Shown: piece by piece, positions 1 through 38,008 of the stretch
How positions within the stretch are numbered: the first letter of the stretch is position 1
Layout: each line of letters opens with the position of its first letter
DNA from: a virus
Length of the DNA stretch: 38,008 nt
Strand: one strand, 5' to 3'
Virus record (IMG/VR): IMGVR_UViG_3300033148_003408
Span: 1 to 38,008 of that record
The notes under the pieces: model-generated
What the model saw: only the letters and a program-made list of their open reading frames with translations
Told to the model about the DNA's origin: nothing
Database searches by the model: none
Position numbers and translations under genes: made by a program

Positions 1-114
1 AAACCCCGCTTGACATAGAAGCGGGGCTCGGAAAATTAATTCCTATATAGAAACTTAATCCCCTATGTCAAGATTATTTAATAATAGCAAACCCACAGAG
101 TATGTCAATAGCAA
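1..114. repeat. Terminal direct repeat, left copy
   Basis: These 114 bases are identical to 37895-38008. The simplest reading is a circular assembly, or a circularly permuted or terminally redundant genome, cut inside one locus. The repeat holds an 8-bp hairpin (4-11 with 19-26) and a 10-bp inverted pair, CTTGACATAG at 9-18 and CTATGTCAAG at 63-72. Its last bases are the first codons of the gene at 102. Confidence 0.95.
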
Positions 115-272
115 AAGCAATAGAGCTAAGAAAACTTAAACAGGCCATAGACAAACGGGAAGAAGCGTTTGTGCTTTTTAATAAACTGGAAGAGTTAAGA
201 GAGAGAATTGATAATATGAAATCAGAGAAAAAATTAGACGAGGAAATAGAAGTTGAATTAGAAATCTTATGA
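102..272 (+). CDS. Small coiled-coil protein upstream of tail fibres
   Basis: A 56-residue ORF starting MSIAKAIELRKL. It is highly charged (Glu/Lys-rich) with leucines and isoleucines at helical spacing, so it is probably one long helix or coiled coil. Its TGA stop overlaps the ATG of the tail-fibre gene (ATGA at 269-272), the tight coupling used throughout this genome. In the circular map it follows the long non-coding region. A structural helper or assembly role is inference; no family is recognised. Confidence 0.7.
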   Translation: MSIAKAIELRKLKQAIDKREEAFVLFNKLEELRERIDNMKSEKKLDEEIEVELEIL

Positions 273-1867
273 AAAAAATCAAGGTAAAAATTAAGGCGGA
301 GGATTTGAAAAGGAAAATGCGTATAGAAAACGGGGTTGACGGAATAGACGGAAAAGACGGAAAAGACGGAAAAGACGGGAAAGACGGAATGCAGGGAATA
401 CAAGGAAAAGACGGAATACAGGGAATACAAGGAAAAAAGGGAGAGCAGGGTTCAAAGGGCGAAAGGGGATTTCGGGGTTCTCCTGATACCGGAAAAGATA
501 TAGTAAGAAAGATAAACTATCTCCCAATAGAGAAAGACCTGCTTATAGGCAAGGAACATATTTCCGGCTTAGATGATTACTTTTCTAAACTTACGAGGAG
601 ATTTACTGGATTAGGAAGTCCGGCAGGCGCTTTAAGAATGGACGGAGTAAATAGCCCTATGGCTGATATATCTTGGGGGGACTTTAAAATAACAAATCTT
701 GGAACTCCTACTAATGATGCTGACGCCTCTACTAAGAAATATGTAGATGATGCTGGTATTTCTTTAATAGACGAATTGAATGATGTTGATACAACAACAG
801 ATACTCCAATAACTAACGAAGTTCTAAAATGGAATGGGACTAATTGGGTCCCGGCCGCTTATGATTATACCTTTGCTTTTAGTTTAGCTTCTTTTACAGA
901 TAACGAGGCGATTACCCAACTGATAGGTTCAGGCGTGTGGAAAGCCACAGGAGCTTTAACTTTTGATATTACATATAATAACGGACCTCCGACTTCAGCT
1001 TCAATAGCTTTAACAAGCAATGGAGCTGTATCTTGGGGAAGCGCTTTAGCTTTATCAACTCCTTATTTAACAGTTGATTCATCTGAAAACACTGATTATC
1101 CAAACGCAAAAGACAAATATATTAGATTTACATTAACAGCAGATAAGGGAGCGGAAAACGACTCAGATACAGAAACAGTCACTTTTAGAAACCTTATTTA
1201 CTGGGGTGTATCAACAACAGGAAGTGGTTTTTCAGAAGCAAATGTAAAAGCATTGGCTAATAGCGCCATAAGCGATGACCAAACAAGAAGTATGAGTTTA
1301 AATGCTGGCGCTAATGATTATTTGGTATTCGCTTTTCCTGCTACTTATACATCTATTCCAGACGGAGATGATTATGAAGATGACGGAGCAAGTGGATTTA
1401 AGTTTAATAGTATAGTTTGCGCTTTCCAAGCCCCTGAAACTGTTAGCATAACAAACAGCGCTGGATATACTGAAAACTACAAGGTTTATGCTTCTTATCA
1501 GAAAAATCTTGGAAATCATACTTTAGTAACTACCACTTCCGCCTCGCAGATAAACCCTCTTTATTATGGGATAACAGTTAAAACAGATACTTTTCTTGAA
1601 GCAGATGTTGAAGGATTAGCCAATAATTCTATAACTAACGACAACACGCAAACTTGGAATTCAGTAACCGCAGGAGCTGGTGAGTACCTTTTATTCGCAT
1701 TTCCAAAACGACTGGGAACAGTAACCTTTTGGGTGAGTGGCTTCGAAGGTGGTTTCGAATCACCAGAAACAGTATCAGTAACTAACACAAACGGCTGGTC
1801 AGAGGACTATTATGTATGGAGAAGCACTAATAGTAATCTTGGAGCAACTGTTGTTGAAACAAAATAA
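269..1867 (+). CDS. Tail fibre with collagen-like stalk and duplicated C-terminal domain
   Basis: 532 residues. Positions 22-70 are Gly-X-Y triplets (GKDGKDGKDG, then GIQGKDGIQG), a collagen-like stalk that normally trimerises. Around residues 125-165 lies the common tail-fibre motif in which KITNLGTPTNDADASTKKYV can be read. From about 314 to the end, two copies of a roughly 100-residue domain follow. Each has an ALANxxIxxDxT-like start, a YLxFAFP strand, PETVSxTN, and a final YxVxxSxxxNLG. The duplication suggests two binding or trimerisation modules. The adjoining larger fibre at 1867 begins at the stop codon (TAATG), so the two are co-expressed. Receptor binding is inferred from domain type and position. 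Confidence 0.85.
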   Translation: MKKIKVKIKAEDLKRKMRIENGVDGIDGKDGKDGKDGKDGMQGIQGKDGIQGIQGKKGEQGSKGERGFRGSPDTGKDIVRKINYLPIEKDLLIGKEHISGLDDYFSKLTRRFTGLGSPAGALRMDGVNSPMADISWGDFKITNLGTPTNDADASTKKYVDDAGISLIDELNDVDTTTDTPITNEVLKWNGTNWVPAAYDYTFAFSLASFTDNEAITQLIGSGVWKATGALTFDITYNNGPPTSASIALTSNGAVSWGSALALSTPYLTVDSSENTDYPNAKDKYIRFTLTADKGAENDSDTETVTFRNLIYWGVSTTGSGFSEANVKALANSAISDDQTRSMSLNAGANDYLVFAFPATYTSIPDGDDYEDDGASGFKFNSIVCAFQAPETVSITNSAGYTENYKVYASYQKNLGNHTLVTTTSASQINPLYYGITVKTDTFLEADVEGLANNSITNDNTQTWNSVTAGAGEYLLFAFPKRLGTVTFWVSGFEGGFESPETVSVTNTNGWSEDYYVWRSTNSNLGATVVETK

Positions 1868-4800
1868 TGGCTATTGAACTTATATCAAAAATAGCTCCCA
1901 AAAATGATGGATTTACAGGAATGGTTGATGCCAGCCAAGTTATTGCTGGGACTTTTGGAGCTGGAGAATTTACAATGAATGGAAATCTTGTCTTAGATGC
2001 CGACCCGACAGGAAATTTACACGCTGCCACAAAACAATATGTAGATAATGCTGTTAGCGGTGAAAACTTATGGGATAGAAGCGGAACTATTTTAGAACCG
2101 CATAATGCTGGAGATGATTTAGATATGGGAACAGGAGAAGGAACTTTTGCTGATGCCATACTTACTGATATGGCTTATGGAACTCCAACCTACACTTCTT
2201 TGCGCGACTGGGCGTCTATAACAGAATCATCAGGACTAATATCAGGGGGAGTAATATCTGACGCAGGAGGAGGAAATATAAATGTGACGGCTGGTTGCGG
2301 AATGGCCAAGACGGCGAATACAGAAATAAGCCCTGCATTGTTTGTTGACTTTTCCGCAAGAAATGGAATAGCAATAGCAAATGACGGGAACAGATATACG
2401 GTTTATGTGGATTATGATGCCGCTCCGCAAATTAAGGTGACCAATGACCCTACTACTGACGTAGACCATACAACAAAATTCGCAATAGGTTCTTGTTTTT
2501 ATGACGGAACGACTATGCATGTTCTGAACGAGGCGGGAACAAGGATATACAATGTAGCCCGTAGAGGACATCATAGAGCAAGGAAATTAAGGGGATTTGA
2601 GAGAGCGACTGGATTAGTGACTGCTGACGAGGGAACAAGACACTTTTCAATAACAAACGGAATGATATTCGCAGGGTGGAATGAATTAAGCATTACAGGG
2701 ATAGATACATCTGCCCCAACTTCTGATAATTATACTTCTTGGTATTATGACGGAGATTTAGCTGGCGGAACTTGGGTAGAGAACACAACTAATACTCAAC
2801 TGGATAACGCTCAATATAACGCAGTAGCAACAGGACTGGTTAACTTAACCTCAAACAGATATGGAGTTCACTGGATATTTATGGATGTGGATAACCATTG
2901 TCAAGTGGTTTACGGACAAGGGAATTATACCCTCTCACAGGCGCAGAACGCTGTTGTCCCGTCTTCGCTGCCGCCTCTAATATCAGACTTTGCGATATTA
3001 GTAGCAAGAATAATAGTCAGAGAGGGCGCTGCGGAAATAATTGAATTGGCTACTAATTGGGAAGATGTATTTGTTGCTGGAACCGCGAATAACCATAATG
3101 AATTGGCTGGATTACAAGGTGGAACGGCAGATGAATATTATCATCTAACATCAGCAGAATATGGCGGAAACTGGGGAGCGAAAAATCTTCAAACTACTGG
3201 CGCAATAACAGGTGTAAATGTAACCAGCGGAGCAGACCCTGGCCATACTCATACAGGAGCTTCATTAGGAAGTATAGATATATCAGCAGATACTAATTTA
3301 GCGGCAACAGCCCCGATTATACTAACAGACGATACGCTTTCATTAGATTATGAAGCAACCGATTTTTCAGTAGTCGGAACTACTTTAACAATTACAAATA
3401 GCGGAATAGACCACGATGCTTTGACTAATTATGTCGCTAACAAACATATAGACCATAGCGGAGTTTCAATTTCATCAGGAACAGGATTAACGGGAGGCGG
3501 GGATATAACTGCTAATAGAACTCTTGCTCTTTCACACTTAGGAATAGAGAGTTTAGCAGACCCTAACGCTGATACTCTTATGGGCTGGGACGATACAGAC
3601 GGAGCAATTAAGTTTATAACAATAGGAGCTAATTTAAGCTATGACCACGCTACGCATACTCTGTCTGGTTCAGCAGGAGGTTCAGGCAGTATGACTACGG
3701 TAAAAGAGGGCGGAGTTCAGGTAGGAGGAGCTGATATAGTAACTTTGAATTTTGGGGCAGGATTTGATATAGCGGAAGACCCTAATACAGAAATAAATAT
3801 AACCCTTGATTTTTCAGAAGTAGCTGGCCACGATTTATTTACTGACTTTGTGGCTAACGAACACATAGATTGGACAATAGACCAAGGAGCAACAAATATT
3901 CACGCTGGGAATTATAGTAATACGCAATTAAACGAAGAAGAAGTTAAAGATTTTGCTTGGAATATTGGAGGCGGAACTCAAACCTTGATTACAGTTACTT
4001 ATCAAGACGCAACTAATGATGTGGATTTTGTGGTAGATAACGACCTTTCCCATTATGATAATGCCACATCAGCTTTTATTACAGCTACATTAACGCAAGA
4101 AGAAGTTGAGGATTTCGCTGGGGCAATGGTAGCCAACGCAACAGGAACGCATACTGGGATAGCTATTACTTACCGAGACGCAACAGGAGATATGGACTTT
4201 GTAGTTGACCACGATACAGCGAGTAATTATGTTGCCAACGAGCATATAGACTGGACTGATGCAACCGGAAACGGGCTGAAAATAACAATGGCTTCAGACC
4301 AAGCAACAGCTATATATATTGATGGAACAACTAATGATTTTACTACCCTTGCAAATCCTTATGTAATGAAGATTTACAGGGATATAAACTTTGGAACAGC
4401 AGACCCGCCAAACTCACAGGTTTTAGATTTTAGAATATATATGAAACATGCTGGAGTTCAGCTCGCAGGAAACAGAGAAGCATATTGTTTTTCAAACAAA
4501 TTAATTAATCAGGGAACAGTCAAAAACGCAACTGCTTCTGGTAAATGGTATTACCAAGCAGGGATAGTTAATGAACTTGAAGATACTGGGACTTTTAATT
4601 CAACAAGCAGCGGCTCAATTCTCGGACTTAATTATGGAGGAAGATTTATAATTGATGTTGACAACGAATGGAAAGACGATGGAGGAACATCTCCTAACAA
4701 TACAATGATTAATAGAGGGATTTCTTCTGAGCTTAATATTAATCCTACTTTAACATCAGGGAAACTTATAGTATCAAACACTGCGTTCTTTGGAAGTGTC

Positions 4801-5286
4801 CAGGGAACTGCTACTGGAACTTCTTATGCTATCGGTATGTATTTAGATAAGGTTCAGGGAGCTGACAGCAATTATGGAATATGGGATTCAAGCGGAGCTG
4901 ATTGGTGGCTTGACCAGGATAACCATAAAATAATGTTTGGAGCAACAGATACTGATTTCCAACTTTACTCAGACGGAAATAACGCAAGGATATATTCAGC
5001 GGGAGATGTATATATAACAGCAGGGTCTGGAAAGTTTATAGATTTAGAAAAACCAGCAAGGTATGAAAATGCTTCAACGGCAACATTATTAGCCAATAAC
5101 GCAAGTGTAGCAGTTACATTTCCAACAGCGTTTGCTGGTGGGGTAACGCCAGTAGTAGTGGCAACACCACCTTATCAGACATCTTTCTGGATTAGTGGAA
5201 TAAGCAATACAGGATTTACATTCAATGTAGGAACTACTAATGGATATAACCAAACCATAATGTATATTGCTATGGAAGAAAGCTAA
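1867..5286 (+). CDS. Large tail fibre / host-recognition protein
   Basis: 1139 residues, the largest protein of the phage. The N-terminal 65 residues contain the fibre motif HAATKQYVDNAV, also seen in the preceding fibre. The middle has repeats typical of trimeric phage fibres: DHSGVSISSGTGLTGGGDI near 528-550, and at least three copies of a (V/A)NEHIDWT element joined to DFVVDxD blocks. The C-terminus (VAVTFPTAFAGG, FWISGISNTGFTFN, YIAMEES) resembles the small beta-sandwich or H-lectin-like tips of fibres. No intramolecular chaperone of the S74 type is visible. It follows the first fibre with TAATG coupling and is followed the same way by the glycosyltransferase-sulfotransferase. Confidence 0.8.
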   Translation: MAIELISKIAPKNDGFTGMVDASQVIAGTFGAGEFTMNGNLVLDADPTGNLHAATKQYVDNAVSGENLWDRSGTILEPHNAGDDLDMGTGEGTFADAILTDMAYGTPTYTSLRDWASITESSGLISGGVISDAGGGNINVTAGCGMAKTANTEISPALFVDFSARNGIAIANDGNRYTVYVDYDAAPQIKVTNDPTTDVDHTTKFAIGSCFYDGTTMHVLNEAGTRIYNVARRGHHRARKLRGFERATGLVTADEGTRHFSITNGMIFAGWNELSITGIDTSAPTSDNYTSWYYDGDLAGGTWVENTTNTQLDNAQYNAVATGLVNLTSNRYGVHWIFMDVDNHCQVVYGQGNYTLSQAQNAVVPSSLPPLISDFAILVARIIVREGAAEIIELATNWEDVFVAGTANNHNELAGLQGGTADEYYHLTSAEYGGNWGAKNLQTTGAITGVNVTSGADPGHTHTGASLGSIDISADTNLAATAPIILTDDTLSLDYEATDFSVVGTTLTITNSGIDHDALTNYVANKHIDHSGVSISSGTGLTGGGDITANRTLALSHLGIESLADPNADTLMGWDDTDGAIKFITIGANLSYDHATHTLSGSAGGSGSMTTVKEGGVQVGGADIVTLNFGAGFDIAEDPNTEINITLDFSEVAGHDLFTDFVANEHIDWTIDQGATNIHAGNYSNTQLNEEEVKDFAWNIGGGTQTLITVTYQDATNDVDFVVDNDLSHYDNATSAFITATLTQEEVEDFAGAMVANATGTHTGIAITYRDATGDMDFVVDHDTASNYVANEHIDWTDATGNGLKITMASDQATAIYIDGTTNDFTTLANPYVMKIYRDINFGTADPPNSQVLDFRIYMKHAGVQLAGNREAYCFSNKLINQGTVKNATASGKWYYQAGIVNELEDTGTFNSTSSGSILGLNYGGRFIIDVDNEWKDDGGTSPNNTMINRGISSELNINPTLTSGKLIVSNTAFFGSVQGTATGTSYAIGMYLDKVQGADSNYGIWDSSGADWWLDQDNHKIMFGATDTDFQLYSDGNNARIYSAGDVYITAGSGKFIDLEKPARYENASTATLLANNASVAVTFPTAFAGGVTPVVVATPPYQTSFWISGISNTGFTFNVGTTNGYNQTIMYIAMEES

Positions 5287-6599
5287 TGTGGATAAAGAAA
5301 CCAACATTTCCAAATGAGCCAGAACTTCAAGATGTCTGGGTCAATAAACCAACTTGTGATATTCTAATTAAAAGCTTTGAAAGGTTTGACTGCTTGGAAC
5401 GACTAATCCATTCAATAAAATGGTATTACCCTGATATGCCGATAATAATTGCTGATGACTCAAGAGAGGAAGTCCCAGAATATATTACAAGTATTCCAAA
5501 TGTAAAGGTAATAAAACTACCCTACAATATAGGACTTTCTGCTGGAAGAAATGCTCTATTAAAAGAAAGCAAAGCGGAATATGTTATAAAGTGTGATGAT
5601 GATTTAATTTTTAATGACGAAACAAGAATTGATAAACTAATAGACATTTTAGAGAAAGACAAAGAGGTGGATATTATAGGAGGGATTTGGAGGGCAAACG
5701 GGAAAAAGGCAATTGGTTGGGACGGGAAAATTGAGATAATAAATAAAGGGATTCAATTCAAACCATTAACTTCTAAATGGAAAGTAATTGGAAACACACC
5801 TTACAGGAAGACAGATTTAGTTATTAACTTTTTTGTCGCAAGAAGAGAGAAACTTCCATTTTGGGACGAAAGGTTAAAAATATCAAGAGAACATCTTGAT
5901 TATGATTTAATGCTTAAAGAAAAAAAGGTTAATGTATATTATACGCCCTCTGTAATAGTGGGACATTTACATAAGGGAAATGATTTTTACAAAGAAAAAA
6001 GGTTTGGAGGAAATAAGTATTGGAACGATATTTTTATGAAAAAATGGGGTTTAGAAAGTTCACCCTCATATTCAGCGCAAGAAACTGAAATTAGAGATAT
6101 AAATATATTAAAAGGAATAAAGCCGAATATCGTTGTTCTCGGAGTAGGACATTCCAACACCACGATTACCACAAAACAATTAGGAGTGTTGGGCTGGAAC
6201 TTGAGAGATGCTGACGAGGAATATGCTGAAAGTGTATCTGTGAGAGAGATGAATGACGAGATTTTAAGAACAAAGTTCTTTGACTATGATAAAGCATTAA
6301 GGATTATAGAAAAGTTCCCCCAGCCATGGGCTATAAAAGACCCGAGATTTGCCAAAGGAACACTGCCTTACTGGCGTAAAGTGTTTGAGATTTATAAACC
6401 AATTCTTCTATGGGTAAAGAAAGACAGAGATAAGGTAAGGGAAAGTTATGTTAAAAGAGGCGAGTCGCCCAAGAAAGTTGATTTGTATTTTGAAAACTGC
6501 GAAAGGTATTATGAAAGTTGGAATTATATGAAAATAAGTATAGATGAGGAACAAATACAAGAAGCAATTTCATTATGGAAAAATACTCATTGTTTATAG
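5286..6599 (+). CDS. Glycosyltransferase-sulfotransferase fusion protein
   Basis: 437 residues in two domains. Residues 24-230 are a GT-A glycosyltransferase resembling beta-1,4-N-acetylgalactosaminyltransferases: DILIKSFERFDCLERL, IIIADDS, NIGLSAGRN, a CDDDLIF metal site (DDD 104-106), the acidic site EH 202-203 and GHLHKG at 226. Residues 280-437 look like a sulfotransferase. GVGHSNTT (286-293) fits the 5'-phosphosulfate-binding loop, KDPRF is at 351, and LLWVKKDRDKVRESYVKR at 374-391 fits the 3'-phosphate-binding helix. One polypeptide could therefore add a sugar and sulfate it. The two genes that follow look like PAPS synthesis genes, which supports this. The sulfotransferase call rests on motifs only; the acceptor is unknown. 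Confidence 0.8.
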   Translation: MWIKKPTFPNEPELQDVWVNKPTCDILIKSFERFDCLERLIHSIKWYYPDMPIIIADDSREEVPEYITSIPNVKVIKLPYNIGLSAGRNALLKESKAEYVIKCDDDLIFNDETRIDKLIDILEKDKEVDIIGGIWRANGKKAIGWDGKIEIINKGIQFKPLTSKWKVIGNTPYRKTDLVINFFVARREKLPFWDERLKISREHLDYDLMLKEKKVNVYYTPSVIVGHLHKGNDFYKEKRFGGNKYWNDIFMKKWGLESSPSYSAQETEIRDINILKGIKPNIVVLGVGHSNTTITTKQLGVLGWNLRDADEEYAESVSVREMNDEILRTKFFDYDKALRIIEKFPQPWAIKDPRFAKGTLPYWRKVFEIYKPILLWVKKDRDKVRESYVKRGESPKKVDLYFENCERYYESWNYMKISIDEEQIQEAISLWKNTHCL

Positions 6600-6913
6600 G
6601 GAGATGGCAGTGTATCCCACCACACGCAGGACATATCGCCTTGATTAAGAAAGCCCGTTTCAAACCGCTGATAGCAATAAGGGATACTAAGGTATCAAAG
6701 AAAGACCCCTACACTTATGAGCAGAGAAGAAAAGCATTTAGAAAGATATTTCCAGAAGCCAAGATTATCAAGATTTTTAATATAGGAGAGGTTGTTTACG
6801 GCAGAAAGGTTGGATACGATATAAGAAAAGTTAAACTTTCCAAAGATATAGAAAATATCTCTGGGACAAAAATACGTGATAATTTGGGTAAGAGGAAAAA
6901 GAAAATCGGGTAA
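6575..6913 (+). CDS. Small nucleotidyltransferase, ATP-sulfurylase/NMNAT type
   Basis: 112 residues of the HxGH nucleotidyltransferase superfamily. It has FIGRWQCIPPHAGHIALI with HAGH at 17-20, AIRDT at 34-38, a DPYTYEQRRKAF helix, and ISGTKIR at 95-101, the C-terminal ATP-binding signature shared by ATP sulfurylases and NMN adenylyltransferases. It is far shorter than cellular ATP sulfurylase, so it is a minimal single-domain form. The start overlaps the upstream gene by 25 nt, and the end overlaps the APS kinase gene by 38 nt in another frame. Placement between a sulfotransferase and an APS kinase suggests it makes adenylyl sulfate from ATP and sulfate. A cytidylyl- or nicotinamide-transferase role cannot be excluded. 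Confidence 0.75.
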   Translation: MEKYSLFIGRWQCIPPHAGHIALIKKARFKPLIAIRDTKVSKKDPYTYEQRRKAFRKIFPEAKIIKIFNIGEVVYGRKVGYDIRKVKLSKDIENISGTKIRDNLGKRKKKIG

Positions 6914-7166
6914 AACAACATTGGCAAAAGAATTACAGAGGTTGATGCCTAACTCAATAAACCTTGACGGGGACGAAATGAGGAATAGCATATCAAAGGG
7001 ATTAGGTTTTACAGAGAAAGATAGGTTAGAAAATAATTTAAGGATAGCCCGTTTGGCAAAGGTTTTGGAAAGACAAGGGTTTCCAATAATTGTTTCAACT
7101 ATTTGCCCGTCTTATGTCAAACAAGAAGTTTTTAATATAACAGGTTGTAAGTTTATAGATTTATAA
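6876..7166 (+). CDS. cysC-like: Short adenylylsulfate (APS) kinase
   Basis: 96 residues starting at GTG 6876. Motifs in order: P-loop GKRKSGKTT (7-15), NLDGDEMRNSI (29-39), GFTEKDRLENNLRIA (44-58) and IIVSTICPS (71-79). The LDGDxxR, GFxxxDRxxN and late VSxIxP set is characteristic of APS kinase, which phosphorylates APS to PAPS. Cellular CysC is about twice as long; this one stops at CKFIDL and lacks the usual C-terminal lid region. Short forms may be normal in phages, or it may be truncated. The 38-nt overlap with the upstream nucleotidyltransferase, in a different frame, resembles a split bifunctional PAPS synthase. Confidence 0.8.
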   Translation: MIIWVRGKRKSGKTTLAKELQRLMPNSINLDGDEMRNSISKGLGFTEKDRLENNLRIARLAKVLERQGFPIIVSTICPSYVKQEVFNITGCKFIDL

Positions 7167-7168
7167 TT

Positions 7169-7417
7169 ATGGAAAATAACAACGGAATAAGAAAAGTGTT
7201 TAGAAGCGAAATAACTTGGATTATATTTATAATCGGGGCTATGTTTTCAGTTTTTAACTGGATAATTTTACCATTGAATAATATACAGAAAGATGTAGAA
7301 TTACTTAAAGAAAATCATCTCCCCCACCTTCAGAAATTAGTGGACGAAAATCGGGGGGACATAAACACAATAAAATTAGATATAGCAGAGATAAAGACAA
7401 CATTAAAAATTAAATAA
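7169..7417 (+). CDS. Single-span membrane protein with coiled coil
   Basis: 82 residues: a basic N-terminus, one hydrophobic segment at about 15-33 (ITWIIFIIGAMFSVFNWIIL), then an amphipathic helix with heptad leucines and isoleucines to the end. The shape fits a small phage lysis protein (holin-associated or XhlA-like with reversed order) or a membrane anchor. It starts 2 nt after the APS kinase stop. Its own stop is the first base of the long RNA helix at 7417, so its mRNA runs directly into a structured RNA. Confidence 0.65.
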   Translation: MENNNGIRKVFRSEITWIIFIIGAMFSVFNWIILPLNNIQKDVELLKENHLPHLQKLVDENRGDINTIKLDIAEIKTTLKIK

Positions 7418-7584
7418 TTCTGACTTTAATTCTGCTAATGGCTGAATGCCGACAATGAATTCGGCTTGAGAATAGAGGTCGGCTCTCTATTTTGACTAAT
7501 GCGTCGGTGGAAGGTCCGCGAGGAAGTTAGGGTTCGCCGCTAACTTGAAATCTAAAATGCTGTTAGTGGAGTTAAGGTCAGAAT
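7417..7584 (+). ncRNA. 168-nt structured RNA closed by a 26-bp helix
   Basis: Bases 7417-7442 pair with 7559-7584 over 26 consecutive positions with no bulge: 20 Watson-Crick and 6 G-U pairs. The wobble pairs indicate selection on RNA rather than a DNA inverted repeat. Inside are hairpins 7448-7452/7461-7465 (GCCGA/TCGGC), 7471-7477/7485-7491 (AATAGAG/CTCTATT) and 7524-7530/7540-7546 (AAGTTAG/CTAACTT), plus a GC-rich stretch, so the whole is a multibranch structure. No intrinsic terminator follows. I do not recognise the family. Strand is inferred from the gene direction. Confidence 0.7.
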
Positions 7585-7585
7585 A

Positions 7586-7604
7586 GTTCTTTTAGGAAAG
7601 GAAC
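7586..7604 (+). promoter_or_regulatory. Hairpin masking the ribosome binding site
   Basis: GTTCTTTT (7586-7593) pairs with AAAGGAAC (7597-7604) around a 3-nt loop. It covers the purine-rich AGGAAAGGA that would serve as Shine-Dalgarno for the ATG at 7609. This would reduce translation of the following ORF unless the hairpin is opened. Confidence 0.5.
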
Positions 7605-7608
7605 AGTT

Positions 7609-7833
7609 ATGGTGCCTGTCGTAATTGATGTTGAGGGTAGCAGAGGCGTCAAACACATTAAGGACGAGAAATCGTTTCAAGAAGTGTGTTCGCTTCTGCG
7701 AGAGTTGGTTCAGACCGCAAGGTTTAGGACGAAAGTGATTTTTATCACAATGTGTTCACCGACACACGACTTGATACAGGAAGGAGAGATAGACCACCAT
7801 TTCTTTGAGAGAGCAGAGTTCCTTCAAGGGTAG
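7609..7833 (+). CDS. Unknown 74-aa protein inside an RNA-flanked module
   Basis: 74 residues starting MVPVVIDVEGSRGVKHI. Predicted alternating strands and helices, with a central VIFITMCSP strand and a His/Glu-rich end (EIDHHFFERAEF). It has no recognisable family. Unlike most genes here it has a good Shine-Dalgarno, and its codon choice looks less A/T-biased than its neighbours. It sits between the 168-nt RNA and a second structured RNA at 7847-7946, and a 5-bp hairpin (7828-7841) covers its stop codon. The arrangement suggests a discrete inserted module. Function unknown. Confidence 0.55.
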   Translation: MVPVVIDVEGSRGVKHIKDEKSFQEVCSLLRELVQTARFRTKVIFITMCSPTHDLIQEGEIDHHFFERAEFLQG

Positions 7834-7846
7834 AGATACCCAAAAC

Positions 7847-7946
7847 GACATAGGGCGATAAGCTATGGCTCGGCAAGAGCCGTCTTAAAAAGGGTGGGGA
7901 CAAATTGTCCATATCCTTAAAGGACATAAATATTTCGCCCTATGTC
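7847..7946 (+). ncRNA. 100-nt structured RNA with a 12-bp closing stem
   Basis: GACATAGGGCGA (7847-7858) pairs perfectly with TCGCCCTATGTC (7935-7946). Inside, GGCTC/GAGCC (7867-7871/7877-7881) forms one hairpin. TGTCC at 7906-7910 can pair either with the upstream GGACA at 7898-7902 or with the downstream GGACA at 7922-7926, so two alternative folds are possible. No U-tract follows. It lies directly after the unknown 74-aa gene and may be its 3' partner element. No known family is recognised. Confidence 0.65.
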
Positions 7947-7983
7947 CCTTTTAATCTATACATTAAGCAATAAATCTATACAG

Positions 7984-8079
7984 ATGAAAAACTGGTTAAA
8001 ATTCGGCTTACTTATAATAGCGTGGGATATTTTAAGATTAGTCGCCCAAACTATCATCAATTGGTTTATAATAAGATGA
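7984..8079 (+). CDS. 31-residue membrane peptide, lysis-cassette candidate
   Basis: ORF MKNWLKFGLLIIAWDILRLV and on to a final WFIIR: one hydrophobic helix with basic ends. Its TGA overlaps the ATG of the HEMIH protein gene (ATGA at 8076-8079), matching the translational coupling of neighbouring genes. That coupling is the best evidence that so short an ORF is real. Position ahead of a peptidoglycan endopeptidase suggests a holin-like or anchoring role, which is inference. Confidence 0.55.
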   Translation: MKNWLKFGLLIIAWDILRLVAQTIINWFIIR

Positions 8080-8429
8080 AACTTACAGAAAAACAATTTA
8101 ACTTGTTTAAGGAAGAGTGTTTGAAATGGCAAGACCGCTTTGAACTTCATAATTGGGATTTACATTTTAGATGGCAGGAAAGTGAAGATGGCAGAGCAGG
8201 TATAAATACTAATCTTGGTAATTATATCGCCACCGCTTTTTTATCAAGAGAATGGGATAATTATGATACAATAACAGACCAAGGTATAAAAATGGTTGCT
8301 AAACACGAAATGATACATCTCTTAATAGCAAGATTAGAAACAGTTGGAAAAGCCAGATATATTAGCGAGGACGAGATGACAGAAGCGGATGAAGAATTAG
8401 TAAGAAAATTAGAATATATTATAAAATGA
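8076..8429 (+). CDS. HExxH metalloprotease-like protein
   Basis: 117 residues from ATG 8076. I prefer this start to the upstream in-frame one because of the ATGA overlap with the preceding peptide. The motif VAKHEMIHLLIARL (74-87) is an HExxH zinc site with HEMIH at 77-81, followed by a Glu-rich helix that could supply a third ligand. Size and motif suit a minimal SprT-like or gluzincin-type protein of the kind found in phages. It overlaps the M23 endopeptidase gene by 4 nt, so a lysis or maturation role is likely. Substrate unknown. Confidence 0.65.
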   Translation: MKLTEKQFNLFKEECLKWQDRFELHNWDLHFRWQESEDGRAGINTNLGNYIATAFLSREWDNYDTITDQGIKMVAKHEMIHLLIARLETVGKARYISEDEMTEADEELVRKLEYIIK

Positions 8430-8986
8430 AATTATTTAGAAGTATCAAGGAAAATTATGTGAGCCAAGGATTTGGCGTAGAAAATACGGCTCCTTCTATG
8501 CTGGAATTTTACAAGAGTTTGGGACTCCGAGGACACAACGGCATAGATTTTAAATGCGAAAACGGCTCCCCCCTCTATTTTAACTGCTATGATTATGAGG
8601 GGCGGGTTATTGAATTATCCCACGATACAAAAGCGGGACTGGGAATTGTAATAGGCATACAAACCCCTGAGGGGTGCTATAAGACGATTTACTGGCACTT
8701 AAAGGACATTGGGGTCAAGATAGGGCAAGTAGTGTCTACGGGGCAGAAATTGGGTCATTGCGACAATACAGGATACAGCACGGGTTCGCACCTGCATTTC
8801 GGTTTGAAACTATGCGACAAAAACTTTAACACAATAAATCGGGGGAATGGCTATAATGGTTGTATCTCACCTGATAAATATCTTACTAATACATATATTA
8901 AGGACATAATGAAAAACCTTTCGGGGCAGAAAAACATATTGGAAAGGATTATTAAACTGATACAGGATTTCTTAAAAGATTTATAA
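8426..8986 (+). CDS. M23 (LytM-type) endopeptidase, probable endolysin
   Basis: 186 residues. The M23 zinc-peptidase signature is clear: HNGID (His37, Asp41), a YWHL strand at 89-92, GHCDNTGYSTG at 110-120 and SHLHFGL with catalytic HLH at 122-124. Such enzymes cut peptide cross-links in peptidoglycan. No signal peptide or wall-binding domain is obvious; the last 50 residues are a basic helix. It follows the HEMIH gene with an ATGA overlap. A holin-like gene lies about 300 bp downstream, which makes this the endolysin of the phage. Confidence 0.9.
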   Translation: MKLFRSIKENYVSQGFGVENTAPSMLEFYKSLGLRGHNGIDFKCENGSPLYFNCYDYEGRVIELSHDTKAGLGIVIGIQTPEGCYKTIYWHLKDIGVKIGQVVSTGQKLGHCDNTGYSTGSHLHFGLKLCDKNFNTINRGNGYNGCISPDKYLTNTYIKDIMKNLSGQKNILERIIKLIQDFLKDL

Positions 8987-8989
8987 GGA

Positions 8990-8997
8990 AAAGGTCG
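8990..8997 (+). promoter_or_regulatory. AAAGGTCG intergenic motif, copy 1
   Basis: AAAGGTCG followed by CAGATAATA lies just after the stop of the endopeptidase gene and 30 nt before the ATG at 9028. It is one of five copies, all at about this spacing. Function unknown; possibilities are a transcription or translation signal, or a cassette junction. Confidence 0.5.
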
Positions 8998-9027
8998 CAG
9001 ATAATAAACAATAATTTTACAATTATT

Positions 9028-9267
9028 ATGGAAGGATTACAAAAAGATATTCACGATTTTAGAAAACAAATTGATTCTTGTATTAAAGCATTGGTTCAAA
9101 GTGATGTTAAACCAAACGGAGATAATTCTGTCGGATTTGGTTCAGAATATCAAAGATGTAGAGAAAAAGCATATACTAATTTACAAGAAGCAAAAATGTG
9201 GATGGGAAAATGTTTAGAAGCAATAGGAAGTGAATTTCCAGAAGAATTAAGGGATGAAGCGGAATAA
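9028..9267 (+). CDS. Small helical protein, possible Acb2/Tad1-type cyclic-nucleotide sponge
   Basis: 79 residues, all helical. The C-terminal half, CREKAYTNLQEAKMWMGKCL, resembles the conserved hairpin of the phage Acb2/Tad1-type family, whose members bind cyclic-nucleotide signals of CBASS or Thoeris defence. Length and the RExxxTxLQEAxMWxGxxLxxxG pattern fit. The assignment is from memory of the family and should be tested by profile search. It is a free-standing cassette between lysis genes, with AAAGGTCG motifs on both sides. Confidence 0.55.
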   Translation: MEGLQKDIHDFRKQIDSCIKALVQSDVKPNGDNSVGFGSEYQRCREKAYTNLQEAKMWMGKCLEAIGSEFPEELRDEAE

Positions 9268-9268
9268 A

Positions 9269-9276
9269 AAAGGTCG
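9269..9276 (+). promoter_or_regulatory. AAAGGTCG intergenic motif, copy 2
   Basis: AAAGGTCG followed by CATAATA, directly after the stop at 9265-9267 and 26 nt before the ATG at 9303. A 5-bp hairpin (ATACT/AGTAT) lies between motif and start codon. Confidence 0.5.
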
Positions 9277-9302
9277 CATAATACTATCAAAAGTATAAAA
9301 TT

Positions 9303-9500
9303 ATGAAAAAACTATTAGGCATTTTACCAGCAGACAAAGCAGTATCAAGAGTGATAAGGAGAGCCGTGATAGTTGGACTGCTTTCTTTATTCGCTGTTCT
9401 GATAAACGAATATACGAAAGTTGCTCCCGGGATAGTAATTCCTACACTTACAGCAATTGGCGCGGCACTTGACAAATTATCAAGAGAAGTTAAAAAATAA
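9303..9500 (+). CDS. Holin-like membrane protein
   Basis: 65 residues: basic N-terminus, a first membrane segment (AVIVGLLSLFAVLINEY, about 22-38), a turn, a second weaker segment (APGIVIPTLTAIGAALDKL) and a charged tail SREVKK. This class II-like topology, ending in an ALDKLxRE-type tail, is typical of phage holins. Its location after an M23 endopeptidase supports the call. A structured RNA and an intrinsic terminator follow, ending the lysis transcription unit. Confidence 0.75.
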   Translation: MKKLLGILPADKAVSRVIRRAVIVGLLSLFAVLINEYTKVAPGIVIPTLTAIGAALDKLSREVKK

Positions 9501-9510
9501 AATAGAAAAA

Positions 9511-9638
9511 CGAACTCGCTCCTTTTGTCTGTTGTCGGACATTAGCAAATAACCTTTGCTGGATTTTAATCCACAGGGATATAATATTTTAATACAAGTC
9601 CTTAATGACAATACTGGAAAGGACGAGTTGGCGCTGGG
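9511..9638 (+). ncRNA. Structured RNA at the end of the lysis operon
   Basis: AACTCG-C-TCCTTTT (9513-9526) pairs with 9617-9629 over 13 bp with one bulged C. Inside are TGTC/GACA (9526-9529/9538-9541), AGCAAA/TTTGCT (9544-9549/9555-9560) and GGATT/AATCC (9561-9565/9568-9572). The 3' strand AAGGAC (9619-9624) can instead pair with local GTCCTT (9598-9603), so two folds compete. A strong terminator follows at once. It could be a released small RNA or a regulated terminator. Family not recognised. Confidence 0.6.
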
Positions 9639-9662
9639 AAGCCCCCGAAACGGGGCTTTTTA
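9639..9662 (+). terminator. Intrinsic terminator of the lysis region
   Basis: AAGCCCC (9639-9645) and GGGGCTT (9652-9658) form a 7-bp stem with a CGAAAC loop, followed by a run of T. Its position after the holin gene and before the next promoter marks the late/early boundary. Confidence 0.85.
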
Positions 9663-9682
9663 GTTATGCACAGGTTGAGGTG

Positions 9683-9710
9683 TTGACAAAGGTTTATGAA
9701 TTGTTAATAT
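9683..9710 (+). promoter_or_regulatory. Sigma70-type promoter for the early region
   Basis: TTGACA (9683-9688), 16-nt spacer, TAATAT (9705-9710). It lies between the lysis terminator and the HTH gene at 9750, so it probably starts the early transcript. Confidence 0.65.
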
Positions 9711-9749
9711 AGAAACAGAAGATAAATATAAACTAAAAAATAAATAATT

Positions 9750-9929
9750 ATGATGCGAGAAAAAAAAGAAAGAAATAAAATGATAATGGAAAAAATAGCA
9801 AAAGGTGAATATCTTGTTGATATAGCCAAAGAGTTTAATATCAGTCCGCAAATGGTTTGTAAAATTAAAAAAAGGTATGAAAAATTATTGGAAAAAAAAT
9901 TGGCGGAAAATATAAAATCAAATAATTAA
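9750..9929 (+). CDS. Small helix-turn-helix DNA-binding protein
   Basis: 59 residues, too short for a simple ORF cut-off. Residues 12-45 read IMEKIAKGEYLVDIAKEFNI followed by SPQMVCKIKKRYEKLL, a classic recogniser helix pair (DIAKEFNISPQMVCKIKKRY) like those of transposase/resolvase-type HTH proteins and small phage regulators. Strongly basic. It is the first gene after the early promoter at 9683, the usual place of a transcriptional regulator. Its operator is unknown. Confidence 0.75.
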   Translation: MMREKKERNKMIMEKIAKGEYLVDIAKEFNISPQMVCKIKKRYEKLLEKKLAENIKSNN

Positions 9930-9943
9930 AAATATAAAGTAAA

Positions 9944-10321
9944 ATGAAAAAACAATTAACAAGAATAAAACGAGAATTATATTATTATAAGGACGAAAAG
10001 AGGATAAATGGAGTTCATTCAAACATTCGGGGAGATGTTTCAAACATTCAGGGAGATGTTTCGGGTATTCAGGGAGATGTTTCAGACATTCAAGGAAGTG
10101 TTTCAAACATTCGGGGAAACGTTTCAAACATTCAAGGAAGTGTTTCAAACATTCAGGGAGATGTTTCAGACCTTTGGGGAGATGTTTCGGGCATTCAGGG
10201 AGATGTTTCAGGTATTTGGGCAGGTGTTTCATACATTTTGGGAGATTTAGACAAGTGTAAAATAACAGAAGAAGAAAGAAAAAAAGGGATAAATATAAAG
10301 GATTTAGTTAAGAAATATTAA
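9944..10321 (+). CDS. Heptad-repeat protein (NIxGDVS repeats)
   Basis: 125 residues. After a basic 26-residue N-terminus come ten perfect seven-residue repeats of the form (N/G/D)I(Q/R/W)G(D/S/N)VS, then a degenerate eleventh, then a charged tail. Ile and Val recur every 3-4 residues, so it can form a parallel coiled coil or a narrow beta-helix. Similar IxGDVS repeats occur in other phage and bacterial proteins with no known function. Repeat number can change by slippage of the 21-nt units without breaking the frame. Function unknown. Confidence 0.65.
   Translation: MKKQLTRIKRELYYYKDEKRINGVHSNIRGDVSNIQGDVSGIQGDVSDIQGSVSNIRGNVSNIQGSVSNIQGDVSDLWGDVSGIQGDVSGIWAGVSYILGDLDKCKITEEERKKGINIKDLVKKY
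10022..10249 (+). repeat. Tandem 21-nt repeat encoding the heptads
   Basis: About eleven imperfect 21-nt units (consensus like AACATTCAGGGAGATGTTTC) in frame with the heptad protein. Because the unit is a multiple of three and lacks stops, the array stays open in other frames too, which creates spurious ORFs there. A unit-count polymorphism would be expected in a population. Confidence 0.85.
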
Positions 10322-10327
10322 AGGTCG
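10320..10327 (+). promoter_or_regulatory. AAAGGTCG intergenic motif, copy 3
   Basis: AAAGGTCG overlapping the stop codon of the heptad-repeat gene, followed by GCGGATACTA, 29 nt before the ATG at 10357. Confidence 0.5.
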
Positions 10328-10356
10328 GCGGATACTAATTAAACTAAATAAATCTT

Positions 10357-10533
10357 ATGAATAGAGAAAAAGCTAACAATTTAATCAATAAAAAAACAAA
10401 AGAAACAGAAGAATTATTTAAAAAATACGATAATCTGAAATGGTGGCAACTTGTTTCTAAAAGTAAAATAAAAACAAGATGTAATAAATTGGTTGGCCAA
10501 ATAGCATTAGCTGATGCTATGTCAGAATATTAA
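10357..10533 (+). CDS. Unknown small helical protein (58 aa)
   Basis: 58 residues, MNREKANNLINKKTKETEEL and onward, with a DNLKWWQLVSKSKIKTRCNK centre. Charged and probably two helices; no family recognised. The AAAGGTCG motif lies upstream and another copy downstream, so this gene forms a short cassette like those at 9028 and 20889. Confidence 0.55.
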   Translation: MNREKANNLINKKTKETEELFKKYDNLKWWQLVSKSKIKTRCNKLVGQIALADAMSEY

Positions 10534-10534
10534 A

Positions 10535-10542
10535 AAAGGTCG
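10535..10542 (+). promoter_or_regulatory. AAAGGTCG intergenic motif, copy 4
   Basis: AAAGGTCG followed by GAGTATTATA, directly after the stop at 10531-10533 and 30 nt before the ATG at 10573. Confidence 0.5.
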
Positions 10543-10572
10543 GAGTATTATAAACCAATAAACTAAAATCTT

Positions 10573-10758
10573 ATGAAATACAAAACGTTAGAAGGCGAGG
10601 ATAAAGATTATTCAAGACCCGCCATTCATACGAAGTTTATAAAAGAAGGAAAAATGACAATGGAAGAAAGCGACAAAATGATAGAAAACGCAAGGTTCAT
10701 AGATAATTTGGGGGACGAGGACGAGAAAGACGACAAGTATTTTAGATTTATGGATTAA
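10573..10758 (+). CDS. Unknown acidic small protein (61 aa)
   Basis: 61 residues, MKYKTLEGEDKDYSRPAIHT and onward, ending in a very acidic stretch (DNLGDEDEKDDKYFRFMD). An acidic DNA-mimic or scaffold-like character is possible but unproven. It follows an AAAGGTCG motif and is followed 5 nt later by a Cys-rich gene. No family recognised. Confidence 0.55.
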   Translation: MKYKTLEGEDKDYSRPAIHTKFIKEGKMTMEESDKMIENARFIDNLGDEDEKDDKYFRFMD

Positions 10759-10763
10759 GGATT

Positions 10764-10952
10764 ATGGAAAAAGAAACTTGTAAAAATTGTAAGTATTCTT
10801 TCAGATGTCCAGGACAAGAGTGTACTTATTATTGTGGTAGGTATCCAGAAAGAGTTTTAAAATCTCCAGACAGTTCTTGCGGAGAATATAAACCTAAAGC
10901 GGAGAATATAAACCTAAAAAGGAAAACTCTTGTGAGCGTAACTATCCGATAA
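10764..10952 (+). CDS. Small cysteine-rich protein, probable zinc binding
   Basis: 62 residues with ETCKNCKYSFRCPGQECTYYCG and a later SSCGEYKP: six cysteines in the first 40 residues, typical of small phage zinc-finger proteins. Near the C-terminus the sequence CGEYKPK is partly repeated through a 20-nt tandem duplication (10879-10918), so the original protein may have ended sooner. Its last codons overlap the first hairpin of the structured RNA at 10941. Confidence 0.6.
   Translation: MEKETCKNCKYSFRCPGQECTYYCGRYPERVLKSPDSSCGEYKPKAENINLKRKTLVSVTIR
10879..10918 (+). repeat. 20-nt tandem duplication in the Cys-rich gene
   Basis: GCGGAGAATATAAACCTAAA occurs twice head to tail (10879-10898, 10899-10918). 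As 20 is not a multiple of 3, the second copy is read in another frame (AENINLK instead of CGEYKPK). The duplication changed the original C-terminus and is probably recent. Confidence 0.85.
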
Positions 10953-11046
10953 ATAGTGATTAAAAAATTGGTAATCATTCGGGGGACAGGTGATGATGAG
11001 TTCGCAGATTAGCAATCTCATTAGTGCGTATCGCCTTTCCCCGAAT
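10941..11046 (+). ncRNA. Three abutting hairpins, 106-nt structured leader
   Basis: Three stems follow with no spacer: ACTAT/ATAGT (10941-10957), GATTA/TAATC (10958-10976) and a long one in which ATTCGGGG (10977-10984) pairs with CCCCGAAT (11039-11046). The long one continues with AGGTGAT/ATCGCCT (10988-10994/11030-11036, one G-U) and ATGAG/CTCAT (10996-11000/11017-11021). It ends 6 nt before the ATG at 11053, so it is a 5' leader element, riboswitch-like in layout. The fold argues against the in-frame upstream starts in this stretch. Family not recognised. Confidence 0.65.
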
Positions 11047-11052
11047 ACTAAA

Positions 11053-11418
11053 ATGGGAAATGAAGAAAAACTAAAACAAATATACAAACAAGAAAAAAAC
11101 AATTATATTTCTAATTATGAGTATTATGATGATAGTATTTTTTTTGGAAGTGGAAAGCATAAAAAAGATATTGAAAAAGGAAAAAAAAGGTGGCAAGAAA
11201 AATATCCTGAAGGATTTTATAGTTGGATTACGGATGAAAAAAAGGAAATGGTGAAGTTTAAAGAATATCAAATAGTTCATCATAAATTAGATAATAGAAA
11301 AATAATGATTACGGAATTTAATTGGTTTTCTAATAGAATAGAATGTAAGTATTCCATAAAAGATGGTTATAAATGGTGTCCATTTAGACCCCAAGAATTA
11401 ACCCAAGAATTAAAATGA
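11053..11418 (+). CDS. Unknown phage protein (121 aa)
   Basis: From ATG 11053 the protein begins MGNEEKLKQIYKQEKNNY. I reject the earlier in-frame ATGs near 10990 because that segment forms a long RNA hairpin. It is Lys/Tyr-rich, with a middle of HKKDIEKGKKRWQEKYPEGF and a C-terminal EYQIVHHKLDNRKIMITEFN that looks beta-rich. No family recognised. The stop overlaps the next ATG (ATGA at 11415-11418). Confidence 0.6.
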   Translation: MGNEEKLKQIYKQEKNNYISNYEYYDDSIFFGSGKHKKDIEKGKKRWQEKYPEGFYSWITDEKKEMVKFKEYQIVHHKLDNRKIMITEFNWFSNRIECKYSIKDGYKWCPFRPQELTQELK

Positions 11419-11672
11419 AACTCTTATTTTTCCTACTAAAACCAAAATCTACTTTAATTATATCTCTATTGGCTTTTATCGGCTGGTTAGTATTTTATAG
11501 AATGATTGTAATAGGCGACCCAATATGGTTAAATTGTTTAAGATTATTTTTTGCGATTTGTATTTCGGCAAGTTTAGGATTATCTATAGGATATAGTTTG
11601 GTAGAAATGATGAAACCGCGCTGGGAAATAGAAAATAAACAATTATTAAAATTATTAACTAAATTAAAATAA
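11415..11672 (+). CDS. Two-span membrane protein (85 aa)
   Basis: Hydrophobic segments at about 13-30 (STLIISLLAFIGWLVFY) and 42-64 (LRLFFAICISASLGLSIGYS) joined by a short loop, then a basic/helical tail. Topology resembles small phage membrane proteins of unknown role. Coupled to the upstream gene by ATGA and 2 nt from the next gene. Confidence 0.6.
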   Translation: MKLLFFLLKPKSTLIISLLAFIGWLVFYRMIVIGDPIWLNCLRLFFAICISASLGLSIGYSLVEMMKPRWEIENKQLLKLLTKLK

Positions 11673-11674
11673 AT

Positions 11675-11869
11675 ATGACATTTCAACAAGAAACATTTCA
11701 AAAACTATTTGATGTCTGGTTATGGGAAAAAGAGAAAACCTTTAATCCATTTACCCGATGTTTAGCGGAATTAGCAGAAGATAACCCAGAAGTTCCTGAA
11801 CCCGAATTTTCTCCGGAGATTTCCGAAGAACGAAGGTATGAGGAACATCAAAAAAATGGCATACAATAA
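11675..11869 (+). CDS. Small acidic protein sharing a duplicated segment with the nuclease
   Basis: 64 residues. The segment AELAEDNPEVPE is encoded by 36 nt (11765-11800) found unchanged inside the PD-(D/E)XK nuclease gene at 12201-12236, so the two neighbouring genes share material. It overlaps the nuclease gene by 14 nt. Possibly a fragment that arose by local duplication, or a small partner protein. No known family. Confidence 0.5.
   Translation: MTFQQETFQKLFDVWLWEKEKTFNPFTRCLAELAEDNPEVPEPEFSPEISEERRYEEHQKNGIQ
11765..11800 (+). repeat. 36-nt dispersed duplication, copy 1
   Basis: Identical to 12201-12236, in the same reading phase (AELAEDNPEVPE). Perfect identity in an otherwise diverged region implies a recent copying event or gene conversion. 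Confidence 0.85.
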
Positions 11870-13028
11870 AGAAGCAGAAAAGGGGCTGGAAAAGAAAATA
11901 CAACGCTGGGATAAGAGTTCATTAGGGGCTCAAATAGATACAAATGCGATTTTTAGAGTTGTTTATAATTCTTTTAATTTAAGGCACGACATACTTGTCA
12001 AAATTCCAGATATATTTAGAGGTTCTGCTAAAAAAGATGAGTTGATAAAAAGTATTGGAGAAGAGTTTGAAAATTTGTTAAACAAAATAATAGCGGATAA
12101 AAATAATGGTAATTTGGCGGCAAAAATGAATGAAATAATAACTGAACATAATAAAGAGGAAACTACATCAGAACCCAAAAAATGGAAGCCAAAAGAGTGG
12201 GCGGAATTAGCAGAAGATAACCCAGAAGTTCCTGAAATGGAAAAAAAATTTAAAAGGTTTTATCTTGCTAACAATATAACTTTTGACGGCAGAAAACATC
12301 AATACAAATTAGACGGGATTATTTGCGCTGGAGTAAGCAGTATAGCGGAATATAGACCAAAGGACTTTTTAAAATTCTGGGCCGCGAAAATGGTAGTTGA
12401 GTTTCTAAAAGACAAACAAAATGAAATTAAGAAACTTGGAAAGAAAGAGTATAGTAATTTACTTTACGAGGCGAAAACACAACACACTAAAAGGTCAAAA
12501 GACGCTCTGAATATCGGAACACGAGTTCATCATTGGATAGAGGAATATATCAAAGGAAACAATTTGCCTATTGAGGACGATATTAAAAATCCTGTTGAAG
12601 AGTTTTTAAAATTTGAAAAGAAACACAAAATTGAATGGTTAGCGGTTGAAAAGATAGTATGCTCTCCATCACACTTGGTCGCTGGTAGGTTAGACGCTGT
12701 GGCTATAGTTGATGGCAAAGTATCTCTGGTTGATTTAAAAACATCAAGTATGATAGACGAGGGTTTTTATTTACAGACGGCTGGGTATTTTATGTGTCTT
12801 GAAGAAATGGGTATTAAAATAGACCAAAGAATTATTTTGCGGTTGCCTAAAAAGAAAGGAGATAAGTTTGAAGCGGTATTGGTTGATACTCCGATAGACG
12901 AGGATATTAGAGCGTTCCTTAACCTGCGATATGCTTGGCAGTGGAGTTGTGCTATTGATTTAAAATATAAAGAAGAGGTTATAATAAAAGGTTATAAGCA
13001 AAGACGATTAAAATTAAAGAAATTGTAG
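11856..13028 (+). CDS. PD-(D/E)XK (RecB/Cas4-like) exonuclease
   Basis: 390 residues from ATG 11856. Residues 1-115 are a helical, charged N-terminal part; the nuclease domain follows the AELAEDNPEVPE junction. Motifs: GTRVHHWIEEYI (about 221-232), VEKIV with Glu265, GRLDAVAI with Asp280, LVDLKTSS with Asp293 and Lys295, and YLQTAGYFM with Gln307. This is the RecB/Cas4-type core of phage exonucleases that make 3' single-stranded ends. The SSB-like gene two genes downstream (13569) suits a recombination or replication pair. Start chosen over the in-frame ATG at 11838 because AGGAAC lies at a suitable distance. Confidence 0.8.
   Translation: MAYNKEAEKGLEKKIQRWDKSSLGAQIDTNAIFRVVYNSFNLRHDILVKIPDIFRGSAKKDELIKSIGEEFENLLNKIIADKNNGNLAAKMNEIITEHNKEETTSEPKKWKPKEWAELAEDNPEVPEMEKKFKRFYLANNITFDGRKHQYKLDGIICAGVSSIAEYRPKDFLKFWAAKMVVEFLKDKQNEIKKLGKKEYSNLLYEAKTQHTKRSKDALNIGTRVHHWIEEYIKGNNLPIEDDIKNPVEEFLKFEKKHKIEWLAVEKIVCSPSHLVAGRLDAVAIVDGKVSLVDLKTSSMIDEGFYLQTAGYFMCLEEMGIKIDQRIILRLPKKKGDKFEAVLVDTPIDEDIRAFLNLRYAWQWSCAIDLKYKEEVIIKGYKQRRLKLKKL
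12201..12236 (+). repeat. 36-nt dispersed duplication, copy 2
   Basis: Second copy of the 11765-11800 segment, lying at the junction between the N-terminal part of the nuclease protein and its nuclease domain, as if it marked a fusion point. Confidence 0.85.
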
Positions 13029-13030
13029 TT

Positions 13031-13600
13031 ATGTTAAAAAAACCTTATATTCTTACACAAAAAAGATTAAAACACACCATAAAAATAGGATTTAAAAAAG
13101 GACAGAAACAATTAAATACTGGAAGAACTTGGTTTAAAAAAGGAGATGATAATATATCTAAAAAACCTGAAATAAAAGAAAAAATAAGTAAAGCATGGAA
13201 AGGAAAACATCATACCGAAGAAACTAAAAGAAAAATCGGTGAAGGAAATAAAGGAAAAAAACTATCAGAATATAGTAAAAGAAAAATTAGTGAAAAAAAT
13301 AAAGGAAGACTAAGTAAAGAAAAAAATCCAAATTGGAAAGGAGGAATATCTTTTGAACCTTATTCAATTAATTGGACAAAAACTCTTAAAAGAAGCATTA
13401 GAGAAAGAGACCATTATACTTGCCAAGTTTGTGAAAAAGAACCAGCAGTTTATTGTCATCATATAGATTATAATAAATTAAATTGTAATCCAAATAATCT
13501 TATTACGCTTTGTCATAGTTGTCATTCAAAAACAAATTTTAATAGAGATTATTGGATTAAATACTTCTATGAAAAAATATACAACAGAGGAATTAAATAA
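13031..13600 (+). CDS. HNH homing endonuclease with NUMOD3-like repeats
   Basis: 189 residues, strongly basic. Residues 50-105 contain two or three KISEKxKGKKxSEEYKRKI-like repeats (KEKISKAWKGKHHTEETKRK, then KRKISEKNKGRLSKE), the NUMOD3 type of DNA-binding module. KNPNWKGGI comes at about 99-107. The C-terminus is an HNH nuclease: CQVCEKEPAVYCHHIDYNK and LITLCHSCHSKTN with paired cysteines. It is inserted between the exonuclease and the SSB-like gene and overlaps the latter by 32 nt. Free-standing homing enzymes of this type invade phage genomes; a selfish element is the likely reading. Confidence 0.85.
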   Translation: MLKKPYILTQKRLKHTIKIGFKKGQKQLNTGRTWFKKGDDNISKKPEIKEKISKAWKGKHHTEETKRKIGEGNKGKKLSEYSKRKISEKNKGRLSKEKNPNWKGGISFEPYSINWTKTLKRSIRERDHYTCQVCEKEPAVYCHHIDYNKLNCNPNNLITLCHSCHSKTNFNRDYWIKYFYEKIYNRGIK

Positions 13601-14363
13601 ACTTAGTGAAATGAGTGGAGAAAATAATGTTAAAAGTTCCCCTAAATACAATTTGGCTGTTATCAGAATTCAAGGCAAGGAAGGACATTTTACCAAAATG
13701 TATTATGACGCTGACGGAAAATGGCAAGAGGAAAAGATAGGTGATAGTTTTGAAGGAGTGATATTAAAAATCAGACGGACAATGGGAGCGATAACCAATA
13801 ATGGAGACGACATCTATTTCAGCACCGAGCATAATTCAAATGTTGATACTGCCACTCTATTCTATCAAGACAGAACTAAAAAAGAACCAAAGACACAAAT
13901 GCTTGATACAGGGACTTATAAGGAATTGAAAACAAAGTTTCCTAACTTGAAAATGAAGCAGATACTCTATTTTTTACTGGCCGGAGAAGTGGTAAAAGTT
14001 GAGGTTAAAGGAAAAGGCCTGTCAAAACTATTTGACTATTATTCTGAATTTTCAGGAAGCGAACACTTATTCCAATTTATCACAAAAGTTGGAATGACAA
14101 GCGAAAAAAGTCCTTTGGGAGATTATTTTGCTATGTCCTTTGAAAAAGGTAAGAACTCGGATTTGGACGAAGTTGCTCCTAAAATAGAGGAAGTAAATAG
14201 CAAGATAGAGGAAATAGAGACATTCTACGCCAACAGAAAACCACAAGAAGAGTTTTCAGGAGAATCGGCGAAGTTGACAATAGACGAGGATATACCTGTT
14301 ATGTCCGATGTTAAAGACGAGGATATACCTGTTATTTCCAAAGAAGATGAAATCCCTTTTTAA
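13569..14363 (+). CDS. SSB-like single-stranded DNA-binding protein
   Basis: 264 residues. The body is beta-rich (NLAVIRIQGKEGHFTKMYYD, GVILKIRRTMGAI). The C-terminus is an acidic tail with repeats, DEDIPVMS, DEDIPVIS and DEIPF, matching the DxDIPF tip by which bacterial SSB proteins bind partners. No OB-fold family is recognised by eye, but tail and neighbours (exonuclease upstream, replication genes downstream) fit a phage ssDNA-binding or recombination protein. The start overlaps the HNH gene by 32 nt. A perfect promoter begins 12 nt after its stop. Confidence 0.65.
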   Translation: MKKYTTEELNKLSEMSGENNVKSSPKYNLAVIRIQGKEGHFTKMYYDADGKWQEEKIGDSFEGVILKIRRTMGAITNNGDDIYFSTEHNSNVDTATLFYQDRTKKEPKTQMLDTGTYKELKTKFPNLKMKQILYFLLAGEVVKVEVKGKGLSKLFDYYSEFSGSEHLFQFITKVGMTSEKSPLGDYFAMSFEKGKNSDLDEVAPKIEEVNSKIEEIETFYANRKPQEEFSGESAKLTIDEDIPVMSDVKDEDIPVISKEDEIPF

Positions 14364-14374
14364 GTTATCCACAA

Positions 14375-14403
14375 TTGACAGATGTTCTTTGATAAAATAT
14401 AAT
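14375..14403 (+). promoter_or_regulatory. Perfect-consensus sigma70 promoter
   Basis: TTGACA (14375-14380), a 17-nt spacer and TATAAT (14398-14403). This is the exact bacterial consensus with ideal spacing. Start is expected near 14410, the first bases of the pseudoknot leader. It should drive the replication genes at 14507 and 15295. A weaker overlapping candidate, TTGACT (14424-14429) with TAGAAT, lies inside the leader. Confidence 0.85.
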
Positions 14404-14411
14404 TAAGATAT

Positions 14412-14490
14412 ACCAGTCAGGTATTGACTTTATAAAGATTATATAATAGAATTCTATTATATCTCCCCAAGGCCTGACTGGTTTGGGGAG
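14412..14490 (+). promoter_or_regulatory. Pseudoknot / terminator-switch leader with a 22-bp palindrome
   Basis: CTCCCCAA (14463-14470) and TTGGGGAG (14483-14490) form an 8-bp hairpin followed by ATTTTGTTT, like a terminator. Ten bases of its loop, CCTGACTGGT (14473-14482), are perfectly complementary to ACCAGTCAGG at 14412-14421, the first bases of the predicted transcript. Order S1-S2-S1'-S2' is an H-type pseudoknot or two exclusive folds. Between them lies a perfect 22-bp palindrome (14441-14462, centre GAATTC), a further hairpin or a protein operator. Ends 16 nt before the ATG at 14507, so it is a leader switch, ligand unknown. Confidence 0.7.
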
Positions 14491-14506
14491 ATTTTGTTTA
14501 AAAATT

Positions 14507-15253
14507 ATGGGACAACAAACATTATTCAAAGTAAGAGATTTAAGACAAAAAGACCAATTCAAAATTGATGATAAATATCTTAATGGTTATGCTAAAATTT
14601 TGGGAGTATATTCAACGGCAGTTTATACTTCTTTAGCGAGGCACGCAGAATTTAATTCTCAAAAAGCGTTTCCTTCTGAAAAATTGATAGCAGAAGAACA
14701 TAATATAACTGAAAGATGTGTAAGAAACGAAATTAAAAAACTAAAATTTACTAATATAATTGCTGTTAAAAAAGAAAGAAGCAATAAAGGACAATGGCTT
14801 AATAATCTGTATATTTTATTAGATAAGTCAGAGTGGAAGAAACCAGAGGAACTGAAAGACCTATGGAGTAATACCAGAGGAACCACACGACCTAACCAGA
14901 GGAACCTGACGACAAAACCAGAGGAACTGAAAGTGCCTTTAAGGATACACATTAAGAAGGATACAAAGAGAAGTGTTGTCGGCAAAGCCGACACTCCCCA
15001 CCATCGTATCTTTTCTTTCTTTTTAGAAGAAGTAAAGAAAAGATACGGAGTAGCGCCAGAGTTTAATGGAAAGAAAGATGGGTTATTAGTTAAAAAGCGT
15101 CTTGTTAAATATGGCGAGGATAAAACAAAAGCCATTATTGACTATTATTTAGATAGCAAAAAGTGTAAAGAGTTCGGTTTTAATCTATCTGTGGCTTTAT
15201 CGGCCGATACGATAAATTGTTATCTTCGTGATAATGAAGCATATGTTTTATAA
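14507..15253 (+). CDS. HTH replication-initiator-like protein
   Basis: 248 residues from ATG 14507 (MGQQTLFKVRDLRQKD). I reject the in-frame TTG at 14483 because it lies inside the leader stem. Residues 30-95 look like a winged helix: YSTAVYTSLARHAEFNSQKA, then FPSEKLIAEEHNITERCVRN and EIKKLKFTNIIAVKK. This is the arrangement of phage replication O-like and DnaD-like N-terminal domains (plasmid/phage initiators). A variable linker and a C-terminal helical domain follow. The DnaB-like helicase gene is next, so this protein probably loads the helicase at an origin. Confidence 0.7.
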   Translation: MGQQTLFKVRDLRQKDQFKIDDKYLNGYAKILGVYSTAVYTSLARHAEFNSQKAFPSEKLIAEEHNITERCVRNEIKKLKFTNIIAVKKERSNKGQWLNNLYILLDKSEWKKPEELKDLWSNTRGTTRPNQRNLTTKPEELKVPLRIHIKKDTKRSVVGKADTPHHRIFSFFLEEVKKRYGVAPEFNGKKDGLLVKKRLVKYGEDKTKAIIDYYLDSKKCKEFGFNLSVALSADTINCYLRDNEAYVL

Positions 15254-15294
15254 ATTTATTTTAATAAGTATTTAAAAGAAAACGAAGCATTTGT

Positions 15295-16164
15295 ATGACT
15301 ATTATAGAATTAGAAAATCAAATTGAAGAAATAGAAAAAGAGGAAAAATCACTTGAAAACGAGGAAAGGATAATGGATTTATTGAGAAATTATAAAGGAG
15401 AAGATGAGGTTATAAGTTTTAAAAGGTATTTAAAAGAGAACGAAGAAAAGGAAAAAGTTGTTATAAATACTGGTTATGAGCAGTTAGATAATATAACATC
15501 CGGTTTCCACGAAGGAGATTTAATCACAATTACAGCGCCAACAGGACAAGGAAAAACTACTTTTTGTCAGAATCTTACTTCTAAAATGGCGAAGATGTCA
15601 GTCAAGAGTTTATGGTTTTCTTATGAGGTTTCAATAGAGCAATTTATCAATAAGTTTGGAGACGATATTCCAGATGGTTATCTCCCAAAAATGCTTTTAG
15701 ATAGAAAAATAGTTTGGATAGAAAGAAAAATTGTGGAAGGAATAGCCAAGTTCGGAGTAAAGGCGATATTTATAGACCATCTCCATTATTTATTTGATTT
15801 AAGAATAAGTAGAAGCCCAAGTTTAGAGATAGGAGAAATAATGAGGGAGTTAAAACTGATAGCAAGGAAATACAATATAATCATATTTATTGTGGCTCAC
15901 ACAAAAAAAATAAGAGAAGAAGATATTATAAGCATAGATAGTTTAAGGGATAGTTCGTTCACCGGACAAGAGAGCGATTATGTCATTGGTCTATGGCGTA
16001 TTAAAGAAAGACAGACAAGAAAAGATATTCAAGATAATGGATTACAATATAAAAATGAGAGTATTGCGATGGTTCTTAAAAATAGATACACCGGTCAATT
16101 AAAAAGTTTTAAATTATATTATAAAAATAACCACTTCTATGAAACATTAGAAGAAGCATTATGA
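15295..16164 (+). CDS. DnaB-like replicative helicase (RecA-fold ATPase)
   Basis: 289 residues. After a 50-residue charged N-terminus the RecA-like core begins NTGYEQLDNITSGFHEGDLI. Walker A is APTGQGKTT (81-89), FSYEVS (108-113) follows, Walker B is AIFIDHLHYL (157-166), then VAHTKK and LRDSS (sensor-like region), and a final MVLKNRYTG. This matches the C-terminal domain of DnaB helicases; the N-terminal DnaB domain is absent or reduced, as in small phage helicases. With the HTH protein before it, it forms a minimal replication module; no primase or polymerase was seen. Confidence 0.85.
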   Translation: MTIIELENQIEEIEKEEKSLENEERIMDLLRNYKGEDEVISFKRYLKENEEKEKVVINTGYEQLDNITSGFHEGDLITITAPTGQGKTTFCQNLTSKMAKMSVKSLWFSYEVSIEQFINKFGDDIPDGYLPKMLLDRKIVWIERKIVEGIAKFGVKAIFIDHLHYLFDLRISRSPSLEIGEIMRELKLIARKYNIIIFIVAHTKKIREEDIISIDSLRDSSFTGQESDYVIGLWRIKERQTRKDIQDNGLQYKNESIAMVLKNRYTGQLKSFKLYYKNNHFYETLEEAL

Positions 16165-16328
16165 AAAAGTTAGAGTATTTACAATGGCAGAAAACCGCTT
16201 TGATGCTTAGAAAAGCATTAAAAAAGGCCGAACAAGAAAAATGGATGACTCTGGAAGCAATAAAAGAATTTGAAAAACAAGTTAACGAGGGTATAAATAG
16301 AATAAATTTATTATGCAAAAAGAAATAA
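16161..16328 (+). CDS. Small coiled-coil protein (55 aa)
   Basis: MKKLEYLQWQKTALMLRKAL and onward, ending NRINLLCKKK: amphipathic, Lys/Glu-rich, likely one helix. ATG overlaps the helicase TGA (ATGA) and its own end overlaps the next gene by 16 nt, which supports translation. Function unknown. Confidence 0.55.
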   Translation: MKKLEYLQWQKTALMLRKALKKAEQEKWMTLEAIKEFEKQVNEGINRINLLCKKK

Positions 16329-16750
16329 ACGAAACAATTTTAAAAATAACTGGTTCTGCTTCAATTCCCAATGAAGAATACGAAACGGGCGAGGATGTTG
16401 AAATAACTTTACAAGGAAATGTCGTGAAGTGGGAAGATGCCAGAAATACTTATTATTGGATAAGAGTAAGAGATGAAAAAATAGCTGATGAGTATTTGAA
16501 AAAATGTGATAAATTGTTAGCAAAAAATAAAAATGATGCGAGTGGAGAATATCATAGTTGCTCTGATTTAATAATCCCACTTCAATTCACAGGATTAAAG
16601 GATAAAAACGGGAAAGAAATATACGAGGGAGACCGAGTTAGGGATAACATAAATCAAGAATACGAAATCAAATGGATAGAACAAGAGGGTGGAATTAAGG
16701 CAGTTAATAGTGATGGACAATTTAGGCATTTTAAAGATATTCAATTATAA
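16313..16750 (+). CDS. YopX-type protein, mosaic of two neighbours
   Basis: 145 residues. The N-terminal half carries RNTYYWIRVRDEKIADEYLK (residues 43-62), which recurs almost unchanged in the protein at 16900. The C-terminal half carries FTGLKDKNGKEIYEGDRV (about 84-101), the YopX-family signature shared with the protein at 17213. It is therefore a fusion of the two modules, also at DNA level. YopX proteins are common in phages of Gram-positive and other hosts, with unknown function. Confidence 0.75.
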   Translation: MQKEINETILKITGSASIPNEEYETGEDVEITLQGNVVKWEDARNTYYWIRVRDEKIADEYLKKCDKLLAKNKNDASGEYHSCSDLIIPLQFTGLKDKNGKEIYEGDRVRDNINQEYEIKWIEQEGGIKAVNSDGQFRHFKDIQL

Positions 16751-16766
16751 AATTAGTATTATAAGC

Positions 16767-16891
16767 GAACCTTTTTCGTGAAGTTCAAAGTAAATTAAGG
16801 ATACATTCTTAATCTGTCTGCGAATGGAGCGGTAGGTTGGCTACAGGCAGGGTCAGAAATTATCAGGGACGAGGTTTCTGACCTAATGCCT
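16767..16891 (+). ncRNA. 125-nt structured intergenic RNA
   Basis: Consecutive stems: GAAC/GTTC (16767-16770/16783-16786), ATTAAG/CTTAAT (16794-16799/16808-16813), CTGTCTG/CAGGCAG (16814-16820/16844-16850, one G-U), and GGTCAGAAA/TTTCTGACC (16851-16859/16875-16883), which can be extended by AGGCA/TGCCT (16845-16849/16887-16891). The last option competes with the third stem, so two folds exist. Ends 9 nt before the ATG at 16900: a leader element for the following YopX-region genes. No known family. Confidence 0.6.
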
Positions 16892-16899
16892 GATTAAAT

Positions 16900-17205
16900 A
16901 TGAAAAATAAAACAAAAGATAAAATAGCTTTTTGTGTAGAAAATACAAGATTATATTCTGATGCCAGAGATACTTATTATTGGATAAGAGTAAGAGATGA
17001 AAAAATAGCTGATGAGTATTTGAAAAAATGTGATAATATGGAGAAGTTTTTTGATAGAAAGTTTAAGGAAGAAAAGGAAGCAGAAGAAATGGCTAAAATA
17101 GCAGAGATAGGAAAAACAGAATGGGGAGAACCAGAAAAAACTGAAAAAGAAAACGGGATTGTAAAAAAAACTTGGTGGAAAAGATTAAAAGATTTTAAAA
17201 AATAA
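16900..17205 (+). CDS. Unknown protein sharing a module with the YopX mosaic
   Basis: 101 residues. Residues 22-45, beginning DARDTYYWIRVRDEKIADEY, are nearly identical to part of the protein at 16313 and share long exact DNA stretches. The rest is a charged helical tail ending KKTWWKRLKDFKK. Follows a structured leader. No family beyond the shared module, which is probably a DNA- or protein-binding helix pair. Confidence 0.6.
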   Translation: MKNKTKDKIAFCVENTRLYSDARDTYYWIRVRDEKIADEYLKKCDNMEKFFDRKFKEEKEAEEMAKIAEIGKTEWGEPEKTEKENGIVKKTWWKRLKDFKK

Positions 17206-17212
17206 TATAACT

Positions 17213-17605
17213 ATGGAAAATAAAATTATAAAATTTAGAGGTTGGGATAAAGAGAAAAAGGTAATGATAAATTGGGAGAAGCTATTAAAACCATTTGACC
17301 CCTTTGTGTATGGAGATAGTGCAACTAATCTTGATTTCGCTCTAAAATATTCAAGTTATGAACTTCAACAATTTACAGGATTAAAGGATAAAAACGGGAA
17401 AGAGATATACGAAGGGGATATTATAAAAATTGATAAAGATAATAGAAAATATGAGATTGTTTTTCATCAAGGAGTTTTTGGGATAAATGGCAGTGATAGT
17501 AGGCACTATCCATTAAGAGAATTTAGTGGAATGGGAACATCAGAAAAGGAAAGAAGTATTGAAAAAGTAGAAATAATCGGCAACATTTATCAAGCAAAAT
17601 TATGA
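17213..17605 (+). CDS. YopX family protein
   Basis: 130 residues with the full YopX pattern: IIKFRGWDKEKKVMINWEKL at the N-terminus, LQQFTGLKDKNGKEIYEGDI (53-72) and a beta-rich end ENxEIIGNIYQ-like (VEIIGNIYQAKL). Function of the family is unknown. Its central module is shared at DNA level with the 16313 gene. The stop overlaps the next ATG (ATGA at 17602-17605). Confidence 0.85.
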   Translation: MENKIIKFRGWDKEKKVMINWEKLLKPFDPFVYGDSATNLDFALKYSSYELQQFTGLKDKNGKEIYEGDIIKIDKDNRKYEIVFHQGVFGINGSDSRHYPLREFSGMGTSEKERSIEKVEIIGNIYQAKL

Positions 17606-18018
17606 AAATAGAAAAACAAGTTATAAGTTTAGAATTAGCCCGAAAACTTAAAAAGCTGGGAGTGAAGCAGAATAGTTTGTTTTATTGGTTAGAATTATAT
17701 GATAAGACGATTGTTCTCAATCATTGTTTAATGAGAAATAATAATGATACTGAAGGAACTTTATATCAACAATACGGTGTTTTTAAGGATAAAAAGAACT
17801 CTTTTTCCGCCTTCACTACATCAGAATTAGGAGAGATGTTGCCCGCTCGGATAGAAAAAGATAAAGAAGTAATAACTTTTTTTTGTAATAAAAGTGATAA
17901 AATGTGGGAAACTTTTTATTGTTCTGCTAAACATGAAATATATTATTATCAAATGGGTAAAACTTTGGCGGGGGCTATGGCTAAAATGTTAATTTATTTA
18001 AAGAAAAATAACCTATGA
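17602..18018 (+). CDS. Conserved phage protein of unknown function
   Basis: 138 residues. The pattern VISLELARKLKKLGVKQNSL, FYWLEL, AFTTSELGEMLP and a final GAMAKMLIYLKKNNL matches a small-protein family met in many phages (start VSLELAKKLKELGV, end AKMLIYLxENKL). No biochemical role is known to me. ATGA overlaps on both sides. Confidence 0.65.
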   Translation: MKIEKQVISLELARKLKKLGVKQNSLFYWLELYDKTIVLNHCLMRNNNDTEGTLYQQYGVFKDKKNSFSAFTTSELGEMLPARIEKDKEVITFFCNKSDKMWETFYCSAKHEIYYYQMGKTLAGAMAKMLIYLKKNNL

Positions 18019-18215
18019 AACCAAAACCAGAAGTTATAAGAAACAATGTAAAATACCCTGATAAGAAAGAGAGTTCAGACATCTTTTTTAAGAAGGAAAT
18101 AACTATCTTGTTTCAGCACGGAACAGAGAGCCGATTTTGGAACTATGTTGGGGGAAAGTTTGATATTGACAGGGGGAAATATGTGGTTGTGGAAGAAAAA
18201 AAAGAAATAGAATAA
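18015..18215 (+). CDS. Unknown small protein (66 aa)
   Basis: 66 residues, MKPKPEVIRNNVKYPDKKES and onward, with a beta-rich centre (KEITILFQHGTESRFWNYVG) and an acidic end. Coupled to the upstream gene by ATGA and 2 nt from the downstream gene. No family recognised. Confidence 0.55.
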   Translation: MKPKPEVIRNNVKYPDKKESSDIFFKKEITILFQHGTESRFWNYVGGKFDIDRGKYVVVEEKKEIE

Positions 18216-18217
18216 AT

Positions 18218-18409
18218 ATGTTTTGTAAAAAATGGTATCAAAATCATATATGGGGAAACTGGGAAGAAGGAGAACAAATAGAGTATAATGTAGAGAGAAG
18301 TAGAAGCGGAAAGATAATAAAGAAAGTGAGAATAATTATTCAAAAAAGAAAGTGTTTGAGATGCGGTTTCGTTCAATTTGATAAAGAAAAAACTGAACTC
18401 TCTTTTTAG
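18218..18409 (+). CDS. Small zinc-ribbon-like protein
   Basis: 63 residues with MFCKKWYQNHIWGNWEEGEQ at the start and KRKCLRCGFVQFDKEK at the end. One N-terminal Cys, a His and a C-terminal CxxC could bind zinc. Similar short HxWGxW...CxxCGxxQ proteins are common in phages, with unknown role. A three-way-junction RNA begins 12 nt after its stop. Confidence 0.6.
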   Translation: MFCKKWYQNHIWGNWEEGEQIEYNVERSRSGKIIKKVRIIIQKRKCLRCGFVQFDKEKTELSF

Positions 18410-18420
18410 AAATAGAATTG

Positions 18421-18513
18421 TTAGTTTTTGGGGGAATAGTGGAAGCCAATTTCATCTGCAGAAGGTTTTGGCAGCGATACGGGGCGTTGATAGCCCCTTT
18501 CCCCAAAAGCTAA
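18421..18513 (+). ncRNA. 93-nt three-way-junction RNA
   Basis: TTAGTTTTTGGGG (18421-18433) pairs with CCCCAAAAGCTAA (18501-18513), 13 bp with one G-U, and a further 2 bp after a bulge. Inside are two hairpins: GCCAA/TTGGC (18445-18449/18468-18472, extended by TTC/GAA) and GGGGC/GCCCC (18481-18485/18493-18497). The next element, tRNA-like, begins four bases later. Together they fill the space between two genes. No known family. Confidence 0.65.
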
Positions 18514-18517
18514 TTAT

Positions 18518-18573
18518 GGGGCGGGTGGTCTGGTGGTATCTATCAGGCGTCAGGGTAAAACCCTGCTCGCCCT
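18518..18573 (+). ncRNA. tRNA-like element A (D-arm-less fold, 56 nt)
   Basis: GGGCGGG (18519-18525) pairs with CTCGCCC (18566-18572), a 7-bp acceptor-like stem with one G-U. Its 3' strand is directly preceded by a 5-bp arm CAGGG/CCCTG (18551-18555/18561-18565) like a T-arm but with a TAAAA loop. In the middle CTGGT/ATCAG (18530-18534/18542-18546) encloses a 7-nt loop GGTATCT, the geometry of an anticodon arm; a D-arm is missing. It is not a canonical tRNA. The sequence after it, CAAAACAATTATGAC, repeats after element B and precedes the gene at 18584. Confidence 0.5.
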
Positions 18574-18583
18574 CAAAACAATT

Positions 18584-18856
18584 ATGACTAATAAAGAAGA
18601 GATAACACAAATTAAATTAGAGCAAAACTATAAAGTTTATCTAAAAAAAGTGGGGGTGCGAGGACTTATACAGTGGTGGGTTGAAGTTAGAGCAGATAAA
18701 TTGGGGAAGGATTTAATTATAAATACCCTTGAAGAATACGATAAAATAATACTTAACAAAAAAGAAATAAAACAAAGAGATAAAAAAGGACCCCGAACAA
18801 GAAGCCCTTACCCAAGCAGGAAAAAAGGGGGAAGGAAAAAAGGAGGGTGTAAATAA
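18584..18856 (+). CDS. Unknown basic protein (90 aa)
   Basis: From ATG 18584 (MTNKEEITQIKLEQ); the in-frame upstream ATG lies inside the tRNA-like element, so I reject it. Helical body with VGVRGLIQWWVEVRADKL and a very basic end (KKGPRTRSPYPSRKKGGRKK). Start MTNKEEI resembles the gene at 19380 (MTKEEI), which also follows a tRNA-like element. No family recognised. Confidence 0.55.
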   Translation: MTNKEEITQIKLEQNYKVYLKKVGVRGLIQWWVEVRADKLGKDLIINTLEEYDKIILNKKEIKQRDKKGPRTRSPYPSRKKGGRKKGGCK

Positions 18857-18875
18857 CCCGAAAGGAGAGATGACG

Positions 18876-18971
18876 ATGATTGCTATCCAGCGGAGATTCA
18901 GACAATGGAGCAGGTATCTTAACCATTTGCCAACCTCTATCAGAAAGGAGGTAGTCCAGCGACCCTTGTAA
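18876..18971 (+). CDS. Arg-rich 31-residue peptide with strong RBS
   Basis: MIAIQRRFRQWSRYLNHLPT and onward to a final VVQRPL. AAAGGAG at 18861-18867 gives an 8-nt spacing to ATG 18876, one of the few good Shine-Dalgarno sites in this genome (ATG 18870 is too close). Strongly basic. Paired with the next peptide in a SD-led mini-operon that ends at the hairpin 19103-19132. Coding status is unproven; function unknown. Confidence 0.4.
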   Translation: MIAIQRRFRQWSRYLNHLPTSIRKEVVQRPL

Positions 18972-19002
18972 ATCCGTTTCACTTCAACACAGGAGAGTAG
19001 CA

Positions 19003-19083
19003 ATGGGATTTGAGAAACAGCCGCGAAAGGCTGTAAGGCGTAGATGGGGCAAGAAGGACGAAAGGGATGGCTACGATAGTTAG
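19003..19083 (+). CDS. Arg/Lys-rich 26-residue peptide with strong RBS
   Basis: MGFEKQPRKAVRRRWGKKDE and onward to GYDS. AGGAG at 18991-18995 lies 7 nt before the ATG. Very basic, like an RNA- or DNA-binding peptide. The surrounding 270 bases are less A/T-rich than the region around them. Coding status is unproven. Confidence 0.4.
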   Translation: MGFEKQPRKAVRRRWGKKDERDGYDS

Positions 19084-19102
19084 TAGCCAGTAGCACCTTA
19101 AC

Positions 19103-19132
19103 GGGGAGCGGAGAAAGGAAAATCCGCTCCCC
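19103..19132 (+). terminator. Perfect 10-bp hairpin after the peptide pair
   Basis: GGGGAGCGGA (19103-19112) and TCCGCTCCCC (19123-19132) enclose a 10-nt purine loop. No long U-tract follows (CCTATAACTATG), so it may be a pause, processing or translation barrier rather than an efficient terminator. The ATG of the next gene is at 19142. Confidence 0.55.
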
Positions 19133-19141
19133 CCTATAACT

Positions 19142-19282
19142 ATGAAACTTTTAGCAACATTAGTATTTCCAAGATTATTATTATTCGCATTGTCTTATAT
19201 TATTATAGCGATATTAGTATCACCCCTTATTCTTATTAGCCCGAAAAAGTGGCGGTATGTTATGTCGTTAAAATGGATATAA
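19142..19282 (+). CDS. 46-residue membrane peptide
   Basis: MKLLATLVFPRLLLFALSYI followed by more hydrophobic residues up to LILISPKKWRYVMSLKWI: one long or two short membrane segments and a basic C-terminus. Similar peptides with the ISPKKWRYVM ending appear to be common in phages of this kind, but function is unknown. tRNA-like element B begins 5 nt after its stop. Confidence 0.6.
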   Translation: MKLLATLVFPRLLLFALSYIIIAILVSPLILISPKKWRYVMSLKWI

Positions 19283-19287
19283 ATTAT

Positions 19288-19369
19288 GGGGCGGAACGGA
19301 AACAAGTTCTAAATTGGGTTCGTTAGAACACCGAAATGGAACAAGACAGGTTCGCTACCTGTCCGCCCC
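19288..19369 (+). ncRNA. tRNA-like element B (82 nt)
   Basis: GGGGCGG (19288-19294) pairs with CCGCCCC (19363-19369), a 7-bp acceptor-like stem. Directly before its 3' strand is a 5-bp arm ACAGG/CCTGT (19346-19350/19358-19362) with a 7-nt loop TTCGCTA, exact T-arm geometry although position 58 is C, not A. The rest differs from a tRNA: CGG/CCG (19297-19299/19331-19333) enclosing GTTCTAA/TTAGAAC (19306-19312/19323-19329). Thus a tRNA top half on another body. Followed by CAAAACAATTATGAC as after element A. Confidence 0.55.
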
Positions 19370-19379
19370 CAAAACAATT

Positions 19380-19652
19380 ATGACAAAAGAAGAGATAATA
19401 AAAGAGTTTGATAAGATATGGGCTGATTATCCGAGAAACCAAAAAGAAAATTCTGTCGGATTAGATTATTTAATTAAACAATTCCTTTTAAATATCAGAG
19501 CCCAAGACAGAAAGGAAATAATAGATATGATAGAAGAGAAAATAATAGAACCGAATGAGTTTGGGTATCTATCAGAAAGAGGAATTGGAAAAAATTCGGC
19601 TTATAGAAAAATACTAAAACAATTGCAGAAATCTACGGAAAACTACTACTAA
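19380..19652 (+). CDS. Unknown helical phage protein (90 aa)
   Basis: From ATG 19380 (MTKEEIIKEFDKIWADYPRN). Earlier in-frame ATGs lie in the tRNA-like element. Contains IRAQDRKEIIDMIEEKIIEP, a helix pattern that ends many small phage proteins, and LKQLQKS near the C-terminus. No domain recognised. Expressed behind a structured leader. Confidence 0.6.
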   Translation: MTKEEIIKEFDKIWADYPRNQKENSVGLDYLIKQFLLNIRAQDRKEIIDMIEEKIIEPNEFGYLSERGIGKNSAYRKILKQLQKSTENYY

Positions 19653-19675
19653 TATGTTAAATTAATAATATAACT

Positions 19676-19831
19676 ATGAAAAAGATAATGATAATAGGCG
19701 AATACTATAAAACAGAAAAACAGGCGACAAAATCGGCTAATGAAAAGGCAAGATTAAATAAAATAAAATATACCATAATTAAGTTTCCAAAAGGTTATTT
19801 TGTTGTGGCAGAGGGTCAACTAAACCTATGA
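19676..19831 (+). CDS. Unknown small protein (51 aa)
   Basis: MKKIMIIGEYYKTEKQATKS and onward to YFVVAEGQLNL; beta-alpha-beta-like with basic character. ATG preceded by an AT-rich leader, like its neighbours. No family recognised. Confidence 0.5.
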   Translation: MKKIMIIGEYYKTEKQATKSANEKARLNKIKYTIIKFPKGYFVVAEGQLNL

Positions 19832-19850
19832 AGAAGAAGCGAAGAGAACT

Positions 19851-20150
19851 ATGAAAGAAATAACCCTTTATAAAAAAATATACAATATGATGATAAGTGA
19901 GGGTTGGGTTTGTTGGAAGCCCCCGAAAGTTAAGTTTTATAAGACGGACATTTTGGGTTGTTGGGATATTATATGTGTCGGCGGGACCAAAAGAGATGAA
20001 ATAAAACTAATTCAATTTACTACTTCACCCAATGCTTCAAGCCACCGCAAAAAGATTAAAAAGTTTTTATTGGATAATGATTTACATATTGAAAGCGAAC
20101 TTTGGGGCTACAATAAAAAGAAAAAAAAATGGAAAGTGGAAGTATTATAA
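19851..20150 (+). CDS. Restriction-endonuclease-like (VRR-NUC/resolvase-type) protein
   Basis: 99 residues with pattern YNMMISEGWVCWKPPKVKFY, then KTDILGCWDIICVGGTKRDE (Asp34/Asp39), IKLIQFTTSPN (Gln-x-Thr at 56-58) and RKKIKKFL. A D-x(n)-QxT core with flanking strands is typical of small phage PD-(D/E)XK-like proteins that may act as nicking enzymes or resolvases. Catalytic Lys is replaced by Gln in the QFT motif, as in part of that superfamily. Assignment moderate. Confidence 0.5.
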   Translation: MKEITLYKKIYNMMISEGWVCWKPPKVKFYKTDILGCWDIICVGGTKRDEIKLIQFTTSPNASSHRKKIKKFLLDNDLHIESELWGYNKKKKKWKVEVL

Positions 20151-20197
20151 ATCTAAGGAGTATAATATAAAATATAAGATATATAAAATATAAATAT

Positions 20198-26880: not shown

Positions 26881-27219
26881 ATGAATAACAAATTAGGACA
26901 AGAAATGAGAATATCAGACGAGGAACTTCGCTTAATTAAAAGCGTCTTCGCTGATAACGACGCATTATTAAAGTTATTAAGAAAGGTATTCCTGCCCGAA
27001 TTATCACCCAAAGCGCCGTTAGGACAGAATATTGACTTATGGATGACACTTAAAATAGAGGATATGTCGCCAGAGGACGCAGTTATCAATATAAAGGCAA
27101 GAAACCAGTTAATACAGCATATAGAGATGCAGTTAATAACCTTAAAGCATCTCGCGGGGATGAAAGAAGAAAGTGTTGAAGAAACAAAGGAAAGGTTAAA
27201 ACGAGATAGCTCTAAATAA
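26881..27219 (+). CDS. Unknown helical protein between portal and scaffold
   Basis: 112 residues, MNNKLGQEMRISDEELRLIK and on, with MSPEDAVINIKARNQLIQHI and KHLAGMKEESVEETKERLKR. A helical head-region protein; no family recognised. 5 nt from the next ORF region. Confidence 0.6.
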   Translation: MNNKLGQEMRISDEELRLIKSVFADNDALLKLLRKVFLPELSPKAPLGQNIDLWMTLKIEDMSPEDAVINIKARNQLIQHIEMQLITLKHLAGMKEESVEETKERLKRDSSK

Positions 27220-27274
27220 TTAATTGGGAAGAAAACCCTCCAAATTGAAATTGCGTATTCATACGCCCAAACTT

Positions 27275-27895
27275 ATGAAAAATGAAATTGAGAACATCAA
27301 CTCTCCAAATGATGATGAGGAGGTAGCCCCTGAACCTGAATCAGAGGAGGTAGTCCCTGAACCTGAATCAGAGGAAGTAGGTTTTCCGGCAGACCCAATA
27401 GAGGTTGAGCCGAAAGACGAGGAAGAAGGCGATTCCGAATTGCTTAAACAGAAGAACCAAGAACTTTACGAGCAGTTAAAGAAGTCAAAAGGTTTTATCC
27501 GCGACAAGAAAACAGGAAAATGGGTTAAAAAGGAACAACCCAAACCTGAAAAAGAAGTTGAAGGGACTGGCGACATTACCAAGACAGAACTTTACTCTCT
27601 TGTAAAGGCAAATGTTCCTGAGGAAGATGTTAATGAGGTCACTATCTATGCTCGTTCCCATAATATAAGCGTGACTGAGGCATTAAAACTGCCAGAGGTC
27701 AAAGCTATATTAAAGGTAAAGCAAGAGTATAGGAAAACCCAAGAAGCGTCTAACACAGGTTCATCAAGGCGAGGTTCTTCCAAGATTACAGACGAAATGT
27801 TATTAAGCCAAGCTAATAAGGGCATAATGCCTGATAGCGAGGAAGATATGGTTCGTCTAATTAGAGCAAGACGGGAAAGCAAGCAAGCTAAATAG
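27275..27895 (+). CDS. Scaffolding-like protein
   Basis: 206 residues from ATG 27275 (the in-frame upstream start at 27224 is TTG). The first third is extremely acidic (PEPESEEVVPEPESEEVGFP), followed by a coiled-coil QKNQELYEQLKKSKGF and a basic C-terminus with RLIRARRESKQAK. Acidic N-terminus, coiled coil and basic end directly before the coat gene are the normal layout of phage scaffolds. Repeats of EVxPEPESEE are encoded by tandem short repeats. Confidence 0.75.
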   Translation: MKNEIENINSPNDDEEVAPEPESEEVVPEPESEEVGFPADPIEVEPKDEEEGDSELLKQKNQELYEQLKKSKGFIRDKKTGKWVKKEQPKPEKEVEGTGDITKTELYSLVKANVPEEDVNEVTIYARSHNISVTEALKLPEVKAILKVKQEYRKTQEASNTGSSRRGSSKITDEMLLSQANKGIMPDSEEDMVRLIRARRESKQAK

Positions 27896-27902
27896 CGGTG
27901 GG

Positions 27903-27934
27903 GAACGGTTTAGTTATTACTAGTTAAATCGTTC
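27903..27934 (+). promoter_or_regulatory. Hairpin upstream of the coat gene
   Basis: GAACGGTTTA (27903-27912) pairs with TAAATCGTTC (27925-27934), 10 bp with one G-U, followed by TTAAAGGTGGATAAGG, the ribosome-binding region of the coat gene. A processing or translation-control element is likely. Confidence 0.5.
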
Positions 27935-27959
27935 TTAAAGGTGGATAAGGACTAAAATA

Positions 27960-28814
27960 GTGGCAAACACAATTGGTGATACAGTTTGGCGTTTAAAGTA
28001 TCAAAAAAATACCATTGAGACAGCATTAAGGAATATGCTTGTAGCAGAGAAGATTTGTGATGTTGATAGGTCAGAGGGTAAATATATTAGAAACCCTTAC
28101 GGCACAGCGCCTACAACGGTATTAAAGACAATCTCTGGAACTTATGACGTTTCCGATTTCACGATTACAGACGATACTTTGGACGTAAACTACACATTCA
28201 TTTCCGCAAACCACGTCTACGACTGGGAGGAAACTCTTTCAAACTTTGATATGTTCGCTAATAGGACAGAGGAATTAGCCGCTTCGGTAGCTCAAAGTAT
28301 TGATAAGTTTGTTCTCAACTATATGTGCGAAGTATGTACTGGCGCATATACTACACCAGCAGGAGGTTTCACAACCGCGGCTAACTTAAACGTCATTATG
28401 TCTAACCTTATTTCAAAGGTTTCAGGATATTCTGATGTTTATAAGGGATTATTCTTGGTTCTTGAAAACACTGATATTACAGGCGTTATTCAAGCGCAGG
28501 CGACAAACGGCTTCTCATTCGCAGATGCGGCTCTTAATAATGGATTTTTAACTTCTTATATGGGAGTTGACATCTATGTTGTAAGAGCAGACACATTTGT
28601 TGATGATACTCTGGGAGATTACGCGGTTACTAACGATAATCACAAAGTATTTGGAGTAAAAGGAGTAACGACATATGCCGCGCCAAGAGGAATTCAGTTT
28701 GAGGAAAAAGAAGTAACAGGAAAAACAGGCAAAGAGGTTGTTTGCTTTGGCTATATCGGAGCTAAACTTTGGTACACCAAATTAGCTTTGGTTGTTGATA
28801 TAACACTGGCATAA
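27960..28814 (+). CDS. Major capsid protein
   Basis: 284 residues with GTG start (GGTGGATAAGG before it). Beta-rich with a long N-terminal arm (MANTIGDTVWRLKYQKNTIE). It has NPYGTAPTTVL, VYDWEETLSNFDMFANRTEE and a C-terminal GKEVVCFGYIGAKLWYTKLA. Its position after a scaffold and before a small virion protein fits the coat of a podovirus-type phage with P22/HK97-like fold. No capsid protease gene was found, so scaffold removal may be protease-free. Two hairpins follow its stop at once. Confidence 0.75.
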   Translation: MANTIGDTVWRLKYQKNTIETALRNMLVAEKICDVDRSEGKYIRNPYGTAPTTVLKTISGTYDVSDFTITDDTLDVNYTFISANHVYDWEETLSNFDMFANRTEELAASVAQSIDKFVLNYMCEVCTGAYTTPAGGFTTAANLNVIMSNLISKVSGYSDVYKGLFLVLENTDITGVIQAQATNGFSFADAALNNGFLTSYMGVDIYVVRADTFVDDTLGDYAVTNDNHKVFGVKGVTTYAAPRGIQFEEKEVTGKTGKEVVCFGYIGAKLWYTKLALVVDITLA

Positions 28815-28868
28815 CCCAACTCTCCCTTTCAGGGAGGGTTGGGGACGCTTATCCCACCGATTGGCGTC
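28815..28868 (+). promoter_or_regulatory. Two hairpins immediately after the coat gene
   Basis: CCCAACTCTCCC (28815-28826) pairs with GGGAGGGTTGGG (28832-28843) over 12 bp with one G-U, beginning at the base after the stop codon. GACGC/GCGTC (28844-28848/28864-28868) follows without spacer. No U-tract, so it probably shields the 3' end of the coat mRNA or lowers read-through rather than ending all transcription. Confidence 0.65.
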
Positions 28869-28912
28869 TCCTATTCTCCCTAAAAGGGTTAATAAGGTAT
28901 TGCTACAATACA

Positions 28913-29128
28913 ATGGCGCAAGCAGAACAACATTGGTTCGGAAATAGATTAATAATCGGTGGCTCAGTAATTATTACATCAGGAGCATCAGATACATCTG
29001 CTTTGATTTTTGAGGAAGTGGGATATGTAAGCAAAGGTTCGCTCTATTTCCAAGTAACAGGTAGCGGAGGAGGTTTCTGGGTTTGTACTGATGAAGCTGG
29101 AACTTGGGTATTATTGACTATCGCTTAA
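28913..29128 (+). CDS. Probable small capsid decoration or virion protein
   Basis: 71 residues, MAQAEQHWFGNRLIIGGSVI and beta-rich (SLYFQVTGSGGGFWVCTDEA). Starts AATGGCGCAAG like the protein at 24638 (MAQ). Small size, beta content and position after the coat gene suggest decoration. No family recognised. Confidence 0.55.
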   Translation: MAQAEQHWFGNRLIIGGSVIITSGASDTSALIFEEVGYVSKGSLYFQVTGSGGGFWVCTDEAGTWVLLTIA

Positions 29129-29159
29129 AGTTTTTTCATATCTTTCCTTGTGAAGATAA

Positions 29160-29231
29160 ATACGAAGAATTATTAACCTCACGCTTCGTATCCTGCACCT
29201 TTACTCGTGAGGTATGGTGTGGGATACGAAG
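29160..29231 (+). promoter_or_regulatory. H-type pseudoknot with a 16-bp stem
   Basis: 29184-29199 pairs with 29216-29231 over 16 continuous bp (14 Watson-Crick, 2 G-U) around a 16-nt loop. The loop contains CGTGAGG (29206-29212), perfectly complementary to CCTCACG (29177-29183) directly before the stem, giving a 7-bp pseudoknot. In addition ATACGAAG (29160-29167) repeats the 3' strand and can displace it (pairs with 29184-29191), so the fold may switch. It lies between the coat/decoration genes and the gene at 29293. No known family. Confidence 0.75.
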
Positions 29232-29292
29232 AGAAATAAAATGTTTGATAAAGAAAAGAGGAGAAAATATCAAGTAGAAACGAGAATGTTTT

Positions 29293-29481
29293 ATGGAAAT
29301 AACAAAAGAAAAACAAAGGGAATTGGAAGAAGCCAATAATACAGAGGCAAAGCAATCTTTGGAGTTCTTGGAAGAATACAAGAAACTTGTAAAGAAGTAT
29401 AAGAGGGATTTTGTTATGGGGGAAATAAAGTTAATTAAAGTAGATTTTGTAGACCCAGCGGTAAGACCGCCAACAAAATGA
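29293..29481 (+). CDS. Unknown charged small protein (62 aa)
   Basis: MEITKEKQRELEEANNTEAK and on; helical, with FLEEYKKLVKKYKRDFVMGE. No family recognised. ATGA overlap with the next gene. It is the first gene downstream of the pseudoknot and so may be under its control. Confidence 0.6.
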   Translation: MEITKEKQRELEEANNTEAKQSLEFLEEYKKLVKKYKRDFVMGEIKLIKVDFVDPAVRPPTK

Positions 29482-30269
29482 TATTCTTGGAACTAATAGA
29501 AACAATGAAGCAAAGGTTGGTGTGGGAGCATCAGAAAGAATTGTTAACCAAAGTAAAGAAAAATGTTGCGTTTTCTGATAAGAATATAATGAAAGAGGGT
29601 AATGTTAAGAGAATAGTTGATATGAAGATAGCCCCAGAGGGTCATATATTAACCTTTCTTGAAGGCGAAAAAGAGCCAACAAGAGGTTATCCGGATACCC
29701 AGTCGCTAAACGCCATAACCCTATACAAGAACTTTATACCGCTTATCTTGAAACGACTGGCCTGTCAGAACTGGGTTCAGAGAATAATAACCTTATTAGC
29801 CATCTATTTTAACTACCCGGTTTATCTTGAATGGTTTGACAGAGTAAAAGCGTATACCCCTGTAATGCTTAAAGAGAAGCACTATCTTCCGCACACAAAG
29901 GAGATGAGGCGTGTTTTAAAGGGAAGATTAGACCCAAGAATAGTGGATATGAGTACCCTTGTATTGGAATACGATTCAGCATATAAATATAGGTTTCAGG
30001 ATATAGGAGCAGAACTTAACAAGAATAACCCGCCTGTGAAAGAGATTAAGCGGTTAATGGACTTGCTGATAGCAAGGGACTACAAGGAAATGGCTGATAA
30101 GTGGAAGAGGATTAAGAATCTAACAAATATACTATATCTAATGCCTAAAACAAGACGGCTAATAAAAGAGATAATAAACGATATAGATATTAGTAAAATA
30201 AAGATGAGCAAGGAGGATATTTATTGGGCGAATAAAATGCCCTGCTCATATGATTTTAAATGTCTTTAA
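29478..30269 (+). CDS. Unknown conserved-looking protein (263 aa)
   Basis: 263 residues, mostly helical and basic. Segments KRLACQNWVQRIITLLAIYF and LKGRLDPRIVDMSTLVLEYD are well ordered; the end is KEDIYWANKMPCSYDFKCL. It lies between coat and adaptor genes, where head-completion proteins are usually found, but no signature is recognised. Overlaps the next gene by 10 nt. Confidence 0.55.
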   Translation: MIFLELIETMKQRLVWEHQKELLTKVKKNVAFSDKNIMKEGNVKRIVDMKIAPEGHILTFLEGEKEPTRGYPDTQSLNAITLYKNFIPLILKRLACQNWVQRIITLLAIYFNYPVYLEWFDRVKAYTPVMLKEKHYLPHTKEMRRVLKGRLDPRIVDMSTLVLEYDSAYKYRFQDIGAELNKNNPPVKEIKRLMDLLIARDYKEMADKWKRIKNLTNILYLMPKTRRLIKEIINDIDISKIKMSKEDIYWANKMPCSYDFKCL

Positions 30270-30976
30270 CTCTAACGCAGATAAGAAACAAAATAAGAAG
30301 GATAACGGGGACTGATACTAACTCTTATCCAGAAGCCGATTTAATAGTTGATTGCAATCTTGCTCTTGATGAGGCGTTTTCAACTATATTTAAGATATCC
30401 AAGAGCGGGTGGCAGTTTGATGACGGGGGACACGGGAACGAACCCTCTCTAACCGCCAACATTGTGTCAGGGACAAGAACTTACGACTTTTCAGAAGATG
30501 CTGGGGGAAATCTAACGCTTGATGTTTATAGGGTAATGGTAAGCGATAGCAGCGGTCTTTTTAGCGTTATTAAACCAGTAAGCCAGAGAACAGACCCTGA
30601 AGCAGATGTAAAGGGCTTTATTGACGGACAGAACCTAACAGGTCTGCCTACTAAATATGATAAGTATGGAACTACCATTTCTCTTGACCCGATACCCGAT
30701 TATAGCAAGGCAGACGGGCTTAAACTATTTATTAACAGGGAAGCGTCATATTTTGTGGAGGACGGAACAAGCGCTGTTGCCGGTATGGACGGATTATGCC
30801 ACGACTTCCTCTATCTTAAACCTTCTTATGAGTGGGCGAGGGACCATAATCTTCAAATAACTGATAGATTATACAGAGATTTAGAAATGGCAAAGATAAA
30901 GATAGACGAAAGATACAGAAATAGAGAGATAGACAGACCAAAGAGATTATTACCAAAAATTGAGGATACAAGATAA
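30260..30976 (+). CDS. Head-to-tail adaptor-like protein
   Basis: 238 residues. N-terminus SLTLTQIRNKIRRITGTDTN followed by YPEADLIVDCNLALDEAFST resembles phage adaptor/connector proteins (first helices TxxxIxxxIrxxTGtd...yxxadiixxiNxaL). C-terminal helices DLEMAKIKIDERYRNREIDR. TAATG coupling to the next tail gene. Would sit below the portal. Confidence 0.65.
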   Translation: MSLTLTQIRNKIRRITGTDTNSYPEADLIVDCNLALDEAFSTIFKISKSGWQFDDGGHGNEPSLTANIVSGTRTYDFSEDAGGNLTLDVYRVMVSDSSGLFSVIKPVSQRTDPEADVKGFIDGQNLTGLPTKYDKYGTTISLDPIPDYSKADGLKLFINREASYFVEDGTSAVAGMDGLCHDFLYLKPSYEWARDHNLQITDRLYRDLEMAKIKIDERYRNREIDRPKRLLPKIEDTR

Positions 30977-32514
30977 TGGGTAAGATAAAAGAGAAAAAAG
31001 TATCTAACTTGTGGTCAGGAATTATTAATGACCCTAGAAGCGCAATAGAAAGCGGCTTTTATTATTCTGAAAACCTTGATGTAGGCAGCAGGAAAACAAT
31101 TAAGCACGTAGTAAATAACCAAGCGGAGAATGCCTGCGGGTATGATGTTAATAACTACATTACAAAGGTGATAACTGTTGGAAATGACATCTACGGCTTA
31201 GGACAGGACGATAATGTTAATAATGATACGACTATATGGACTAAAACTGCTGATTTAACAGGGAATTGGAGCATAGCGACTAATGGAACTATTGGGGGTT
31301 CTACTTACAGAGGAGGCGATGCCTTGCTATCTTGTATTAACGGGGTGATGTTTCTTGACGGAACTGCTTCCGTAGGCAAGTATGTTATAGCCACAGATAC
31401 TATGACAGACGACTGGAAGCCGTTGGCAGGAGGATTAAAGGGAGGGACTATCTGGCAGGGACGGATTTACGGCTGGGACACCAGCAATTATATCTATGAG
31501 ATAGACCCCACAGCCGATACTTTGACCCAAAAGATACTTATTCCGTTAGAGCAGACACCAGTTCAGATAGCGCCTTATGGCAATTTGTTAATGATTATCT
31601 GCACTTCTACCGTCACCAATTCAAAGGCGTATCTTTGGGACGGGGTTGATACATCTACCTTTGCCGATATTTTAAACATAGGACACGGAACGGTAGCAGG
31701 AGGGGGAATGTTAGACGGAATTGCCTATGCTGTTATTGGAAGTGATAATAAGAAGAAGTTAAAGATTAAGAAGTATATCGGAGGAATTGACTTTGTCAAC
31801 GAATATACCTATTCAGCAAGGCCAGACAGAGACGGAACATATAAATATATTCAACCCGCTTCAAAGGTTAAGGTATTTTCGGGTTTTCTCTATTTTGTCA
31901 TAACAGGCACAAAGCCGGACGGGACCTATGCCAACCATTATGAGTATTCAATAGCGAGATATGGAAGGGAAGAGCCGATTACTCCAAAGACCTTTTCAAT
32001 TTACAAGACCCTTGATTTTACTTCGGCAAGAGGATTAGACGGGCAGACCGCTAATAATGAGTTTACCATTATGGAGAATATAGCGGGGACTGCGGAACAG
32101 GACGAACTATCAATACTCGCCTTTATCAATTCAGACACAAACAAGACAACCGAGTTTATCAGTTCTGTTAATGATTTTTCAGCGCAAGCAGGGGTATTAG
32201 AAACATATAAGTATAATGAGGGGGACGGAGCAAAAAAGAAGCAACTGGTTGGAGTGTCCGCTTTTTACTCAGCGCTATCAGCAACAGGACAGGTGGTTAT
32301 GAAATACAGGAAAGATGAGGAAACCGACTGGACTACTATATTTACAGAGACAACAGAGAACTCTTTGAGCCACCAGTCAGTTTGTATAGACGGAACTTGG
32401 GCTATTCTTCCTACTTACAAGGAGATACAACTGCGATTAGAATTATTGGGCGGAGCTGAATTAATAGGATATAAATATAAGTTTGAAGAAATACAAGCCC
32501 AAAACTATGCCTGA
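30976..32514 (+). CDS. Tail protein with propeller-like repeats
   Basis: 512 residues, beta-rich with repeated GxxxYxxD and TxTAxGxW-like blades: VGNDIYGLGQDDNVNNDTTI, LLSCINGVMFLDGTASVGKY and IWQGRIYGWDTSNYIYEIDP. Such beta-propeller tail hubs (P22 gp10-like nozzle) are found in podoviruses. Between adaptor and fibre-type genes. Function in the tail hub is inference from fold and position. Confidence 0.65.
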   Translation: MGKIKEKKVSNLWSGIINDPRSAIESGFYYSENLDVGSRKTIKHVVNNQAENACGYDVNNYITKVITVGNDIYGLGQDDNVNNDTTIWTKTADLTGNWSIATNGTIGGSTYRGGDALLSCINGVMFLDGTASVGKYVIATDTMTDDWKPLAGGLKGGTIWQGRIYGWDTSNYIYEIDPTADTLTQKILIPLEQTPVQIAPYGNLLMIICTSTVTNSKAYLWDGVDTSTFADILNIGHGTVAGGGMLDGIAYAVIGSDNKKKLKIKKYIGGIDFVNEYTYSARPDRDGTYKYIQPASKVKVFSGFLYFVITGTKPDGTYANHYEYSIARYGREEPITPKTFSIYKTLDFTSARGLDGQTANNEFTIMENIAGTAEQDELSILAFINSDTNKTTEFISSVNDFSAQAGVLETYKYNEGDGAKKKQLVGVSAFYSALSATGQVVMKYRKDEETDWTTIFTETTENSLSHQSVCIDGTWAILPTYKEIQLRLELLGGAELIGYKYKFEEIQAQNYA

Positions 32515-33574
32515 TAATAATGACGAAATAACACAACGGCTAATACATCTACAAGACCAAATTGATGATATAAGTTTGCGATTAGGCAAAGATAACTTTT
32601 CAAATACTATAATAGAAAATAAGACGATAATCCAACAGACAGCGGATTATCATAGCAAGGATTTCGTGACTGGGGCTTCGGGTTGGAGTTTCAGTAGCGA
32701 CGGCAGTTTAGAAGCCAATGACGGCAATTTTAGAGGGGATATAACGGGAGCAACAGGAGTTTTCACAGGAACGGTTAGTATTGGTTCTCTTGATATACCA
32801 GACGCTACCACTGCCAGCAGTTTCCACGTTGATAGTTTGGGCAACACTTGGTGGGGGGCTGCAACATTAGGGGCTTCAACAGCCAAAGTTTTAAATACAG
32901 GAATAGGCACTTTTAATACTATATTTATAGAGGGCGGAACTTTTGTGGCGACAGATATCTTGTTAGCAGAGCAGAGATTTAACACCCTATTTAAGAGATA
33001 TTGCTTTATAGGGAATAATACTGACGGACTGACAGAAACACCAGGTGGTGGAGGCAGTGTATCAAGATATTTAGTTCTTACAACATTAACTTCTGGGGGA
33101 AATGATTGTACTTTAAGTAGTATAAGAACACACACAGGTTCAGGAAATACCATTTTTACTACTTCTAATGGAGATGTTGAAGTGATAATGTCAGTTCAAT
33201 TAGGAGCAACCACCGCTCAAGATGCTATCTGGGGAATAGAAGACAACGGAGCAAAAACCCTGCCTGTTAATTCTGTCATTACAGCAAAACATTTCGGCTT
33301 TGTGGTGGAAGACGGAACTCTATATGCTTCAAACGCTCAAGGAGCCACACAGACCAAGACAGATGTAAGCGGTGGAATAACATTAACAGATATGAATATT
33401 TACCGACTTAAATACGACCATTTAACAGGATATACATATTTCTATATCAATGATAGTTTAGTAGCCACACACACGACAAATGCTGCCAGTCTTGACCCAA
33501 GTTTGATTTTCGGAATAAATGGTATAACTAAGAAAATGGATATTACTAATAACTATCTAATAATACACGAATAA
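32507..33574 (+). CDS. Tail fibre/spike-like structural protein
   Basis: 355 residues from ATG 32507 (MPDNNDEITQRLIHLQDQID). N-terminal coiled coil, then a GASGWSFSSDGSLEANDGNF block (common in phage tail/central-fibre proteins), GxxTGTVSIGSL repeats and a C-terminal jelly-roll-like region (GFVVEDGTLYASNAQGATQT; YDHLTGYTYFYINDSL). The earlier in-frame ATG 32483 lies inside the upstream gene and is less likely. TAATG coupling to the next. Confidence 0.65.
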   Translation: MPDNNDEITQRLIHLQDQIDDISLRLGKDNFSNTIIENKTIIQQTADYHSKDFVTGASGWSFSSDGSLEANDGNFRGDITGATGVFTGTVSIGSLDIPDATTASSFHVDSLGNTWWGAATLGASTAKVLNTGIGTFNTIFIEGGTFVATDILLAEQRFNTLFKRYCFIGNNTDGLTETPGGGGSVSRYLVLTTLTSGGNDCTLSSIRTHTGSGNTIFTTSNGDVEVIMSVQLGATTAQDAIWGIEDNGAKTLPVNSVITAKHFGFVVEDGTLYASNAQGATQTKTDVSGGITLTDMNIYRLKYDHLTGYTYFYINDSLVATHTTNAASLDPSLIFGINGITKKMDITNNYLIIHE

Positions 33575-33822
33575 TGAAATTATCTATTCCAAACGAGGGA
33601 CACATATCAATAGACGACACAGACAAAAGGGCTGTTAAGATTAAACAAGGGTATTCTTATTCCGTCAAGGACGGGGAACTTATAATAGGCAAAAAGACAG
33701 AATACGATTTAACTAATTTTGAAACTAAGATAAAAACTGGAATAGCCACCAATACAGATATAAATAATTTTATAAAAGAGTTGATAAAAATATATAAAGA
33801 AATTAAATTCGGTGAGAAATAA
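33574..33822 (+). CDS. Unknown small protein in the tail region (82 aa)
   Basis: MKLSIPNEGHISIDDTDKRA and on, beta-rich start, helical end (IKELIKIYKEIKFGEK). Possibly a fibre-associated or chaperone protein. No family recognised. Confidence 0.5.
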   Translation: MKLSIPNEGHISIDDTDKRAVKIKQGYSYSVKDGELIIGKKTEYDLTNFETKIKTGIATNTDINNFIKELIKIYKEIKFGEK

Positions 33823-33823
33823 T

Positions 33824-35701
33824 ATGGCAATACACAAACCATCAAAAATACCAAAGATAGGAGAGGTATTTCTTGGGGAAGAGGTTGGCGGAACTAAGAT
33901 GAGAAATATATTTAAGATGACGCAGAGTGGATTAGAGCAGATACCAGAGGGCAGGTTCTATGACCCTACTACTAAGAAATTATACAAGTCGGGACAATAT
34001 ACTCCATATATTGAGGCAGGAACTTATGACCAACCTTTATCTTATTATAATACGGCTGATTTGTCAGCTTATTTAGAAAGCGCTGACTGGGCTAAACAAA
34101 AAGGAGTTCCTTATCAAGGAAGACAGAGATATACAGAACAGCAATTAAAAGGGCAAGCGCCTATTATGGGGGAAGTTAAGGGTCAACAGGGGTCAAGAGA
34201 GACCTACTACGGACAAACTCCATATATTACCGCTGATAGAATGACAGGGGACAAACCTGTTGACTTTTCTAATATGTCATATGACGAGCAGTTATCTGCT
34301 CTAACTTCTAAGTTTTCAAGCGCTTTAAACTCCGCGCAAGGTTTGTTATCTCCCACTACTGGCGAAACGGGAGCGGGAGAAGACGACTACTTAAAAAAGT
34401 ATTTAGAGGGAATGGAAAAGCCAAAGGATATGACTAAAACATATGAGGGAATAGAAGCGCAAGAGGGGTTGGGAGAAAAGAAGCAAGCAGTTGCTGATTT
34501 ATCCGCTCAACTTAATACCATAACAGCAGAAGCCCAAGAAGCCCAGTTGACATTAGAGCAACAAGCAGGAGGCAGGAATATAACATCTACTTTCTTAGGA
34601 AGGCAACAGCAAGAGATAGTGAGAATGGCGGCTATTAAGAGTTTGCCAGTTCAAGCCCAGTTAGCCGCGGCTCAGGGAAACCTCGCCTTAGCCCAAGACA
34701 AAGTTAATACTCTATTTGAATTAAAGAGCGAGTATGAGGATAAGTTGTATAATTATAATAAGGAAGTTAGACAAGCGGTGTATGACTACGCCACAAAGCG
34801 GGAACAGAGGATATTAGACGCCCAGCAGAGAGAAGATGACAGAGCATTTACCCTTTTAAGGGATAATCTTAACTACGGGCAGAGTTTAGCCAAGACAGCC
34901 ATATCTAACGGACAGGCGGACTTGGCGGCTCAAATAATGGCTCTTGACCCTAATTCTCCTAATTATCCTAATGCTCTTGCTAATTTGGCAAGGGGGATAC
35001 GAGGAGCAGAACCCACAACCACTAATATAGATACAAGACAATATATCCAAGACCCTACTAATCCTTATGCCAGTATTCCTAATCCTAATTATGGGCAAGC
35101 AATTACAAGTGGACAAGTATCTCCAATTACTCAATCAATTATAAGTAATCCAAGCTTATTTGATGATTTAACTCCAACTTTAAAAGGAAATGTTATTTCT
35201 GAATTACAAGGTGCTGGGTATGATACAGCTAATTTGGGAGTAAAAGCATTATCAGATACTGCTATTAAAGAAATAAATCAGACAAACTTTGCTTTAACTT
35301 CTTTGGAAGATTTGAGAGTCCAGATACAAAATAATTTAGAGTTTATCGGGCCATTAAAAGGGTGGGCAAAATTAAATCCTTGGTCAAAAGCAAGACAAAT
35401 TCAATCTACCATTGATAGAGTTAGGCAAACAGTAGGTAAGGCATTAGAGGGTGGAGTGTTAAGAAAAGAAGATGAAGAAAAGTATAAGAAGATATTAGCT
35501 ACAATTACTGACACCCCAGAAACTGCGACATTCAAAATAGATAATTTGATAACAGCTATTCAAGGTAATATAACAGATTATAAAGGATTACAACAAGCTG
35601 CTGGTAGGTCGTTAAATGTTAGAACACCATTACAACAAAAAAGAACAGTAAGTTCTGGTCAAACTTCAACTGGTAATTCATATACAATAACAGAAGAATA
35701 A
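33824..35701 (+). CDS. Large internal virion / ejection protein
   Basis: 625 residues from ATG 33824 (in-frame GTG at 33812 is the alternative). Alternating helices, Gln/Ala-rich coiled-coil centre (LSAQLNTITAEAQEAQLTLE), a proline/Asn-rich linker and a final helical domain. Podovirus ejection proteins have this character. It directly precedes another such protein at 35703. No enzymatic motif seen. Confidence 0.6.
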   Translation: MAIHKPSKIPKIGEVFLGEEVGGTKMRNIFKMTQSGLEQIPEGRFYDPTTKKLYKSGQYTPYIEAGTYDQPLSYYNTADLSAYLESADWAKQKGVPYQGRQRYTEQQLKGQAPIMGEVKGQQGSRETYYGQTPYITADRMTGDKPVDFSNMSYDEQLSALTSKFSSALNSAQGLLSPTTGETGAGEDDYLKKYLEGMEKPKDMTKTYEGIEAQEGLGEKKQAVADLSAQLNTITAEAQEAQLTLEQQAGGRNITSTFLGRQQQEIVRMAAIKSLPVQAQLAAAQGNLALAQDKVNTLFELKSEYEDKLYNYNKEVRQAVYDYATKREQRILDAQQREDDRAFTLLRDNLNYGQSLAKTAISNGQADLAAQIMALDPNSPNYPNALANLARGIRGAEPTTTNIDTRQYIQDPTNPYASIPNPNYGQAITSGQVSPITQSIISNPSLFDDLTPTLKGNVISELQGAGYDTANLGVKALSDTAIKEINQTNFALTSLEDLRVQIQNNLEFIGPLKGWAKLNPWSKARQIQSTIDRVRQTVGKALEGGVLRKEDEEKYKKILATITDTPETATFKIDNLITAIQGNITDYKGLQQAAGRSLNVRTPLQQKRTVSSGQTSTGNSYTITEE

Positions 35702-35702
35702 T

Positions 35703-37169
35703 ATGACATACAAAGTTAGATTTGATACGGGTCAAACAGTAGATTTTCAAAATAAGCCAACCGATGCTGATATTGAAGAAGTTGTAAAAAGATTAGGAAT
35801 AAAACCAAAAAAAGCGGAAACACCGCAAGAAAAGGAGGGTCAACTTGCTACTACTGGCAGAGAATTAAAAGAAGTAGGAGCAGGAGTATTAAGGGGATTA
35901 GGAAGTACTTTTACAGGTTTAGGTCAATTAACATTAAAAGGGGCTTCTTTTATACCGCCTCTTAAAAAAATAGCAGAAAGAGGAATACAAACTGGAGAGG
36001 AAATTAAAAAAGAGTTTTTAACTCCTGAAACTCCAGCTGAAAAAGTAGGTTTTGTTGGAGAACAAATTGGGGAGTTTTTAATACCAGTAGGAGCGCAGGC
36101 AAAAGCATTGAGTTTTCTACGGAAAGCTATCCCTACTTTAAGTAAGTCAACAAGATTGTCGGGAGGATTAACAAGGTTATTAACAAAAGCTACTGCCTCC
36201 GGAGCTGAATTTGGGGGAAAAACTATACTTCAAAGTGGAGGAGATTTTAACCAAGCCGCAGATTCTGCTTTTATAGGTTTTCTTACTCCTCCTGTATTCG
36301 GAGCAATAGGAAAAGTTGGCAAGTTTGCGACAAAAGTAGTACCTGAAAAATTATACAGTCAGATATTTAAAACAGCAACTGATGATTTATTAAAGTATTA
36401 TAGAACAGTGGCAAAAGGACAAAAGATAAATCCAACTCTGGCTAAAGAAGCATTAGATAAGGGATTAAAGGGTAGCTCTAAAAATATGGCAGTTTATTCT
36501 ATAAAGAAACTTGGAGAATTAGAACAAAAAGTTCAAGAAACTGTTAAAGCAAAACAGTTAGGAGGAGTCAAGATAAATATTGGTAATAAAAAAGGATATG
36601 AAAATATCCTTGATACTGTTAGAAAACAGTTTAAGAGTGGATTTCTTTCTGAAAGAACAAAAGAAGCAGATAGATTGACAAAAACATTAAGGGCTACTAA
36701 AGAAAAAGAGATTGGAATCAATGATGTCCTTAATTTAAGAAGGTTTATAGATAGAATGAGAAATACATCTTCTTTTAGAATAGACCCTAAATTAACTCCT
36801 CGTCAGGAAGAGTTCAAGTTCGCAGCTGATACATTAAGGAGTAAGCTATCAAAAGCTGGGTTAAAAGATTTAATGAATGAAGAGAGAGTATTTATAGAAG
36901 CAATAGAAAATATAGTTAAAGATGCTGCTTTAAGAAAAAATAAACAACTTCTTAATTTAACTGATGTTCTTATAGGTGGAGGTGGAATGGCAAGTGGATT
37001 TCCCGGAACAGGAATAGGATTAGCAGTACTTGTAAGAGGATTTCAACAACCATATACCTTAACTAATTTAGGACAGATATTATTTAAAAGCGGTAATGCT
37101 ATTGAGTCAATAGTTCCATTTTTAAAGCTAACTCCAAAAGCACTTCCACCATTGATGAGAGAAAAATAA
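35703..37169 (+). CDS. Internal virion protein with membrane-active segments
   Basis: 488 residues. N-terminal YKVRFDTGQTVDFQNKPTDA then DIEEVVKRLGIKP is a short domain often opening phage internal virion proteins. Hydrophobic/glycine-rich helices at about 60-90 (GVLRGLGSTFTGLGQLTLKG), 175-200 and near 415-450 (GGGGMASGFPGTGIGLAVLV) suggest membrane insertion during DNA entry. Remaining parts are helical (TLRATKEKEIGINDVLNLRR). It is the last gene on the plus strand. Confidence 0.65.
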   Translation: MTYKVRFDTGQTVDFQNKPTDADIEEVVKRLGIKPKKAETPQEKEGQLATTGRELKEVGAGVLRGLGSTFTGLGQLTLKGASFIPPLKKIAERGIQTGEEIKKEFLTPETPAEKVGFVGEQIGEFLIPVGAQAKALSFLRKAIPTLSKSTRLSGGLTRLLTKATASGAEFGGKTILQSGGDFNQAADSAFIGFLTPPVFGAIGKVGKFATKVVPEKLYSQIFKTATDDLLKYYRTVAKGQKINPTLAKEALDKGLKGSSKNMAVYSIKKLGELEQKVQETVKAKQLGGVKINIGNKKGYENILDTVRKQFKSGFLSERTKEADRLTKTLRATKEKEIGINDVLNLRRFIDRMRNTSSFRIDPKLTPRQEEFKFAADTLRSKLSKAGLKDLMNEERVFIEAIENIVKDAALRKNKQLLNLTDVLIGGGGMASGFPGTGIGLAVLVRGFQQPYTLTNLGQILFKSGNAIESIVPFLKLTPKALPPLMREK

Positions 37170-37235
37170 TCATTCTTTTACTCGCCAATAAGAGGCGATG
37201 ATAATAAAAAGTAGTAGTAGAATTATTATTTTCAT
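37170..37235 (-). CDS. Possible minus-strand 21-residue membrane peptide
   Basis: Minus-strand ORF MKIIILLLLFIIIASYWRVK followed by E and a stop: a nearly pure hydrophobic helix with a charged end. Size and composition are like small type I toxin or phage membrane peptides. No clear ribosome-binding site. Low confidence, because AT-rich non-coding DNA often gives such ORFs. Confidence 0.3.
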   Translation of the reverse strand: MKIIILLLLFIIIASYWRVKE

Positions 37236-37329
37236 ACATTTTTGCTCGTTTTTCTATTAAGTATTTAGACCTTATAAATTAAATTTACTCGCTTGTTTAA
37301 AATGTTTATCATTATAAATTCCGGCAAGA

Positions 37330-37449
37330 TTAGTATCCCGTCTTTCCCAAATCAGATTTTTTCGCCTCATTATCAATTACAATTGTGATTCCTCCCTTGT
37401 TAGAAGGATTAGAGTTTATTAAATATCCATCAACATAAGTTCGTTTCAT
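37330..37449 (-). CDS. Possible minus-strand 39-residue peptide
   Basis: MKRTYVDGYLINSNPSNKGG then ITIVIDNEAKKSDLGKTGY. It has sensible codons and a beta-strand-like middle, but it begins after a run of about 14 A (T on this strand) with no Shine-Dalgarno. With the previous peptide it would form a short minus-strand operon, opposite to all other genes. Unproven. Confidence 0.35.
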   Translation of the reverse strand: MKRTYVDGYLINSNPSNKGGITIVIDNEAKKSDLGKTGY

Positions 37450-37886
37450 AAAAAAAAAAAAAAAGATAATTAAAAAAATACCGTCCGTTTAGTTTTTAAC
37501 CCATTAGAGGTAAAAAAAACCTATAGTACCCCGCAGCGGGCTCTATTCAACATCTGTTTCCGTTTTAATCTCGGAGATGTTTAAGCATATTCGCTAACCG
37601 AAACTTACTATAATAAGTAAGAAGGGACGAGTGCCGAATGCGAAACACTGACTCGTCGCAAAACTTTTTTAGCTCAAGGACTTTGGGTAAGTATAAGCCG
37701 ACTTTCACTTTTTTCTCAAAACTTTATTGGTTATCCGTACTTCCGTCCGTTTAAACGATAAGCGTCTTCACCTTTCTTCTAAAACATAAATTGAAGATGG
37801 TTCAAAATGGTTTCTTCTTTTTAATCATTAGAAGCATATAAAACCAGAAAAAAGCTACTTTCCTTGATTTAAACCCCAGTCGGTAT
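37450..37886. other. Non-coding region with several hairpins
   Basis: No convincing ORF. Contains a 15-A run (37450-37464), two copies of CCGTCCGTTTA (37481-37491 and 37743-37753), a stem ACATCT/AGATGT, CTTACT/AGTAAG (around 37602-37620), and GACGAGT/ACTCGTC (37626-37656) followed by CGCAAAACTTTTTT. A weak minus-strand promoter (TTGAGA, 17 nt, TTATAC) lies near 37700. This is the longest gene-free stretch and a candidate for an origin, packaging site or regulatory RNA. Confidence 0.5.
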
Positions 37887-37920
37887 AAAAAATAAAACCC
37901 CGCTTGACATAGAAGCGGGG
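37887..37920 (-). terminator. Minus-strand intrinsic terminator
   Basis: Read on the minus strand, CCCCGCTT, a 7-nt loop and AAGCGGGG form a perfect 8-bp GC-rich hairpin followed by TTTTATTTTTT. The plus strand has no U-tract, so this is a minus-strand terminator. It lies only about 20 nt downstream of the -10 of the minus-strand promoter at 37938-37965. The same hairpin is at 4-26. Confidence 0.8.
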
Positions 37921-38008
37921 CTCGGAAAATTAATTCCTATATAGAAACTTAATCCCCTATGTCAAGATTATTTAATAATAGCAAACCCACAGAGTATGTC
38001 AATAGCAA
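37895..38008. repeat. Terminal direct repeat, right copy
   Basis: Exact second copy of bases 1-114. If the molecule is circular this is one locus. It then carries the minus-strand promoter and terminator listed separately and runs straight into the small gene at 102. The repeat could be a true short terminal repeat or an assembler overlap; read-end mapping would separate the two. Confidence 0.95.
37938..37965 (-). promoter_or_regulatory. Minus-strand sigma70-type promoter in the terminal repeat
   Basis: On the minus strand TTGACA (37960-37965) is followed after 16 nt by TATATA (37938-37943). Start would be near 37931 and the terminator hairpin begins about 11 nt later, giving a transcript of only about 45 nt. 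The left-end copy of the promoter is at 44-71. It could make a tiny regulatory RNA or a replication primer. Confidence 0.5.

Follow-up and report, generated by a model that had tools for sequence, protein, structure and literature searches.

ATP sulfurylase, which textbooks give as the entry point to the sulfur cycle, has two known forms, Sat and CysDN, that are unrelated to each other. In the systems that contain them (PAPS synthase/Sat-CysC and CysDN-CysC), ATP-dependent adenylylation is followed by 3'-phosphorylation, and the adenylylating enzyme and the kinase are often fused; the same order of steps, with a kinase of the same family, is proposed below for a phage locus. Viral sulfation clusters have been proposed before, in giant viruses with a canonical Sat/APS kinase: Moumouvirus australiensis (Megavirinae) encodes a SAT/APS kinase (Ma457) and a sulfotransferase (Ma461) in a glycosylation cluster that has been discussed in relation to capsid fibrils (PMC10117803).

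The locus described here consists of three overlapping genes, all on the plus strand, of an uncultured phage (Table 1). It lies in a stretch of 38,008 nucleotides (positions 1 to 38,008 of IMG/VR record IMGVR_UViG_3300033148_003408, referred to as the window), which also encodes TerL and a major head protein. The first and second genes overlap by 25 nt and the second and third by 38 nt, with the GTG start of the third inside the last Arg codon of the ISGTKIR motif of the second. A preliminary description made from the sequence had named these three ORFs and their motifs, all of which we found in place, and had located them between tail fibres and lysis genes, in agreement with the tail-fibre genes upstream and the M23 endopeptidase gene downstream.

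Table 1. Features of the three-gene locus (positions in the window).
Feature	Position	Strand	Evidence or remark
Two-domain protein, 437 aa: GT2 glycosyltransferase (N) and sulfotransferase-like domain (C)	5286..6599	+	Pfam, purpose-built HMM
Glycosyltransferase family 2 domain, residues 26-150, DDD at 104-106	5361..5735	+	Pfam PF00535 (Glycos_transf_2), E 1.2e-17
Sulfotransferase-like region, residues 281-396	6126..6473	+	HMM E 4.3e-7; pairwise z 5.7
Predicted 5'-phosphosulfate-binding loop GVGHSNTT, residues 286-293	6141..6164	+	Aligned to GMHRSGTS
KDPR motif, residues 351-354	6336..6347	+	K-x7-S downstream, replacing the usual R-x7-S
Miniature HxGH nucleotidyltransferase (NTase), 112 aa, proposed sulfate adenylyltransferase	6575..6913	+	Profiles, motifs, gene context
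GRWQCIPPHAGH nucleotide-binding motif	6599..6634	+	Two-residue insertion common to L011
YGRKVGY, family-specific motif	6797..6817	+	G and R invariant in 145/145 relatives
ISGTKIR motif	6857..6877	+	
Short APS kinase, 96 aa, GTG start	6876..7166	+	Profiles, motifs
Walker A, GKRKSGKT	6894..6917	+	
DGDEMR ... GFTEKDR, APS-kinase substrate-site motifs	6966..7025	+	

We propose, with a probability of about 0.73, that these genes together constitute a cassette for sulfation, in which the NTase would produce APS, the kinase PAPS, and the fusion protein would add sugar and sulfate to a glycan. In the first step the small NTase would adenylylate sulfate with ATP, replacing ATP sulfurylase; it may be viewed as a shortened NadM-like enzyme with the acceptor site rebuilt around two invariant arginines (those of IR[DN] and YGR). 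Phosphorylation of APS to PAPS by the short kinase is the step that family membership and motifs support. The GT2 domain may then transfer a sugar, and the sulfotransferase domain the sulfate of PAPS, onto the same glycan, which, in the weakest step of the scheme, could be one on the virion or host surface. The preliminary description had already suggested an APS/PAPS/sulfated-glycan pathway. Support for it comes entirely from comparative genomics: the linkage of kinase and NTase, adjoining sulfotransferases, exclusion of canonical ATP sulfurylase in the sampled Patescibacteria, exchange of kinase partners, and scarcity of PAPS reductase.

The kinase matches APS_kinase PF01583 (E 4e-18, over the cutoff) and TIGR00455 (E 1e-17, at 64 bits against a curated cutoff of 139), and it retains the Walker A, DGDxxR, and GF..DR..N residues of CysC, so that family profiles and motifs agree with its earlier naming as an APS kinase. 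The full-length C-terminal lid and the YEAP region are absent, the lid being shortened throughout the short clade. The window kinase further lacks the YPYE tail of about 12 residues seen in its nearest relatives and is one residue short as well, and may therefore be weak or decaying.

The NTase carries, in order, the motifs GRWQ..PPHAGH, IRD, YGRKVGY, and ISGTKIR, and matches CTP_transf_like (E 3e-4) and the C-terminal half of phrog_10255 (E 1e-6). A profile search of the PDB placed it nearest to NMN adenylyltransferases (NadM), with NadR also similar, while a fold search returned CoaD-type folds with modest scores. Homology to ATP sulfurylase, which ISGT had suggested, was rejected on the PDB profile search, in which no ATP sulfurylase was matched; the PF01747 score was 17.7 bits against a cutoff of 24.3. 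The HxGH nucleotidyltransferase core of NadM is present in the NTase, but it has neither the GS loop that follows strand two nor the LW..HV segment that follows strand three, the latter a presumed NMN-binding element. In their place are YGRxVG[YW] and IR[DN], in each of which the Arg is invariant or nearly so across the relatives, whereas NadM-like proteins of Patescibacteria keep the NadM segments. The kinase and NTase alignments were too diverse for some scans.

The N-terminal domain of the fusion protein belongs to glycosyltransferase family 2, with a match above the Pfam cutoff and a DxD-type motif; no sugar can be assigned to it, and the earlier label "GalNAc-transferase-like" is unsupported. 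The C-terminal domain gave no sequence match in Pfam, NCBIfam, or the PDB. However, an HMM built from 16 sulfotransferase-family proteins, a narrow bacterial profile from which the window was left out, singled it out among the window ORFs (runner-up E 0.06) and recovered it among 3,687 proteins with an E of 2.6e-5. In direct alignment with a sulfotransferase from a Pseudomonas phage record, one of twelve partners tried, none of 300 shuffles equalled its score. The fused sulfotransferase domain reported in the preliminary description is thus found by a window-free profile, as a probable, divergent member of the family. A wider sulfotransferase HMM, extended through viral matches, did not detect the window and by its final rounds had drifted into kinases. 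An AlphaFold model from a three-sequence alignment (pLDDT 47) had a sulfotransferase as its top Foldseek match (E 0.29) and is too weak for use. The domain also contains YAES..VREMNDEIL. Its loop is atypical, with H for the usual R and N for the usual G; since HSNTT stands in place of the canonical [RK]SGT[ST] and Lys in place of the 3'-phosphate Arg, we refer to it as sulfotransferase-like. Single-protein scans of viral contigs with this domain, the whole fusion, or the kinase returned no relatives; within the collections covered, the fusion stands without a close relative. A tblastn search of phages and plasmids with the domain gave no usable match, and matches of the whole fusion in 333 Patescibacteria genomes were confined to the GT2 part.

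Beyond the window, the NTase and the kinase are usually linked. An APS-kinase-like gene is fused to, or within 1.2 kb of, 105 of 118 distinct viral NTases, with both gene orders occurring, but a sulfotransferase lies within 3 kb of only 30 of the 118 under a strict model. Of 50 viral contigs that carry the pair, 22 contain PF13469. Among the 24 contigs with PF13469 or PF00685 matches, 11 have a sulfotransferase within 1.5 kb of the pair, against 3.2 expected (p 3e-5). In five relatives where a sulfotransferase adjoins the pair (L013, L016, L021, L167, and L168), the major head protein gene is upstream, which places the cassette in a structural module and points to late expression, perhaps with virion glycans as targets. 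In L011, the closest relative, no recognisable sulfotransferase accompanies the pair nearby.

The same pair occurs in Patescibacteria. Strong NTase matches were found in 8 of 333 genomes, and the APS kinase adjoins the NTase in all eight (chance 7e-12); none of the eight contains Sat or CysN. Among the other nine APS-kinase genomes of this sample, six have Sat and two have CysN, in each case fused with the kinase in one ORF, and one (G129) has neither the NTase nor a canonical partner. The sampled APS-kinase genomes therefore show zero overlap between the NTase and canonical ATP sulfurylase (p 4e-4). Similarly, 18 of 20 genomes found via the NTase lack Sat, and CysD exceeded the cutoff in none. 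The exclusion is not absolute, as G068, a member of the Patescibacteria outside the sample, carries both an NTase-kinase fusion (locus L264) and Sat. With this one counter-example, the NTase stands in the genomic place of ATP sulfurylase, though unrelated to it by sequence. Further, partners have been swapped in both directions. The kinase of L299 falls within the clade of NTase-linked kinases (support 100/99 and 91/86), yet it is fused to CysN and adjoins CysD and a sulfotransferase; conversely, in L247 and L250 a CysC of the canonical clade adjoins the NTase and a gene that is inositol-monophosphatase/CysQ-like. Sulfotransferases adjoin the pair in several Patescibacteria as well.

These patterns bear on the alternatives. 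The NTase may make a different nucleotidyl donor (a cytidylyl or adenylyl phosphoramidate, or one of another oxyanion), to which the kinase would add a 3'-phosphate and from which the sulfotransferase-like domain would transfer the group, as happens in the methyl-phosphoramidate pathway of Campylobacter. This would fit an NTase whose sequence does not place it among ATP sulfurylases, and APS-kinase-like proteins can act on other diphosphonucleotides. We consider it unlikely, given the same-clade kinase fused to CysN next to CysD, the mutual exclusion in the 333 sampled genomes, and the match of transferases adjoining the pair to sulfotransferase Pfam families; the methyl-phosphoramidate cytidylyltransferase of Campylobacter, moreover, is of another fold class. 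Equally doubtful is that this copy, though made of genuine parts, is decaying: a frameshift or truncation may have broken an NTase-kinase fusion, or the assembly may be wrong here, leaving a cassette that could not function from the given sequence. Consistent with such an origin are the 38 nt by which the genes overlap, the kinase frame opening in the last Arg codon where fused relatives carry a linker of just 3-8 residues, and the missing kinase tail. Against this, the family-invariant residues of both proteins are retained, and it is normal for L011 and L021, the nearest relatives, to have NTase and kinase as separate genes with a slight overlap.

Assimilatory sulfate reduction, in which the phage would boost host cysteine synthesis, is the usual published reading of phage cysC (PMC10914622, PMC8190135), and the cysH it requires could come from the host. 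For this locus we find it very improbable: among 50 contigs with the pair, a single one had PAPS_reduct above the cutoff, and the window has none, whereas sulfotransferases are frequent and adjacent. Least probable is NAD salvage by a NadR-like pair of NMN adenylyltransferase and ribosylnicotinamide-type kinase, for although the NTase profile resembles NadM and NadR and a fused pair adjoins a gene annotated NADAR in the Casjensviridae phage Bhz60, every profile calls the kinase an APS kinase, the NTase lacks the segment that true NadM of the same phylum retain, and the pair is linked to sulfotransferases and CysQ-like genes.

Returning to the sulfation reading, we think it rather likely that the YGRxVG[YW] NTases constitute an unrecognised sulfate adenylyltransferase family of NadM-like ancestry, far smaller than Sat and widespread in phages and Patescibacteria, in which case much phage cysC would serve glycan sulfation instead of assimilation. 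A third form of ATP sulfurylase, if true, would alter pathway annotation in both groups, many members of which now appear incapable of sulfate activation. It would also recast phage cysC, described as an assimilation gene (PMC10914622, PMC8190135), as one for surface or virion decoration, a trait able to bear on adsorption. In the open literature, outside which most subscription papers fall, we found neither this NTase described as a sulfate adenylyltransferase nor phage cassettes of NTase, CysC, and sulfotransferase.

Among known systems, the capsular methyl-phosphoramidate pathway of Campylobacter resembles the cassette in combining a nucleotidyltransferase, an APS-kinase-like enzyme, and a surface-glycan transferase, but its nucleotidyltransferase is of a different class, and no sign of methyl-phosphoramidate chemistry was seen in the window cassette. 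The Megavirinae cluster shares virus-encoded sulfate activation and a sulfotransferase, as proposed for the window, and differs in its canonical bifunctional Sat/APS kinase, its amoebal giant virus setting, and the lack of a described GT-sulfotransferase fusion (PMC10117803). Such a fusion, which the preliminary description had raised as possibly novel, has a precedent in a Paracoccus plasmid protein with the opposite domain order. This protein (Paracoccus albus WP_271073705.1) and other bacterial GMHRSGTS sulfotransferases have the loop, YxE..ND.iL, KDPR, and R/K-x7-S in register with those of the window, whose domain has the HSNTT loop, is the shorter one, and follows the GT, while that of Paracoccus precedes it. 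Also comparable are the phage proteins of phrog_10255, annotated "kinase" (Stenotrophomonas phages Suzuki, Bhz60, and DLP_6, Xanthomonas phage AhaSv; Casjensviridae and others), which also combine kinase and NTase and have the same YGRDVGY and AT.IR motifs. They are fused in the opposite order, their NTase is 30-35% identical to that of the window, and the Bhz60 pair lies beside the NADAR gene, with no sulfotransferase in the nearby annotation. Compared with Sat and CysDN, finally, the proposed adenylylating enzyme of the window is a NadM-like protein of about 112 residues with no significant sequence relation to either, and it is paired with a short form of the kinase.

The window is a phage contig. 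The cassette consists of three consecutive genes, each overlapping the next, which encode a GT2 glycosyltransferase (PF00535, E 1.2e-17) with a C-terminal extension of ~160 residues, an HxGH nucleotidyltransferase (referred to as NTase) of 112 residues, and an APS kinase of 96 residues (PF01583, E 4e-18). Between a tail-fibre gene and the cassette lies a gene (1867-5286) for a 1,139-residue protein with no PHROG match.

Landmark genes of the phage contig and position of the cassette
Feature	Location in window
Tail-fibre genes	left end
Three-gene cassette	5286-7166
M23 endopeptidase	8426-8986
TerL	23176-24363
Major head protein	27960-28814

A profile built from 24 NTase relatives matched archaeal NMN adenylyltransferases (NadM) best (1f9a, E 2e-13) and matched no ATP sulfurylase, and Foldseek grouped the predicted structure (pLDDT 89) with CoaD-type nucleotidyltransferases, at modest scores. 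The NTase differs from NadM, however, in that the LW..HV segment of NadM is missing, with YGRxVG[YW] in its place, and the GS loop is exchanged for IR[DN]. The Gly and Arg of YGR are invariant across 145 NTase relatives and the Arg of IR is kept in 144 of them; Patescibacteria NadM-like proteins from the same search retain the NadM features. Given what is generally known of these families, the missing segment would be the NMN-binding one, and the two arginines would fit a small oxyanion.

Viral relatives were collected in two scans, the first of them with an NTase alignment (80 of 127 and then 80 of 236 kept). After removal of identical NTases, a kinase was fused to the NTase or located at most 1.2 kb from it in 105 of 118 viral cases, in either order; phrog_10255, whose annotated function is only "kinase", is the same pair in reverse order. 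The window's kinase falls in a short clade (about 96-125 residues) whose members also occur fused to the NTase, and falls about 12 residues short of its closest relatives in length. In the 6870-6915 region its frame opens at the second base of the final ISGTKIR Arg codon, giving a 38-nt overlap with the NTase at the site where fused relatives have a linker of 3-8 residues. Translational coupling may explain this arrangement, as may a frameshift within a fused gene or an assembly fault such as an indel; family-invariant residues are retained in this copy.

Several relatives differ in their surroundings. A second NTase subtype (YGRGVGYEIIEH), accompanied by kinases of ~140-150 residues (L263, L265, L266, and marine viral loci such as L029, L203 and L228), occurs in viral contigs and also in marine bacterial genomes, where it adjoins polysaccharide genes; in the viral loci it often lies just 3' of a canonical LPR[SA]GST sulfotransferase. 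L011, the closest relative of the cassette, encodes a calcineurin-like phosphoesterase and a phage-exonuclease-like protein (2509-3528, 3710-4819) ahead of the pair, and no sulfotransferase could be recognised in it. In phage Bhz60 (L006, 1148-1591) a kinase-NTase fusion directly adjoins a gene annotated NADAR, and in the 462 kb phage record LR756500 (L004, 3071-3547) a canonical APS kinase is immediately preceded by an ORF that on visual inspection resembles NADAR; such neighbours could be a sign that these phages put the kinase to a different use.

A genome scan with the NTase returned 20 loci, 17 of them from Patescibacteria. Sat was absent from 18 of the 20 genomes and CysD above the cutoff from all of them; one Patescibacteria genome (G068) contains both an NTase-kinase fusion and Sat. 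Among 333 Patescibacteria genomes, mostly incomplete MAGs in which single absences carry little weight, strong NTase matches (>89 bits; weaker ones look NadM-like) were present in 8 and APS kinase in 17. In all 8 the kinase adjoins the NTase or shares its reading frame (chance 7e-12), and none contains Sat or CysN. The other nine APS-kinase genomes have Sat (six) or CysN (two) in the same ORF, or neither (G129). The pattern is consistent: the NTase and canonical ATP sulfurylases show zero overlap in these sampled genomes (p 4e-4).

Partner swaps give the strongest evidence that the NTase makes APS. The kinase domain of L299, a locus in genome G395, is nested within the NTase-linked short clade (support 100/99, then 91/86), yet it is joined to CysN in a single protein; a CysD-like gene precedes this fusion and a sulfotransferase adjoins it. 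Conversely, in two Moranbacteria (L247 and L250) a canonical-clade CysC of 177 residues lies beside the NTase, as does an inositol-monophosphatase family gene, by family a putative CysQ, which would clear the by-product PAP. The NTase and canonical ATP sulfurylase therefore alternate beside the same kinases.

The C-terminal extension of the glycosyltransferase had no match in Pfam, NCBIfam or PDB sequence searches. We used an HMM of 16 sulfotransferase-family proteins, excluding the window: 14 plasmid proteins (about half annotated as sulfotransferase, the remainder homologous to these), plus single proteins from a Pseudomonas phage record and a Wildermuthbacteria genome. The fusion protein was the sole match among the window's ORFs (E 4.3e-7; next best 0.06), with collinear matches in two segments that span the phosphosulfate loop, YxE...ND.iL, KDPR and the 3'-phosphate motif. 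It ranked fourth among 3,687 proteins, below two training members and one viral sulfotransferase, and aligned directly with the Pseudomonas-record protein at 5.7 standard deviations over shuffles (one of 12 partners tried). The loop is atypical (HSNTT in place of RSGTS) and the 3'-phosphate Arg is replaced by Lys. These sequence features point to a divergent sulfotransferase-like domain. Locus L005 (OQ572406.1, Pseudomonas phage Y4, an unverified record) carries APS kinase, sulfotransferase, glycosyltransferase and histidine-kinase-like genes, and resembles a piece of bacterial chromosome more than a phage genome.

Among 50 pair-bearing viral contigs, picked via the NTase or kinase and not via a sulfotransferase, PF13469 was found in 22 (E up to 0.1; over cutoff in 14) and PF00685 in 14 (over cutoff in 11). 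A match lay within 1.5 kb of the pair in 11 of the 24 contigs with one (expected 3.2; p 3e-5, which is optimistic because some contigs are akin to each other). Since these neighbours are diverse (PF13469, PF00685 and PF03567 types), sulfotransferases appear to have been recruited repeatedly beside the pair. In five relatives (L013, L016, L021, L167, L168) the major head protein is upstream of the pair.

Catalogued phage cysC genes have been interpreted as assimilatory (PMC10914622, PMC8190135). For the pair, such a role is counted against by the near-absence of PAPS_reduct, over cutoff in one of the 50 contigs and not found in the window. We instead propose that the NTase would convert sulfate to APS and the kinase APS to PAPS, which the fused sulfotransferase domain may consume, with the glycosyltransferase and sulfotransferase domains probably working on one glycan. 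We found no naming of the NTase as a sulfate adenylyltransferase in the open-access literature. A glycosyltransferase-sulfotransferase fusion is also present in Paracoccus albus, but with its domains in the opposite order, and giant viruses encode Sat/APS kinase and a sulfotransferase within a glycan cluster (PMC10117803).

Follow-up and report, generated by a model that had tools for sequence, protein, structure and literature searches.

Between the tail-fibre-like genes and the M23 lysis gene of an uncultured phage lies a 530-nt unit (7417-7946) in which a small ORF led by a Shine-Dalgarno (SD) sequence is embedded in strongly folded RNA. The unit is located on the 38-kb IMG/VR phage record IMGVR_UViG_3300033148_003408, whose 38,008 nucleotides are referred to here as the window. 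Does such a locus represent an accessory gene with an elaborate mRNA, a noncoding RNA, a processing site or a mobile element? Our analysis points with a probability of roughly one half to a moron-like cassette beside the lysis genes, comprising an accessory mRNA whose 5' and 3' domains are structured. An accessory-gene slot with a structured mRNA is preferred because related phages possess similar islands beside their lysis genes.

Genomic setting and flanking RNA domains

The unit and its neighbours comprise the following features.

7169..7417, + strand: small transmembrane/coiled-coil ORF bounding the unit on its 5' side (weak phrog_1009 match, E 0.0024)
7417..7584, + strand: RNA domain I, a 26-bp closing stem round five hairpins, with one UUCG loop (z -5.9)
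7586..7604, + strand: hairpin holding the SD sequence AAGGA (8 bp, weak, -4.1 kcal/mol)
7605..7804, + strand: RNA domain II, multibranched and overlapping the ORF, including hairpins with GAAA and GCAA loops
7609..7833, + strand: ORF P0001, 74 aa, SD-led, putatively coding, no homologue
7805..7841, + strand: two hairpins, the second with a GAGA tetraloop and containing the P0001 stop codon
7847..7946, + strand: RNA domain III, a 12-bp closing stem round two hairpins, then CCCUUUU (z -6.75)
8426..8986, + strand: M23 endopeptidase of the lysis region (Pfam PF01551, E 5e-18), a synteny anchor with the related phage G077

Judged by position only, the ORF preceding the unit is holin- or spanin-like. 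Its TAA stop ends on the first base of domain I, and on the 3' side the unit is flanked by a zincin-like ORF and the M23 peptidase. The GC content amounts to 0.41-0.46 in the unit and 0.41-0.45 in its three parts, versus about 0.29-0.32 in the flanking genes. No integrase was seen among the window proteins scanned, and neither tRNA nor tmRNA was found in the window. A consensus scan for promoters of the sigma-70 type detected no 9-of-12 site just upstream of 7417. On the - strand a weak consensus promoter match (8057-8029) points into domain III; 11 consensus matches were found against 5.9+/-2.8 expected.

Other parts of the window gave observations in their own right. A 79-aa ORF 3' of the M23 gene (9028-9267, + strand) matched the Acb2/Tad1 hairpin domain, an anti-CBASS family, below the cut-off (E 0.0023, 18.5 bits versus 27) and was without PDB or PHROG match. 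If this similarity is real, a counter-defence gene would also be present in the lysis-adjacent region. Two overlapping ORFs at 6575-7166 (+ strand) correspond to the two ends of a single kinase family, phrog_10255, but with the ends swapped: the ORF resembling the CTP-transferase part precedes the one resembling the APS-kinase part. The same pair in the same order occurs in the related phage G007 (L104:15552-16330). A repetitive coiled-coil-like protein with QGDVSNIQGDVSDIQG repeats is encoded at 9944-10321 (+ strand); the repeats are also covered by a second open frame (10008-10250) and by a third on the - strand. A further strongly folded, GC-rich stretch with a long hairpin between ORFs is located at 28801-29060 (+ strand; z -5.9 over 120 nt and -7.7 over 200 nt), and a 23-nt inverted repeat follows slightly downstream (29184-29231, + strand).

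The first-pass annotation had described two complex RNAs closed by stems of 26 and 12 bp, and both stems were recovered. The 26-bp stem (7417-7442/7559-7584) has a mean pair probability of 0.99 and no bulge, and its 6 G-U pairs point to a feature of the + strand RNA rather than a DNA inverted repeat. The GC-rich 12-bp stem (7847-7858/7935-7946) likewise reaches 0.99. The 3' end of domain III is a candidate terminator by its predicted fold; the stem was not flagged by the terminator scan, which had a loop limit of 8 nt. Compared to dinucleotide shuffles, z-scores of -5.9, -6.75 and -9.4 were obtained for 7410-7612, 7834-7960 and 7410-7960, respectively, and no shuffle of any of the three folded as well as the native sequence. 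Over 7417-7946, 51% of the bases pair with p>0.9 as opposed to 16+/-9% in shuffles, these structures being single-sequence predictions from one member and thus without covariation. The confident hairpins of this interval include 3 GNRA loops and 1 UUCG loop (shuffle mean 0.1; at least 3 in 0/120); the GNRA count was made post hoc, after the fold had been seen, which somewhat flatters its significance and leaves the fold z-scores unaffected.

RNase III prefers roughly two helical turns, and the uninterrupted 26 bp exceed this length. The stem may thus be an RNase III-type site in the ordinary processing or insulation of a small late gene, with the 3' stem as terminator or 3' stabiliser and no autonomous unit. 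In related phages, the corresponding position is occupied by plain hairpin terminators, in line with this explanation. It is nevertheless improbable in our view, as the five hairpins of domain I, the structured ORF interval and the composition step are left unexplained.

ORF P0001 and the structure of its interval

The closing helices of domain II are AUGGUG/CACCAU (7609-7614/7795-7800) and CUGUC/GAUAG, and the P0001 start codon is part of this long-range helix of 6+5 bp. The fold of 7609-7833 deviated from dinucleotide shuffles by a z-score of -3.7 and from synonymous shuffles by -3.2 to -3.3, while most small genes of the window scored about zero in the same tests. Three GNRA loops were predicted in the ORF interval, compared to 0-2 in 149/150 synonymous shuffles. 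Hence, the layout of RNA, ORF and RNA proposed earlier holds for the flanking domains and is too simple for the ORF interval, which is itself structured, so that the whole 530 nt could be one three-domain RNA. Similarly, the SD had been described as hidden in a hairpin. This hairpin is indeed predicted, but at -4.1 kcal/mol, with the SD about 34% unpaired in its presence, it is too weak on its own for a strong mask. According to the predictions, the AUG is 88% free in 7417-7640 alone versus 4% in the full-length RNA.

The claim of an unusually good SD was borne out: the match of P0001 spans 5 nt, which 0/38 window ORFs of at least 100 aa reached at their first ATG, although this statistic depends on start choice and rises to 20% of genes if the best start is taken instead. 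Most genes of at least 100 aa in this phage hardly use an SD at the first ATG, whereas the lysis-adjacent GC islands of related phages do; the contrast may be a clue to the host group or reflect expression in different phases.

The coding status of P0001 was assessed from several properties. As 8.6% of shuffles contain a + strand open frame of at least 74 aa, ORF length alone proves nothing. The amino-acid make-up was matched by 17% of random ORFs and the period-3 signal by 11%; in the latter, two of the window's accepted small genes performed no better. Length, amino-acid make-up and period-3 each lean weakly towards coding. The GC content falls to 0.31 at codon position 2 versus 0.54 and 0.51 at the other positions. 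None of the genes listed exceeds P0001 in GC3 (0.51) or falls below it in codon log-odds; together with the GC step, this agrees with the first-pass impression of codon and base usage unlike that of the neighbours. D/E/K/R/H residues abound in the protein, which has neither a long hydrophobic stretch nor an evident membrane segment; its AlphaFold model (pLDDT 54) was too weak for a structure search. Since SD-led and partly protein-like ORFs occur in the islands of related phages, the balance tips slightly towards P0001 being a real gene.

These data also have to be weighed against a single ornate noncoding phage RNA of about 530 nt, composed of three domains, which would work structurally or regulatorily around lysis and in which the 74-aa frame and its SD would be accidental. 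The z-score and confident pairing over the whole length, GNRA and UUCG loops far above chance and an ORF interval that is structured at fixed protein sequence, with three of the GNRA loops, all suit such an RNA, as do the paired start and stop codons of P0001, the frequency of equally long frames in shuffles and a codon fit that is the poorest among the genes. A correctly spaced SD in a phage hardly using SDs, the matching SD-led ORFs in related islands, some of them clearly protein-like, and the GC dip at codon position 2 are difficult to reconcile with it, and there is neither an Rfam match nor a second member that would provide covariation. We regard this explanation as the main rival of the cassette and as the less probable of the two. 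The unit might, tentatively, belong to an undescribed class of ornate phage RNAs, about 530 nt long, comprising three domains with several GNRA loops and possibly bifunctional in that a small protein is encoded as well. If the noncoding reading is true, a new large structured phage RNA would be added to a rare kind with roles still unknown.

Large RNAs of this kind include ROOL and GOLLD, which are phage-encoded and often found near tRNA islands (PMC12286853). The unit resembles them in being phage-encoded, several hundred nt long and multidomain. It differs by the lack of an Rfam match and of a tRNA island nearby, by the SD-led frame inside and by its single member, and it is smaller than GOLLD.

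Searches for relatives and islands in related phages

The unit had no match to known RNA families in Rfam at gathering score, and the covariance models of ROOL, GOLLD and HEARO gave none even at E up to 10. A DNA similarity search for the 530-bp block in other phages and plasmids, which the first-pass annotation had suggested, likewise returned none. P0001 was without family, Pfam or PADLOC match, tblastn against phages yielded a chance-level match only, and none was found in IMG/VR and GTDB genomes by pattern scans, which depend on exact identity over short words and overlook relatives of modest identity; records very close to the window may also have been absent from the collections searched. 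Neither the RNAs nor P0001 had a sequence relative among about 25 related phage genomes. Of the 132 related stretches retrieved with the terminase, 80 were retained, and the 530 nt were absent by sequence and covariance model from all terminase-related stretches searched. Single-sequence covariance models of domain I (R2) and domain III (R1) scored significantly only in the window when run on the related phages, and the record holds a single copy of the unit. As anchors in IMG/VR, the M23 neighbour protein gave no match, the zincin-like neighbour one distant match, and the helicase seven distant matches that lacked the unit.

Several candidates were rejected. The exact RNA word GGTCCGCGAGGAAGTT had 15 matches in IMG/VR, all judged to be chance, and two further exact words had zero. 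An RGVKH match between the ORF interval and an ORF before a capsid-like gene in a related phage (G043) could not be prolonged and was set aside. The folding scan of related phages also raised candidates that proved to be tRNA clusters (L127), common hairpins or coding regions and were discarded.

Module-like boundaries and foreign composition speak for the earlier proposal of a selfish RNA element or a toxin-antitoxin pair. In hok and other mRNAs of type I toxins, the start is occluded in the full-length RNA, and the predicted occlusion of the P0001 AUG is reminiscent of this. Like hok-like mRNAs, the unit has a small ORF in a highly folded RNA; unlike them, it encodes a charged protein where they have a short membrane peptide, its start codon pairs with a segment within the ORF itself, and no antisense RNA was found. 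P0001 was accompanied by no partner ORF, and no antisense promoter stood out in the consensus scan. With regard to a selfish element, no target-site duplication was present at 7417 and 7946, the longest direct repeat near the ends being 7 nt (7400/7960) and off the boundaries. There is no transposase, reverse transcriptase or HNH gene inside, and Rfam gave no intron or retron match. HEARO/IsrB units share with the locus a structured RNA adjoining an ORF, from which the absence of a HEARO match and of an HNH nuclease sets it apart. Taken with the single copy and the lack of sequence relatives, these results leave both proposals very unlikely. For the RNA-protein particle that had also been proposed, the analysis yielded evidence in neither direction.

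What was found instead are islands analogous to the unit beside the lysis genes of five related phages. Together with the composition step, they uphold the earlier notion of a distinct module of foreign composition.

L170:7340-7786: island of G077
L099:12010-13090: island of G001 (leader with a z-score of -4.1; terminator preceding an amidase)
L109:2780-3180: island of G012 (leader with two stems, 12 and 10 bp long)
L105:10480-11280: island of G007
L122:5870-6460: island of G028

These islands are GC-rich, and their small ORFs, SD-led yet unrelated to P0001, are in most cases preceded by a leader with a long stem. The SDs of G001, G007, G012 and G028 are 5-7 nt long. Long-stem leaders were found in G001, G012 and G007, whereas the leader of G077 is unstructured, and a terminator-like hairpin ends the islands of G001, G077 and G012. 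Cys-pair motifs occur in island ORFs of G001, G012 and G007, and several island ORFs (G001c, G001d, G007) display a clear period-3 signal. As the SD-led ORFs of these cassettes come with leaders or terminators of a simpler form, the parts of the unit are separable in kind.

One of these relatives, G077, is a 29-kb phage contig whose terminase is 78% and whose M23 protein is 43-44% identical to those of the window. Its island of roughly 440 nt lies between the transmembrane/coiled-coil ORF and M23, with a GC content of up to 0.47 (contig 0.34) and a regional z-score of -5.6. It ends in an interrupted 14-bp stem enclosing two hairpins, followed by a T-run, which is the same layout as in domain III. 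Its ORFs P0002 and P0003 are SD-led and were tried as relatives of P0001, with no convincing similarity. The contig (L160/L170, JAQTOC010000010.1) has been placed in the bin of a 'Candidatus Nanoarchaeia' MAG; this assignment is probably wrong, because genes for an M23 peptidase and a phage terminase are found on it.

In G007 and G028 the lysis enzyme directly follows the transmembrane/coiled-coil gene and the island is situated further down, which argues for a modular slot; the small transmembrane genes of the window, G007 and G028 were equated by position and type only. Among 427 small ORFs from 25 genomes or fragments, 13 combined an SD of at least 5 nt with a GC excess of at least 0.05, and 11 of these sit in the islands of six phages; the scan took the best start and some of the 13 overlap in other frames, so the number should not be read as a count of independent genes. 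The difference in structured leaders for the whole ORF class was marginal (P 0.049), hence this generalisation is a lead only.

A proposed moron-like accessory cassette

In the preferred reading, a moron-like accessory mRNA cassette, the unit would have been inserted beside the lysis genes and would give rise to one highly folded + strand mRNA of roughly 530 nt encoding the 74-aa ORFan P0001. Domain I would cap the 5' side and domain III with its short U-run would provide a terminator-like 3' cap, both presumably insulating the unit from late-operon read-through and from nucleases. Translation of P0001 would start at an SD unusual for the phage. The weak hairpin and the long-range AUG helix may hamper translation of the full-length RNA, whereas the 5' part would be open as long as the chain is nascent. 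The role of P0001 would be accessory, perhaps host-directed. The non-random predicted structures, the composition step, the SD and the related islands on which this model builds were computed directly; the single transcript, its translation and its protection, like the accessory role, we infer from them. Against the model stand the lack of a homologue of P0001, its weak coding signals, an ORF interval as structured as a noncoding RNA, the lack of a good sigma-70 promoter just upstream and of an integrase among the window proteins scanned, the marginal leader difference and the unstructured G077 leader.

Among known systems, the unit would work most like the prophage 'moron' or accessory loci described previously (PMC7067206, PMC6469090), and we do not file it as a member. 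It shares with them a small size and foreign composition among late and lysis genes (GC 0.41-0.45 vs 0.29-0.32 in the neighbours, composition unlike that of the neighbours being a moron criterion), ORFs that are unrelated between relatives and a candidate terminator of its own. It differs in that its RNA is extremely structured through and around the ORF. Further moron criteria are an insertion site whose flanking genes adjoin each other in relatives, a promoter and terminator belonging to the locus itself, expression in the lysogen and dispensability for the phage.

If the unit is indeed such a cassette, this phage lineage would keep a recognisable slot for small accessory genes beside its lysis genes, with an SD, a step in GC content and, frequently, a leader that forms a long stem as hallmarks. 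These marks would then offer a simple route to harvest unknown, possibly host-directed phage proteins.
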